From positions 1 to 38,817 of the forward strand of contig JANQRG010000051.1 in assembly GCA_028284665.1 (NCBI GenBank): a stretch of 38,817 bases of DNA. Direction: 5' to 3'. The notes under the pieces are model-generated. The model was not told where the DNA came from. It worked only from the letters and a program-made list of their open reading frames with translations, and ran no database searches. The translations under genes were made by a program, and so were the position numbers. How positions within the stretch are numbered: the stretch's first letter is position 1; the number at the start of each line of letters is the position of its first letter. The stretch comes from Croceivirga sp. Lineage in GTDB: Bacteria > Bacteroidota > Bacteroidia > Flavobacteriales > Flavobacteriaceae. This document shows positions 1 through 38,817 of the stretch, one piece after another.

Positions 1-1
1 G

Positions 2-979
2 ATGATTGAAGGCTTTATTGATGGTTTGATGACCAAACGACCGGCTCTTTTTAATCTCTATACTACCTGCCAACCGGAACATGGTGTAGGAGATGATCTG
101 GGGGCACATCAGGCCAAACTTGCGGTAGAATCGAGAGCGTACCCCATATTTAAGTACAATCCGGATCATGGAATTAAAGCCAGGGAGGCTTTTGACCTGT
201 CGGGTAATCCGGCCATGGACGAGGTATGGCCCAACTACGGCTTGAAGTATCTGGAGTACGGACAGGAACGTACTATGGAATTGCCCATGACTTTTGCCGA
301 CTTCGCCCTGACCGAAGCTCGATTTAGAAAGCACTTCAGAAAAGTTCCCCGTAATGCCTGGAATGAAAATATGATGCTGTTGGCGGACTTTTTGAAATTG
401 GAAGAAAGCGAGCGTGAAGGTAAATTCCCGTATATCTGGGCGGTGGATAGGAATCAAAAGCTCAATCGGGTTTTGGTAGCCAAACCAATTGTGGAGTCTT
501 GTGAAGAACGACGCGACTTCTGGTTGATGTTACGCGACCTTGCCGGAGTAGAAATAGAACAACCGCAGGAGGAGAATCTGGAGGAGAGAATACGAAGCGA
601 GGTAGTAGGAAATATTGCGCAGGGGCTTATGCAACTTGCCGGAGGTAATGGAGACCCTATTGTACAAATGGCCATGGGCCAACCTGCGACAACCGATGTA
701 ATGGAGGAAGAAAAGCCGTCAACCGGTGACTATTTGGCCCCCTGGTTGGAAACGGATGAATGCACCTCATGTGACGAGTGTATAAAACTCAACCCTAATA
801 TTTTTGCTTACAACGAAGACAACAAGGCCTACATCAAAAATGCAAAGGCCGGACCTTATGAAGACCTGGTTAAAGCGGCAGAAAAATGCACCGCCGGAGT
901 AATTCACCCCGGATTACCGGCTGAACGATCTGCCAAGGACATTGAAAAATGGATTAACCGAGGTGAAAAGTATAATTAA
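2..979 (+). CDS. 2-oxoacid (probably pyruvate):ferredoxin oxidoreductase, C-terminal part
   Basis: This is the 3' part of a gene that begins before the window; the frame is open from base 2. The family oxidatively decarboxylates pyruvate or another 2-oxoacid to the acyl-CoA and reduces ferredoxin in the cytoplasm. The first ~80 residues match the end of the TPP-binding domain, with the signatures TTCQPEHGVGDD and KLAVESRAYP. About residues 250-310 form an extra single-cluster ferredoxin-like domain with CTSCDEC and a later CTAGVIHP, separated from the catalytic part by a Gln/Glu-rich stretch. The gene ends 15 bp before rnfC, so reduced ferredoxin would be made next to its RNF consumer. Pyruvate as substrate is inferred from similarity only, because the substrate-binding domains are outside the window. 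Confidence 0.82.
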   Translation: MIEGFIDGLMTKRPALFNLYTTCQPEHGVGDDLGAHQAKLAVESRAYPIFKYNPDHGIKAREAFDLSGNPAMDEVWPNYGLKYLEYGQERTMELPMTFADFALTEARFRKHFRKVPRNAWNENMMLLADFLKLEESEREGKFPYIWAVDRNQKLNRVLVAKPIVESCEERRDFWLMLRDLAGVEIEQPQEENLEERIRSEVVGNIAQGLMQLAGGNGDPIVQMAMGQPATTDVMEEEKPSTGDYLAPWLETDECTSCDECIKLNPNIFAYNEDNKAYIKNAKAGPYEDLVKAAEKCTAGVIHPGLPAERSAKDIEKWINRGEKYN

Positions 980-994
980 TGTACACAAAGCATA

Positions 995-2353
995 ATGGCG
1001 CTTTTCAATTTTCATAAGAATACGTTTAAACACGGCATTCACCCTCCGGAGAGCAAGGAAGAAACTAATGGTCTTCCCATCAGGCAGTTTCCCTTTGCTC
1101 CGGTCATTATCTTGCCTATGGCACAACATATTGGAGCGCCTTCGGAAATTGTGGTTCGGGAAGGGCAGGAGGTGCAAAGAGGGGAACTATTGGCCAAAGC
1201 CGGCGGTTATGTTTCCGTACCTATGCACGCCCCGGTTTCCGGTATTATTCGAAAAATTGGAAATGTCCCGACCATCTCAGGAAAAATGTCTCCCGGCATT
1301 TATCTCGAGGCATTTCCCGCTTCTACCCAGGAGGTGCTCGAAGGAAAACCGATAGATCCCAATACGGCCACCCCCGAAGAGATCCTTCAGGGAATTCAGG
1401 ATGCCGGAATTGTGGGGTTAGGTGGAGCCGCATTTCCAACCCATGTAAAGTTGAAAATACCGGAAGGGAAAAAATGTGACACCTTGATTCTCAACGGCAT
1501 TGAATGTGAACCCTATCTGACCACGGACCACCGTGTGATGTTGGAACAGGAACGTGATATTTTTACCGGGATTACCTATCTGTTGAAAGCTACCGGTGCT
1601 AAAAATGCGATCATCGGTATTGAAGCCAACAAACAAGATGCCGCTGATCATCTAACAAAGCATATCCCGAAAGATCTGCCGGTTTCCGTAAAAGTGCTTC
1701 CGGTTAAATATCCACAGGGCGCCGAGAAAATGCTGATCACCGCCCTCATTGATAAGGAAGTGCCCTCAAAAAGCTTCCCTATAGAAGTGGGTGTAGTTGT
1801 AGTGAATATTGCCACTGCTGCAGAGATTGGCCGATTACTCCCTCATGGCCGAGGTATCCAGGAACGGGTCATCACCATTACGGGGCCCGGAGTTAAAAAG
1901 AAAGGAAATTACCTTGTCCCCGTGGGTACACCATTGCGTTTTGTGCTCGAACAAGTAGGTGTGGACGAAGAAATTAGCGAAGTGTACATGGGTGGCCCTA
2001 TGATGGGTGTGGCGGTGTCAAACCTTGATATATCCATTGTAAAAGGCACCTCCGGCATTTTGGTGTTTACCCGGAAAGATGTGAATCGATCGTCCAAAAT
2101 ATATCCATGTATCAAATGTGGCGCCTGTGTAGATGCCTGCCCTATTCTATTGAATCCGTCAAAACTAGGGATCCTGGCAAAATTTGAAGCCTACGATGAA
2201 ATGGCTTCGGATTTTAACCTGATGGACTGTTTTGAATGCGGATCCTGCACTTATGTATGCCCTTCACATATTCCGTTGGTTCAGTATTTCCGCCTGGCAA
2301 AACGAGTAGTTCGAAAGCGGGAAGCCCAAAAAAAAGAGGAGGTGCATGCTTAA
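995..2353 (+). CDS. rnfC: RNF complex subunit RnfC
   Basis: RnfC is the peripheral subunit of the ferredoxin:NAD+ oxidoreductase that carries the NAD(H)/FMN site and passes electrons between NADH and RnfB. The 452-residue protein has the glycine-rich nucleotide-binding motif GLGGAAFPTHVK at about residues 140-150. It has two ferredoxin motifs, C372-x2-C375-x2-C378-x3-C382P and C412-x2-C415-x2-C418-x3-C422P, for two [4Fe-4S] clusters. It lacks the long repetitive C-terminal tail of the enterobacterial homologues and has the compact length of anaerobe RnfC. The ATG at 995 is the first in frame after the upstream stop. The 3' end overlaps rnfD by 8 bp, so translational coupling is likely. Confidence 0.95.
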   Translation: MALFNFHKNTFKHGIHPPESKEETNGLPIRQFPFAPVIILPMAQHIGAPSEIVVREGQEVQRGELLAKAGGYVSVPMHAPVSGIIRKIGNVPTISGKMSPGIYLEAFPASTQEVLEGKPIDPNTATPEEILQGIQDAGIVGLGGAAFPTHVKLKIPEGKKCDTLILNGIECEPYLTTDHRVMLEQERDIFTGITYLLKATGAKNAIIGIEANKQDAADHLTKHIPKDLPVSVKVLPVKYPQGAEKMLITALIDKEVPSKSFPIEVGVVVVNIATAAEIGRLLPHGRGIQERVITITGPGVKKKGNYLVPVGTPLRFVLEQVGVDEEISEVYMGGPMMGVAVSNLDISIVKGTSGILVFTRKDVNRSSKIYPCIKCGACVDACPILLNPSKLGILAKFEAYDEMASDFNLMDCFECGSCTYVCPSHIPLVQYFRLAKRVVRKREAQKKEEVHA

Positions 2354-3365
2354 AAAGACTTTGGATATCAGCTCGTCGCCACACATCTATAAAGGGCGAA
2401 GTACCGATGACATTATGAAAAATGTGGTTTGGGCACTTTTACCTGTGGCATTTTTTTCTATCTACTCCTTTGGGTTGAATGCACTATTGGTCATACTCAC
2501 CGCTACGCTTGCCGCAGTGATGACCGAGCACTTCCTGTGTAAACTTTCCAAAAAAGAAAGCACAGTAAATGACTATTCGGCTGTAATCACCGGTGTACTA
2601 TTGGGCCTTACCTTACCCCCAAGTTTTCCCTTGTGGATGGCTTTTGTTGGCGGGGTTATAAGTATTGCCCTCGGTAAGTATATTTTTGGCGGACTGGGGT
2701 ACAATGTCTTCAACCCGGCGCTTGTGGCCCGGGCTGTTTTACAGGCGGCATTCCCTGTAGCAATTACCACCTGGCATCCCGCTTTTCTACCGGATCGATT
2801 TTCTACAATTTCCGGGTCGATCTTTACGGGGCCGTTTATGCAACCGCAATTTGATGCTATTTCCGGGGCAACCCCGCTCTCAGCGTTTAAATTTGATGGC
2901 GTTAGCGCGTCGACGGCAGAGCTGGCTTTCGGCCAAATCAGTGGCTCGACCGGCGAAACCTGCGCGGTCATCATTGCTTTAGGAGGGTTGTATTTGATTG
3001 CGCGAAACATGATGAGCTGGAGAATTCCGGTCGCGGTGCTATTGAGCGCGTTTGTTTTAAGTGGAACGCTTTATCTGATCAATAGCGAGTTATATCCTTC
3101 TCCATTTTTTATGTTGTTTTCCGGAGGGTTGATGCTAGGGGCGGTATTCATGGCTACAGATATGGTCTCCTCACCTATTACACCTATCGGTTTGTGGATA
3201 TACGGAGGCATTATTGGTATTTTGACCATTGTAATTCGTATTTGGAGTGGTCTGCCGGAAGGGGTTATGTATTCCATTTTGTTGGCCAATGCCATTTCGC
3301 CCCATATTGATATCCTGGTGAAGCATCGCGTGTATGGCACAAATAAAAAAATGAAAACTACATGA
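2346..3365 (+). CDS. rnfD: RNF complex subunit RnfD
   Basis: RnfD is an integral membrane subunit of RNF, homologous to NqrB, that carries a covalently bound FMN. The 339-residue sequence has many hydrophobic helices and the conserved segment GLGYNVFNPALVARA at about residues 116-130. The flavinylation motif D170-A-I-S-G-A-T176 ends in the threonine expected to receive FMN through a phosphoester bond. The start overlaps rnfC by 8 bp and the end overlaps rnfG by 4 bp (ATGA), placing it firmly in the operon. The flavin transferase ApbE needed for the modification is not in this window. Confidence 0.95.
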   Translation: MLKKTLDISSSPHIYKGRSTDDIMKNVVWALLPVAFFSIYSFGLNALLVILTATLAAVMTEHFLCKLSKKESTVNDYSAVITGVLLGLTLPPSFPLWMAFVGGVISIALGKYIFGGLGYNVFNPALVARAVLQAAFPVAITTWHPAFLPDRFSTISGSIFTGPFMQPQFDAISGATPLSAFKFDGVSASTAELAFGQISGSTGETCAVIIALGGLYLIARNMMSWRIPVAVLLSAFVLSGTLYLINSELYPSPFFMLFSGGLMLGAVFMATDMVSSPITPIGLWIYGGIIGILTIVIRIWSGLPEGVMYSILLANAISPHIDILVKHRVYGTNKKMKTT

Positions 3366-4072
3366 GCAAAGCCGCTACCATAGCAATGCAAAAACCTTCC
3401 AGTAGTATGAAGATGCTTCGGGCTATGCTGGTTATTGGTATCATCAGCGCCCTGCTTATTGTATTGGCTTTTGAATTGACCTTGCCCCGTGTACAGCGGT
3501 TAAAGGCTGAAGCTTTGGAGAAGGCCATTTTTACGGTGCTGCCAGGGACCGTTCGTACGCAGGCATTCGGAATAAACGCCGATGGAGCGTTGATTGAAAT
3601 AGAAAACGACGACACCCCTGAATTAACCTGTTATGCAGGCTATGATAAAAACGAAAAGCTTGTGGGGTATGCGGTGGAAGCTGCAGGTCAGGGATATGCG
3701 GACATTATCAGAATACTATATGGTTACGACCCTAATGCACAAGTACTGATTGGATTTCAGGTGCTGGAAAGCAAAGAAACTCCGGGACTCGGGGATAAAA
3801 TTGAAAAGGAGCAGCGATTTCTCGACAATTTTATAGCACTGGATGTAAGCTTGGGCGATGATGGAAAAATCAGGAACAAGGTAATTACGGTAAAGCAAGG
3901 GGAAAAACAGCACCCCTGGGAGATCGATGGAATTACAGGGGCTACGATCACCTCCAGGGCCATCGGGAACATTATAGGGACAAGTACAACGGAAGTAGTT
4001 CCTATGCTGTTCGAAAATTACAAGAAGGCGGATAGTACCCCGAACCAAAAAACACTGGAAAACAATGAGTAA
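3362..4072 (+). CDS. rnfG: RNF complex subunit RnfG
   Basis: RnfG is the NqrC homologue: one N-terminal membrane helix (about residues 20-38 here) and an extracytoplasmic FMN-binding domain. The motif D189-G-I-T-G-A-T195 fits the ApbE flavinylation consensus, so T195 is the expected FMN attachment residue. The segment TPGLGDKI at about residues 140-147 is also typical of the family. The 236-residue length is normal or slightly long, because the N terminus carries about 15 extra residues before the helix. The gene overlaps rnfD by 4 bp and rnfE by 8 bp. Confidence 0.94.
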   Translation: MSKAATIAMQKPSSSMKMLRAMLVIGIISALLIVLAFELTLPRVQRLKAEALEKAIFTVLPGTVRTQAFGINADGALIEIENDDTPELTCYAGYDKNEKLVGYAVEAAGQGYADIIRILYGYDPNAQVLIGFQVLESKETPGLGDKIEKEQRFLDNFIALDVSLGDDGKIRNKVITVKQGEKQHPWEIDGITGATITSRAIGNIIGTSTTEVVPMLFENYKKADSTPNQKTLENNE

Positions 4073-4697
4073 GGAGAATTCCGGATCCGGACAGAAGGCG
4101 GTCACCACGGATGAATTTATCAAAGGACTGTGGCGGGACAATCCTGTGTTTGTACAGGTATTGGGGATGTGCCCGGTTCTGGCGGTCTCAAATACGGCAG
4201 AAAATGCCCTTGCTATGGGTTTGGCCACGGCTTTCGTCCTCTTAATGTCCAATATCCTGGTATCCCTACTTCGCAATTTTGTTCCCAAACAGGTACGGAT
4301 CGCCTCCTATATCCTTATCATTGCCACCTTTGTTACCGTAACGGATTATGCCATCCAGGCCATCAGTGTTGAACTGTACAAAAGTTTGGGGGCGTTCATT
4401 TCGCTCATTGTGGTAAACTGCTTGATCTTAAGTCGCGCAGAAGCTTTCGCATCCAAAAATACCCTCTGGAAATCGATCCTGGATGCTCTGGGGATGGGAG
4501 TAGGATTTACATTCGCCCTTTTTTGCTTAGGGGCGGTACGAGAAATACTGGGAAATGGCTCAATTTTCAATCTGCCCATTTTTCCCGAAGGTTTTCAAAA
4601 TTGGATAGTCATGATATTGCCGGCCGGCGGTTTTTTCACCCTCGCCGCCTGGTTGCTTATCATTAATGTAATACAAACACGAAAAGTAAAAACATGA
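4065..4697 (+). CDS. rnfE: RNF complex subunit RnfE
   Basis: RnfE is a six-helix membrane subunit homologous to NqrD. It pairs with RnfA to hold an intramembrane [2Fe-2S] cluster on the ion-translocation route. The two conserved cysteines are visible as C36 in LGMCPVLAVSN and C119 in VVNCLILSRAEAF. The 210-residue length is normal. It begins within the last codons of rnfG and overlaps rnfA by 4 bp (ATGA). Confidence 0.95.
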   Translation: MSKENSGSGQKAVTTDEFIKGLWRDNPVFVQVLGMCPVLAVSNTAENALAMGLATAFVLLMSNILVSLLRNFVPKQVRIASYILIIATFVTVTDYAIQAISVELYKSLGAFISLIVVNCLILSRAEAFASKNTLWKSILDALGMGVGFTFALFCLGAVREILGNGSIFNLPIFPEGFQNWIVMILPAGGFFTLAAWLLIINVIQTRKVKT

Positions 4698-5275
4698 ATA
4701 CGGAGTCTCTAGGAGCTATTTTTCTCAATGCCTGCCTGGTCAACAACTTTGTTTTGGCTTACTTTCTGGGTATTTGCCCTTTTTTGGGGGTGTCAGGAAA
4801 AGTAGAAACCGCCTCAAAGATGGGGGGTGCCGTGATGTTTGTAATGTTGATCAGTTCTATGTGCGCTTATGGGATCCATGCTGGATTGGTGGCCATCAAT
4901 GCCCCCTACCTTCAACTGATCAGTTACATTGTGGTGATTGCCTCAACGGTACAACTGGTGGAAATGTTCATCAAGAAAATGAGTCCGGCATTATTTCGGT
5001 CTTTGGGGATCTTTCTACCGCTGATCACAACGAATTGCGCCATACTGGGTGTGGCATTATTTCAGACGAATAAAGGATATGGATTTTTAGAAAGCGTGAT
5101 CTATGCCCTGGGGGCCGGTGTCGGTTTTACAATAGCCCTGCTTTTGATCGCTGGGCTAAGAGAACAATTAAATTTTGCAGAAGTACCCGGAATTTCCAAA
5201 GGAACGGCATTGACCTTGTTTATTGCAGGGATTTTGTCCCTTTGTTTCATGGGTTTTGCGGGCCTGGGTGCCTAA
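4694..5275 (+). CDS. rnfA: RNF complex subunit RnfA
   Basis: RnfA is the NqrE-homologous six-helix subunit that forms a pseudo-symmetric pair with RnfE around the intramembrane [2Fe-2S] cluster. C28 in LGICPFLGVSG and C115 in TTNCAILGVAL are the expected cluster ligands. The 193-residue length matches the family. The gene is coupled to rnfE by an ATGA overlap and is followed after 13 bp by a small Cys-rich membrane protein. Confidence 0.95.
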   Translation: MNTESLGAIFLNACLVNNFVLAYFLGICPFLGVSGKVETASKMGGAVMFVMLISSMCAYGIHAGLVAINAPYLQLISYIVVIASTVQLVEMFIKKMSPALFRSLGIFLPLITTNCAILGVALFQTNKGYGFLESVIYALGAGVGFTIALLLIAGLREQLNFAEVPGISKGTALTLFIAGILSLCFMGFAGLGA

Positions 5276-5288
5276 TACAAAAAAAGAT

Positions 5289-5483
5289 ATGTTGCAATCG
5301 CTTATCATCGGAATTGGTTTGACTGTAGGGCTGGTACTACTGTGGACAGTAGTACAGGCGTTGTGGAAAAACGTGTTTCGGGAGGAATATGTAGAGGAGG
5401 ATGTACTGGCCGGGCGAAGAAGCTGCTCAAATTGTGGTTGTACGACCTTTTGTGAGCGAAAAAAAGAAAATAATGTAAGATGA
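5289..5483 (+). CDS. small Cys-rich membrane protein, NqrM-like candidate RNF maturation factor
   Basis: This 64-residue protein starts at the ATG at 5289, 13 bp after rnfA. It has one N-terminal membrane helix (about residues 5-27), a charged linker, and a tail with C46-x2-C49-x-C51-x3-C55 followed by ERKK. The pattern of one helix, then a lone Cys, then CxC-x3-C and a basic run resembles NqrM (DUF539). NqrM is needed in Vibrio Na+-NQR to build the iron centre between NqrD and NqrE, the homologues of RnfE and RnfA. Placement directly behind rnfE-rnfA fits the same job here. An alternative is a FeoB-associated Cys-rich membrane protein, a family of similar size. The gene is well supported; the role is inference. 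Confidence 0.72.
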   Translation: MLQSLIIGIGLTVGLVLLWTVVQALWKNVFREEYVEEDVLAGRRSCSNCGCTTFCERKKENNVR

Positions 5484-5547
5484 AAAACCAGGCATGCAGA
5501 TAATGTAATGCGTAAATATTGATTATAAAGTACTTAAAATAAGAACC

Positions 5548-6405
5548 ATGGCACATTTATCAGATTTTGATATTGAAAAACGGTATACGGCGGTCGTTAA
5601 AAATACATCGCGGCTTACGCCACCGGACACCGAAGAGGTACGTGAGATCGTGCTTCAAGTAAAAGATCCGGAGTTTAAATGCGAGGTGGATCAAAGCTTC
5701 GGCGTATTGACGAAGGCCACAGGTGATTTTGGAAACACCCTCCACCACAGGCTCTACAGCGTAGCCGATCTACCAAAACGTATCAAAGGGAACCCACAGC
5801 TTACCTTATTGGTGAAACGCTGCTTTTATGTTGATGATTTCAGTGGGGAAAAATATCCGGGCATCGCTTCAAACTATTTATGCGATCGGAAAAAAGGCGA
5901 TGAGATCACGCTTACCGGACCCTTTAAGCTGCCCTTTACCGTTCCGGAGGACAAGACGGCCAATCTAATACTCATTGGCATGGGTACAGGTATTGCCCCC
6001 TTCCGGGCGTTTATCAAACATATTTATAAAAACGTCAAAGATTGGGAAGGGAAGATCCGTTTGTTTTATGGTGCCCGAAGTGGTTTGGAATTATTGTACC
6101 TGAATGACAAAGATGGCGATCTTACCAACTACTATGACGAAGCCACCTTTGAAGCTTTTCACGCGCTGAGCCCCAGACCGCATTGGGCCGATCCTATTGC
6201 ACTGGATAAGGCACTGGAAGAGCAAACCACTGAGCTAATCGAGTTGCTGGGGAGTGCGAATACCTATGTCTATGTTGCCGGGTATGAAACCATCCACAAC
6301 AAACTCAACAAAGCGTTCTCCAATATCTTAGGGTCAGAAGAAAAATGGCGGCTTCGCAAAGCAGAATTGATCGCCGGAAGAAAATGGGCTGAGATCATTT
6401 ATTAG
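5548..6405 (+). CDS. plant-type ferredoxin-NADP+ reductase-like flavoprotein
   Basis: Members of this family carry FAD and move electrons between ferredoxin and NADP(H). In the 285-residue protein I see the FAD motif RLYS at 68-71, the plant/cyanobacterial-type segment GIASNYLCDRKKGDE at 105-119, the nucleotide-binding motif GMGTGIAPFRAF at 144-155, and RLFYGARSGLELLY at 171-184. The protein ends in tyrosine (AEIIY), as in plant-type FNR where the terminal aromatic ring stacks on the flavin. It has no signal peptide, so it should be cytoplasmic. It sits between rnfA and rnfB, 64 bp after the small Cys-rich gene, which suggests a second outlet for reduced ferredoxin beside RNF. NADP+ specificity is not proven by the motifs alone. 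Confidence 0.85.
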   Translation: MAHLSDFDIEKRYTAVVKNTSRLTPPDTEEVREIVLQVKDPEFKCEVDQSFGVLTKATGDFGNTLHHRLYSVADLPKRIKGNPQLTLLVKRCFYVDDFSGEKYPGIASNYLCDRKKGDEITLTGPFKLPFTVPEDKTANLILIGMGTGIAPFRAFIKHIYKNVKDWEGKIRLFYGARSGLELLYLNDKDGDLTNYYDEATFEAFHALSPRPHWADPIALDKALEEQTTELIELLGSANTYVYVAGYETIHNKLNKAFSNILGSEEKWRLRKAELIAGRKWAEIIY

Positions 6406-6461
6406 TCCACATTGAAAAATAAAAGCACAACGAATGCCTACAACTAAATTCGCAAAATAAG

Positions 6462-7328
6462 ATGTCTATCCTTGTCGCCATAGCCGCTTTGGGAGGGTTA
6501 ACCTTACTACTTGCCGTAATGCTCATTGTTGCGAACCGGAAGCTCTATGTCTATGAAGATCCGCGAATAGATACGGTAGAAGACATGTTGCCCCATGCCA
6601 ATTGCGGGGCTTGCGGATATCCCGGTTGCCGGCCCTTTGCCGAGGCCCTGGTCCAGCAAAAAGCCTTACCCGGAAAGTGTACCGTGAGTACAGATGAAGG
6701 TCGGCAGTCCATAGCTGAATTTCTGGGCGTTGCCCTGGGCGCTGAAGAAAAACAAGTCGCTCGTCTCGCTTGTGCCGGCGGGACAAATGTGGCGATCAAT
6801 CGTGCACAGTATGTAGGGATTCAAAGTTGCCAGGCAGCTGCGCTAATATCTGGCGGAGGTAAAGGCTGCTTTTGGGGATGTCTTGGCCATGGGGATTGTG
6901 AAGTGGTCTGTGATTTTGATGCAATTACCATGAACGAACATGGCTTACCCGTAGTAGATGTAGAAAAATGCACGGCCTGTGGGGATTGTGTAGAAGCCTG
7001 TCCTAAAGATCTGTTTTCGTTACACCCCATAAGTCACCGGTTGTGGGTAGCTTGTAAAAATCTGGAACATGGCGATGCCATTCTTGAAGATTGCCAGGTA
7101 GCCTGCACGGCCTGCGGTAAATGTGCCATGGACGCCCCGGGTGAGCTAATCACCATAAAAAATAATTTACCTGTAATCAATTACGTTGAAAATCATACTA
7201 CGCAGGTGCCCATTCAGCGATGCCCTACCGGGGCCATCGTTTGGTTGGATGATAGTGGTGTGGCCATTAAAGGGAAAGAAAGCAAAAAGATCATTCGTAA
7301 GGGTGATCGTTCCATGGGGAGTTCATAG
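6462..7328 (+). CDS. rnfB: RNF complex subunit RnfB
   Basis: RnfB accepts electrons from ferredoxin and hands them to the rest of RNF. The 288-residue protein has an N-terminal membrane helix (about 2-24) and then the cluster domain with C48-x2-C51-x4-C56 and C73. Further Cys sets follow: C136/C140/C146/C150, C170-x2-C173-x2-C176-x3-C180P, C211/C215/C218/C221 and C254P, for several [4Fe-4S] clusters. It is separated from rnfA by two other genes. Its last codons (GDRSMGSS then stop) and the following bases recur at 19197-19245. No hairpin terminator follows it before the convergent regulator gene 43 bp away. Confidence 0.95.
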   Translation: MSILVAIAALGGLTLLLAVMLIVANRKLYVYEDPRIDTVEDMLPHANCGACGYPGCRPFAEALVQQKALPGKCTVSTDEGRQSIAEFLGVALGAEEKQVARLACAGGTNVAINRAQYVGIQSCQAAALISGGGKGCFWGCLGHGDCEVVCDFDAITMNEHGLPVVDVEKCTACGDCVEACPKDLFSLHPISHRLWVACKNLEHGDAILEDCQVACTACGKCAMDAPGELITIKNNLPVINYVENHTTQVPIQRCPTGAIVWLDDSGVAIKGKESKKIIRKGDRSMGSS

Positions 7329-7337
7329 TGTATGGTA
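7289..7337 (+). repeat. degenerate direct repeat, copy 1 (3' end of rnfB)
   Basis: These 49 bp cover the last codons of rnfB, its TAG stop and the next 9 bases. They match 19197-19245 at 45 of 49 positions by eye, and the 37-bp core 7301-7337 has a single mismatch. Weaker similarity continues a few bases further (ACGCCAGGCA here, CCGCCATAGGCA in copy 2). The two copies bracket the whole polysaccharide locus, so this is read as one edge of an inserted segment. Confidence 0.85.
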
Positions 7338-7371
7338 TTGACGCCAGGCAATATGAAAACCAAAAACAACG

Positions 7372-10245
7372 CTATAAGTTGATAAGAAACTCATGAAAGC
7401 TTAAATCATGATCAATCCCCAACTTTTTTCTTACCCTATACCTGGCTGTCTCCACACCTCTTACCGAAATATTTAGTAAGGGTGATATTTCTTTATTAGC
7501 CAAATTCATTTTTACAAATGCACAAAGCCGAAGCTCTCTTTTGGTCAGTTTTGGATTCATTTCCATAAGCTTTTCAAAAAAATTATGGTGAATTCTCTCA
7601 AAATTCACGTCAAAAACCTCCATATATTCTTCCCCAATCTTATGTTGATGTAATTTTCTGAATATATCTATTAGTTTTTGCCTTGGGCTCTTACTCTTCA
7701 CTAAGCTCTTCAATTCTTTTAGGTCTTCCTGGATTTCACTGAAAATATGCTTCTTATTGACCAATTGCATGGTATAGTTGGCCAATTCTTTGCTTTTAAG
7801 GATGATATCTTCTTCTAAAATCATTTTGTCCTGAGTCAGTTTTAACTGGTCTATTTCCAGTTCCAGCAGCCTTCTGGTTTTTTCCGCCGCAATCTTGGTT
7901 TTCCTATTTTCATAGGCTATTTTTCTTTTTACAAGGGTATACCCTGTCCAGATTAAAAAAAGAAAAAAGCAGCTATAGAAAAATCGGGCCATATTGGTTT
8001 GGTACCATTGCGGAACAATAGTGAATTTAAATATAGTTTCTGCCCCGACATCGCCGTTAAAGTTTCTACTCTTCACCTTAAAGGTGTAGTCCCCGGGCCT
8101 TAAATGTGTATATTCTTTATAGGGGATATTCTCCCAGGCAGACCAGGTTTGGTCCATTTCTTCCAGGATATAACTGTACTGCCTGTTGCTGGCAATATTC
8201 AATTGTGGAGCAGCATATTCAAATCGAAGGATATCGGTTTTGGTGGGGAGTTCTATTTTTCTTTCGCTATGAACCCGTAATTCCCGTTTCTCTCTATTTT
8301 CAAATCGTATCACTTTAGTAATAAGTGTTGGCACCTCTTCATTTGCAGGTTGGTTTAGGTTATACAGATATAAGCCGTTCTTGGCACCAATAAGTACCTT
8401 CCCATTTTTTAAGGGAAGGATGCTTTCCATACTACGGTTAAGGTTTCCCTTCACGTCTAAAAAAACATCCCTTGTAAGGGTTATCTGCCCTTTATCATCG
8501 TGAAAATAAGCTACCTCATCGTCTAAAACTACCCAGGTAGTATCCTTACGCTGCACTATTTTTCTAGTATTTACCGTGGTATCCAGTATTGTATTCAAAG
8601 ACTGGTGAGGCGCAAAAGAGTTGTTTTTAGTGGTATACTCATAAACACCGGAATTGGTGGTAAACACTATTTGGGAATTGTAGTGGAACGCATTTATGTT
8701 GAATGGGGACATAAAACCGTTCTGCTGGGTATAATGATCAATGGCATAGACGCGGGTGTAGTCAGCATTGATTTTTATCCTATACACCCCTTTATATCCA
8801 TGACAGATCCAAAATGTGTTTTCTTCGCCTGCAGGAATAATATCACGGGTAGATTCATTAAATCCTTTGATTTTACGAAGTATGGAAAAACTATTCCCTT
8901 CTTTCAAAACCAGGAAGAGTCCGTTGTAATTACAGGCCAGAAATGTGTCTGATTTGTTGGGGATCTTGATTATTTTCCAAAACCCCGCAACTTTTCCAAT
9001 TTTTTCTGTGCCGAATTCATTAACAACATATAGCCCTTCATTGTGCCCGCCAAGAACAAAATCGTCAATAGATGTTAAAGACCAGGCCTGACCTTGGGGT
9101 CCGTTTATCCTTTTAAACTTCAAACCACTTTGCCCATTACCATCGCTTTGTTTCAGGTTTGCACAATAAAACCCTTTGTTGGTAGCAAGATATAATGTCT
9201 TGTTTTTTATCAGAATATCATAAATAGAGGCTTTATCAAATATCTGACTTACAGCAGGATGGTACTCAACAAAATCCAATCCGTTGTTCAACAATACCCA
9301 TAGATTGTTTTGGTCTTCAAAAAGATGCAACACAGTTGCATCCTGTATTTTAGTAAAGGCGGAGGGACTTTCTATAACTTTCCCATGTTCTGAAAGGGAA
9401 ATTATTTTTGAACCAAGTGTACCCAAAAGATAATTACTTCCTTTCTTTATGGCGCTTATAATATTATCTTTTACGCCATCGGAAAAAATGTTTGTCCATG
9501 GTACTACCTCACGTGTGGTACGATTTGCTTTGTAGACATTTCCTGATTTGGCTACCAGAACCAACACATTTTGAACACCTGAGGGGAGGAAAGCTATTAC
9601 TTCTTCGTTATTAATGCTATTATGATGAAAAATGTGTGAAAGTTCCAGACTAATAGGGTCGAAAGCCAGAATTCCTAAGTCTTCGTCTTGAACATAGTAG
9701 GTGGCATTGACAATCCCCGCTCCTATAAAGGAATGGGTCGCGGGAATGTACGTTGCCGTAGTGTTGTTTACAACAACCAGCCCGCTGAACGCCCTGAAAA
9801 TGACCATTTCCTCCAACTCATGTACCTGCCAGAGATTTTCAAGATTCCGGTTTTCTATCCCCAGTTCATGAATTAAAGATCTATAGTGATAACTTGCAGT
9901 TGAATCACGTTCAATTATACCCAATTCATTATATCCCCCGGCATACACCTTGCCCGTTGAAGAATATAACAAACTGCGTACTGAAGAATTATTGGGCAAT
10001 CGTATTTTATCCCAATGTTCCCCGTCAAATACAACTGCCCCATCATTATTGCCAAAATAATAGATCCCCTTATCGTCCCTACACATGGTCCAAAACTGGG
10101 AATCTGCATTAAAATCAGATTTGGTAAAATGGGTAATTTTTGGCAAATCCGATTTTGCATCCCAAAAATCATACGTATCCTGACTGATAACAGGAACATA
10201 AGAAAGATGACAAAGTAGATATACTACAAAAATTAAGCGTTCCAT
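7372..10245 (-). CDS. membrane-anchored Y_Y_Y-domain transcriptional regulator with LuxR-type HTH (SusR-like)
   Basis: This 957-residue protein probably senses a sugar in the periplasm and controls the adjacent glycan locus directly. It has a signal peptide (about 1-20), a long beta-propeller-like sensor region (about 30-640), and a Y_Y_Y-type Ig domain ending near residue 745 with YSYILEEMDQTWSAWENIPY. A membrane helix follows at about 753-771, then a charged coiled coil (about 780-850). The C-terminal LuxR/GerE-type HTH is at about 900-957, containing LTKRELRLCAFVKMNLANKE and VETARYRVRKKLG. There is no histidine kinase or receiver domain, so this is a one-component regulator and not a hybrid two-component system. 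It is divergent from the SusC-like gene and convergent with rnfB. The function is inferred from architecture and position. Confidence 0.85.
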   Translation of the reverse strand: MERLIFVVYLLCHLSYVPVISQDTYDFWDAKSDLPKITHFTKSDFNADSQFWTMCRDDKGIYYFGNNDGAVVFDGEHWDKIRLPNNSSVRSLLYSSTGKVYAGGYNELGIIERDSTASYHYRSLIHELGIENRNLENLWQVHELEEMVIFRAFSGLVVVNNTTATYIPATHSFIGAGIVNATYYVQDEDLGILAFDPISLELSHIFHHNSINNEEVIAFLPSGVQNVLVLVAKSGNVYKANRTTREVVPWTNIFSDGVKDNIISAIKKGSNYLLGTLGSKIISLSEHGKVIESPSAFTKIQDATVLHLFEDQNNLWVLLNNGLDFVEYHPAVSQIFDKASIYDILIKNKTLYLATNKGFYCANLKQSDGNGQSGLKFKRINGPQGQAWSLTSIDDFVLGGHNEGLYVVNEFGTEKIGKVAGFWKIIKIPNKSDTFLACNYNGLFLVLKEGNSFSILRKIKGFNESTRDIIPAGEENTFWICHGYKGVYRIKINADYTRVYAIDHYTQQNGFMSPFNINAFHYNSQIVFTTNSGVYEYTTKNNSFAPHQSLNTILDTTVNTRKIVQRKDTTWVVLDDEVAYFHDDKGQITLTRDVFLDVKGNLNRSMESILPLKNGKVLIGAKNGLYLYNLNQPANEEVPTLITKVIRFENREKRELRVHSERKIELPTKTDILRFEYAAPQLNIASNRQYSYILEEMDQTWSAWENIPYKEYTHLRPGDYTFKVKSRNFNGDVGAETIFKFTIVPQWYQTNMARFFYSCFFLFLIWTGYTLVKRKIAYENRKTKIAAEKTRRLLELEIDQLKLTQDKMILEEDIILKSKELANYTMQLVNKKHIFSEIQEDLKELKSLVKSKSPRQKLIDIFRKLHQHKIGEEYMEVFDVNFERIHHNFFEKLMEMNPKLTKRELRLCAFVKMNLANKEISPLLNISVRGVETARYRVRKKLGIDHDLSFHEFLINL

Positions 10246-10604
10246 AGTACGATGTAATCAAAGCCTCTCCTGAAATTACCATTATTTTGAAATTCCTGCA
10301 AGATTGCCTTTTTGAAACTTTAAATTATTGACAATAAAATATTTATACTAATAAAAGTAGCATTGGTGTATTTTCAGTTAAAATTGACGTATTTAAAGAG
10401 TATTCAAAAAACTGCGTTCTATTTTATCATATTCTAATTTTATTCCTCTGATATCTGCAAAAATGATTTTTTGTGGTATGGTCTTGCAAGGAAGGTATTC
10501 GGCCTTAAGAAACGCCAATGATTCCAACTAAAGACGGGTCATGGCAGTAACCTTGCTCAGATAACTCAAAAGGAAACAACCTATAACCCTAACTAATTCA
10601 ACCT
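10246..10604. promoter_or_regulatory. 359-bp divergent intergenic region between regulator and SusC-like gene
   Basis: This AT-rich spacer must hold the promoters of both the regulator (- strand) and the SusC-like operon (+ strand). I found no perfect Bacteroidota -7 element (TAnnTTTG) in either direction; CTAATTTTATTC near 10434 is the closest on the + strand. No convincing ORF, repeat or hairpin was seen. An operator for the regulator is expected here, but I cannot point to it. Confidence 0.4.
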
Positions 10605-13574
10605 ATGAAAATAAACAACTATCTATGGGTCTGCTTCTTATGCAGTACTCTTTTTTCATTTGCACAGACCCGGTCATTAAAGGGTACAGTTTCAGATGCT
10701 TTTGGCGTACCACTACCTGGTGCAACAGTCATCGTTAAGGGTACGGACCAGGGTACTTCTACTGATTTTGACGGTAATTTCACTATTGATGTTTCAACGG
10801 ATGATGTGTTGGTAGTTTCCTATGTTGGTTTTCTCTCCCGGGAAATTGTAGTGGGTACTCAGACCACGCTACAAGTGCTGTTGGAATCCGATGAGCAAGC
10901 GCTATCAGAAGTGGTTGTCATAGGATATGGTACCAGCACTAAACGGGCGTTAACCTCAGCCGTAACCGTTTTAGAAAGCAGTGAGATAATTGAAGACAAA
11001 CCATTTACTGATGTTGGACAATCCTTAAACGGTAAACTGGCCGGGGTTCAGGTCATTGAGGCATCCGGTAGCCCAGGAGCAAGTCCTTCAATTCGCATCA
11101 GGGGGGCCAATTCCCTTTCGGCTTCGGTGGAACCTTTATATATTATAGACGGGGTACAGGTTACGAATACTGAAGCACTGAATCCAAATGATGTTGAGTC
11201 CATTTCGGTCCTAAAAGATGCTGCTGCATCTTCCATCTACGGCGCCAGAGCGGCTAATGGTGTAGTCCTTATCACTACAAAGCGGGGTACCCGGGGAAAG
11301 TCTTCCATTAATTTTTCCAGCTTTATTGGTGAGGACAGGGTTATCAATACCCTACCGGTGTTGAATTCGCAACAGTATATTGACTATTTGAATACGGCCA
11401 GGATAAATGCAGGCCAATCCCCGATAACGGATCCTTTCAACTTTCAATTCAATACAGATTGGCAGAATGAATTATATGCTCCGGCCACGCTTCAGAACTA
11501 TCAAATTTCGTTTACCGGAGGAACAGAAAAAGGAAATTACTTCTTATCGGTGGGTTTACAGGATGAAGAAGGTACCATAGAAACTACGGGCTTTAGAAGA
11601 TATTCCGTACGATTCAACCAGGATAATGAGTTATACAAAAATCTCAAGATAGGAAATAGTATTGCTTTATCCAGAACACAGTTCAATACCATCAATGATA
11701 ACAACCGGGTGAATCAAGGCGGAGTGGTTTTATCCGCATTGCAGACACCACCAATCATACCCATACAAAATGAAGATGGTTCTTTTGCCGCAAACCCTTT
11801 TCAAGGGGGGTTTGATAATCCAATCGCTTTGGTAAGGGGGGAAAACCGGGAATTTAACACTTCCAAAGCAATTGCCAATATTTACGGAGAATACTCATTT
11901 CCCTTTGGCCTTGTTTTTCGCAGTTCTTTTAGTGTAGATTATACAGAATCCAAGTTCAACCGCTTTGTAGATCCCTTCAATACGTCAAACGGAAAGGCAA
12001 ACGAAGGCCTTGCGGAAACCTCAACATTTCTCCAAACCGTTTGGTTATGGGAAAATACCTTGAATTACAAATTTGAACCCATCAAGGATGTGGCAGATGT
12101 GGATTTTCTATTGGGTACCGCAGCCCAGCAGTCCAAATTTGAGAATACGAGAATTCTGGGGGTTGGGTTTCCAAATGGCGCCATAACCAATGTAGATGCT
12201 GCTTCAGAAATACTGGATACTGATGAAATCATATCCGAATGGTCCAATAATTCTTTCTTTCTCCGGACCAATGTGAGCTTTTTGGATCGCTACTTCTTTT
12301 CCTCTACTGTGCGTAGGGATGGTTCTTCACGTTTTGGACCGGACAACCGATTTGCCATATTTCCTTCGGTATCGGCAGCTTGGGTAGTAACTGAGGAAAA
12401 CTTTTTAAAAAAGGCCTCCTGGCTAAATCTATTAAAGTTAAGATATAGCTATGGGGTTACGGGTAACCAGGAAATTGGAGACTACGAATGGCAAGGACTA
12501 TACAGGCTAAATTCAAATTATTTTATCAATGGGGAGGTACTTCCCGGGGTGGCACCGGATCAGGTGGAAAACAGAAATTTGAAATGGGAGTCCACAACAC
12601 AACACAATTTAGGGTTTGACCTCGGGCTGTTTAAGAACAAATTGGCCATGACGGTGGATCTTTATCAAAAAGATACTGACGACTTATTAATTCCTAACCC
12701 CTTACCTTCCTCTTCAGGATTTCAGGTCGCCACCCAAAATATCGGTTCCTTGACCAATAGAGGTATTGAGATAGGGCTCAATGCGACGATTCTGTCAACA
12801 GACGACTTCTTTTGGGATATCAATGCCAATTACTCTAAAAATGAGAACGAGGTTACCAATATTAACGGACAGATCATCACAGGCGGTGGCGTCAATGATC
12901 AGGGAAATGTCACCCGGATAGAGGAAGGCCAGCCCATAGGTAATTTCTTTGGTTTTGTGTCAGAAGGGGTTGATCCGGCAACTGGGGATATCATTTTTAG
13001 AGACCTCAACGGCGATGGCATTATCAATGATGAAAATGACAGAACCATTATTGGAAATGCACTGCCCGATTTTTTATGGGGCGCTACTACCAACGTCGCC
13101 TATAAGGGGTTGCAACTAACGGCATTTTTTCAAGGCGTGGAAGGGCAGGATATTTATAATGCCTCCCGATTTGAGCTGGAAAATCAGGCGACCTTTAAAA
13201 ACCAGAGCGTTACGGTATTGGACAGGTGGACCCCTGATAATACCAATACCACCATCCCCAGGGCCGTTTTTGGAGATCCCAATGGTAACGGAAGGGCGTC
13301 CAACAGATGGGTGGAGGATGGCTCCTTTATTAAGCTAAGGGAACTCACCCTCGCCTACTCGTTTCCGAAGCGTATTATTGAGGCACTGAAAATGACCAAT
13401 CTCAGGATTTACGTGCAGGGAAGGAACCTGTATACCTGGACAGACTATACCGGGTATGATCCGGAGGTGAGCAGAACAGAAAATAATAGAGTTGATGTAC
13501 TATCATCAAACATAGATTACGGCACCTACCCTCAGGTTAAGACGTATATCGCCGGATTAAACGTAACTTTTTAA
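10605..13574 (+). CDS. SusC/RagA-family TonB-dependent outer-membrane glycan transporter
   Basis: This 989-residue protein imports oligosaccharides across the outer membrane with its SusD-like partner, powered by TonB. It has a signal peptide (cleavage near residue 20, SFA-Q), a carboxypeptidase-regulatory-like N-terminal domain (about 24-105, with GTVSDAFGVPLPGATVIVKG), and the junction LSEVVVIGYGTS. The plug domain follows (about 115-225, with IRIRGANSL and PLYIIDGVQV, then VLKDAAASSIYGARAANGVV). The rest is a 22-strand-type barrel ending in phenylalanine (LNVTF), as usual for outer-membrane proteins. It is the first gene of the + strand locus, 11 bp before the SusD-like gene. The GH30 neighbours suggest a beta-glucan-type substrate. 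Confidence 0.96.
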   Translation: MKINNYLWVCFLCSTLFSFAQTRSLKGTVSDAFGVPLPGATVIVKGTDQGTSTDFDGNFTIDVSTDDVLVVSYVGFLSREIVVGTQTTLQVLLESDEQALSEVVVIGYGTSTKRALTSAVTVLESSEIIEDKPFTDVGQSLNGKLAGVQVIEASGSPGASPSIRIRGANSLSASVEPLYIIDGVQVTNTEALNPNDVESISVLKDAAASSIYGARAANGVVLITTKRGTRGKSSINFSSFIGEDRVINTLPVLNSQQYIDYLNTARINAGQSPITDPFNFQFNTDWQNELYAPATLQNYQISFTGGTEKGNYFLSVGLQDEEGTIETTGFRRYSVRFNQDNELYKNLKIGNSIALSRTQFNTINDNNRVNQGGVVLSALQTPPIIPIQNEDGSFAANPFQGGFDNPIALVRGENREFNTSKAIANIYGEYSFPFGLVFRSSFSVDYTESKFNRFVDPFNTSNGKANEGLAETSTFLQTVWLWENTLNYKFEPIKDVADVDFLLGTAAQQSKFENTRILGVGFPNGAITNVDAASEILDTDEIISEWSNNSFFLRTNVSFLDRYFFSSTVRRDGSSRFGPDNRFAIFPSVSAAWVVTEENFLKKASWLNLLKLRYSYGVTGNQEIGDYEWQGLYRLNSNYFINGEVLPGVAPDQVENRNLKWESTTQHNLGFDLGLFKNKLAMTVDLYQKDTDDLLIPNPLPSSSGFQVATQNIGSLTNRGIEIGLNATILSTDDFFWDINANYSKNENEVTNINGQIITGGGVNDQGNVTRIEEGQPIGNFFGFVSEGVDPATGDIIFRDLNGDGIINDENDRTIIGNALPDFLWGATTNVAYKGLQLTAFFQGVEGQDIYNASRFELENQATFKNQSVTVLDRWTPDNTNTTIPRAVFGDPNGNGRASNRWVEDGSFIKLRELTLAYSFPKRIIEALKMTNLRIYVQGRNLYTWTDYTGYDPEVSRTENNRVDVLSSNIDYGTYPQVKTYIAGLNVTF

Positions 13575-13585
13575 TAGCCTACATC

Positions 13586-14965
13586 ATGAAAAACACAAAA
13601 CACCTTATCTATATAATCGTTGCGATCCTTTCATTTTCTTGCTCAGAAGATTTTTTAGAGTTTGTTCCTCCAAATGATATTGCGACTACTAATTTCTGGG
13701 CTACCCAGAACGATGCAGAGGCCGGGGTAATAGGCTGTTATGACGCCCTACAACCCGATAGTTATTATGGCTTTGATTATTTCGTGCTTGGTGATGTCCG
13801 CTCCGATAACAGCTTTGCCGGAGGGGACAACTCGAACAATTTTGCCATAGACAACTATACGGTACGGCCTACCAATCAAATACTGACTCGTTTTTGGAGA
13901 CAGGTGTATACCGCAATTGGAAGGACAAACATTGCCATAGATAGAATTACCCCTATGGATAATGGACTATTTGATGATGGGAGAAAAGATGCGCTATTAG
14001 GTGAAGCGTATTTTTTAAGGGGATTACATTATTTCAACCTGGTACAGTTGTTTGGAGGAGTACCCCTGGTGATAAACGAAACCTTGAGCTTAGATCCTGA
14101 CGCAATTGAAGTGCCGCGAAGCGCTGAAAATCAAATTTATCAACAGGTTATCAGTGATCTTCAAAATGCAATTTCACTTTTGGAGGGTAAAAACCAGGAA
14201 GCTGGAAGAGCGACGGTTGGCGCCGCAGAAGGGCTATTGGCAAAAGTGGAGTTAACCCTGGGGAATAACCAAGCGGTGATCTCCCTTACCTCCAGTGTTA
14301 TGGAAAGAGGATTTTCCCTTTTACCAGACTTTGAAACGCTTTTTGACCAGCAGAATAAGAATAACAATGAGGTACTCTTTGCTGTACAGTACAATGGCGG
14401 CCAAGAGGGAAATGTTTTCCCGGAGCTTATTTTACCAGTTCCCGAAGCCTCTTTCGAATTTATAAAATTCAATACACCTACCCCAAACAGTGAGCAATTG
14501 TTTGAAGATGGCGACCTGCGTAAGGCATCTTCTCTGGTCAGTAGAGATGATATTTTATATGTCTTTAAATGGCGCGAGGGCGCTGCCTTCAACTCTTCGG
14601 ATTACAGCATTGTATTGCGATACGCCGATGTGCTTCTAATGCGTGCAGAGGCATTGAACCTAAACGGAAGCACAGGAGAGGCGATCACACTGCTCAATCA
14701 AATACGAGATCGTGCCGGGCTATCGGATTATATGGGGTCCACCAATCCATCTGCAGTTGACCAGGCCATTTTAAATGAACGGAGGTTAGAACTCATGTTT
14801 GAAGGGCAACGCTGGTTCGATATCAAAAGAAAAGGTTTCGAGACCGCTCGACAAGCCCTACAAACAGCTAAAGGAATTGATATACAGTCTTTTCAACTGT
14901 TATTTCCTATCCCACAAGTGGAAATTGATATCAACGAAAGATTGGAACAAAATCCCGGGTATTAA
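13586..14965 (+). CDS. SusD/RagB-family surface glycan-binding lipoprotein
   Basis: SusD-like proteins form the lid of the SusC-like transporter and bind the glycan at the cell surface. The 459-residue protein has a lipoprotein signal with the lipidated cysteine probably C19 (LSFSC). It shows the typical N-terminal segment (DFLEFVPPNDIATTNFWATQ), TPR-like motifs (LLGEAYFLRGLHYFNLVQLFGGVPLV), and the conserved C-terminal block (LNQIRDRAGL, then ILNERRLELMFEGQRWFDIKR). It is somewhat shorter than many SusD proteins (500-550), but both ends are complete. It lies 11 bp after the SusC-like gene. Confidence 0.95.
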   Translation: MKNTKHLIYIIVAILSFSCSEDFLEFVPPNDIATTNFWATQNDAEAGVIGCYDALQPDSYYGFDYFVLGDVRSDNSFAGGDNSNNFAIDNYTVRPTNQILTRFWRQVYTAIGRTNIAIDRITPMDNGLFDDGRKDALLGEAYFLRGLHYFNLVQLFGGVPLVINETLSLDPDAIEVPRSAENQIYQQVISDLQNAISLLEGKNQEAGRATVGAAEGLLAKVELTLGNNQAVISLTSSVMERGFSLLPDFETLFDQQNKNNNEVLFAVQYNGGQEGNVFPELILPVPEASFEFIKFNTPTPNSEQLFEDGDLRKASSLVSRDDILYVFKWREGAAFNSSDYSIVLRYADVLLMRAEALNLNGSTGEAITLLNQIRDRAGLSDYMGSTNPSAVDQAILNERRLELMFEGQRWFDIKRKGFETARQALQTAKGIDIQSFQLLFPIPQVEIDINERLEQNPGY

Positions 14966-14983
14966 AACAATTAGATAAAGGGC

Positions 14984-16453
14984 ATGTATAAAGGCGCAAC
15001 CATGATCACAATGCTGTGGCTTACTTTTTTTACGGTAGCCGGGTGCAGCAATGATGGCAATACATCAAACAGGGAAGAAGAGGGGCCAGAACCCAATCCA
15101 ACACCTGTGGTTGGGGAGGTTAGCGTAATACTCACTACTTCCGACCAAACGGCATTGCTAAATGAACTGCCCAACAAACTTCCGTTTAGTGATGAAGAAG
15201 GGGATTTGACCGTAACCCTGGATGACAATCAAAGCCTGCAGACAATAGATGGTTTTGGTGCTGCGCTAACAGGCAGTGCCGCTTTTTTGTTGCACAACAA
15301 TACGGAAGCGCTGAATATGCTTTTTGGAGACACCGGTATTGCGCTGAGTTATGTACGACTTACCGTAGGATCCTCCGATTTTAATACTAATGGAAGTTAT
15401 ACTTATAACGACATTTCCGGTGTGGAGGACCTGGATTTAAGTGCGTTTTCCATTGATGAAGATAAACAAGACAACAACCCTGTTATTCCAACGGCAAAAG
15501 CCATTTTAGGCATTAACAGTGATATGGGTTTTATGGCCTCACCCTGGAGCCCTCCGGCCTGGATGAAACTCAACCGATCCCTTAATGGCGGGAGTCTCAA
15601 TCCACAGTATTATGAGGTGTATGCCAATTACCTCGTAAAATATCTTATGGCCTACCAGGAGGAAGGTATTCCCATAAATACTATTACTGTCCAAAATGAA
15701 CCTATGCATGAAAGTCCGTCCTATCCCACAATGAAGATGGAAGCATCGGAACAGGCTGAATTCATTGGAGAATATTTTGGGCCGGTATTGGCCAGTTCAG
15801 GTGTGTCCACAAGCATTGTAGGGTATGACCATAATTTTAGGGTAGATGAAGATCCTGAATATCCTATTACCCTTCTGGACCATCCGGAAGCTTCTAAGTA
15901 TACGAATGCCATTGCGTATCATGCCTATGGCGGCACCCCAAATGATATTTCCAAAGTAACCCAACGCTTTCCTGAAGCAGCGATTCACTTTACCGAACAG
16001 TCCGGTATTCAGAACGAAGGAACCACTTTTGGAGGTGAGCTCGACTTTTTTATGAAAAACGTTTTTATGGGCACCTTACGCCGGGGAGCAAGGACGGTGC
16101 TTTTATGGAATCTGGCCCTGGACGAAAATGCTGGTCCCCAAAACGGGGGATGTGAGGTGTGCAGAGGGGTATTGACCGTTACCAGTGGAGGTACAATTAC
16201 AAAAAATGTGGAATACTATATGCTGGGGCATTTTTCCAAATACGTACATCCGGGAGCCCAGGTAATTGCCACCAATGAACTTCCCGGAATTCTTGAAAAT
16301 GTCGCCTTTAAAAATCCGGACGGCACCATGGTCCTGGTGGTGTATAATTCGTCCAATACCGAGGGCTCCCAGAAGCTTAAAGTTAATGTGGGTAATAAGG
16401 GTTTTATATACATGTTGCCAAAGGGCGCTTTGGTGACTTTAAAATGGAATTAA
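14984..16453 (+). CDS. GH30-family glycoside hydrolase, lipoprotein
   Basis: GH30 enzymes are retaining glycosidases; subfamilies act on beta-1,6-glucans, glucosylceramide, xylans and other beta-linked substrates. This 489-residue protein has a lipoprotein signal (TVAGC, C21), then a TIM barrel with the opening motif IDGFGAALTGSAA. It also has SPWSPPAWMK, the acid/base glutamate E239 in TVQNEP, and the nucleophile E338 in HFTEQSG. A C-terminal beta domain follows, with YYMLGHFSKYVHPGAQ. The catalytic residues are intact. It is 18 bp after the SusD-like gene, so it probably acts on the surface or in the periplasm on the glycan that SusCD captures. An alternative start is the ATG at 15002. Beta-1,6-glucanase activity is my best guess, not proven by sequence. 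Confidence 0.92.
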   Translation: MYKGATMITMLWLTFFTVAGCSNDGNTSNREEEGPEPNPTPVVGEVSVILTTSDQTALLNELPNKLPFSDEEGDLTVTLDDNQSLQTIDGFGAALTGSAAFLLHNNTEALNMLFGDTGIALSYVRLTVGSSDFNTNGSYTYNDISGVEDLDLSAFSIDEDKQDNNPVIPTAKAILGINSDMGFMASPWSPPAWMKLNRSLNGGSLNPQYYEVYANYLVKYLMAYQEEGIPINTITVQNEPMHESPSYPTMKMEASEQAEFIGEYFGPVLASSGVSTSIVGYDHNFRVDEDPEYPITLLDHPEASKYTNAIAYHAYGGTPNDISKVTQRFPEAAIHFTEQSGIQNEGTTFGGELDFFMKNVFMGTLRRGARTVLLWNLALDENAGPQNGGCEVCRGVLTVTSGGTITKNVEYYMLGHFSKYVHPGAQVIATNELPGILENVAFKNPDGTMVLVVYNSSNTEGSQKLKVNVGNKGFIYMLPKGALVTLKWN

Positions 16454-16469
16454 CTAAAAACAATATACT

Positions 16470-17588
16470 ATGAAAATCATTAAAAAAATCAGTTGGTCGT
16501 GGACGCTATTGTTGTCTGCACTGCTGCTGTTCACCAATTGTGAGGATGAAGAAAACAATATAGATACCATTTCGGATTTTGAGTTATCAAATCCCACTCT
16601 TATCACTCCAAATGACGGGTTTTCGCTGGTATTGGATAGGGAAAGTAGAGAAGAAGTGCTACAATTTGAATGGGAAGCCGCCGATTCCGATGAGGATTTC
16701 CTGATTACCTATAATGTGATGTTGGATTTGGAAAGTGGGGATTTTTCAGATCCTTTGTTAAGAGTTCCTTCCGCCGATAATGGAGTGCAAACCTTTGTTG
16801 AAATCACTTATTTAGCAATGGACCTGGCGCTCTCCGAAGCAGGTTTTGAACCCAATGCCATTACTTCCTTAAAATGGGGGGTAGAAGCAGTTTCCATAGA
16901 TCAAAGTAGTATAAGCACTTCCGGGCTAACCTTACAGCGTTTTGACGTGCAGGGTCCACCCCAGGAATTGTTTATTGGCGGTGAAGCTACGGAAATAGGT
17001 CCGGCAATAAATGATGCTTTGCCAATGAACAGATTGAGCAGAGCGGACGGATCCAACACCAACATCTTTGAAGTTTATACTACGTTGGAATCCGGTTTGG
17101 GATATAACTTTTTTTCTTCAAAAACCGATGATAGTACTACCTACACGGTCAATGGAGAAAGCGTAGAAATAGGGGACACACCCATTATTGCCCCAGAAAC
17201 CGGGATTTACAGGGTTACTGTAGATTTTGATGCAGAAGCCCTTTCGCTTTTCAGGATAGAACAATGGAGCATTGTGGGTAATGTGATACTCAACGGATGG
17301 GGAGGTGATGAACCTTTGGAATACCAAGGGAATGGTGTTTGGCAATCCAGTATTGAGCTCATTGATGCAGATCCGGGAGATAGTAATAAACGATTTATTT
17401 TCAGGGCAAACGGAGACTGGGGGCTAATCTATAAAGAAATTCCAGGCACTTCGGGTGAATTAGCATTTGAAGGAACAGCAGGCGACCTAGGATTTGATAC
17501 CATTAATGACATCGAAGTTTCTTCCCTGGGCACAAAATTGATTACGATCAATCTCAATGGGGAAGGTTATTTTTACACTTTGGAGTAA
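16470..17588 (+). CDS. SusE/SusF-like outer-membrane glycan-binding lipoprotein
   Basis: This 372-residue protein is predicted to be a surface lipoprotein (lipobox LFTNC, C24) of the SusE/SusF type, which bind glycan and help hold it near the SusCD transporter. The N-terminal part (about 35-165) looks like the SusE Ig-like domain with repeated short beta strands (LQFEWEAADSDEDFLITYNV). Two beta-sandwich modules follow, about 170-265 (LFIGGEATEIG...) and about 268-372 (SIVGNVILNGWGGDE... to the end); both resemble the starch-binding-like repeats of SusE/F. It has no catalytic motif. It is 16 bp after the GH30 gene and is followed by a strong terminator-like hairpin. Confidence 0.82.
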   Translation: MKIIKKISWSWTLLLSALLLFTNCEDEENNIDTISDFELSNPTLITPNDGFSLVLDRESREEVLQFEWEAADSDEDFLITYNVMLDLESGDFSDPLLRVPSADNGVQTFVEITYLAMDLALSEAGFEPNAITSLKWGVEAVSIDQSSISTSGLTLQRFDVQGPPQELFIGGEATEIGPAINDALPMNRLSRADGSNTNIFEVYTTLESGLGYNFFSSKTDDSTTYTVNGESVEIGDTPIIAPETGIYRVTVDFDAEALSLFRIEQWSIVGNVILNGWGGDEPLEYQGNGVWQSSIELIDADPGDSNKRFIFRANGDWGLIYKEIPGTSGELAFEGTAGDLGFDTINDIEVSSLGTKLITINLNGEGYFYTLE

Positions 17589-17692
17589 TAGTCACCATAC
17601 TGTAAGAAAATGTTCTTACCGCATGAATAATATGATAGTAAAAGAATAGTGATTTTTAAGTTGATCATTTGAGTTAGTTAGTTGTATTCACG

Positions 17693-17724
17693 AACAGATG
17701 GTGTACACCATCTGTTTGTTTTTT
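17693..17724 (+). terminator. perfect-palindrome hairpin with T-tract
   Basis: Bases 17693-17716 are a perfect 24-bp palindrome (AACAGATGGTGT and its reverse complement), followed by TGTTTTTT. It fits a rho-independent terminator for the SusC-to-SusE operon. It ends only 11 bp before the ATG of the second GH30 gene, so it may limit read-through into that gene. A palindrome this symmetrical could also be bound by a dimeric protein. Confidence 0.75.
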
Positions 17725-17735
17725 AACGTTTACCC

Positions 17736-19151
17736 ATGAGCAAATCCCTTCGTTTTATATGCTATTGCTACACTTGTCTTGTGTTACTAAGTTGTATAAG
17801 TTGTAAGCAAAACGCCGATAAAGTCCCTATCGCAACACTTTATGTAACTACGCTGGATAAACAAAAGCTTTTAGAAGAAGAGCTAGTATATCCATTGAGA
17901 GCAACAAAAAAGGCCGATGCTACCATAATTATAGATACTTCCACAACGTATCAGGTAATGGACGGATTTGGATATACGCTTACCGGGGGTAGCGCTTTAC
18001 ATATCATGAATATGTCCTCTTCTTCAAGGGAAAAGCTGTTAAAAGAGCTTTTTGGAACCGGAAAAAATGCTATTGGTGTAAGTTATTTAAGGCTCAGTAT
18101 TGGCAGTTCGGATTTGAATAAAAGGCCCTGGTCGTATAACGATTTACCTAAGGGTGAGACGGATATCCCCCTTGAGCGGTTTTCCCTGGCGGATGACACA
18201 TTACATGTACTACCCGTACTTAAGGAGATCCTAAAGATTGCCCCGGATATGAAATTGATGGGCTCCCCTTGGTCGCCCCCCCATTGGATGAAGGATAATG
18301 ACGATACTCGTGGGGGCAGCCTTAAGGAAGAATACCACGATGTTTACGCACGATACTTTGTCAAGTACCTAAAAGCCATGAAAGGCCATGGCATTACCAT
18401 AGATGCCGTAACCGTACAAAATGAGCCATTACATCCAGGAAATAATCCGAGCTTACTTATGTTAGCAGAACAGCAGGCAGCATTTGTAAAGCACCATCTT
18501 GGTCCTGCCTTTGAAAAAAATGACATAAAAACAAAGATCATTATATACGACCACAATGCGGATAGGCCGGACTATCCGATTGCCATTTTGAATGATACTT
18601 TAGCGGCAAAATATGTTGATGGTTCTGCATTTCATCTCTATAATGGAAGCATAGACGCACTGTCATTGGTACATGAAGCCCACCCCGATAAGCATCTTTA
18701 CTTTACCGAACAATGGATCGGAGCACCGGGGAATTTTGCAGAGGATATAACATGGCACACGGAAAATTTGCTTATTGGTGCATCGCGAAATTGGAGCAAA
18801 ACGGTTTTGGAATGGAATCTTGCCGCAGATGAAAACCAGGAGCCACATACTGATAGAGGAGGCTGTACGTCTTGTTTGGGTGCTCTAACCATAAGCGGTG
18901 ATACCATAGTTAGAAACCCGGCCTATTATATTATTGCGCATGCCTCCAAATTTATCCGACCAGGAGCTGTCCGGGTAGCTTCGAACATCGAAGGGAATAT
19001 TTTAAATGTTGCTTTCAAAACCCCGGAAGGAAAGGTGGCAGCTATTCTTCAGAATACGAATAAAAAGGACAAGAGCATTACTATAAAATTAGAAGAAAAA
19101 GTAATACAAGTGAGGTTGAACGCTGGAGCTGTTGCCAGTTTACTATTTTAA
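17736..19151 (+). CDS. second GH30-family glycoside hydrolase, lipoprotein
   Basis: This 471-residue GH30 enzyme is a paralogue of the one at 14984-16453. It has a lipoprotein signal (VLLSC, C20, or C23), then VMDGFGYTLTGGSA, SPWSPPHWMK, the acid/base glutamate E230 in TVQNEP, and the nucleophile E325 in YFTEQW. The C-terminal beta domain contains YYIIAHASKFIRPGA. Both catalytic residues are present. The two GH30 proteins are related but clearly diverged, so they may split the work between polymer and oligomer or between linkage contexts. The gene follows a terminator-like hairpin and may be expressed at a different level from the rest of the locus. Confidence 0.92.
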   Translation: MSKSLRFICYCYTCLVLLSCISCKQNADKVPIATLYVTTLDKQKLLEEELVYPLRATKKADATIIIDTSTTYQVMDGFGYTLTGGSALHIMNMSSSSREKLLKELFGTGKNAIGVSYLRLSIGSSDLNKRPWSYNDLPKGETDIPLERFSLADDTLHVLPVLKEILKIAPDMKLMGSPWSPPHWMKDNDDTRGGSLKEEYHDVYARYFVKYLKAMKGHGITIDAVTVQNEPLHPGNNPSLLMLAEQQAAFVKHHLGPAFEKNDIKTKIIIYDHNADRPDYPIAILNDTLAAKYVDGSAFHLYNGSIDALSLVHEAHPDKHLYFTEQWIGAPGNFAEDITWHTENLLIGASRNWSKTVLEWNLAADENQEPHTDRGGCTSCLGALTISGDTIVRNPAYYIIAHASKFIRPGAVRVASNIEGNILNVAFKTPEGKVAAILQNTNKKDKSITIKLEEKVIQVRLNAGAVASLLF

Positions 19152-19196
19152 GTATCCTACGCAATACTTACGTCACCAGAAAAACTTAGGCGGGTT

Positions 19197-19245
19197 GATC
19201 AATCGCCAGGGTGATCGTTCCATGGGGAGTTCATAGCGTATGGTA
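19197..19245 (+). repeat. degenerate direct repeat, copy 2 (orphan copy of the rnfB 3' end)
   Basis: These 49 bp match 7289-7337 at 45 of 49 positions. Read in the rnfB frame they encode LINRQGDRSMGSS and a TAG stop, so they still carry the end of an RnfB-like protein without the rest of the gene. The sequence between the second GH30 stop and this copy reads open in the same frame (QYLRHQKNLGG) but does not resemble rnfB. A terminator-like hairpin follows directly, as would be expected behind a real rnf operon. Confidence 0.85.
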
Positions 19246-19250
19246 ACCGC

Positions 19251-19304
19251 CATAGGCATTTCTCACTCCTTACTACACTGTTCCAGCCTATGCCTATGTT
19301 TTTT
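19251..19304 (+). terminator. terminator-like hairpin, probably the original rnf operon terminator
   Basis: CATAGGCAT at 19251-19259 pairs with ATGCCTATG at 19290-19298, and a run of T follows (19299-19304). The 30-nt loop is long, so folding strength is uncertain. It stops transcription from the second GH30 gene, but its position 6 bp after the orphan rnfB end suggests it once ended the rnf operon. Confidence 0.55.
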
Positions 19305-19402
19305 CGGATTTTTCATTTTTTAATAAGAATCGACCTTATTTTTTTTAGAATCATTCTTGATTAGCCTTTTTTTTAACGATTTCTCAGTTTAAGGGGGGTT
19401 CC

Positions 19403-19416
19403 ATGATAAATATCAT
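19403..19416. promoter_or_regulatory. inverted repeat ATGATA-N2-TATCAT, possible operator
   Basis: A perfect 6-bp inverted repeat with a 2-bp spacer lies 104 bp before the hexahaem lipoprotein gene. A near-identical 14-mer (ATGATAATTGTCAT) lies upstream of the cytochrome c synthase gene at 35662-35675. A shared regulator of cytochrome production could bind both. No regulator gene for it is visible in the window. Confidence 0.35.
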
Positions 19417-19519
19417 ATTTATAGGTATGGTGTTTACATATTTTTACCCGCAGTTTGTATGTTTCCCTTACTAAATCAATACTAAAACAATCTTTCTTAA
19501 TAGTAAAACTATCAATCAT

Positions 19520-20659
19520 ATGAAAAATCTAATGCTAATTCGATTGCTGGTAGTAGTTGCTTTGAGCCTGCTATTTGTTCAATGTACCAGCGATCCCATT
19601 CCCGGACCACCAGGAGCAGATGGAATAGATGGAATAGATGGAGTAGATGGGGTTGACGGTGCTGATGGAATTGCCTCCTGTGTAAGTTGTCACTCCGATG
19701 CCACCATGGATATCGTAGAAGCTTCTTTTGATGTATCGTCCCATGGATCCGGCTTTGTTTTTACTTTTACAGGACCCAGAGACGACTGTGCTTCATGCCA
19801 TTCTAACCTCGGGCATCAGGATTTCCTGGCTTTTGGAGAAGTGGATCCAGGCAGCTTAACCAACAATTCCCCGATTACCTGCGCTACCTGTCACGACAGT
19901 CACGATACATTTGACTTTGAAAACGATGGAATTGACTATGCTTTGAGGAGTATTGAACCTGTTGCCCTGGAACTAGATCCGAATACGGTCATTGATTTTG
20001 GCGGAACCAGTAACAATTGTACCATTTGCCATCAGCCGAGGGATAGTTATGTGATACCTGCTGAAGATGGAACCGGTACATATGTGGTTGCTACCACTCG
20101 TTTTGGCCCTCACCACGGGCCGCAATCCACCATGCTGGAAGGTATCATGGGCGCTAACATAGCAGGTTCTGTCGGGTATCCCGGAGTTGCTTCAGCAGTG
20201 CATAGAACCGGGGCTTCCTGTGTGAGTTGCCACATGGGAGAATCTACCGACATCAATGAAGGCCTTCACTCCTGGAACGTAACGGAAGCTTCCTGTGTGG
20301 CCTGCCATAGCAATGGCATACCCTCAGAATTGGCCGGGTTTACTGAAGATATGGCCATCTTAAAACAATTGTTAAGCGAAGTTGTGGGCGAGGAATTTGA
20401 AGAAGATTCCGAAGGCAACCCTGTTTTTGATATGGATGGGAATCCGGTAGGAACAGGAGTACCCGTTGTAGGTCTCATAGTGGATGACTTTCCAAACCCA
20501 GGCGATACGGACCGATCCAGAGAAGGCATTTTTACCACTGCAGAGGCCCAGGCCGCATGGAATTATATGACCTTATTGGAAGATCAGAGTAGCGGAACCC
20601 ATAATCCGGCGTATTCCAGGGCTTTGTTGACCAATTCCATTGAGGCCTTACAGAATTAA
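19520..20659 (+). CDS. hexahaem cytochrome c lipoprotein with collagen-like linker
   Basis: This 379-residue protein is a predicted lipoprotein (lipid cysteine C22, FVQC) with six CxxCH haem-attachment motifs at 54-58, 90-94, 121-125, 167-171, 234-238 and 259-263. Between the anchor and the first haem, residues 29-50 are an uninterrupted Gly-X-Y tract (GPPGADGIDGIDGVDGVDG...), encoded by tandem 9-bp units. Extra histidines (SHGSGF, HDSH, FGPHHGP) could be distal haem ligands. The part after residue 270 is haem-free and acidic. It does not carry the CWNCK or CxxCK motif of NrfA nitrite reductase. It likely accepts electrons from the downstream NrfD/Fe-S module and presents them at an outer membrane face. 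The final acceptor is unknown. Confidence 0.85.
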   Translation: MKNLMLIRLLVVVALSLLFVQCTSDPIPGPPGADGIDGIDGVDGVDGADGIASCVSCHSDATMDIVEASFDVSSHGSGFVFTFTGPRDDCASCHSNLGHQDFLAFGEVDPGSLTNNSPITCATCHDSHDTFDFENDGIDYALRSIEPVALELDPNTVIDFGGTSNNCTICHQPRDSYVIPAEDGTGTYVVATTRFGPHHGPQSTMLEGIMGANIAGSVGYPGVASAVHRTGASCVSCHMGESTDINEGLHSWNVTEASCVACHSNGIPSELAGFTEDMAILKQLLSEVVGEEFEEDSEGNPVFDMDGNPVGTGVPVVGLIVDDFPNPGDTDRSREGIFTTAEAQAAWNYMTLLEDQSSGTHNPAYSRALLTNSIEALQN

Positions 20660-20803
20660 TAAAGCCTAAGGCTACCCTACCCAATTGGGAATGGAGCCCA
20701 TACGCTGTTGCGATGTGTCTTGACATATATGGATTGCCCCTAACAGGTAACCAACAGATGATTGGGATTTCTTTCCCTGAAATATTGGAATAAGATCGTT
20801 TAT

Positions 20804-21202
20804 ATGAATACAATGAAAAAACCACGTAAAATACGCTTAGTAGTCGTTCTTGGGTTATTATTATGCGTTTCCTGTTACTACGATCAGGAGGTAGAAGAAG
20901 TGATTCCAGATATCCCTATAGATGAGCCTATTTCTTACCAGGATGACATTCAACCTTTATTTGTGCTAGAGGGTAGGGATTGTACCACATGCCATAATGG
21001 TACCATTGCCAATCCTGATTTGACGGAGGGGAATTCATATGATGCCATTATCGGATCTCTGGTCCCAGGGGATGCCGAAAACAGTGCCTTCTTTCAAGGG
21101 TTGCCTGGAAACGATCACCCCGTTGAAGCTGGATTTTCCCTTACAGTAGAAGAAATTGCCCTAATAAAAGGCTGGATAGACCGCGGTGCGGAGAATAACT
21201 AA
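20804..21202 (+). CDS. monohaem cytochrome c lipoprotein
   Basis: This small protein (132 residues from the ATG at 20804; 20813 is also possible) has a lipoprotein signal ending LLLCVSC and one haem motif, CTTCH, preceded by a planctomycete-type cytochrome segment (ISYQDDIQPLFVLEGRDC). The C-terminal part has the matching helix (LTVEEIALIKGWIDRGA), which in this family closes over the haem. No distal methionine is obvious. It lies 144 bp after the hexahaem gene and 14 bp before the beta-barrel gene, and is probably an electron carrier of the same cluster. Confidence 0.83.
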   Translation: MNTMKKPRKIRLVVVLGLLLCVSCYYDQEVEEVIPDIPIDEPISYQDDIQPLFVLEGRDCTTCHNGTIANPDLTEGNSYDAIIGSLVPGDAENSAFFQGLPGNDHPVEAGFSLTVEEIALIKGWIDRGAENN

Positions 21203-21216
21203 TAAGACAATCGAAT

Positions 21217-22074
21217 ATGAAAAGTTCCAGAATACTATGTTTTGCCCTATTATTTTTCCATCTCTGTCTCTTTTCCCAAAAAAAAGCAAAGGATTCCATT
21301 GAGGATAAACCGGCACGCCCTGCTTTTGAAAGCTCTTTCATTATTGACAATCCCAATAATGTACTCTTTCCCAAAAATACCATGGAGGTACAAATGTCAC
21401 ACAGATTTGGGCTGATCAACGGAGGAACCAACGACATGTTGGGATTTTGGGGTCCCTCCAACATCCGTATGGGAATTACCTATGCGATACACGATCGTGT
21501 GACCCTCGGTTTCGGGACCACAAAATTTGATCGTCTCCAGGACTTCAATTGGAAGATTGGTATCCTTAACCAAACACGATCGGACAGGATGCCGGTAAGC
21601 GTTTCCTACTATGGGAATTTTGCCATTGACGCCCGAAGAAGGGAAAACTTTAGATTGGACCAACACAGATACTCTTACTTTAACCAAGTGATCATTGCGC
21701 GTAGATTTAATCGCAAGCTTTCCATGCAAGTGGCGCCCAGCGTATCCCATTTCAATCTGGTCGAAGAGCGGCAGCGAAACGATGTTATTGCCGTTTCCTT
21801 TGGCGGTCGCTATAAAATAAGCGATCAGACTTCAATAATATGGGATTATAGCCAGCCTTTTACCCATCATTTGGATGGGGTACGATTGGATATTGATCCG
21901 GAGCCTGTGTTCAGTTTGGGATTTGAAATCGCAACCTCGGCACACGCCTTTCAATTGTTCATCTCCAATGCCAATGGTATTGTGCCACAGCAGAACTATA
22001 TGAAAAATACGAACGATTTCTTTGCGGGGGATATTCTGTTCGGATTCAACATTACGAGAAACTATAATTTTTAA
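21217..22074 (+). CDS. outer-membrane beta-barrel protein (DUF5777-like)
   Basis: The 285-residue protein has a signal peptide (ending about residue 20, LFSQ), alternating amphipathic beta strands throughout, and a terminal aromatic residue (ITRNYNF), all typical of an outer-membrane barrel. The segment NVLFPKNTMEVQMSHRFGLINGG and the GFGTTKFDRLQDFNWKIGIL block recall the DUF5777 family of Bacteroidota, assigned from memory. No enzyme motif is seen. It lies between two cytochrome lipoproteins and the Fe-S/NrfD module. It might form a channel that lets a cytochrome cross or touch the outer membrane, but that role is inference. Confidence 0.75.
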   Translation: MKSSRILCFALLFFHLCLFSQKKAKDSIEDKPARPAFESSFIIDNPNNVLFPKNTMEVQMSHRFGLINGGTNDMLGFWGPSNIRMGITYAIHDRVTLGFGTTKFDRLQDFNWKIGILNQTRSDRMPVSVSYYGNFAIDARRRENFRLDQHRYSYFNQVIIARRFNRKLSMQVAPSVSHFNLVEERQRNDVIAVSFGGRYKISDQTSIIWDYSQPFTHHLDGVRLDIDPEPVFSLGFEIATSAHAFQLFISNANGIVPQQNYMKNTNDFFAGDILFGFNITRNYNF

Positions 22075-22123
22075 CCCCGGTCAATGGACAACTAAACAAC
22101 GGTTTCCTCAAAAGGGTCAATGT

Positions 22124-23107
22124 ATGAAAGACGACAAAACTACACGAAACGGTACCAATAGACGCAAATTTCTGAAAATGGGGTTACTGTCCGGGGCAAC
22201 CACCGTAGCCGGAGCCAGTTTGCTGGCCAATTTGGCGTCGGAGGAAGAACTTAAGGCATCTGGCGAGAAGATAAGGGTGCTTACCCCGGAAGGAAAAATG
22301 GTAGAAGTGGATGCCGAAAGCATCAATAAGTATCCTGAAGCGCATATTACTCCTAAGGAATCCAGAAAGGGCATACCTGGCCGTAAATTCGTCATGGTGA
22401 TTGATTTATCTAAATGCAAAAATGCACGGACCTGTGTGGAGAGCTGTCAAAAAGCACATCATCTGGACTACAATGAAGAGTACATGAAGATCCTTTTGCT
22501 TCAGGACCATGAGGAAGCTGATCCCTACTGGTTTCCAAAACCATGTTATCACTGTGATGAACCCCCCTGTGTAACCGTATGTCCCACCGGGGCTACGTTT
22601 AAACGGGACGACGGTATTGTACTGGTTGATAGTGATAGGTGTATTGGCTGTAAATTTTGCGTCACCAGTTGCCCTTATTCCGTTCGTCAATTCCACTGGA
22701 GCCACAAACCTAAGTTCGACGATACAAGTCAGCCCTATTCTCCGGAAACGAGTGTTCCCGGAGAAGTAGGTACGGTAATGAAGTGTAATTTTTGTCCGGA
22801 TATGCTCAGGCAGGGGAAATTGCCACATTGTGTATCCGCTTGCCCAATGGGTGTTATTTATTTTGGAGACAAAAACGAGGATATGGTCACGAATGGCGAA
22901 GAAACCGTACGATTTTCCGAATTGATCAACGACCGGGGCGGATACCGCTATCTTGAACATTTGGGCACTAAACCTAACGTCTATTATCTGCCTCCGGTGG
23001 ACAGACAGTTTCCTTTGGAACGTGGCTTTGATGTGGATGAAGATATCATTGAACGCTATAAGGATGTACCCTATGTGCAGGATATGAAAGAAAAAGGAAA
23101 GATCTAA
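22124..23107 (+). CDS. Tat-exported four-cluster [4Fe-4S] ferredoxin-type electron-transfer subunit (NrfC/PsrB-like)
   Basis: This 327-residue protein relays electrons on the periplasmic side between a quinol-oxidising NrfD-like subunit and a partner. The ATG at 22124 puts a twin-arginine signal (NRRKFLKMG, R13-R14) at the right place; an upstream in-frame ATG would bury it. Four Cys groups are visible: CKNARTCVESC, CYHCDEPPCVTVCP, CIGCKFCVTSCP and CNFCPDMLRQGKLPHCVSACP. The first is unusual, with five residues between its first two cysteines where two are common. It is followed after 9 bp by the NrfD-like gene. No molybdopterin catalytic subunit, which often accompanies such proteins, is encoded nearby. 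Confidence 0.88.
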   Translation: MKDDKTTRNGTNRRKFLKMGLLSGATTVAGASLLANLASEEELKASGEKIRVLTPEGKMVEVDAESINKYPEAHITPKESRKGIPGRKFVMVIDLSKCKNARTCVESCQKAHHLDYNEEYMKILLLQDHEEADPYWFPKPCYHCDEPPCVTVCPTGATFKRDDGIVLVDSDRCIGCKFCVTSCPYSVRQFHWSHKPKFDDTSQPYSPETSVPGEVGTVMKCNFCPDMLRQGKLPHCVSACPMGVIYFGDKNEDMVTNGEETVRFSELINDRGGYRYLEHLGTKPNVYYLPPVDRQFPLERGFDVDEDIIERYKDVPYVQDMKEKGKI

Positions 23108-23116
23108 CACAAAACT

Positions 23117-24460
23117 ATGGACATCGCCCTACGAAAAAAAGAATTGGTAAAGGAGTTCTCTCCTATGCTGCTAAAACCTGGTAAATGGTCCAAAATATGG
23201 ACCGCCATTTTGTTGGCACTCATTCTATGTGGACTAGCAGCGTTTGTGGTACAGGTAACTCAGGGACAAGAGGTTACCGGAATGCGGGATAATGTGGTCT
23301 GGGGTATTTACACCATTAACTTCATTTTCTTTCTATGTCTCAGCTATTCGGGAGCATTTGCTTCCGGTGTTTTGCATTTTTTTAATACTCCCTGGAAAAA
23401 TGCGGTCTCCAGGATAGTAGAGATAATTACCGTGGTATCCTTGATCGTTGGGCCCATATTCATTATATTGTGCATGGCCCGATTAGATAGGCTTCACTAT
23501 CTGTTTATCTATCCAAGGATCCAGTCCCCGATTACCTGGGATGTGATAGCAATAACCACCGATTTGATAGGTTGTCTTCTCTATCTGTACCTCACTTTTA
23601 TTCCGGATTTTGCTATCCTCAGGGACAATAGTGAAGGATTGCCAAAATGGAGAAAAAAGCTCTATACCTCCTTGGCCATTGGATATCGTGATACCCCTTC
23701 GCAACGCAGGAGGCTTCACAAAATTACCAAGATCATGTCTGCCATGGTTATTGCCCTGGCCATAGTTACCTATTCCGTCCTGGCCTGGATCTTTAGTCTT
23801 ACGCTACAACCCGGTTGGAACAGTACCATCTTTGCCCCCTACTTTATTGTAGCCGGCCTTTATTCCGGTGTAGGGGTCATCATCATTGCCATGTATCTTA
23901 TTCGCAAATATTTTAATCTGGACCATTATATCCGAAAAGCCCATTTCCTGAGTGCGGGAGTGATTTTACTGATTACCGCCTTACTTTACGGTTACTTTAC
24001 GTTCAGTGAGTATTTTGCACGATGGTTCAGCCATAAAACACATGACGCCAATCTGTTGGACACTTTGTTCAACGACTATTTCTGGATGTTCATCTTTGCC
24101 AATTATATCGGGATATTAGTGCCTCTTGCGATCGTGTTCTTTAAAAAACTTAGATCCATAAAGAACATCACTTTTGCAGCAGTCATCGCTGTGGTAGGAC
24201 TTTGGTTTAATCGTTATTTGATTGTGGTCCCCACTCAAGAAACTCCTTATTTACCTATACAAGATACCCGACCTGAATTCATACACTATTCAGCAACCTG
24301 GGTAGAATGGGCCTTAAGTTTTGCAGGAGTCGCAACATTTGTGCTGTTTTTCATGCTATTGATGCGATTGGTACCCATAATTCCCATGTCCGGAGTCATC
24401 GATTATGAAAAGAAAGGAAAGGTACGACGTAATGGATTAACTCAACAACAGCAATCATGA
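23117..24460 (+). CDS. NrfD/PsrC-family membrane quinol dehydrogenase subunit
   Basis: This 447-residue integral membrane protein has about ten hydrophobic helices. NrfD/PsrC/ActC proteins exchange electrons between the quinone pool and a periplasmic Fe-S partner. Family-like features include the first helix region followed by NVVWGIYTINFIFFLCLSYSG, the LDRLHYLFIYPR segment after helix 3, and SPITWDVIAITTDLIGC. The start of the following gene overlaps its stop by 4 bp (ATGA). Together with the Fe-S protein it forms a complete quinol-oxidising (or quinone-reducing) module. Confidence 0.88.
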   Translation: MDIALRKKELVKEFSPMLLKPGKWSKIWTAILLALILCGLAAFVVQVTQGQEVTGMRDNVVWGIYTINFIFFLCLSYSGAFASGVLHFFNTPWKNAVSRIVEIITVVSLIVGPIFIILCMARLDRLHYLFIYPRIQSPITWDVIAITTDLIGCLLYLYLTFIPDFAILRDNSEGLPKWRKKLYTSLAIGYRDTPSQRRRLHKITKIMSAMVIALAIVTYSVLAWIFSLTLQPGWNSTIFAPYFIVAGLYSGVGVIIIAMYLIRKYFNLDHYIRKAHFLSAGVILLITALLYGYFTFSEYFARWFSHKTHDANLLDTLFNDYFWMFIFANYIGILVPLAIVFFKKLRSIKNITFAAVIAVVGLWFNRYLIVVPTQETPYLPIQDTRPEFIHYSATWVEWALSFAGVATFVLFFMLLMRLVPIIPMSGVIDYEKKGKVRRNGLTQQQQS

Positions 24461-25350
24461 AGTTCAATTTGTTCACATATATCATATATGTCTTGTTATT
24501 CGGTCTGTTTTTGGCACCAAATGTAATGGCACAGGAAGTGAACCTTCGTGATTACCGGATGCGCTTCCGCTTTAAAACTGTAAAACAACCGGATCAGTCA
24601 CGAATGTTGGAAGCCAGCTTTATAGCCACAAACAAGAAAGACAGAAAGGACAGATTACCCGTATATGGTGCCGAGATAACCTTTTTTAACCTATTGGAAG
24701 AAGAAAAGGTATCCTTGGGTACGACCAAAACTTCTAAAGAAGGTATTGCCCGCATCATCCTGCCCAAAGATCAGTCCTATTTGAAGGACGAAGAAGGCAA
24801 GGTTACCTTAAAAGCTGTTTTTGAGGGTACCGATGAAATGGATATGGAGGAGAGAGAAATCACAATAAAAGATGTACAACTATCGGTGGAATTAGCAGAA
24901 AAGGACAGCGTACAGACCGTACAGGTCAACGCACATACTTTAGATAGCCTGGGAGTGGAAATCCCGTTGAAAGAAGCCGATGTAATTATTTCCGTACAGG
25001 GAATGCTATCAAGGATGGTTATGGACGAAGGCACCATTGAGGACGGGATATATGAGTTTAAGATGCCCATTGACCTTCCGGGGGATGTAGACGGGAATAT
25101 GACAGTATTCGCGATCATTGAAGACCATGATGATTATGGTGATGTGGTCCAGAAAAAGACGGTGAAATGGGAAGTTCCCAATATATCAAGTCTGGAAAAT
25201 GAAAACAGTTTGTGGTCAGAAGTGGCCCCCATTTGGATGTATGTGGTATTGACCATTTTGTTGGTCGGTATCTGGGCCAATTTCGTATATACGATTACCA
25301 ACCTGCTCAAAATAAAAAAAGAAGGACAACAATTGGAACGAAGCCCGTAG
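24457..25350 (+). CDS. periplasmic Ig-like protein with C-terminal membrane anchor, function unknown
   Basis: I do not recognise a named family. The 297-residue protein has a signal peptide (about 1-25, NVMAQ), then beta-rich segments resembling two Ig/CNA-B-like domains (about 30-135 and 135-245). The first has the pattern PVYGAEITFFN...KEGIARIILP, where a sugar-free linker sequence of the peptidase-regulatory type would sit. One membrane helix near the C terminus (about 260-285) is followed by a basic tail. It overlaps the NrfD-like gene by 4 bp, so it is almost certainly a subunit or assembly factor of that module. The topology places its bulk in the periplasm, where it could hold the cytochromes. 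Confidence 0.75.
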   Translation: MKFNLFTYIIYVLLFGLFLAPNVMAQEVNLRDYRMRFRFKTVKQPDQSRMLEASFIATNKKDRKDRLPVYGAEITFFNLLEEEKVSLGTTKTSKEGIARIILPKDQSYLKDEEGKVTLKAVFEGTDEMDMEEREITIKDVQLSVELAEKDSVQTVQVNAHTLDSLGVEIPLKEADVIISVQGMLSRMVMDEGTIEDGIYEFKMPIDLPGDVDGNMTVFAIIEDHDDYGDVVQKKTVKWEVPNISSLENENSLWSEVAPIWMYVVLTILLVGIWANFVYTITNLLKIKKEGQQLERSP

Positions 25351-25427
25351 ATTGAAGATAGCACATCAATAGCAGGCAGATCGGCCTTATGTATAAAAAG
25401 TTGGAATTAAAAACAATAGTATCAAAA

Positions 25428-25832
25428 ATGAAAACAGTTAGAGTATTGGCAATTATCGGATTGGCATCGTTCGTATTCCATTCGTTCACTTATGAAGATT
25501 ATCAAGAAGAATGGGACATCCCCCAGGAGTATCTGGACATGAAAAATCCTACTGATCCCACTGTGGACTTGGATATTGGAAAATCACTTTACAACAAGCA
25601 TTGTAAGTCCTGCCACGGTAAAGAAGGTTATGGCGATGGTCCAAAAGCTGATGAGGTAGAGGGATTTTTGGGAGACTTTTCCACAGCGGAATTTCACGCC
25701 CAATCAGATGGTGTCATTTTTTACAAGAGTTACATTGGCCGGTACGATATGCCAAATTATGAGAAAAAGATTCCGGATGAGGAAGACATGTGGTTAGTCA
25801 TCAACTACATGAAGACCATGTTGGAGGAATAA
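25428..25832 (+). CDS. small periplasmic cytochrome c
   Basis: A monohaem class-I-like cytochrome c with the motif HCKSCHGKEGYGDGP and a C-terminal helix (EDMWLVINYMKTM). The likely distal ligand is the methionine in RYDMPNY. The N terminus from the ATG at 25428 is a typical signal peptide (MKTVRVLAIIGLASFVFHS), giving 134 residues; an in-frame ATG at 25389 would add 13. It is the last clear electron-transfer gene of the cluster, 77 bp after the Ig-like gene, and could shuttle electrons from the NrfD/Fe-S module. Confidence 0.88.
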   Translation: MKTVRVLAIIGLASFVFHSFTYEDYQEEWDIPQEYLDMKNPTDPTVDLDIGKSLYNKHCKSCHGKEGYGDGPKADEVEGFLGDFSTAEFHAQSDGVIFYKSYIGRYDMPNYEKKIPDEEDMWLVINYMKTMLEE

Positions 25833-25917
25833 TACAGTAACCTCATCCCCTTTGGGGAAGTATTAAAAAAGGCCCAAAATGAGTATTGGCAAGGCTTAGA
25901 TTGTAATATAATGTATT

Positions 25918-27138
25918 ATGGACAAATCACTTCGTTATATTAGCATTTCGCACAAAACCGCTTCGGTCACCCAACGAGAAGTTTACCATATTCCTGAAGA
26001 AGAAAAGGAAAATTTGGTTTCAATGATTCGTGCTACCTTTTCGGACGTTGCAGGGCTACTTCTTTTGGTTACCTGCAATAGGACGGAAATTTATTTCGAG
26101 TCTGTAGATACTACCTCCGGTTCCTTACGCGATTTTCTGATATCAGAAACCGTAGGGAAAGGCAATACATCCAGGCGATTGTTCAGTTGTGGCGATACTA
26201 CCAAGGAGACCGTAAAGCATTTATTAAACGTTTCCTCAGGACTTGATTCATCGGTCTTAGGTGATGTGGAAATCATACATCAAATAAAAAAGGCCTATCA
26301 GTTTTCCATTGGTTGTAATTTACAGGGTTCTCTATTGGAACGAGCTATGCAGACCGTGTTCAAAAGTCACAAACGTATAAGTAATGAAACGCTTTTTAGG
26401 GATGGCACTACCTCAGTGGCGTACAAAGCCCTAAAAATGATTACCCATACGTATGATAAATCTTCGGCTAAAGAAAAAAAGATACTGTTTATAGGTGCCG
26501 GGGATATCGTAAAACAACTGTTCAAGTATAATTCAAAATTCAGTTTTACCAATATTTACGTAGGCAACAGAACGGAGGAAAAGGCAATGGCCCTGGCAAA
26601 AAAATACCAGGCTAAGGTATATAGTTGGAAAAAAGTGTTGGCAAATGATTTTAAGGATTTTGATGTTATTATTGGTGCGGCCAGTAACTGTACCGACCTT
26701 GTAAAAAGGATACCCGCTTCAGGAATAGATCCGGTGCTCCTAATAGATTTGGCCGTACCGTGTAACATTAATAAAGACACATCCCGTAACAAAAATGCCT
26801 TACTTTATGATTTGGATACCATTTCTATGGATTTGGAAGACACCAAGGAAAAAAGAACGGCTGCTATCGGAAAGGTAAAAGAAATTATTAAAGAGGAACT
26901 TTTAGTGTATACCCAATGGCTTCAAAGCGCTCCGTTGCGGGCATTTTTGGCGGAATATAAGATTCTCGTAAATCAAAAGGTAACAGATTATCTGGAAACG
27001 GATTCGAAGAAACATGACCTTCAAACGGTTAAAACGGTTACGGATCGTGTTATACGGAGGGTAAAAAGACGGGCAAACCCAGCAATGTCCCTTGAGGAAA
27101 TGAATACAGTAATTGCCGAACAAGTTTCTTTTTTATGA
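25918..27138 (+). CDS. hemA: glutamyl-tRNA reductase
   Basis: HemA reduces glutamyl-tRNA to glutamate-1-semialdehyde with NADPH, the first committed step of haem synthesis in most bacteria. The 406-residue protein has the catalytic cysteine C53 in VTCNRTEIY, the central motif SSVLGDVEIIHQIKKAY, the NADPH-binding segment KKILFIGAGDIVKQL (about 188-202), and the C-terminal dimerisation helices. The central motif deviates from the usual LGExQIxGQ (Asp for Glu, Glu for Gln, His for Gly), so this copy is divergent. It sits at the end of a cytochrome cluster and away from other early haem genes, so it may be a second, dedicated copy. Whether the genome has another hemA cannot be seen here. Confidence 0.93.
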   Translation: MDKSLRYISISHKTASVTQREVYHIPEEEKENLVSMIRATFSDVAGLLLLVTCNRTEIYFESVDTTSGSLRDFLISETVGKGNTSRRLFSCGDTTKETVKHLLNVSSGLDSSVLGDVEIIHQIKKAYQFSIGCNLQGSLLERAMQTVFKSHKRISNETLFRDGTTSVAYKALKMITHTYDKSSAKEKKILFIGAGDIVKQLFKYNSKFSFTNIYVGNRTEEKAMALAKKYQAKVYSWKKVLANDFKDFDVIIGAASNCTDLVKRIPASGIDPVLLIDLAVPCNINKDTSRNKNALLYDLDTISMDLEDTKEKRTAAIGKVKEIIKEELLVYTQWLQSAPLRAFLAEYKILVNQKVTDYLETDSKKHDLQTVKTVTDRVIRRVKRRANPAMSLEEMNTVIAEQVSFL

Positions 27139-27186
27139 AGTAACTGCGTTGACAACGCGCAAGCGCTTTTCAATAAAAGTAAAATA

Positions 27187-27972
27187 ATGGTCTTAAGATT
27201 TAAATACACACTATTTTTCATAGGGATTCTGGCATTTATCACAGCTTGCCATAACAGCCCAAAGGTTATTGAGCCCACTTCTATAACGGAAAGTTCCCAG
27301 GATCCGTCTACGGAACTCGACGGCAATACAGAGGTATCATCCAATACCAAATTCCATTCCGTGGTGGTAACTGAAGTACTTCCCACAACAAAATATGTAT
27401 ATCTTAGAGTCAGGGAAGGGCAGGAGGAATTTTGGATTGCCACGGGGAAAATGGAGGTAAAAAAGGGGGAAACCTATTTTTACAGCGATGGATTGTTGAA
27501 GACCAACTTTAGAAGCGAAGAGCATAACAGGGTATTCGAAAAGATCTACCTGGTCTCAAAGTTAATCTCCAGAGGAGATCATACTAACTTGACAAAGCCC
27601 GAATCCAAGAGCAATTCAGTTACGGATAAGCGTATACCGCAAAAAGAGAATATCCCCACTCATACGGAAAAAGAGATCCAACACAAGGGAGCCGTTACAA
27701 TAGCCGAGTTGTTAAAAGATCCTGAGAAGTACGAAGGACATTCCGTGGAAATCAGCGGTACTTGTGTGAAAGTAAATCCTAACATCATGGATCGAAATTG
27801 GATACATGTTCAGGATGGAACTCAAGACGACTTTGACCTTGTGGTAACCTCCAATGCACTTATCACCGAAGGCTCAACTATTACCATTCGTGCCGTTGTT
27901 GCCCTTAACAGAGATTTTGGCTCGGGGTATTCCTATGATCTTATTCTGGAAAATGGCACTTTGATAGAGTAA
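27187..27972 (+). CDS. two-domain lipoprotein with OB-fold-like C terminus (NrfJ-like?)
   Basis: The 261-residue protein has a lipoprotein signal (AFITAC, C21). The first domain (about 55-125) reads VVVTEVLPTTKYVYLRV...EEFWIATGKMEVKKGETYFY, and a Lys/Glu-rich linker follows. The second domain (about 170-261) has an OB-fold-like pattern with IMDRNWIHVQDGTQDDFDLVV. Both halves remind me of small periplasmic proteins encoded near nitrite-reductase-type cytochrome genes (NrfJ-like); this is memory, not a search. It has no haem motif and no catalytic residues I can name. It is 48 bp after hemA and is the last + strand gene of the cluster. Confidence 0.7.
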   Translation: MVLRFKYTLFFIGILAFITACHNSPKVIEPTSITESSQDPSTELDGNTEVSSNTKFHSVVVTEVLPTTKYVYLRVREGQEEFWIATGKMEVKKGETYFYSDGLLKTNFRSEEHNRVFEKIYLVSKLISRGDHTNLTKPESKSNSVTDKRIPQKENIPTHTEKEIQHKGAVTIAELLKDPEKYEGHSVEISGTCVKVNPNIMDRNWIHVQDGTQDDFDLVVTSNALITEGSTITIRAVVALNRDFGSGYSYDLILENGTLIE

Positions 27973-28053
27973 CCCATCAGTTATCACGGAACAGGCCTAT
28001 TGGTAATTCCCGTTTCCCATTTGGATTACCTAACCAAAGATTATAGTATTTGT

Positions 28054-28311
28054 TTATATCACGGGTGGTTCCCCATGCATACCATCATCAATGGCCTCGG
28101 GAACAAAACAACTCCTACCTTCCACACATTGCTTGGGGGATACCAAACCATTATCGGGCCCAACGGCTCCTGCAGAAGTAATGCACCAACAAATGGTATT
28201 GGCATCATCCAGTAAGAGCCAGGGATTGTCTCCTCCTTCCATCATACCATATGGATTTCTGGCCCTAAGGAATTTACAGATGTTTTTTTTGTTCGGATTG
28301 CTGTTTGCCAT
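28054..28311 (-). CDS. small Cys-containing protein in the molybdo-hydroxylase operon
   Basis: This 85-residue protein has no signal peptide and no recognisable named domain. It starts 2 bp after the stop of the FAD subunit gene, so it is in the operon. Cysteines occur in NICKFLRARNPYGMMEGGDNPW, TICWCITSAGAVGPDNG, KQCVEG and RSCFVPEA. The dense Cys/Gly/Trp/Asp pattern looks constrained and not random. I prefer it to the overlapping + strand frame (28091-28342), which is disconnected from any operon. The role is unknown; it may be a cofactor, assembly or electron-transfer protein for the enzyme. Confidence 0.7.
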   Translation of the reverse strand: MANSNPNKKNICKFLRARNPYGMMEGGDNPWLLLDDANTICWCITSAGAVGPDNGLVSPKQCVEGRSCFVPEAIDDGMHGEPPVI

Positions 28312-28313
28312 AT

Positions 28314-29330
28314 CTAGGAAATTTCTAAAATGGTTTGCGTAATAGTGGATACAAATAGCGGTACCTTGTAATCATTCTTAGAAAGTGGGCGTGCCTTTGC
28401 CATTGCGGCTTTAGCCGCAGCCGTGGCATTTTCACTATTTATGGTCTTGTTTTCTATGGCCTGCTGGGCTTCAACAGAGCGATACGGCACCGGAGCGGCA
28501 GCCCCAAGGACAATACTTGCTGATTTGCAGGCATTTCCTGAAACTTCCATAACTACCGCCACATCTGCAAGGGACCAATCATAGGACTCCCGGGCTACCT
28601 GTTTAATATAGGAGCTTTTGGTATTTTTTGAAGGTGGGGGGAGCAAGATTTCCGTAATGATCTCTTTTGCCTGAAGGATGTTTTCCATGGCCATATCCTC
28701 GCCTGCAGACACAAAGAAATCATCCATTGGGACGGTTTTCTGCTTCCCTTCGGCATTTGCAATAACCACACTGGCATTAAAGGCCATAAGGGCAGTAGCT
28801 ATGGAGGAAGCATGAACACTTACGCAAGAACCATTATCCAGTATGGCGTGATTTTCATTTTCGCCGGTTTTGGAATGGCGTGCAAAACAGCGGTCCCCTC
28901 CTTTACGGAAGCAATTGTGATCGACAGAACGGAAATACCAGCAACGGTTGCGCTGGGCAATATTACCTCCCAAAGTGGATACATTGCGAAGTTGGGGAGT
29001 AGCTGCATGGTTTACCGCTTGATGGAGCGCCAAATACTGATTCTTGATCTCCTGATCTGACGCAATCTCCGCTAAAGTAACATTGCTCCCAATGCGTAAC
29101 CCTTTCTTAGGATCATAACTGATTTTGTCAAGGCCTGGGATGTTCCGGATATTGATAATCATTTGTGGCTTAAGCAAGCCTTCTTTTACCCAGTCAAATA
29201 CATCTATACCGCCGGATTTAAAGATCGTGGCTTTTTCGCTAGACTGATATAGTTCATCGGATACGGTAGAATTGACTTGCTCAAGAGCATCCTCAACGGA
29301 TTTTGCTTCGTACCAACTAAATTTATTCAT
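28314..29330 (-). CDS. xanthine dehydrogenase/aldehyde oxidase-family FAD-binding subunit
   Basis: This is the medium, FAD-binding subunit of a three-subunit molybdenum hydroxylase. The 338-residue protein shows the family motifs for FAD: KSGGIDVFDWVKEG early, GLRIGSNVTLAEIASD, then NHAATPQLRNVSTLGGNIAQRNRCWYFR. The last continues into a Cys-containing insert (HNCFRKGGDRCFARH), as in PaoB-type subunits that carry an extra Fe-S cluster. The C-terminal CO-dehydrogenase-flavoprotein-like domain follows (about 225-335). It lies 10 bp after the molybdenum subunit gene. Confidence 0.92.
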   Translation of the reverse strand: MNKFSWYEAKSVEDALEQVNSTVSDELYQSSEKATIFKSGGIDVFDWVKEGLLKPQMIINIRNIPGLDKISYDPKKGLRIGSNVTLAEIASDQEIKNQYLALHQAVNHAATPQLRNVSTLGGNIAQRNRCWYFRSVDHNCFRKGGDRCFARHSKTGENENHAILDNGSCVSVHASSIATALMAFNASVVIANAEGKQKTVPMDDFFVSAGEDMAMENILQAKEIITEILLPPPSKNTKSSYIKQVARESYDWSLADVAVVMEVSGNACKSASIVLGAAAPVPYRSVEAQQAIENKTINSENATAAAKAAMAKARPLSKNDYKVPLFVSTITQTILEIS

Positions 29331-29340
29331 TGTTTCGTGT

Positions 29341-31686
29341 TTAAGAGACTTTACCTAATGCTTTAAGAATGCTGGACGGCGTGATGGGTATTTCATAAAG
29401 CCGTACCCCAATGGCATTGTATACGGCGTTAGCAATCGCAGCAGCCGTGGCAATATTTGCAGGTTCTCCTATACCGTACGCATCCGTAGAGGAGCGCCCG
29501 GAATATTCTTCTACAATAATAGTTTCAATCTCGGGGATCTCCATTGACAAAGGTACCTTGTACTGATGTACATTGGCATTCATCATGTGGCCGGTGCCAT
29601 TATCCATCACCCTGTTTTCATACAGTGCGTAGGATACCCCCTGGATGACCCCTCCATTGATCTGACTTTCCAATTGCCCGATATTAAGTGGTCTACCACA
29701 ACTATGCGCTGCTACTATGCGATCTACCTTTACAAATCCCGTATCGGTATTGACGCTAACCTCCGCAAATTGTACCGATCCCAAATCCCCATAGGCCAGA
29801 CCCCAGGGTTGTTGAAAGCCGCCATAATCATCCGATCGGCTGGCTATTTTACTAATTTGGCTGGTTCGCATTAATTGGGTGGCCTCCTTAAAAGACATTT
29901 TGAGGCTCGTATTCGTTGTATGGCTCACCTGGCCATCGGCCATTAACAACTCTGAGGAATCTGTTTCCCATTTTTTGGCAACAAGCTTCAACAAAACTGT
30001 TTTTGCTTCAAAGGCCGCATTGCGTGTGGGTGGGGTAATGGAACCCGTGACCACACTCCCTCCCGAACCTGGTCCGACCGGGAAAAACGTGTCCCCAATG
30101 TTAACTTTGATATCTTTGACCTGTAGGCCCAATTCCTCAGCAACTACCTGGGCAAGAATGGTCTTTGTTCCCGTTCCTATATCCTGAACACTGGATCGTA
30201 TCTCTACACCCCCGCCTTTATGTATTTTAACTTCTACGGAAGAATCCAGAGTTACAAATCTGGGCCATGTAGATTGGCCTACTCCAAGCCCTTTCTTAAC
30301 CACACCATTACTACTTCCAGGGGGTTGACGACGAGACCATCCAAAAAGTTCCGCCCCTCTTTGGCGCTCTACCTTTCTTACCTCACTCGGATCAATGCGA
30401 TCTCTATACCTTAAAGGGTCTACATTTAGCTTTTCCGCCATTTCATCAATGGCCTGTTCCAATCCAAAAGCACCTTGCACATTGCCGGGTGCGCGCCATG
30501 CGGCGCCGGGCCCGGCATTGGTCAACACATCGTATTGTTCCGTTGTAAAATTGGGGCATGGGTAAAGGATTTGGGCAATACGCCCTACACCGGCACCAAG
30601 TCCTACCCCTGCCGTTCCGTGAGAACGCTGTTGTATACCAGTCAAGGTACCATCGTTCTTGGCCCCAATCTTTAGGTATTGAATGGAGTTGGGACGATTT
30701 CCTTCTGCCAAATGCTCTTCCTGTCTATCCAACATCAGCCAAACGGGCCTACCAGTTTTCTTAGCCAAATTTGCCGCCATAGGTCCGAAACTTCCGGCAC
30801 TGTGTTTGGCACCAAATCCGCCGCCCATGAATTCGCAGATGACCCGTACCTTGCTTTTTGGCAAATTGAATACGCTGGCCATTTCATTCCGGACTGCAGC
30901 TGTATTTTGTGTGGAGGCATAGACCGTCATACCATCGGCATTCCAATTGACCACTACCCCATGAGTTTCCAAAGGCATATGTGTATGCACCTGAGTGCGA
31001 TACGTTCTTTCCACGATAACATCTGCTTCGTTGAAACCTTCTTCCAGATTGCCTCTCGGTCCACCAAAAAAACTGCTGGTAGAGGGACCTCTTAGGTTAC
31101 CTTCACCCTTGCTGCCATCATGGGTCTCACCAACGTCCCCCCCATCTTGTTGTTGCGTAATCGGGGCATCAAATACAATAGGTGCATTGATTTCCATAGC
31201 CGTTTCCATGTCTATGACAAAAGGTTTTTCCTCGTAATTCACGGTAATCAAGGAGATAGCATCTTTCGCAATTTCCAGGCTTTCGGCTGCGACACCTCCC
31301 AACGGTTGGCCAACATATTTCACCATGGGGTATGTATCGGAGCTGTTTTCTTCTCCCTCTTTTGGGGTATTCTCTATAAGGTGGATAGCGTGTACGCCAG
31401 GCAGGCCTTTTGCTTTGGATATATCTATCGATGAAATGGTGGCATGCGGCACATTGGAACGCAACATTTTCGCGTAGAGCATACCCGGCAATTTAATGTC
31501 CGAAGTGTAAATTGCCGTACCCGTCACTTTTTCAAGGGCATCAATTCTTTTGACCCGCTTTCCAATTACATTTAGCTTATCGTTGATGGGCCATACCGGC
31601 GGCTCTTCAACAGGGATATCCCGTTCTATTTCGCCTAAATTATGCCCGGGAATACCGTATGGGAATTTTTCTTTTCTAGTATCCAT
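29341..31686 (-). CDS. xanthine dehydrogenase/aldehyde oxidase-family molybdenum-binding subunit
   Basis: The large subunit binds the molybdenum-pterin cofactor and hydroxylates the substrate (an aldehyde or N-heterocycle; the exact substrate is not readable). The 781-residue protein (ATG at 31686, one base after the 2Fe-2S gene stop) has the opening motif VIGKRVKRIDALEKVTGTAIYTSDI. It also has GGGFGAKHSAG, WRAPGNVQGAFGLEQAIDE and VQDIGTGTKTILAQVVAEELG. The C-terminal block GIGEPANIATAAAIANAVYNA contains the catalytic glutamate. An upstream in-frame start (31764) would overlap the previous gene by 77 bp and is rejected. It has no Tat signal of its own, so it is likely exported with the 2Fe-2S subunit. 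Confidence 0.93.
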   Translation of the reverse strand: MDTRKEKFPYGIPGHNLGEIERDIPVEEPPVWPINDKLNVIGKRVKRIDALEKVTGTAIYTSDIKLPGMLYAKMLRSNVPHATISSIDISKAKGLPGVHAIHLIENTPKEGEENSSDTYPMVKYVGQPLGGVAAESLEIAKDAISLITVNYEEKPFVIDMETAMEINAPIVFDAPITQQQDGGDVGETHDGSKGEGNLRGPSTSSFFGGPRGNLEEGFNEADVIVERTYRTQVHTHMPLETHGVVVNWNADGMTVYASTQNTAAVRNEMASVFNLPKSKVRVICEFMGGGFGAKHSAGSFGPMAANLAKKTGRPVWLMLDRQEEHLAEGNRPNSIQYLKIGAKNDGTLTGIQQRSHGTAGVGLGAGVGRIAQILYPCPNFTTEQYDVLTNAGPGAAWRAPGNVQGAFGLEQAIDEMAEKLNVDPLRYRDRIDPSEVRKVERQRGAELFGWSRRQPPGSSNGVVKKGLGVGQSTWPRFVTLDSSVEVKIHKGGGVEIRSSVQDIGTGTKTILAQVVAEELGLQVKDIKVNIGDTFFPVGPGSGGSVVTGSITPPTRNAAFEAKTVLLKLVAKKWETDSSELLMADGQVSHTTNTSLKMSFKEATQLMRTSQISKIASRSDDYGGFQQPWGLAYGDLGSVQFAEVSVNTDTGFVKVDRIVAAHSCGRPLNIGQLESQINGGVIQGVSYALYENRVMDNGTGHMMNANVHQYKVPLSMEIPEIETIIVEEYSGRSSTDAYGIGEPANIATAAAIANAVYNAIGVRLYEIPITPSSILKALGKVS

Positions 31687-31687
31687 C

Positions 31688-32323
31688 TTAAATTGTTTTT
31701 TTGGCTGCTGCCAAAGTGGCCTTAAATACATGAGGATAGGTGCCACAGCGGCAAAGATTTCCACGAGTGGCGTCTTTCACATCTTCCAAACTGGGGTTGG
31801 GGTTATTTTCCACAAGGTGCACACAGGACATGACCATTCCCGGGGTACAATATCCACATTGGGAAGCATCATGCTCGATGAAAGCTTCTTGTACCGGATG
31901 TAGCTCACCGTTTTTTGCAATACCTTCTATCGTGGTAACTTCTTTGTCGCCAACATCAAGGGCCGACATCATACAGGCGTTCACGGGCTTACCGTCCAAA
32001 TATACGGTACATGCCGAGCAAGCACCCCTATCACAAACGACTTTGGTTCCTGTAAGCTCCAAATGGTCCCGTAAGGCCGAAGCCAATGTTGTTCTGGGTT
32101 CCACACTGAGTGATTTTGTTGTACCGTTGACCTTCATTTTTATGGTCATGGCTCCCGGGCCAAATGCTTTTCCTACTGCAGGTTGTTCCTTGTAATCCAA
32201 GGCAAGCACATTTGAAGTAAGCAAGACACTGCCAGCAGTAGATAATCCTGCACCTCGGATAAAACCCCGTCTACTTATCGTTTTTGCCGATTTGGATTTC
32301 GGGTCCTGGTCTTTTTTTTCCAT
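31688..32323 (-). CDS. 2Fe-2S subunit of molybdo-hydroxylase, Tat-exported
   Basis: The small subunit carries two [2Fe-2S] clusters that pass electrons from the molybdenum site to FAD. The 211-residue protein starts at the ATG at 32323, since the longer frame begins with TTG. It has a twin-arginine signal (SRRGFIRGAG), so the enzyme is probably periplasmic like E. coli PaoABC. The plant-type cluster motif is CDRGACSACTVYLDGKPVNAC, and the second cluster is made by CGYCTPGM and CRCGTYP. It is the first gene of the operon. No XdhC/PaoD-type insertion chaperone is visible in the window. Confidence 0.92.
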   Translation of the reverse strand: MEKKDQDPKSKSAKTISRRGFIRGAGLSTAGSVLLTSNVLALDYKEQPAVGKAFGPGAMTIKMKVNGTTKSLSVEPRTTLASALRDHLELTGTKVVCDRGACSACTVYLDGKPVNACMMSALDVGDKEVTTIEGIAKNGELHPVQEAFIEHDASQCGYCTPGMVMSCVHLVENNPNPSLEDVKDATRGNLCRCGTYPHVFKATLAAAKKTI

Positions 32324-32490
32324 ACGACTACAGTTCAATTTATTAGCTATTCCCTGAAATTACGATAATATCCATAAAAAGTTATGGCTCTATTTGAAAT
32401 TTAACGTAAATACAAGTAATTGCTAAAACAAGCCCCTAAGTCCATCAGTTACAGCTATCCAATGACTTATGATGCACAAGGTGTGCGAGG

Positions 32491-35400
32491 CTAGTAAACT
32501 ATTGGATATTTTCTATTCTTAAAATAGGCCAGGCTACTCAGCGTAACAATGCAAATGACAACAATATAGACCCAACTGGGAATAGGGACCGGGTCTCCGG
32601 AGGCATAAGAGTGTAGTCCTGATAAGTAGTAGTTTACCCCATAATAGGTCATAATAACGGAGGCCAGACCAAAAAGACTGGCCAGATTATAAGCAAAGAG
32701 TCCCCTGAATTTGGGAATCAACCGCATATGCAAAATAAAGGCATATAGTAATATCGTCACCAGAGCCCAGGTTTCCTTGGCATCCCAACCCCAATACCTT
32801 CCCCAGGATTCATTGGCCCAGATACCTCCAAGATAGGTACCCACACTTAGCATAAATAACCCTCCTACCAAGGTGAGCTCACTGATATAGGACATTTCTT
32901 TCACGATTCTTTTCACCCGATCTCTATTGGATTCGCGCATAAACACCATTAGGGCCAGGTTGATCAGCCCAATGATGGCACCAAGCATCAAAAAACCATA
33001 ACTGCCTGCCACAAGAGACACATGAATGGTAAGCCAATACGATTTTAAAACGGGTACTAAAGGTGTTATTTCAGGATCCAGAAAACTAAGTGTGGCCACA
33101 AAAAGGATAATAGCCGCTAAAACCGTAGTAGCCGCAAGGCCGCCCAAAGACTTACGGGTAAAAATCAGTCCAGCCAGGGTAGCCGTCCACGCAATGTAGA
33201 TCATGGATTCATATCCGTTACTCCAGGGTGCTCTCTCTGAAACGTACCAACGTAGCCCTAAACCCAAGGTATGCACTATAAAGCCAAGGAAAATCAATAC
33301 CAGGAGAAGTCGATACACTCCTTTTAGATTTAAACTGGGTTTAAAGACCGATAAGAACAGTAAAACCAAAAGCACCATGCCGAGTAAAATGTAGAATACA
33401 GCCAAACGGGTGAATACTTTGGATTCGTTAAGGGTTATTTCCGCCCTGATCTTTGATTCCGATGGAATAATTTCGCTACCATATTCTTGTTGATAGGTGT
33501 AAAGTTTGTCCAAAACAAGATTAGCCTCCGTGTAGTCTCCCGTAGTCATCGCGGTCTTAAGGATACTTTCATAGGAGGTAAACACAGCTGTTACACTCTC
33601 GGAGGAGCCATGCACGTCATTCGGGCCATGAACATGAGTGGTAATTGGAGCCCACGTATTATTGGGATCATCGGGAACCGGAACCAGCTTTAGTAAACGA
33701 CCCGAGAAGGCCATTCTGAGTATGTTTACCCGTTCATCTATTTTAAGCAGTTCCTTTTCATACACACCCCTGTCTGCAGGTTCCATGGCATAGGCCTTAC
33801 GAACCTCTTCCAGTAATCTGTATTTTCCATTGCCGTCAAAAAAGTCTGTATAGGATGCAAATTCATCTTGGAGTGCCAGTTTCTCCTGCAAGTCTTCGTG
33901 TTTGCCCAACTTGACCAAAGGAACAGTCTGCCAGGTTTCCTTATCCGCAAACAGGCTCAATAAGAGTTGATCAGCTGTCAATCCAAACAAACTTTCCTTA
34001 CGGGCCACTTTTCGAAAAATCTCCCTGGACAAGGTATGGACCGGTTTCATCCTTCCTTTAAAATCCTGTACTACAAGGTTGCTAAATTTCTCGGCATGGG
34101 ACAATTGCACAGCCTGTGCAACATAGTCTGTATTTTTTGCCTGCTGCGTATAACCGAAGAAAGCCACTAGAAAGACCAATAGGGTAAGCGCCGGCCTCTT
34201 TGTCCTTATTTTTTTGATCTTTTGGGAAACCTGATAGAATCGCGTCTTTTTACTAAAAAGCGTCATAAGCATCCCTAAGGTCAACAGCGCATAGCCTATG
34301 TAAGAGACCAGAGTACCCCAAAAATCACTATTCACACTTAGATAGGTTCCCTTTTCATCGGTATCAAAAGAAGACTGAAAAAACCGATGCCCGCCATAAT
34401 TGAGAATGTTGTTCATATAAATTCTATACTCCAGATTTACATTGTTTTCGCTATCGATCAACGTTACCTCACTGGCATACGAGGAGGCACTGTTGGTACC
34501 CGGATATTTATCCATAATAAAGTCATTCAATCGTATGGAAAAGGGTACGGTCATTTCTTTGGCACCGTAGGCAACCGAAAGCTCCATATTTTTCATCGTA
34601 AGGGTTTTGGGGCTTCCCGGACTGCCTTTCCTGCCGAATATGTAAGTCTTTTTGTTCTCATCGTTCACAGAAATATCAAGGGCCAGAGCAACAATGCTTT
34701 TATTTTTGACCTTTGGGTCTTCGGACTGTATTTGGAATTGTCCGTTTTTCTTGAAATCTGTAAAAACAAAAGTACTTAACCCATCAGAGTACAAAACATC
34801 CAGTAGCAAAGGGCTGTAACGGTCAGGGAACAGCGTGTCCCTTTGTTGGGTAGCCATATTGGTTTGGGTCAGGGCTGCAATAGGTTTGATTTCAAGGAAA
34901 TCGCGATGGTAACGGATGTTTATGGCCCTGGACGAAAGGCTATCCTTAAAATTGAACAACACATTCCCAACACGTTGGGTCTCGCCTTCCATGATAAAGT
35001 GATTTTCCCGACCCTCAAGGCCACTTACTACCATTTGTAAAGTAGGCTTCCCATCACTTGCTTCAAGTAACACGCGCTTTGGATTGGGAATGAAGTGTGT
35101 CACCTTAGCCGTGATACGATTTTCATCAATCAGATAGGATTCTTCCCATTGATTACTCCCCAAAGAAGCAAACAGTACAGGTTCATCAAAATAATAATCC
35201 TTCCCGTTTTTCTTTACATGGAACTTCAAATAGTTGTCGAAAGATAAAAAACTGTTTGATGAGCTGTTTTCCCGAATGTGCATCATTCCTTCATACCCCA
35301 GGTAACGGGTTAAGGCAGCTCCGATTATAATTATGATGATGGCAATATGAATAACAAGCAATGCCCATTTCTTTTGCTTTATCATTCTGAAGGTCCGGAT

Positions 35401-35613
35401 ATTTGCGATTACCGTTATGCTAAAAAGGAAAAGTAGCAATTCAAACCACCAGGCCTGGTAGACCATTTTTTGGGCAGCGCTTGTTCCGTAATCATTTTCT
35501 ATGAAGGTGGCTACTCCTATGGATGCTGCGAATACCAATAGATATACTGCTGCGGCCTTTGTGTTGAAAAAAGGATACAAAGACCTTATAATGCTGTCAA
35601 ATACGTTTTTCAT
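32491..35613 (-). CDS. ccsBA: fused ResB-CcsA cytochrome c synthase
   Basis: System II cytochrome c maturation attaches haem to CxxCH motifs on the periplasmic side; in Bacteroidota ResB (CcsB) and CcsA are one polypeptide. This 1040-residue protein has N-terminal ResB helices (about 12-105), a large periplasmic region, a helix near 430, a second periplasmic region, and C-terminal CcsA helices (about 745-1040). The tryptophan-rich WWD haem-handling motif is WGRYWGWDAKETWA. Histidines that may ligate haem are visible (FIVHTLG, WLTIHVSL, ILHMRL). It is 152 bp upstream of the molybdo-hydroxylase operon on the same strand. It is needed for the cytochromes encoded at 19520-25832. Confidence 0.94.
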   Translation of the reverse strand: MKNVFDSIIRSLYPFFNTKAAAVYLLVFAASIGVATFIENDYGTSAAQKMVYQAWWFELLLFLFSITVIANIRTFRMIKQKKWALLVIHIAIIIIIIGAALTRYLGYEGMMHIRENSSSNSFLSFDNYLKFHVKKNGKDYYFDEPVLFASLGSNQWEESYLIDENRITAKVTHFIPNPKRVLLEASDGKPTLQMVVSGLEGRENHFIMEGETQRVGNVLFNFKDSLSSRAINIRYHRDFLEIKPIAALTQTNMATQQRDTLFPDRYSPLLLDVLYSDGLSTFVFTDFKKNGQFQIQSEDPKVKNKSIVALALDISVNDENKKTYIFGRKGSPGSPKTLTMKNMELSVAYGAKEMTVPFSIRLNDFIMDKYPGTNSASSYASEVTLIDSENNVNLEYRIYMNNILNYGGHRFFQSSFDTDEKGTYLSVNSDFWGTLVSYIGYALLTLGMLMTLFSKKTRFYQVSQKIKKIRTKRPALTLLVFLVAFFGYTQQAKNTDYVAQAVQLSHAEKFSNLVVQDFKGRMKPVHTLSREIFRKVARKESLFGLTADQLLLSLFADKETWQTVPLVKLGKHEDLQEKLALQDEFASYTDFFDGNGKYRLLEEVRKAYAMEPADRGVYEKELLKIDERVNILRMAFSGRLLKLVPVPDDPNNTWAPITTHVHGPNDVHGSSESVTAVFTSYESILKTAMTTGDYTEANLVLDKLYTYQQEYGSEIIPSESKIRAEITLNESKVFTRLAVFYILLGMVLLVLLFLSVFKPSLNLKGVYRLLLVLIFLGFIVHTLGLGLRWYVSERAPWSNGYESMIYIAWTATLAGLIFTRKSLGGLAATTVLAAIILFVATLSFLDPEITPLVPVLKSYWLTIHVSLVAGSYGFLMLGAIIGLINLALMVFMRESNRDRVKRIVKEMSYISELTLVGGLFMLSVGTYLGGIWANESWGRYWGWDAKETWALVTILLYAFILHMRLIPKFRGLFAYNLASLFGLASVIMTYYGVNYYLSGLHSYASGDPVPIPSWVYIVVICIVTLSSLAYFKNRKYPIVY

Positions 35614-35661
35614 ATGTGCATAAACTACGTTGTAAGCTAGCCAAAAGTCAATTGAATTCTA

Positions 35662-35675
35662 ATGATAATTGTCAT
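35662..35675. promoter_or_regulatory. imperfect inverted repeat ATGATAATTGTCAT, possible operator
   Basis: This 14-mer is 12/14 symmetrical and lies 49 bp before the cytochrome c synthase start. It differs at two positions from the perfect palindrome ATGATAAATATCAT upstream of the hexahaem gene (19403-19416). The rest of the 233-bp gap around it (35614-35846) contains no gene I can support. Confidence 0.3.
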
Positions 35676-35846
35676 GGATAAGTCCTGGGAATTAGTACCC
35701 TATGAATGCAATTCCAGGGGGTAATCCCAATGCAAAGAAAACCGGCTGGGAATGTCGTTTGAGCTTGATATAAACCAATTTCAATTGTAAAGTGGCAGGA
35801 AGTTGTACTACCTACAATGGGGAAGTCTGTAGGTTTATTAATTTCT

Positions 35847-36374
35847 TCAAAGCGTATGCAATCGCTTTCCGAACTCCCTTACTTTCTCCCAATCCGTATA
35901 TTCAATTTTTGCATTTGCATTTGTGGGCCCCTTGGTCATCCACATAATGAATTGAATCATGATCCTATCGAAAAAAGGGTATTTTTTATAGTCAAGTTTA
36001 CCGGCGAATACTTCAACAAGGGTAGGTTTCCAATTTATGGACTTGAAGAACTTTATGACATAAGGATTTGTGTCAGGGGCATTTTTTTCAGGCTTTCTGG
36101 CCACAAGATTTACGGAAAAGAAGGCTGTTTTTATGGAATCCAGTTGCGCTTTCTGTGTAGTAATAAAGTCAATTATTTTCTCGTTGTGGACCCCATATCT
36201 AATACTTGCACCAATGACAAATACATCATAAGCCGTCACCTCTCCGGTAAAGTCATTCACTGAAAATAGCGTAACACTATGGTCGTCTTGTTGTAGTTGC
36301 TCGCTAAGCGCCTTACAAATCTTTAGTGTTTGCCCATCTACCGAAGAATACAGTATTGCAATTTTTCTGGCCAT
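35847..36374 (-). CDS. hemG: menaquinone-dependent protoporphyrinogen IX dehydrogenase
   Basis: HemG is a flavodoxin-like FMN enzyme that oxidises protoporphyrinogen IX to protoporphyrin IX, feeding electrons to menaquinone. The 175-residue protein has the flavodoxin phosphate-binding loop (AILYSSVDGQTLKICK) and the HemG-typical segments IGASIRYGVHNEKI, FFSVNLVARKPEKNAPDTNPY and IMWMTKGPTN. The family acts at the inner face of the membrane. It sits 233 bp upstream of the cytochrome c synthase gene on the same strand, which adds to the haem and cytochrome theme of the region. The ATG at 36374 is the natural start. Confidence 0.93.
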   Translation of the reverse strand: MARKIAILYSSVDGQTLKICKALSEQLQQDDHSVTLFSVNDFTGEVTAYDVFVIGASIRYGVHNEKIIDFITTQKAQLDSIKTAFFSVNLVARKPEKNAPDTNPYVIKFFKSINWKPTLVEVFAGKLDYKKYPFFDRIMIQFIMWMTKGPTNANAKIEYTDWEKVREFGKRLHTL

Positions 36375-36876
36375 ACGTAATTCAAAAAACTTGGAACTAT
36401 TCCAATTACCATATTAGATAATGATTGTCAATTTAATAATTCCATTTGTATTTAAAGCTGTTCAACATTGCCGACATATAAAGAAGGTAAAAAGAACCTG
36501 AAAGGAAGAAGAAGGCACTTGAAGTATTCAAGGGAAAAAGGTGACCGGCTATCCGAAGCGGCAGTCGTTGTTTTCTTTAGCCCCCTGGGAACACCCTTGG
36601 CTATTAAAAGTGCTGTTAGATGGATTACTATGAACCCTGGAGGCTTTTTTGGACATTTTGGGGGATTTACGCTATCGGAAGTAGTCAGTTGTCACATAGC
36701 AAACTAAACGCTCATATGCTCTTTTCGCTGTGACGTCATAGAAGTGTTGTAAGATATCCCTGGTTATTGGCCACAGTTAGGGAAACATGCCTTTCATCCT
36801 TTCCCAGATTAGCCTTACATCCCTTCGCCAGAAATGAATAATGCACCAAGCCGTGGGTTTGTTAGTTCAGCCGATA
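36375..36876. other. 502-bp stretch without a supported gene
   Basis: Between hemG and the tandem repeats I find no protein I recognise. A 79-residue + strand frame (36468-36707) is basic at the start and then hydrophobic, but has no family signature and no operon context. GATAATGATTGTCA at 36417-36430 lies 43 bp before hemG and loosely resembles the inverted repeat at 35662-35675. The stretch may contain decayed mobile-element sequence, given the repeats that follow. Confidence 0.4.
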
Positions 36877-36936
36877 ATAAAGTTTACATTTAGTCAAAAA
36901 AGTTTACATTTAATCAATAAAGTTTACAATATCATA
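36877..36936. repeat. three tandem 20-bp repeats (AAAGTTTACA units)
   Basis: Units at 36877-36896, 36897-36916 and 36917-36936 share the core AAAGTTTACA with an exact 20-bp period. The first two units differ at two positions, and the third is conserved in its first 12 bases only. They end 44 bp before the sigma-factor ATG. The period of about two helical turns fits an operator array. Short multiple repeats of this spacing are also typical of IS21-family ends (reading TGTAAACTTT on the other strand), so a leftover element end is possible. Confidence 0.75.
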
Positions 36937-36980
36937 ATGTTAGCATACTCAATTATTTATGTTATTTGTATGTAATTGAG

Positions 36981-37541
36981 ATGGAAGATAACACTACGGT
37001 CAGCATAGAATTTTTGGTTAAGGGGATTAAAAGCTCGGATGAGAAGTCATTTAATGCCCTGATCGATTTATTATGGGAACCTATGATGATCTATGCCGCC
37101 TCAATAATCATGGATGACACCATAGCTAAGGATTTAGTGCAAGATGTATGGGCAGATTATTGGCAACGAAAGGAGGAAATTGATGTTCGTAATGTTAAGG
37201 CCTATCTCTATAAAGCCATACGCTATCGTTGCTACAATCATTTTCGAGACAAAAAATTCAACGAAACGCAGCTGGAAGCGGCTAAGGCTATTTTCATTGT
37301 CCCGGACGTTGAACAACACCAAGATGTTATTGAATTGTCTAAATGGATAAACAGGACTATTGATAGCCTGCCAAAGCGATGTCAAGAGGTGTTTAGGCTA
37401 AGCCGTATCAATGATATCAATAATGTAGAAATTGCAAAGCAGCTGAATATATCCCAGCGTTCCGTTGAAAACCAGATATCCCTGGCGCTTCGTAAACTTC
37501 GAAAGGATTTGACCACAGTAAGATCTTTCGCTTTTCTCTAA
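36981..37541 (+). CDS. ECF-type RNA polymerase sigma-70 factor (Bacteroidota FecI-like)
   Basis: This 186-residue sigma factor has region 2 (about 15-85, with AKDLVQDVWADYWQRKEEI and NVKAYLYKAIRYRCYNHFRDKK) and region 4 (about 125-180, with LPKRCQEVFRLSRINDINNVEIAKQLNISQ, shown by parts). The spacing and sequences match the Bacteroidota ECF factors that pair with FecR anti-sigma factors and TonB receptors. The ATG at 36981 is chosen over an in-frame TTG at 36966. The downstream FecR-like gene and receptor start suggest that glycan binding by the receptor releases this factor. Confidence 0.93.
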   Translation: MEDNTTVSIEFLVKGIKSSDEKSFNALIDLLWEPMMIYAASIIMDDTIAKDLVQDVWADYWQRKEEIDVRNVKAYLYKAIRYRCYNHFRDKKFNETQLEAAKAIFIVPDVEQHQDVIELSKWINRTIDSLPKRCQEVFRLSRINDINNVEIAKQLNISQRSVENQISLALRKLRKDLTTVRSFAFL

Positions 37542-37660
37542 TTGAGCTCTTTTACCTAAAGGTTAACAATAATTCCCATTCTTTAAGTCATTATTAAGGA
37601 TTCATTTTTTGATGTGCGTAGCTACGTGCTTTTGTTACTTCTTATTGTAAGACATATGCA

Positions 37661-38617
37661 ATGACTGAAAACGACGTCAAAAAATTAATGCAGAAATACC
37701 TGGACGGCACAATAACAGAAACAGAGGAAAGACGCTTAGAACGATTCGAGGGTATTCTTATATCAAAAAACGAAAAAAACGATTTCAACGGCGAAAGTCA
37801 CAAAGCAAACGTAAAACAAAACCTTTCACGAATTATTCGTAAAAATGATATGGCAAGGCCGTTATACAAATGGCTGCGAATTGCTGCTTCATGGGCATTG
37901 ATTATAGGCTTGGGTATTGCGGCCTACAACTGGTCAAACCAGGTTGACCCACCAAAACCCATTGCTGAAATTATAGAGCACACGGATTGGGGTCAAAAAC
38001 TGAATGTGACCCTTTCGGATGGGACCAAGGTTGTTTTGAATTCTGGAAGTACAATTCGATTTCCGGAACGTTTTGAAGGAGATTCCCGAGAAGTTGAACT
38101 CGTTGGTGAGGCGTTTTTTGATGTTGTCAAAAACAAGGATAAGCCTTTTTTGGTCAGAACAACAGACCTAACCACCGTAGTATTGGGTACGTCTTTTAAC
38201 ATAAATGCCTACCCGGATAAGGAGGAAATAGCAGTGACTTTGGCTTCCGGAAAAGTGAAGATTGCCTCGGCAGATAGTATTGTCCTTATCAACCCAAATG
38301 AACAAGCCGTTTTCAACAATTTGAATAAAACCATACGCACTTCTCAAGTGCAAATAAATCCTTATATCGATTGGAAAAATGGGATCATTCATATTAACGA
38401 TGCTACGCTTGCGGAAACTGCAGAGATCCTTGAACGATGGTATGGTGTTGACTTTGTTTTTGAAAATGAAAAACTAGAGAACTGCCATATCACGGCGACC
38501 TACGATAATCAGACCCTAGCTACGGTATTAGAAAGCATTAAACATGTTAAAAAGGGAATCGAATACAAGTATTTGGAAGACAATAGCATTCTATTCACCG
38601 GAAGTTGTAGCGATTAA
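37661..38617 (+). CDS. FecR-family anti-sigma factor
   Basis: The 318-residue protein has a cytoplasmic N-terminal part (about 1-68) that would hold the sigma factor, one membrane helix (about 71-89), a FecR domain, and a C-terminal DUF4974-type domain. The FecR domain has HTDWGQKLNVTLSDGTKVVLN and then GEAFFDVVKNKDKPFLVRT. The C-terminal domain has INDATLAETAEILERWYGVDF. The C-terminal domain meets the signalling domain of the TonB receptor in the periplasm. It is 119 bp after the sigma gene and before the receptor start, the standard order for trans-envelope signalling in this phylum. Confidence 0.93.
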   Translation: MTENDVKKLMQKYLDGTITETEERRLERFEGILISKNEKNDFNGESHKANVKQNLSRIIRKNDMARPLYKWLRIAASWALIIGLGIAAYNWSNQVDPPKPIAEIIEHTDWGQKLNVTLSDGTKVVLNSGSTIRFPERFEGDSREVELVGEAFFDVVKNKDKPFLVRTTDLTTVVLGTSFNINAYPDKEEIAVTLASGKVKIASADSIVLINPNEQAVFNNLNKTIRTSQVQINPYIDWKNGIIHINDATLAETAEILERWYGVDFVFENEKLENCHITATYDNQTLATVLESIKHVKKGIEYKYLEDNSILFTGSCSD

Positions 38618-38670
38618 AAATTAAACCAAACAATACCTAGGCCTATGAGATAAAAAATAGTGCAAAAAGA

Positions 38671-38717
38671 GGCAGTCTGTAACACTTTGGCGAGCGGCAA
38701 CAGACTGCCGACAGTCT
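38671..38717 (+). promoter_or_regulatory. leader with two mutually exclusive hairpins
   Basis: GGCAGTCTGT (38671-38680) pairs perfectly with ACAGACTGCC (38700-38709), giving a 10-bp stem with a 19-nt loop. The second arm can instead use AGACTG (38702-38707) to pair with CAGTCT (38712-38717) across a 4-nt loop. The structure lies between the anti-sigma stop and the receptor ATG and is not followed by a T-tract, so it is not a simple terminator. An mRNA switch or processing site is possible. Confidence 0.45.
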
Positions 38718-38760
38718 AACAATTATAAGGAATTACAATCATCAAACATTATGTGAAATT

Positions 38761-38817
38761 ATGAATTCGCTAACTATTAAACAATTTATCAAGTTGACAT
38801 TCAGTACATTTTGCTTT
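38761..38817 (+). CDS. start of a probable SusC-type TonB-dependent receptor (partial)
   Basis: The first 19 codons (MNSLTIKQFIKLTFSTFCF) of an ORF run off the window end. They look like the start of a signal peptide. The call as a TonB-dependent receptor with a signalling N-terminal domain rests on position, 143 bp after a FecR anti-sigma gene, not on sequence. Confidence 0.5.
   Translation, partial: MNSLTIKQFIKLTFSTFCF

Follow-up and report, generated by a model that had tools for sequence, protein, structure and literature searches.

An operon of Croceivirga sp. joins an NrfD-type quinol module to a DUF5777 barrel and a hexahaem lipoprotein: a candidate trans-envelope electron-transfer system in Bacteroidota

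RESULTS

Genes at the locus

The window (the whole stretch analysed here, 38,817 nt of Croceivirga sp., contig JANQRG010000051.1 of assembly GCA_028284665.1) carries an operon of seven + strand genes at 19520–25832, and every gene that a preliminary description of this DNA had named there was present in the order given. These genes and the two that follow them are:

19520–20659, + strand: hexahaem lipoprotein (head), with lipobox Cys22, a G-X-D spacer and six CXXCH
20804–21202, + strand: monohaem lipoprotein (neck), one CXXCH, adjoining the barrel gene in 79 of 79 related loci
21217–22074, + strand: DUF5777 beta-barrel (neck), PF19089 E 3.2e-79, 12 predicted strands
22124–23107, + strand: Tat-signal Fe-S protein, three complete 4-Cys motifs and one 3-Cys motif
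23117–24460, + strand: NrfD-type quinol subunit, PF03916 E 2.7e-32, nearest solved relative ActC
24457–25350, + strand: Ig-like protein, N-terminal signal and C-terminal hydrophobic segment (both by eye)
25389–25832, + strand: class I cytochrome c, one CXXCH, resembling an ActE-like protein of the same genome
25918–27138, + strand: second glutamyl-tRNA reductase (hemA paralogue), TIGR01035 200.4 bits, cut-off 209.55
27187–27972, + strand: OB-like lipoprotein, named by eye and without a Pfam family

The start of the monohaem lipoprotein was placed by eye at ATG 20804 or 20813, the listed ORF beginning at TTG 20762. The Ig-like protein scored below threshold for Big_1 (14.6 bits, cut-off 34.9). 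Because of their spacing and shared direction we counted the hemA paralogue and the OB-like lipoprotein into the operon, which thus probably comprises nine genes. The hemA paralogue lies within the same gene run in 21 of 79 loci, and this second copy suggests an extra demand for haem. In Aestuariivivens, a multihaem cluster contains two relatives of the OB-like lipoprotein next to a ResB/CcsA gene.

Conservation of gene order

We compared the 79 nearest related loci, drawn from the best 80 of 353 confirmed matches. The monohaem gene adjoins the DUF5777 barrel gene in all 79 and the Fe-S gene comes next in 77, and hence the arrangement is no chance layout. The gene-order survey that the preliminary description had called for found the order kept across Flavobacteriaceae, Cyclobacteriaceae/Cytophagales, and Ignavibacteria or Chlorobiota MAGs. 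Named isolates with the operon include Maribacter arenosus, Muriicola jejuensis, Eudoraea adriatica and Lutibacter litoralis, which makes the model developed below testable. Second quinol modules are present in 10 of the 79 loci. In one Chlorobiota MAG (L065), a cluster of 11-haem, 9-haem and 659-residue proteins lies beside an operon form with an EB_dh head. At another locus (L037), the genes downstream of the operon include some that we named NorC/NorB-like by eye (cytochrome c and COX1 by Pfam), and the gene just before the operon is a CusB-like efflux gene in L037, according to Pfam, and in L111, as judged by eye. Upstream of the operon in L052, a Maribacter MAG, a 527-residue protein stands next to a multihaem gene and was considered as a second barrel; it occurred in 1 of 19 genomes and is therefore not general.

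The inner-membrane module

The Fe-S protein had been described as carrying four clusters. Its four motifs are present, but the cluster cysteines number 15, not 16, and in motif I Ala replaces the second Cys in 92 of 94 relatives (the Fe-S and NrfD alignments held only near full-length proteins with >45% identity to a reference). Its best NCBIfam match is DsrO (168.5 bits, cut-off 200), and that of the NrfD protein is DsrP (65.5 bits, cut-off 350). A profile of NrfD matched ActC (6f0k_C) at 1e-72. Of the residues that form the ActC quinone site, Ser and Asp are retained in every one of 92 aligned NrfDs, of which 86 are operon-type and 6 are references. NrfDs of the window type have Cys119 at a quinone-site position where Asp, His, Glu or Ser is usual. 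The same genome carries a cluster like that of alternative complex III on contig C18; against it, the Fe-S protein matched the Fe-S part of ActB (27.8% identity, 1.6e-25) and the cytochrome c matched the ActE-like protein (32.6%, 2e-10). By sequence comparison, the inner part of the operon thus resembles ActC, ActB and ActE without the remaining subunits, and the electron trace from quinol to haem proteins proposed earlier is borne out.

The neck: monohaem lipoprotein and barrel

The AF2 model of the barrel (pLDDT 89.1) has 12 strands, and its best Foldseek match is NanC (3.8e-7). With the pore side assigned from hydrophobicity rather than from coordinates, the conserved charges of the lumen almost balance (+6.3/−5.0), and on this ground an anion channel was rejected. 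An MtrB-like sheath was likewise rejected on the strand number of the model, since a barrel of 12 strands is too small to enclose a folded cytochrome. Thus, with 12 strands and near-cancelling charges, a path across the outer membrane is not visible in the barrel itself. The expectation that the barrel and the cytochrome lipoproteins form an Mtr-like conduit is not supported, given this model and the absence of an MtrA-like protein from the operon.

Exchangeable heads

The outer part is modular, with a constant neck of monohaem lipoprotein and barrel and with heads that have changed repeatedly. The loci carry hexahaem heads, EB_dh heads, both, or others; some have EB_dh, YceI or class I c in the head's place and some no head at all, with the core still present, and 24 of 79 loci have neither a hexahaem nor an EB_dh head. 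On a tree of 70 loci (68 of the 70 rows with a head label) the head types needed 11 changes, a number that is approximate because the tree joins two Fe-S/NrfD paralogue types across a long branch.

The hexahaem protein is, as judged from profiles and its predicted fold, a member of the NrfA/octahaem/OcwA superfamily. Its profile matched octahaem nitrite reductase (8e-13), OcwA (2.9e-10) and NrfA (2e-9), and it scored 9.4 bits against the NrfA family PF02335 (cut-off 24.1). Two OcwA chains were the best Foldseek matches of the model (2e-4; TM 0.44 by query length), followed by the surface undecahaem cytochrome of Carboxydothermus (5.5e-3). In the alignment with octahaem nitrite reductase, the counterpart of haem 2, a CXXCH, is the CXXCK haem. 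In the alignment (A4, which left out L063 and L097, rows cut by contig ends), a Pro-His198-His/Tyr199 stretch is conserved between haems 4 and 5 (H198 44/44, H199 36/44); further conserved His residues outside CXXCH are H75 (43/44) and H128, H228, H250 and H361 (each 44/44), and Met239 is kept in 44/44. All six haems may possibly be bis-His. The Pro-His198-His/Tyr199 stretch is compatible with the His-His pair above haem 5 of OcwA; in a search with 33 of the 44 sequences (sub-alignment A5), the matches began downstream and did not reach it.

OcwA and the Carboxydothermus undecahaem cytochrome are both surface multihaem cytochromes. The background papers (PMC5080379, PMC6703420, PMC8076601) present OcwA as a terminal reductase with slow activity on nitrite and activity on hydroxylamine too, and give QKDDE, SDDDD and SDDFE as surface signals. 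In the window the residues from the lipid Cys onward are CTSDP and CYYDQ, which bear a loose likeness to these signals; EB_dh heads, many with CTHDD, fit them better than the window's own heads. The G-X-D spacer of the hexahaem protein is collagen-like by eye, with PF01391 below cut-off. The statement that no terminal reductase is encoded stands in so far as the operon holds no molybdoenzyme, NOR, oxidase or NrfA gene, but it is doubtful because the hexahaem protein, given its OcwA-like predicted fold and its superfamily, could be one.

Search for a constant partner reductase

We searched 19 genomes (the window's own and 18 isolates chosen from the 79 loci) for an exported reductase that always accompanies the operon, and found none among the NrfA, COX1 and PF00384 families. 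NrfA is present in 6 of the 19 and a third COX1-family protein in 5. PF00384 matches occur in all 19, with identity established for the window genome's copy; this single match is FdhF/YdeP, which we rejected as a partner since by eye it lacks an export signal and its gene is on another contig, outside the operon. A pattern scan for the haem motif gave 321 places in the window's genome. Haem-copper oxidases are present in all 19 carriers tested, and therefore the operon need not be a main respiratory route.

DUF5777 beyond the operon

Of 296 Bacteroidota genomes sampled, 112 carry DUF5777 (PF19089) and 8 carry NrfD of the operon type, so that the barrel family is mostly present without it. Around 32 sampled barrel loci, a monohaem-type gene was near the barrel in 28 and YceI in 27; these loci were hand-chosen, and the reference proteins came partly from 12 of them. 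Among the barrel neighbours tested, T9SS sorting tails were found on one cupredoxin and on one weak DOMON protein.

DISCUSSION

The operon shares parts with several known systems. Like alternative complex III, it has an ActC-type NrfD, an Fe-S protein similar to the Fe-S part of ActB and a cytochrome c similar to ActE, but it lacks ActA, the molybdopterin-like part of ActB, ActD and ActF; its 3-Cys motif is motif I, not III, and Cys119 replaces a His. As in NrfABCD and MccACD, an NrfA-superfamily multihaem protein, an Fe-S protein and an NrfD subunit stand in one operon, whereas here the head is a lipoprotein with CXXCH aligned to the CXXCK place, and a barrel and a monohaem lipoprotein are added. 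OcwA of Thermincola and the Carboxydothermus cytochrome provide the nearest folds of the hexahaem model, a comparison at the protein level only, but have nine or eleven haems and belong to Gram-positive-type envelopes. DsrO and DsrP of DsrMKJOP are the best NCBIfam matches of the Fe-S and NrfD proteins, yet both scores fall below cut-off and DsrM, K and J are absent. Unlike the molybdoenzyme complexes Psr, Dms and Ttr, the operon has no PF00384 protein. MtrCAB/PCC and Cyc2 also bring together an outer-membrane barrel and a c-type cytochrome, but the operon barrel has 12 strands, whereas that of MtrB has 26 and that of Cyc2, which is fused to its cytochrome, has about 16.

On balance we lean towards reading the operon as a trans-envelope electron-transfer system that runs from menaquinol to a redox head. 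What has been computed is the gene content and its conserved order, the protein families with their predicted folds, the Fe-S ligands and the repeated exchange of heads. NrfD would oxidise menaquinol and pass electrons to the Fe-S protein and on to the class I cytochrome c, which would deliver them, probably across the periplasm, to the monohaem lipoprotein at the outer membrane. The latter would partner the DUF5777 barrel and hand electrons to the head, here the hexahaem lipoprotein on its G-X-D spacer, which may act as a terminal reductase or as a surface relay. From these data we infer the direction of flow, the periplasmic handover, the surface exposure of the head, the acceptor and the crossing of the outer membrane. 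In favour of this reading are the ActC match with its retained Ser and Asp, the likeness to ActB and ActE, the OcwA-like head model, the constant neck, the head changes, the monohaem-type and YceI neighbours of barrels elsewhere, the T9SS tails, the L065 cluster and the second hemA. Against it are the small barrel with its near-cancelling charges, the loose surface signals, Cys119, the prevalence of DUF5777 without this NrfD, the oxidases of all 19 carriers tested and the 24 loci that have neither type of head.

A less likely alternative is that the hexahaem protein, located at the outer membrane or beneath it, reduces a soluble substrate such as nitrite, hydroxylamine or NO, like NrfABCD or MccACD, with the barrel admitting substrate or anchoring the enzyme. 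The superfamily to which octahaem nitrite reductase, OcwA and NrfA belong, the alignment of haem 2 with a CXXCK haem, the compatibility of Pro-His198-His/Tyr199 with the OcwA haem 5 pair together with the nitrite and hydroxylamine activity described for OcwA, and the NorC/NorB-like genes (so named by eye) of L037 are consistent with such an enzyme; but CXXCH stands where CXXCK is expected, the PF02335 score is low (9.4 against 24.1 bits), all alignments stopped short of the His-His stretch, and heads are replaced or lost while the core is retained. Somewhat less likely again is flow in reverse: electrons that the head takes from an external donor, Fe(II) or reduced shuttles for example, would pass into the quinone pool or to the oxidases. 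Both directions are known for NrfD complexes, Qrc being reported to reduce menaquinone, and all 19 carriers tested have haem-copper oxidases; however, the closest solved NrfD relative, ActC, comes from a quinol-oxidising complex and the literature presents OcwA as a terminal reductase.

We regard as improbable a role in envelope redox maintenance, in which the DUF5777 module would service the outer-membrane chemistry of quinones, isoprenoids, metals or lipoproteins and NrfD would do no more than supply reductant. The frequency of YceI near sampled barrels and the CusB-like genes of L037 and L111 would fit this, but multihaem and EB_dh heads and the second quinol modules seem beyond such a need. 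A classical MtrCAB-type porin-cytochrome conduit is very improbable: barrel and cytochrome lipoproteins do share one operon and the L065 cluster lies beside an operon form, but the barrel model has fewer than half the strands of MtrB, the operon encodes mono- and hexahaem proteins and nothing MtrA-like, and PF09699 gave 0 matches in the window's genome, in a search that also missed the hexahaem protein.

If the trans-envelope reading is right, the operon gives Bacteroidota an undescribed path, with interchangeable ends, that links the quinone pool and the outer membrane, and its barrel is below the size needed by the known conduit mechanism, which raises the question of how electrons cross that membrane when no large porin-cytochrome complex is there. 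It would also suggest a function for PF19089. The earlier suggestion that the system is undescribed agrees with our search of open-licence PMC papers (subscription papers and preprints being outside its scope), which listed no description of it and 0 papers on DUF5777.

A wider proposal, which we put forward tentatively and as rather doubtful, is that the monohaem lipoprotein and the 12-strand DUF5777 barrel form a new minimal class of outer-membrane electron-transfer unit, carried by more than a third of the Bacteroidota sampled. This class would carry exchangeable surface heads (cupredoxin, DOMON, Rieske, EB_dh and multihaem), with the NrfD operon as its respiratory branch, and would allow oxidase-equipped Bacteroidota to discharge menaquinol outside the cell.

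Extent of the operon and conservation of its gene order

All seven genes that the preliminary description had placed at 19520-25832 were found on the + strand, and Pfam and NCBIfam assigned their families. The end of the preceding gene and the operon start are separated by 368 bases (19151 to 19520), and from there the intergenic gaps are at most 150 bases through 27972, so that two further genes probably belong to the operon:

25918-27138, + strand, hemA (glutamyl-tRNA reductase)
27187-27972, + strand, OB-like lipoprotein

Consensus searches were uninformative at the window, with 14 promoter-like sites versus 21.8 in shuffles and 12 terminator-like sites versus 9.1. The genome holding the window has 4.59 Mb in 51 contigs, the window being contig C19, and its nearest named relatives among the surveyed loci are a Croceivirga MAG and Flavobacteriaceae bacterium GF1. 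Beside the operon, 28314-31764 on the - strand holds xanthine-dehydrogenase-like FAD and Mo subunits (named by eye).

A search of 84,980 species genomes with a DUF5777 barrel alignment from seven relatives gave 411 matching stretches, 353 of which encoded a barrel relative; the best 80 of these 353 yielded 79 loci, in which genes were called anew. This survey of gene order, proposed in the preliminary description, placed the Fe-S gene downstream of the barrel in 77 of the 79 loci (all but L067 and L094). With gaps below 400 bases, the monohaem gene adjoined the barrel in all 79, and Fe-S was present in 74, NrfD in 71, and Ig and cytochrome c in 65 each; 14 loci are without at least one of these last four, nine of them stopping at the locus edge. 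Among 296 evenly drawn Bacteroidota genomes, the operon-type NrfD occurred in eight, namely the window genome and seven at 35-40% identity, and matches to ActC, a subunit of alternative complex III (ACIII), were common and set apart at about 30% identity or less. The DUF5777 operon surrounds NrfD in seven of the eight; in the remaining genome, G148, NrfD lies in a different multihaem operon. Hence the operon is sparse and its order conserved. The G148 operon encodes proteins with 19, 11, 8 and 6 CXXCH motifs, together with Fe-S, NrfD and a protein of 818 residues whose start looks Tat-like. A second NrfD set is present in 10 of the 79 loci, and a small Tat protein follows the barrel in 55 loci, the window being without it; in L035 (6625-6888) and relatives, this protein of about 88 residues echoes, by eye, an N-terminal motif of the Fe-S protein.

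Inner-membrane module

An NrfD profile from eight sequences matched ActC at 1e-72 among solved structures, and all eight matches at 1e-3 are C or F subunits of ACIII structures. In the Fe-S protein, 15 cluster cysteines are conserved, and the second Cys of motif I is Ala in 92/94 relatives, whereas ActB of the same genome has its substitution, Thr, in motif III. With a cluster order as in DmsB and NarH, the protein would have a modified cluster, perhaps of the [3Fe-4S] type, distant from the quinone and located where electrons leave for the cytochrome. The quinone site has a Ser, an Asp and a position occupied by Asp, Glu, His or Ser (Calisto and Pereira, PMC8076601). Both Ser and Asp are kept in all 92 aligned NrfD-family sequences. 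At the third position, that of quinone protonation, the window NrfD (23117-24460) has Cys119, and Cys is found in 21/21 window-type NrfDs, with Asp in 65/65 other operon NrfDs and His in five of six references (Asp in the sixth); Cys is absent from the residues that section 7 of PMC8076601 gives for this position. The position of ActC Asp253 is hydrophobic in the operon NrfD family.

By homology, electrons would pass from menaquinol to NrfD, the Fe-S protein and cytochrome c, and from there they would probably go on to the monohaem lipoprotein and then to the redox protein at the outer membrane; we infer the steps after cytochrome c, the electron direction and the acceptor. The operon would work like NrfABCD/MccACD or like an extracellular electron-transfer chain, but the features tested place it in neither group.

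Barrel and hexahaem protein

An AlphaFold2 model of the barrel from 61 sequences (pLDDT 89.1) had 12 strands of at least 8 residues, and conserved lumen charges of +6.3 and -5.0. Foldseek ranked NanC best, with FadL, FapF and OmpG behind; a search for solved sequence relatives gave none up to E 10. MtrB, the barrel of the MtrCAB conduit, sheathes a cytochrome, but the modelled DUF5777 barrel is too small for that, which speaks against a conduit of the MtrCAB type.

Six CXXCH motifs are present in 44/44 aligned hexahaem proteins; where the start is intact, almost all of them carry a G-X-D spacer behind the lipid Cys. The best solved matches of the hexahaem profile were octahaem nitrite reductase (8e-13), OcwA, the surface terminal reductase of Thermincola (2.9e-10), and NrfA proteins (from 2.4e-9), followed by OmcA/MtrC-family chains (3.7e-6). 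In fold, the hexahaem model (pLDDT 79.2) came closest to two OcwA chains (2e-4); the undecahaem cytochrome of Carboxydothermus ranked next (5.5e-3). Haem 2 aligned with the octahaem enzyme's CXXCK haem, yet is CXXCH, a trait like that of OcwA, whose open haems are described in PMC6703420 as CXXCH with His-His pairs above. Pro-His198-His/Tyr199 is kept in the family at a place compatible with such a pair; because none of the alignments to the solved relatives extended this far, a catalytic site is only a suggestion. With this kinship and candidate His-His site, the earlier statement that no terminal reductase is encoded can be kept only in a weaker form.

Exchangeable heads on a common neck

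In most loci an exchangeable redox protein, the head, is encoded upstream of the neck (monohaem lipoprotein and barrel). The hexahaem gene precedes the monohaem gene in 45/79 loci, and 18/79 have an EB_dh protein with a single CXXXCH motif there (PF09459 gave 107 bits for the single example tested, from L035); eight loci have both and 24 neither, three of the latter (L083, L086, L093) starting at the locus edge. Class I c lipoproteins take the head place in L103 and L124, and a YceI protein in L034, outside the 79. On an Fe-S plus NrfD tree of 70 loci, head states required 11 changes against a shuffled mean of 27.6, a count that is approximate because paralogue types are mixed; starred branches force at least seven changes for hexahaem and at least five for EB_dh. 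Therefore, heads changed while the core stayed. In a Maribacter MAG (L052, 2-2121), a 7-CXXCH protein, truncated where the contig begins, and one of 527 residues without a Pfam family lie upstream of the operon; the latter occurs in one of 19 carriers (the window genome and 18 hand-chosen isolates).

PF19089, the barrel family, was found in 112/296 Bacteroidota genomes, with three copies in the window genome, where two more DUF5777 barrels lie on contig C51 together with YceI, a tRNA_anti-like OB protein and a monohaem lipoprotein. Neighbours within four genes were counted by BLAST at 1e-3 around 32 further hand-chosen barrels (sets of 12 and 20), with references partly drawn from 12 of these loci: monohaem type 28, YceI 27, tRNA_anti-like OB 12, DOMON-type 3, cupredoxin-type 3 and Rieske 2. 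Single examples scored above the Pfam cut-off for YceI (2), tRNA_anti-like (2), Copper-bind (1) and Rieske (1), and the one DOMON example below it. A cupredoxin (L145), a weak DOMON protein (L139) and a Temptin_C protein (L148) beside such barrels carry T9SS sorting tails and are thus expected outside the cell; these neighbours are the best hint that the neck may serve surface redox proteins.

Partners and haem supply in carriers

NrfA is present in 6/19 carriers and COX1-family oxidases in 19/19; five, the window genome not among them, carry a third protein of the COX1 family, which in four is about 450 residues long and NOR-like by size only. At least two glutamyl-tRNA reductases are encoded in 13/19, the window's second copy (25918-27138) lying behind the cytochrome operon. 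PF09699 gave 0 matches in the window genome and 16 in each of three Aestuariivivens, in a search of limited sensitivity, since the hexahaem protein was also missed. In Aestuariivivens sediminicola (L136, L137), on another contig than the operon, cytochrome c and a second hemA precede a cluster of 11-haem, 4-haem and 9-haem proteins and a 656-residue protein; a ResB/CcsA gene, two relatives of the OB-like protein and a PKD protein of 1632 residues with 12 CXXCH accompany them. This cluster is possibly a true conduit for extracellular electron transfer in Flavobacteriaceae. The Chlorobiota MAG of L065 has a comparable cluster, next to an operon of the EB_dh form.
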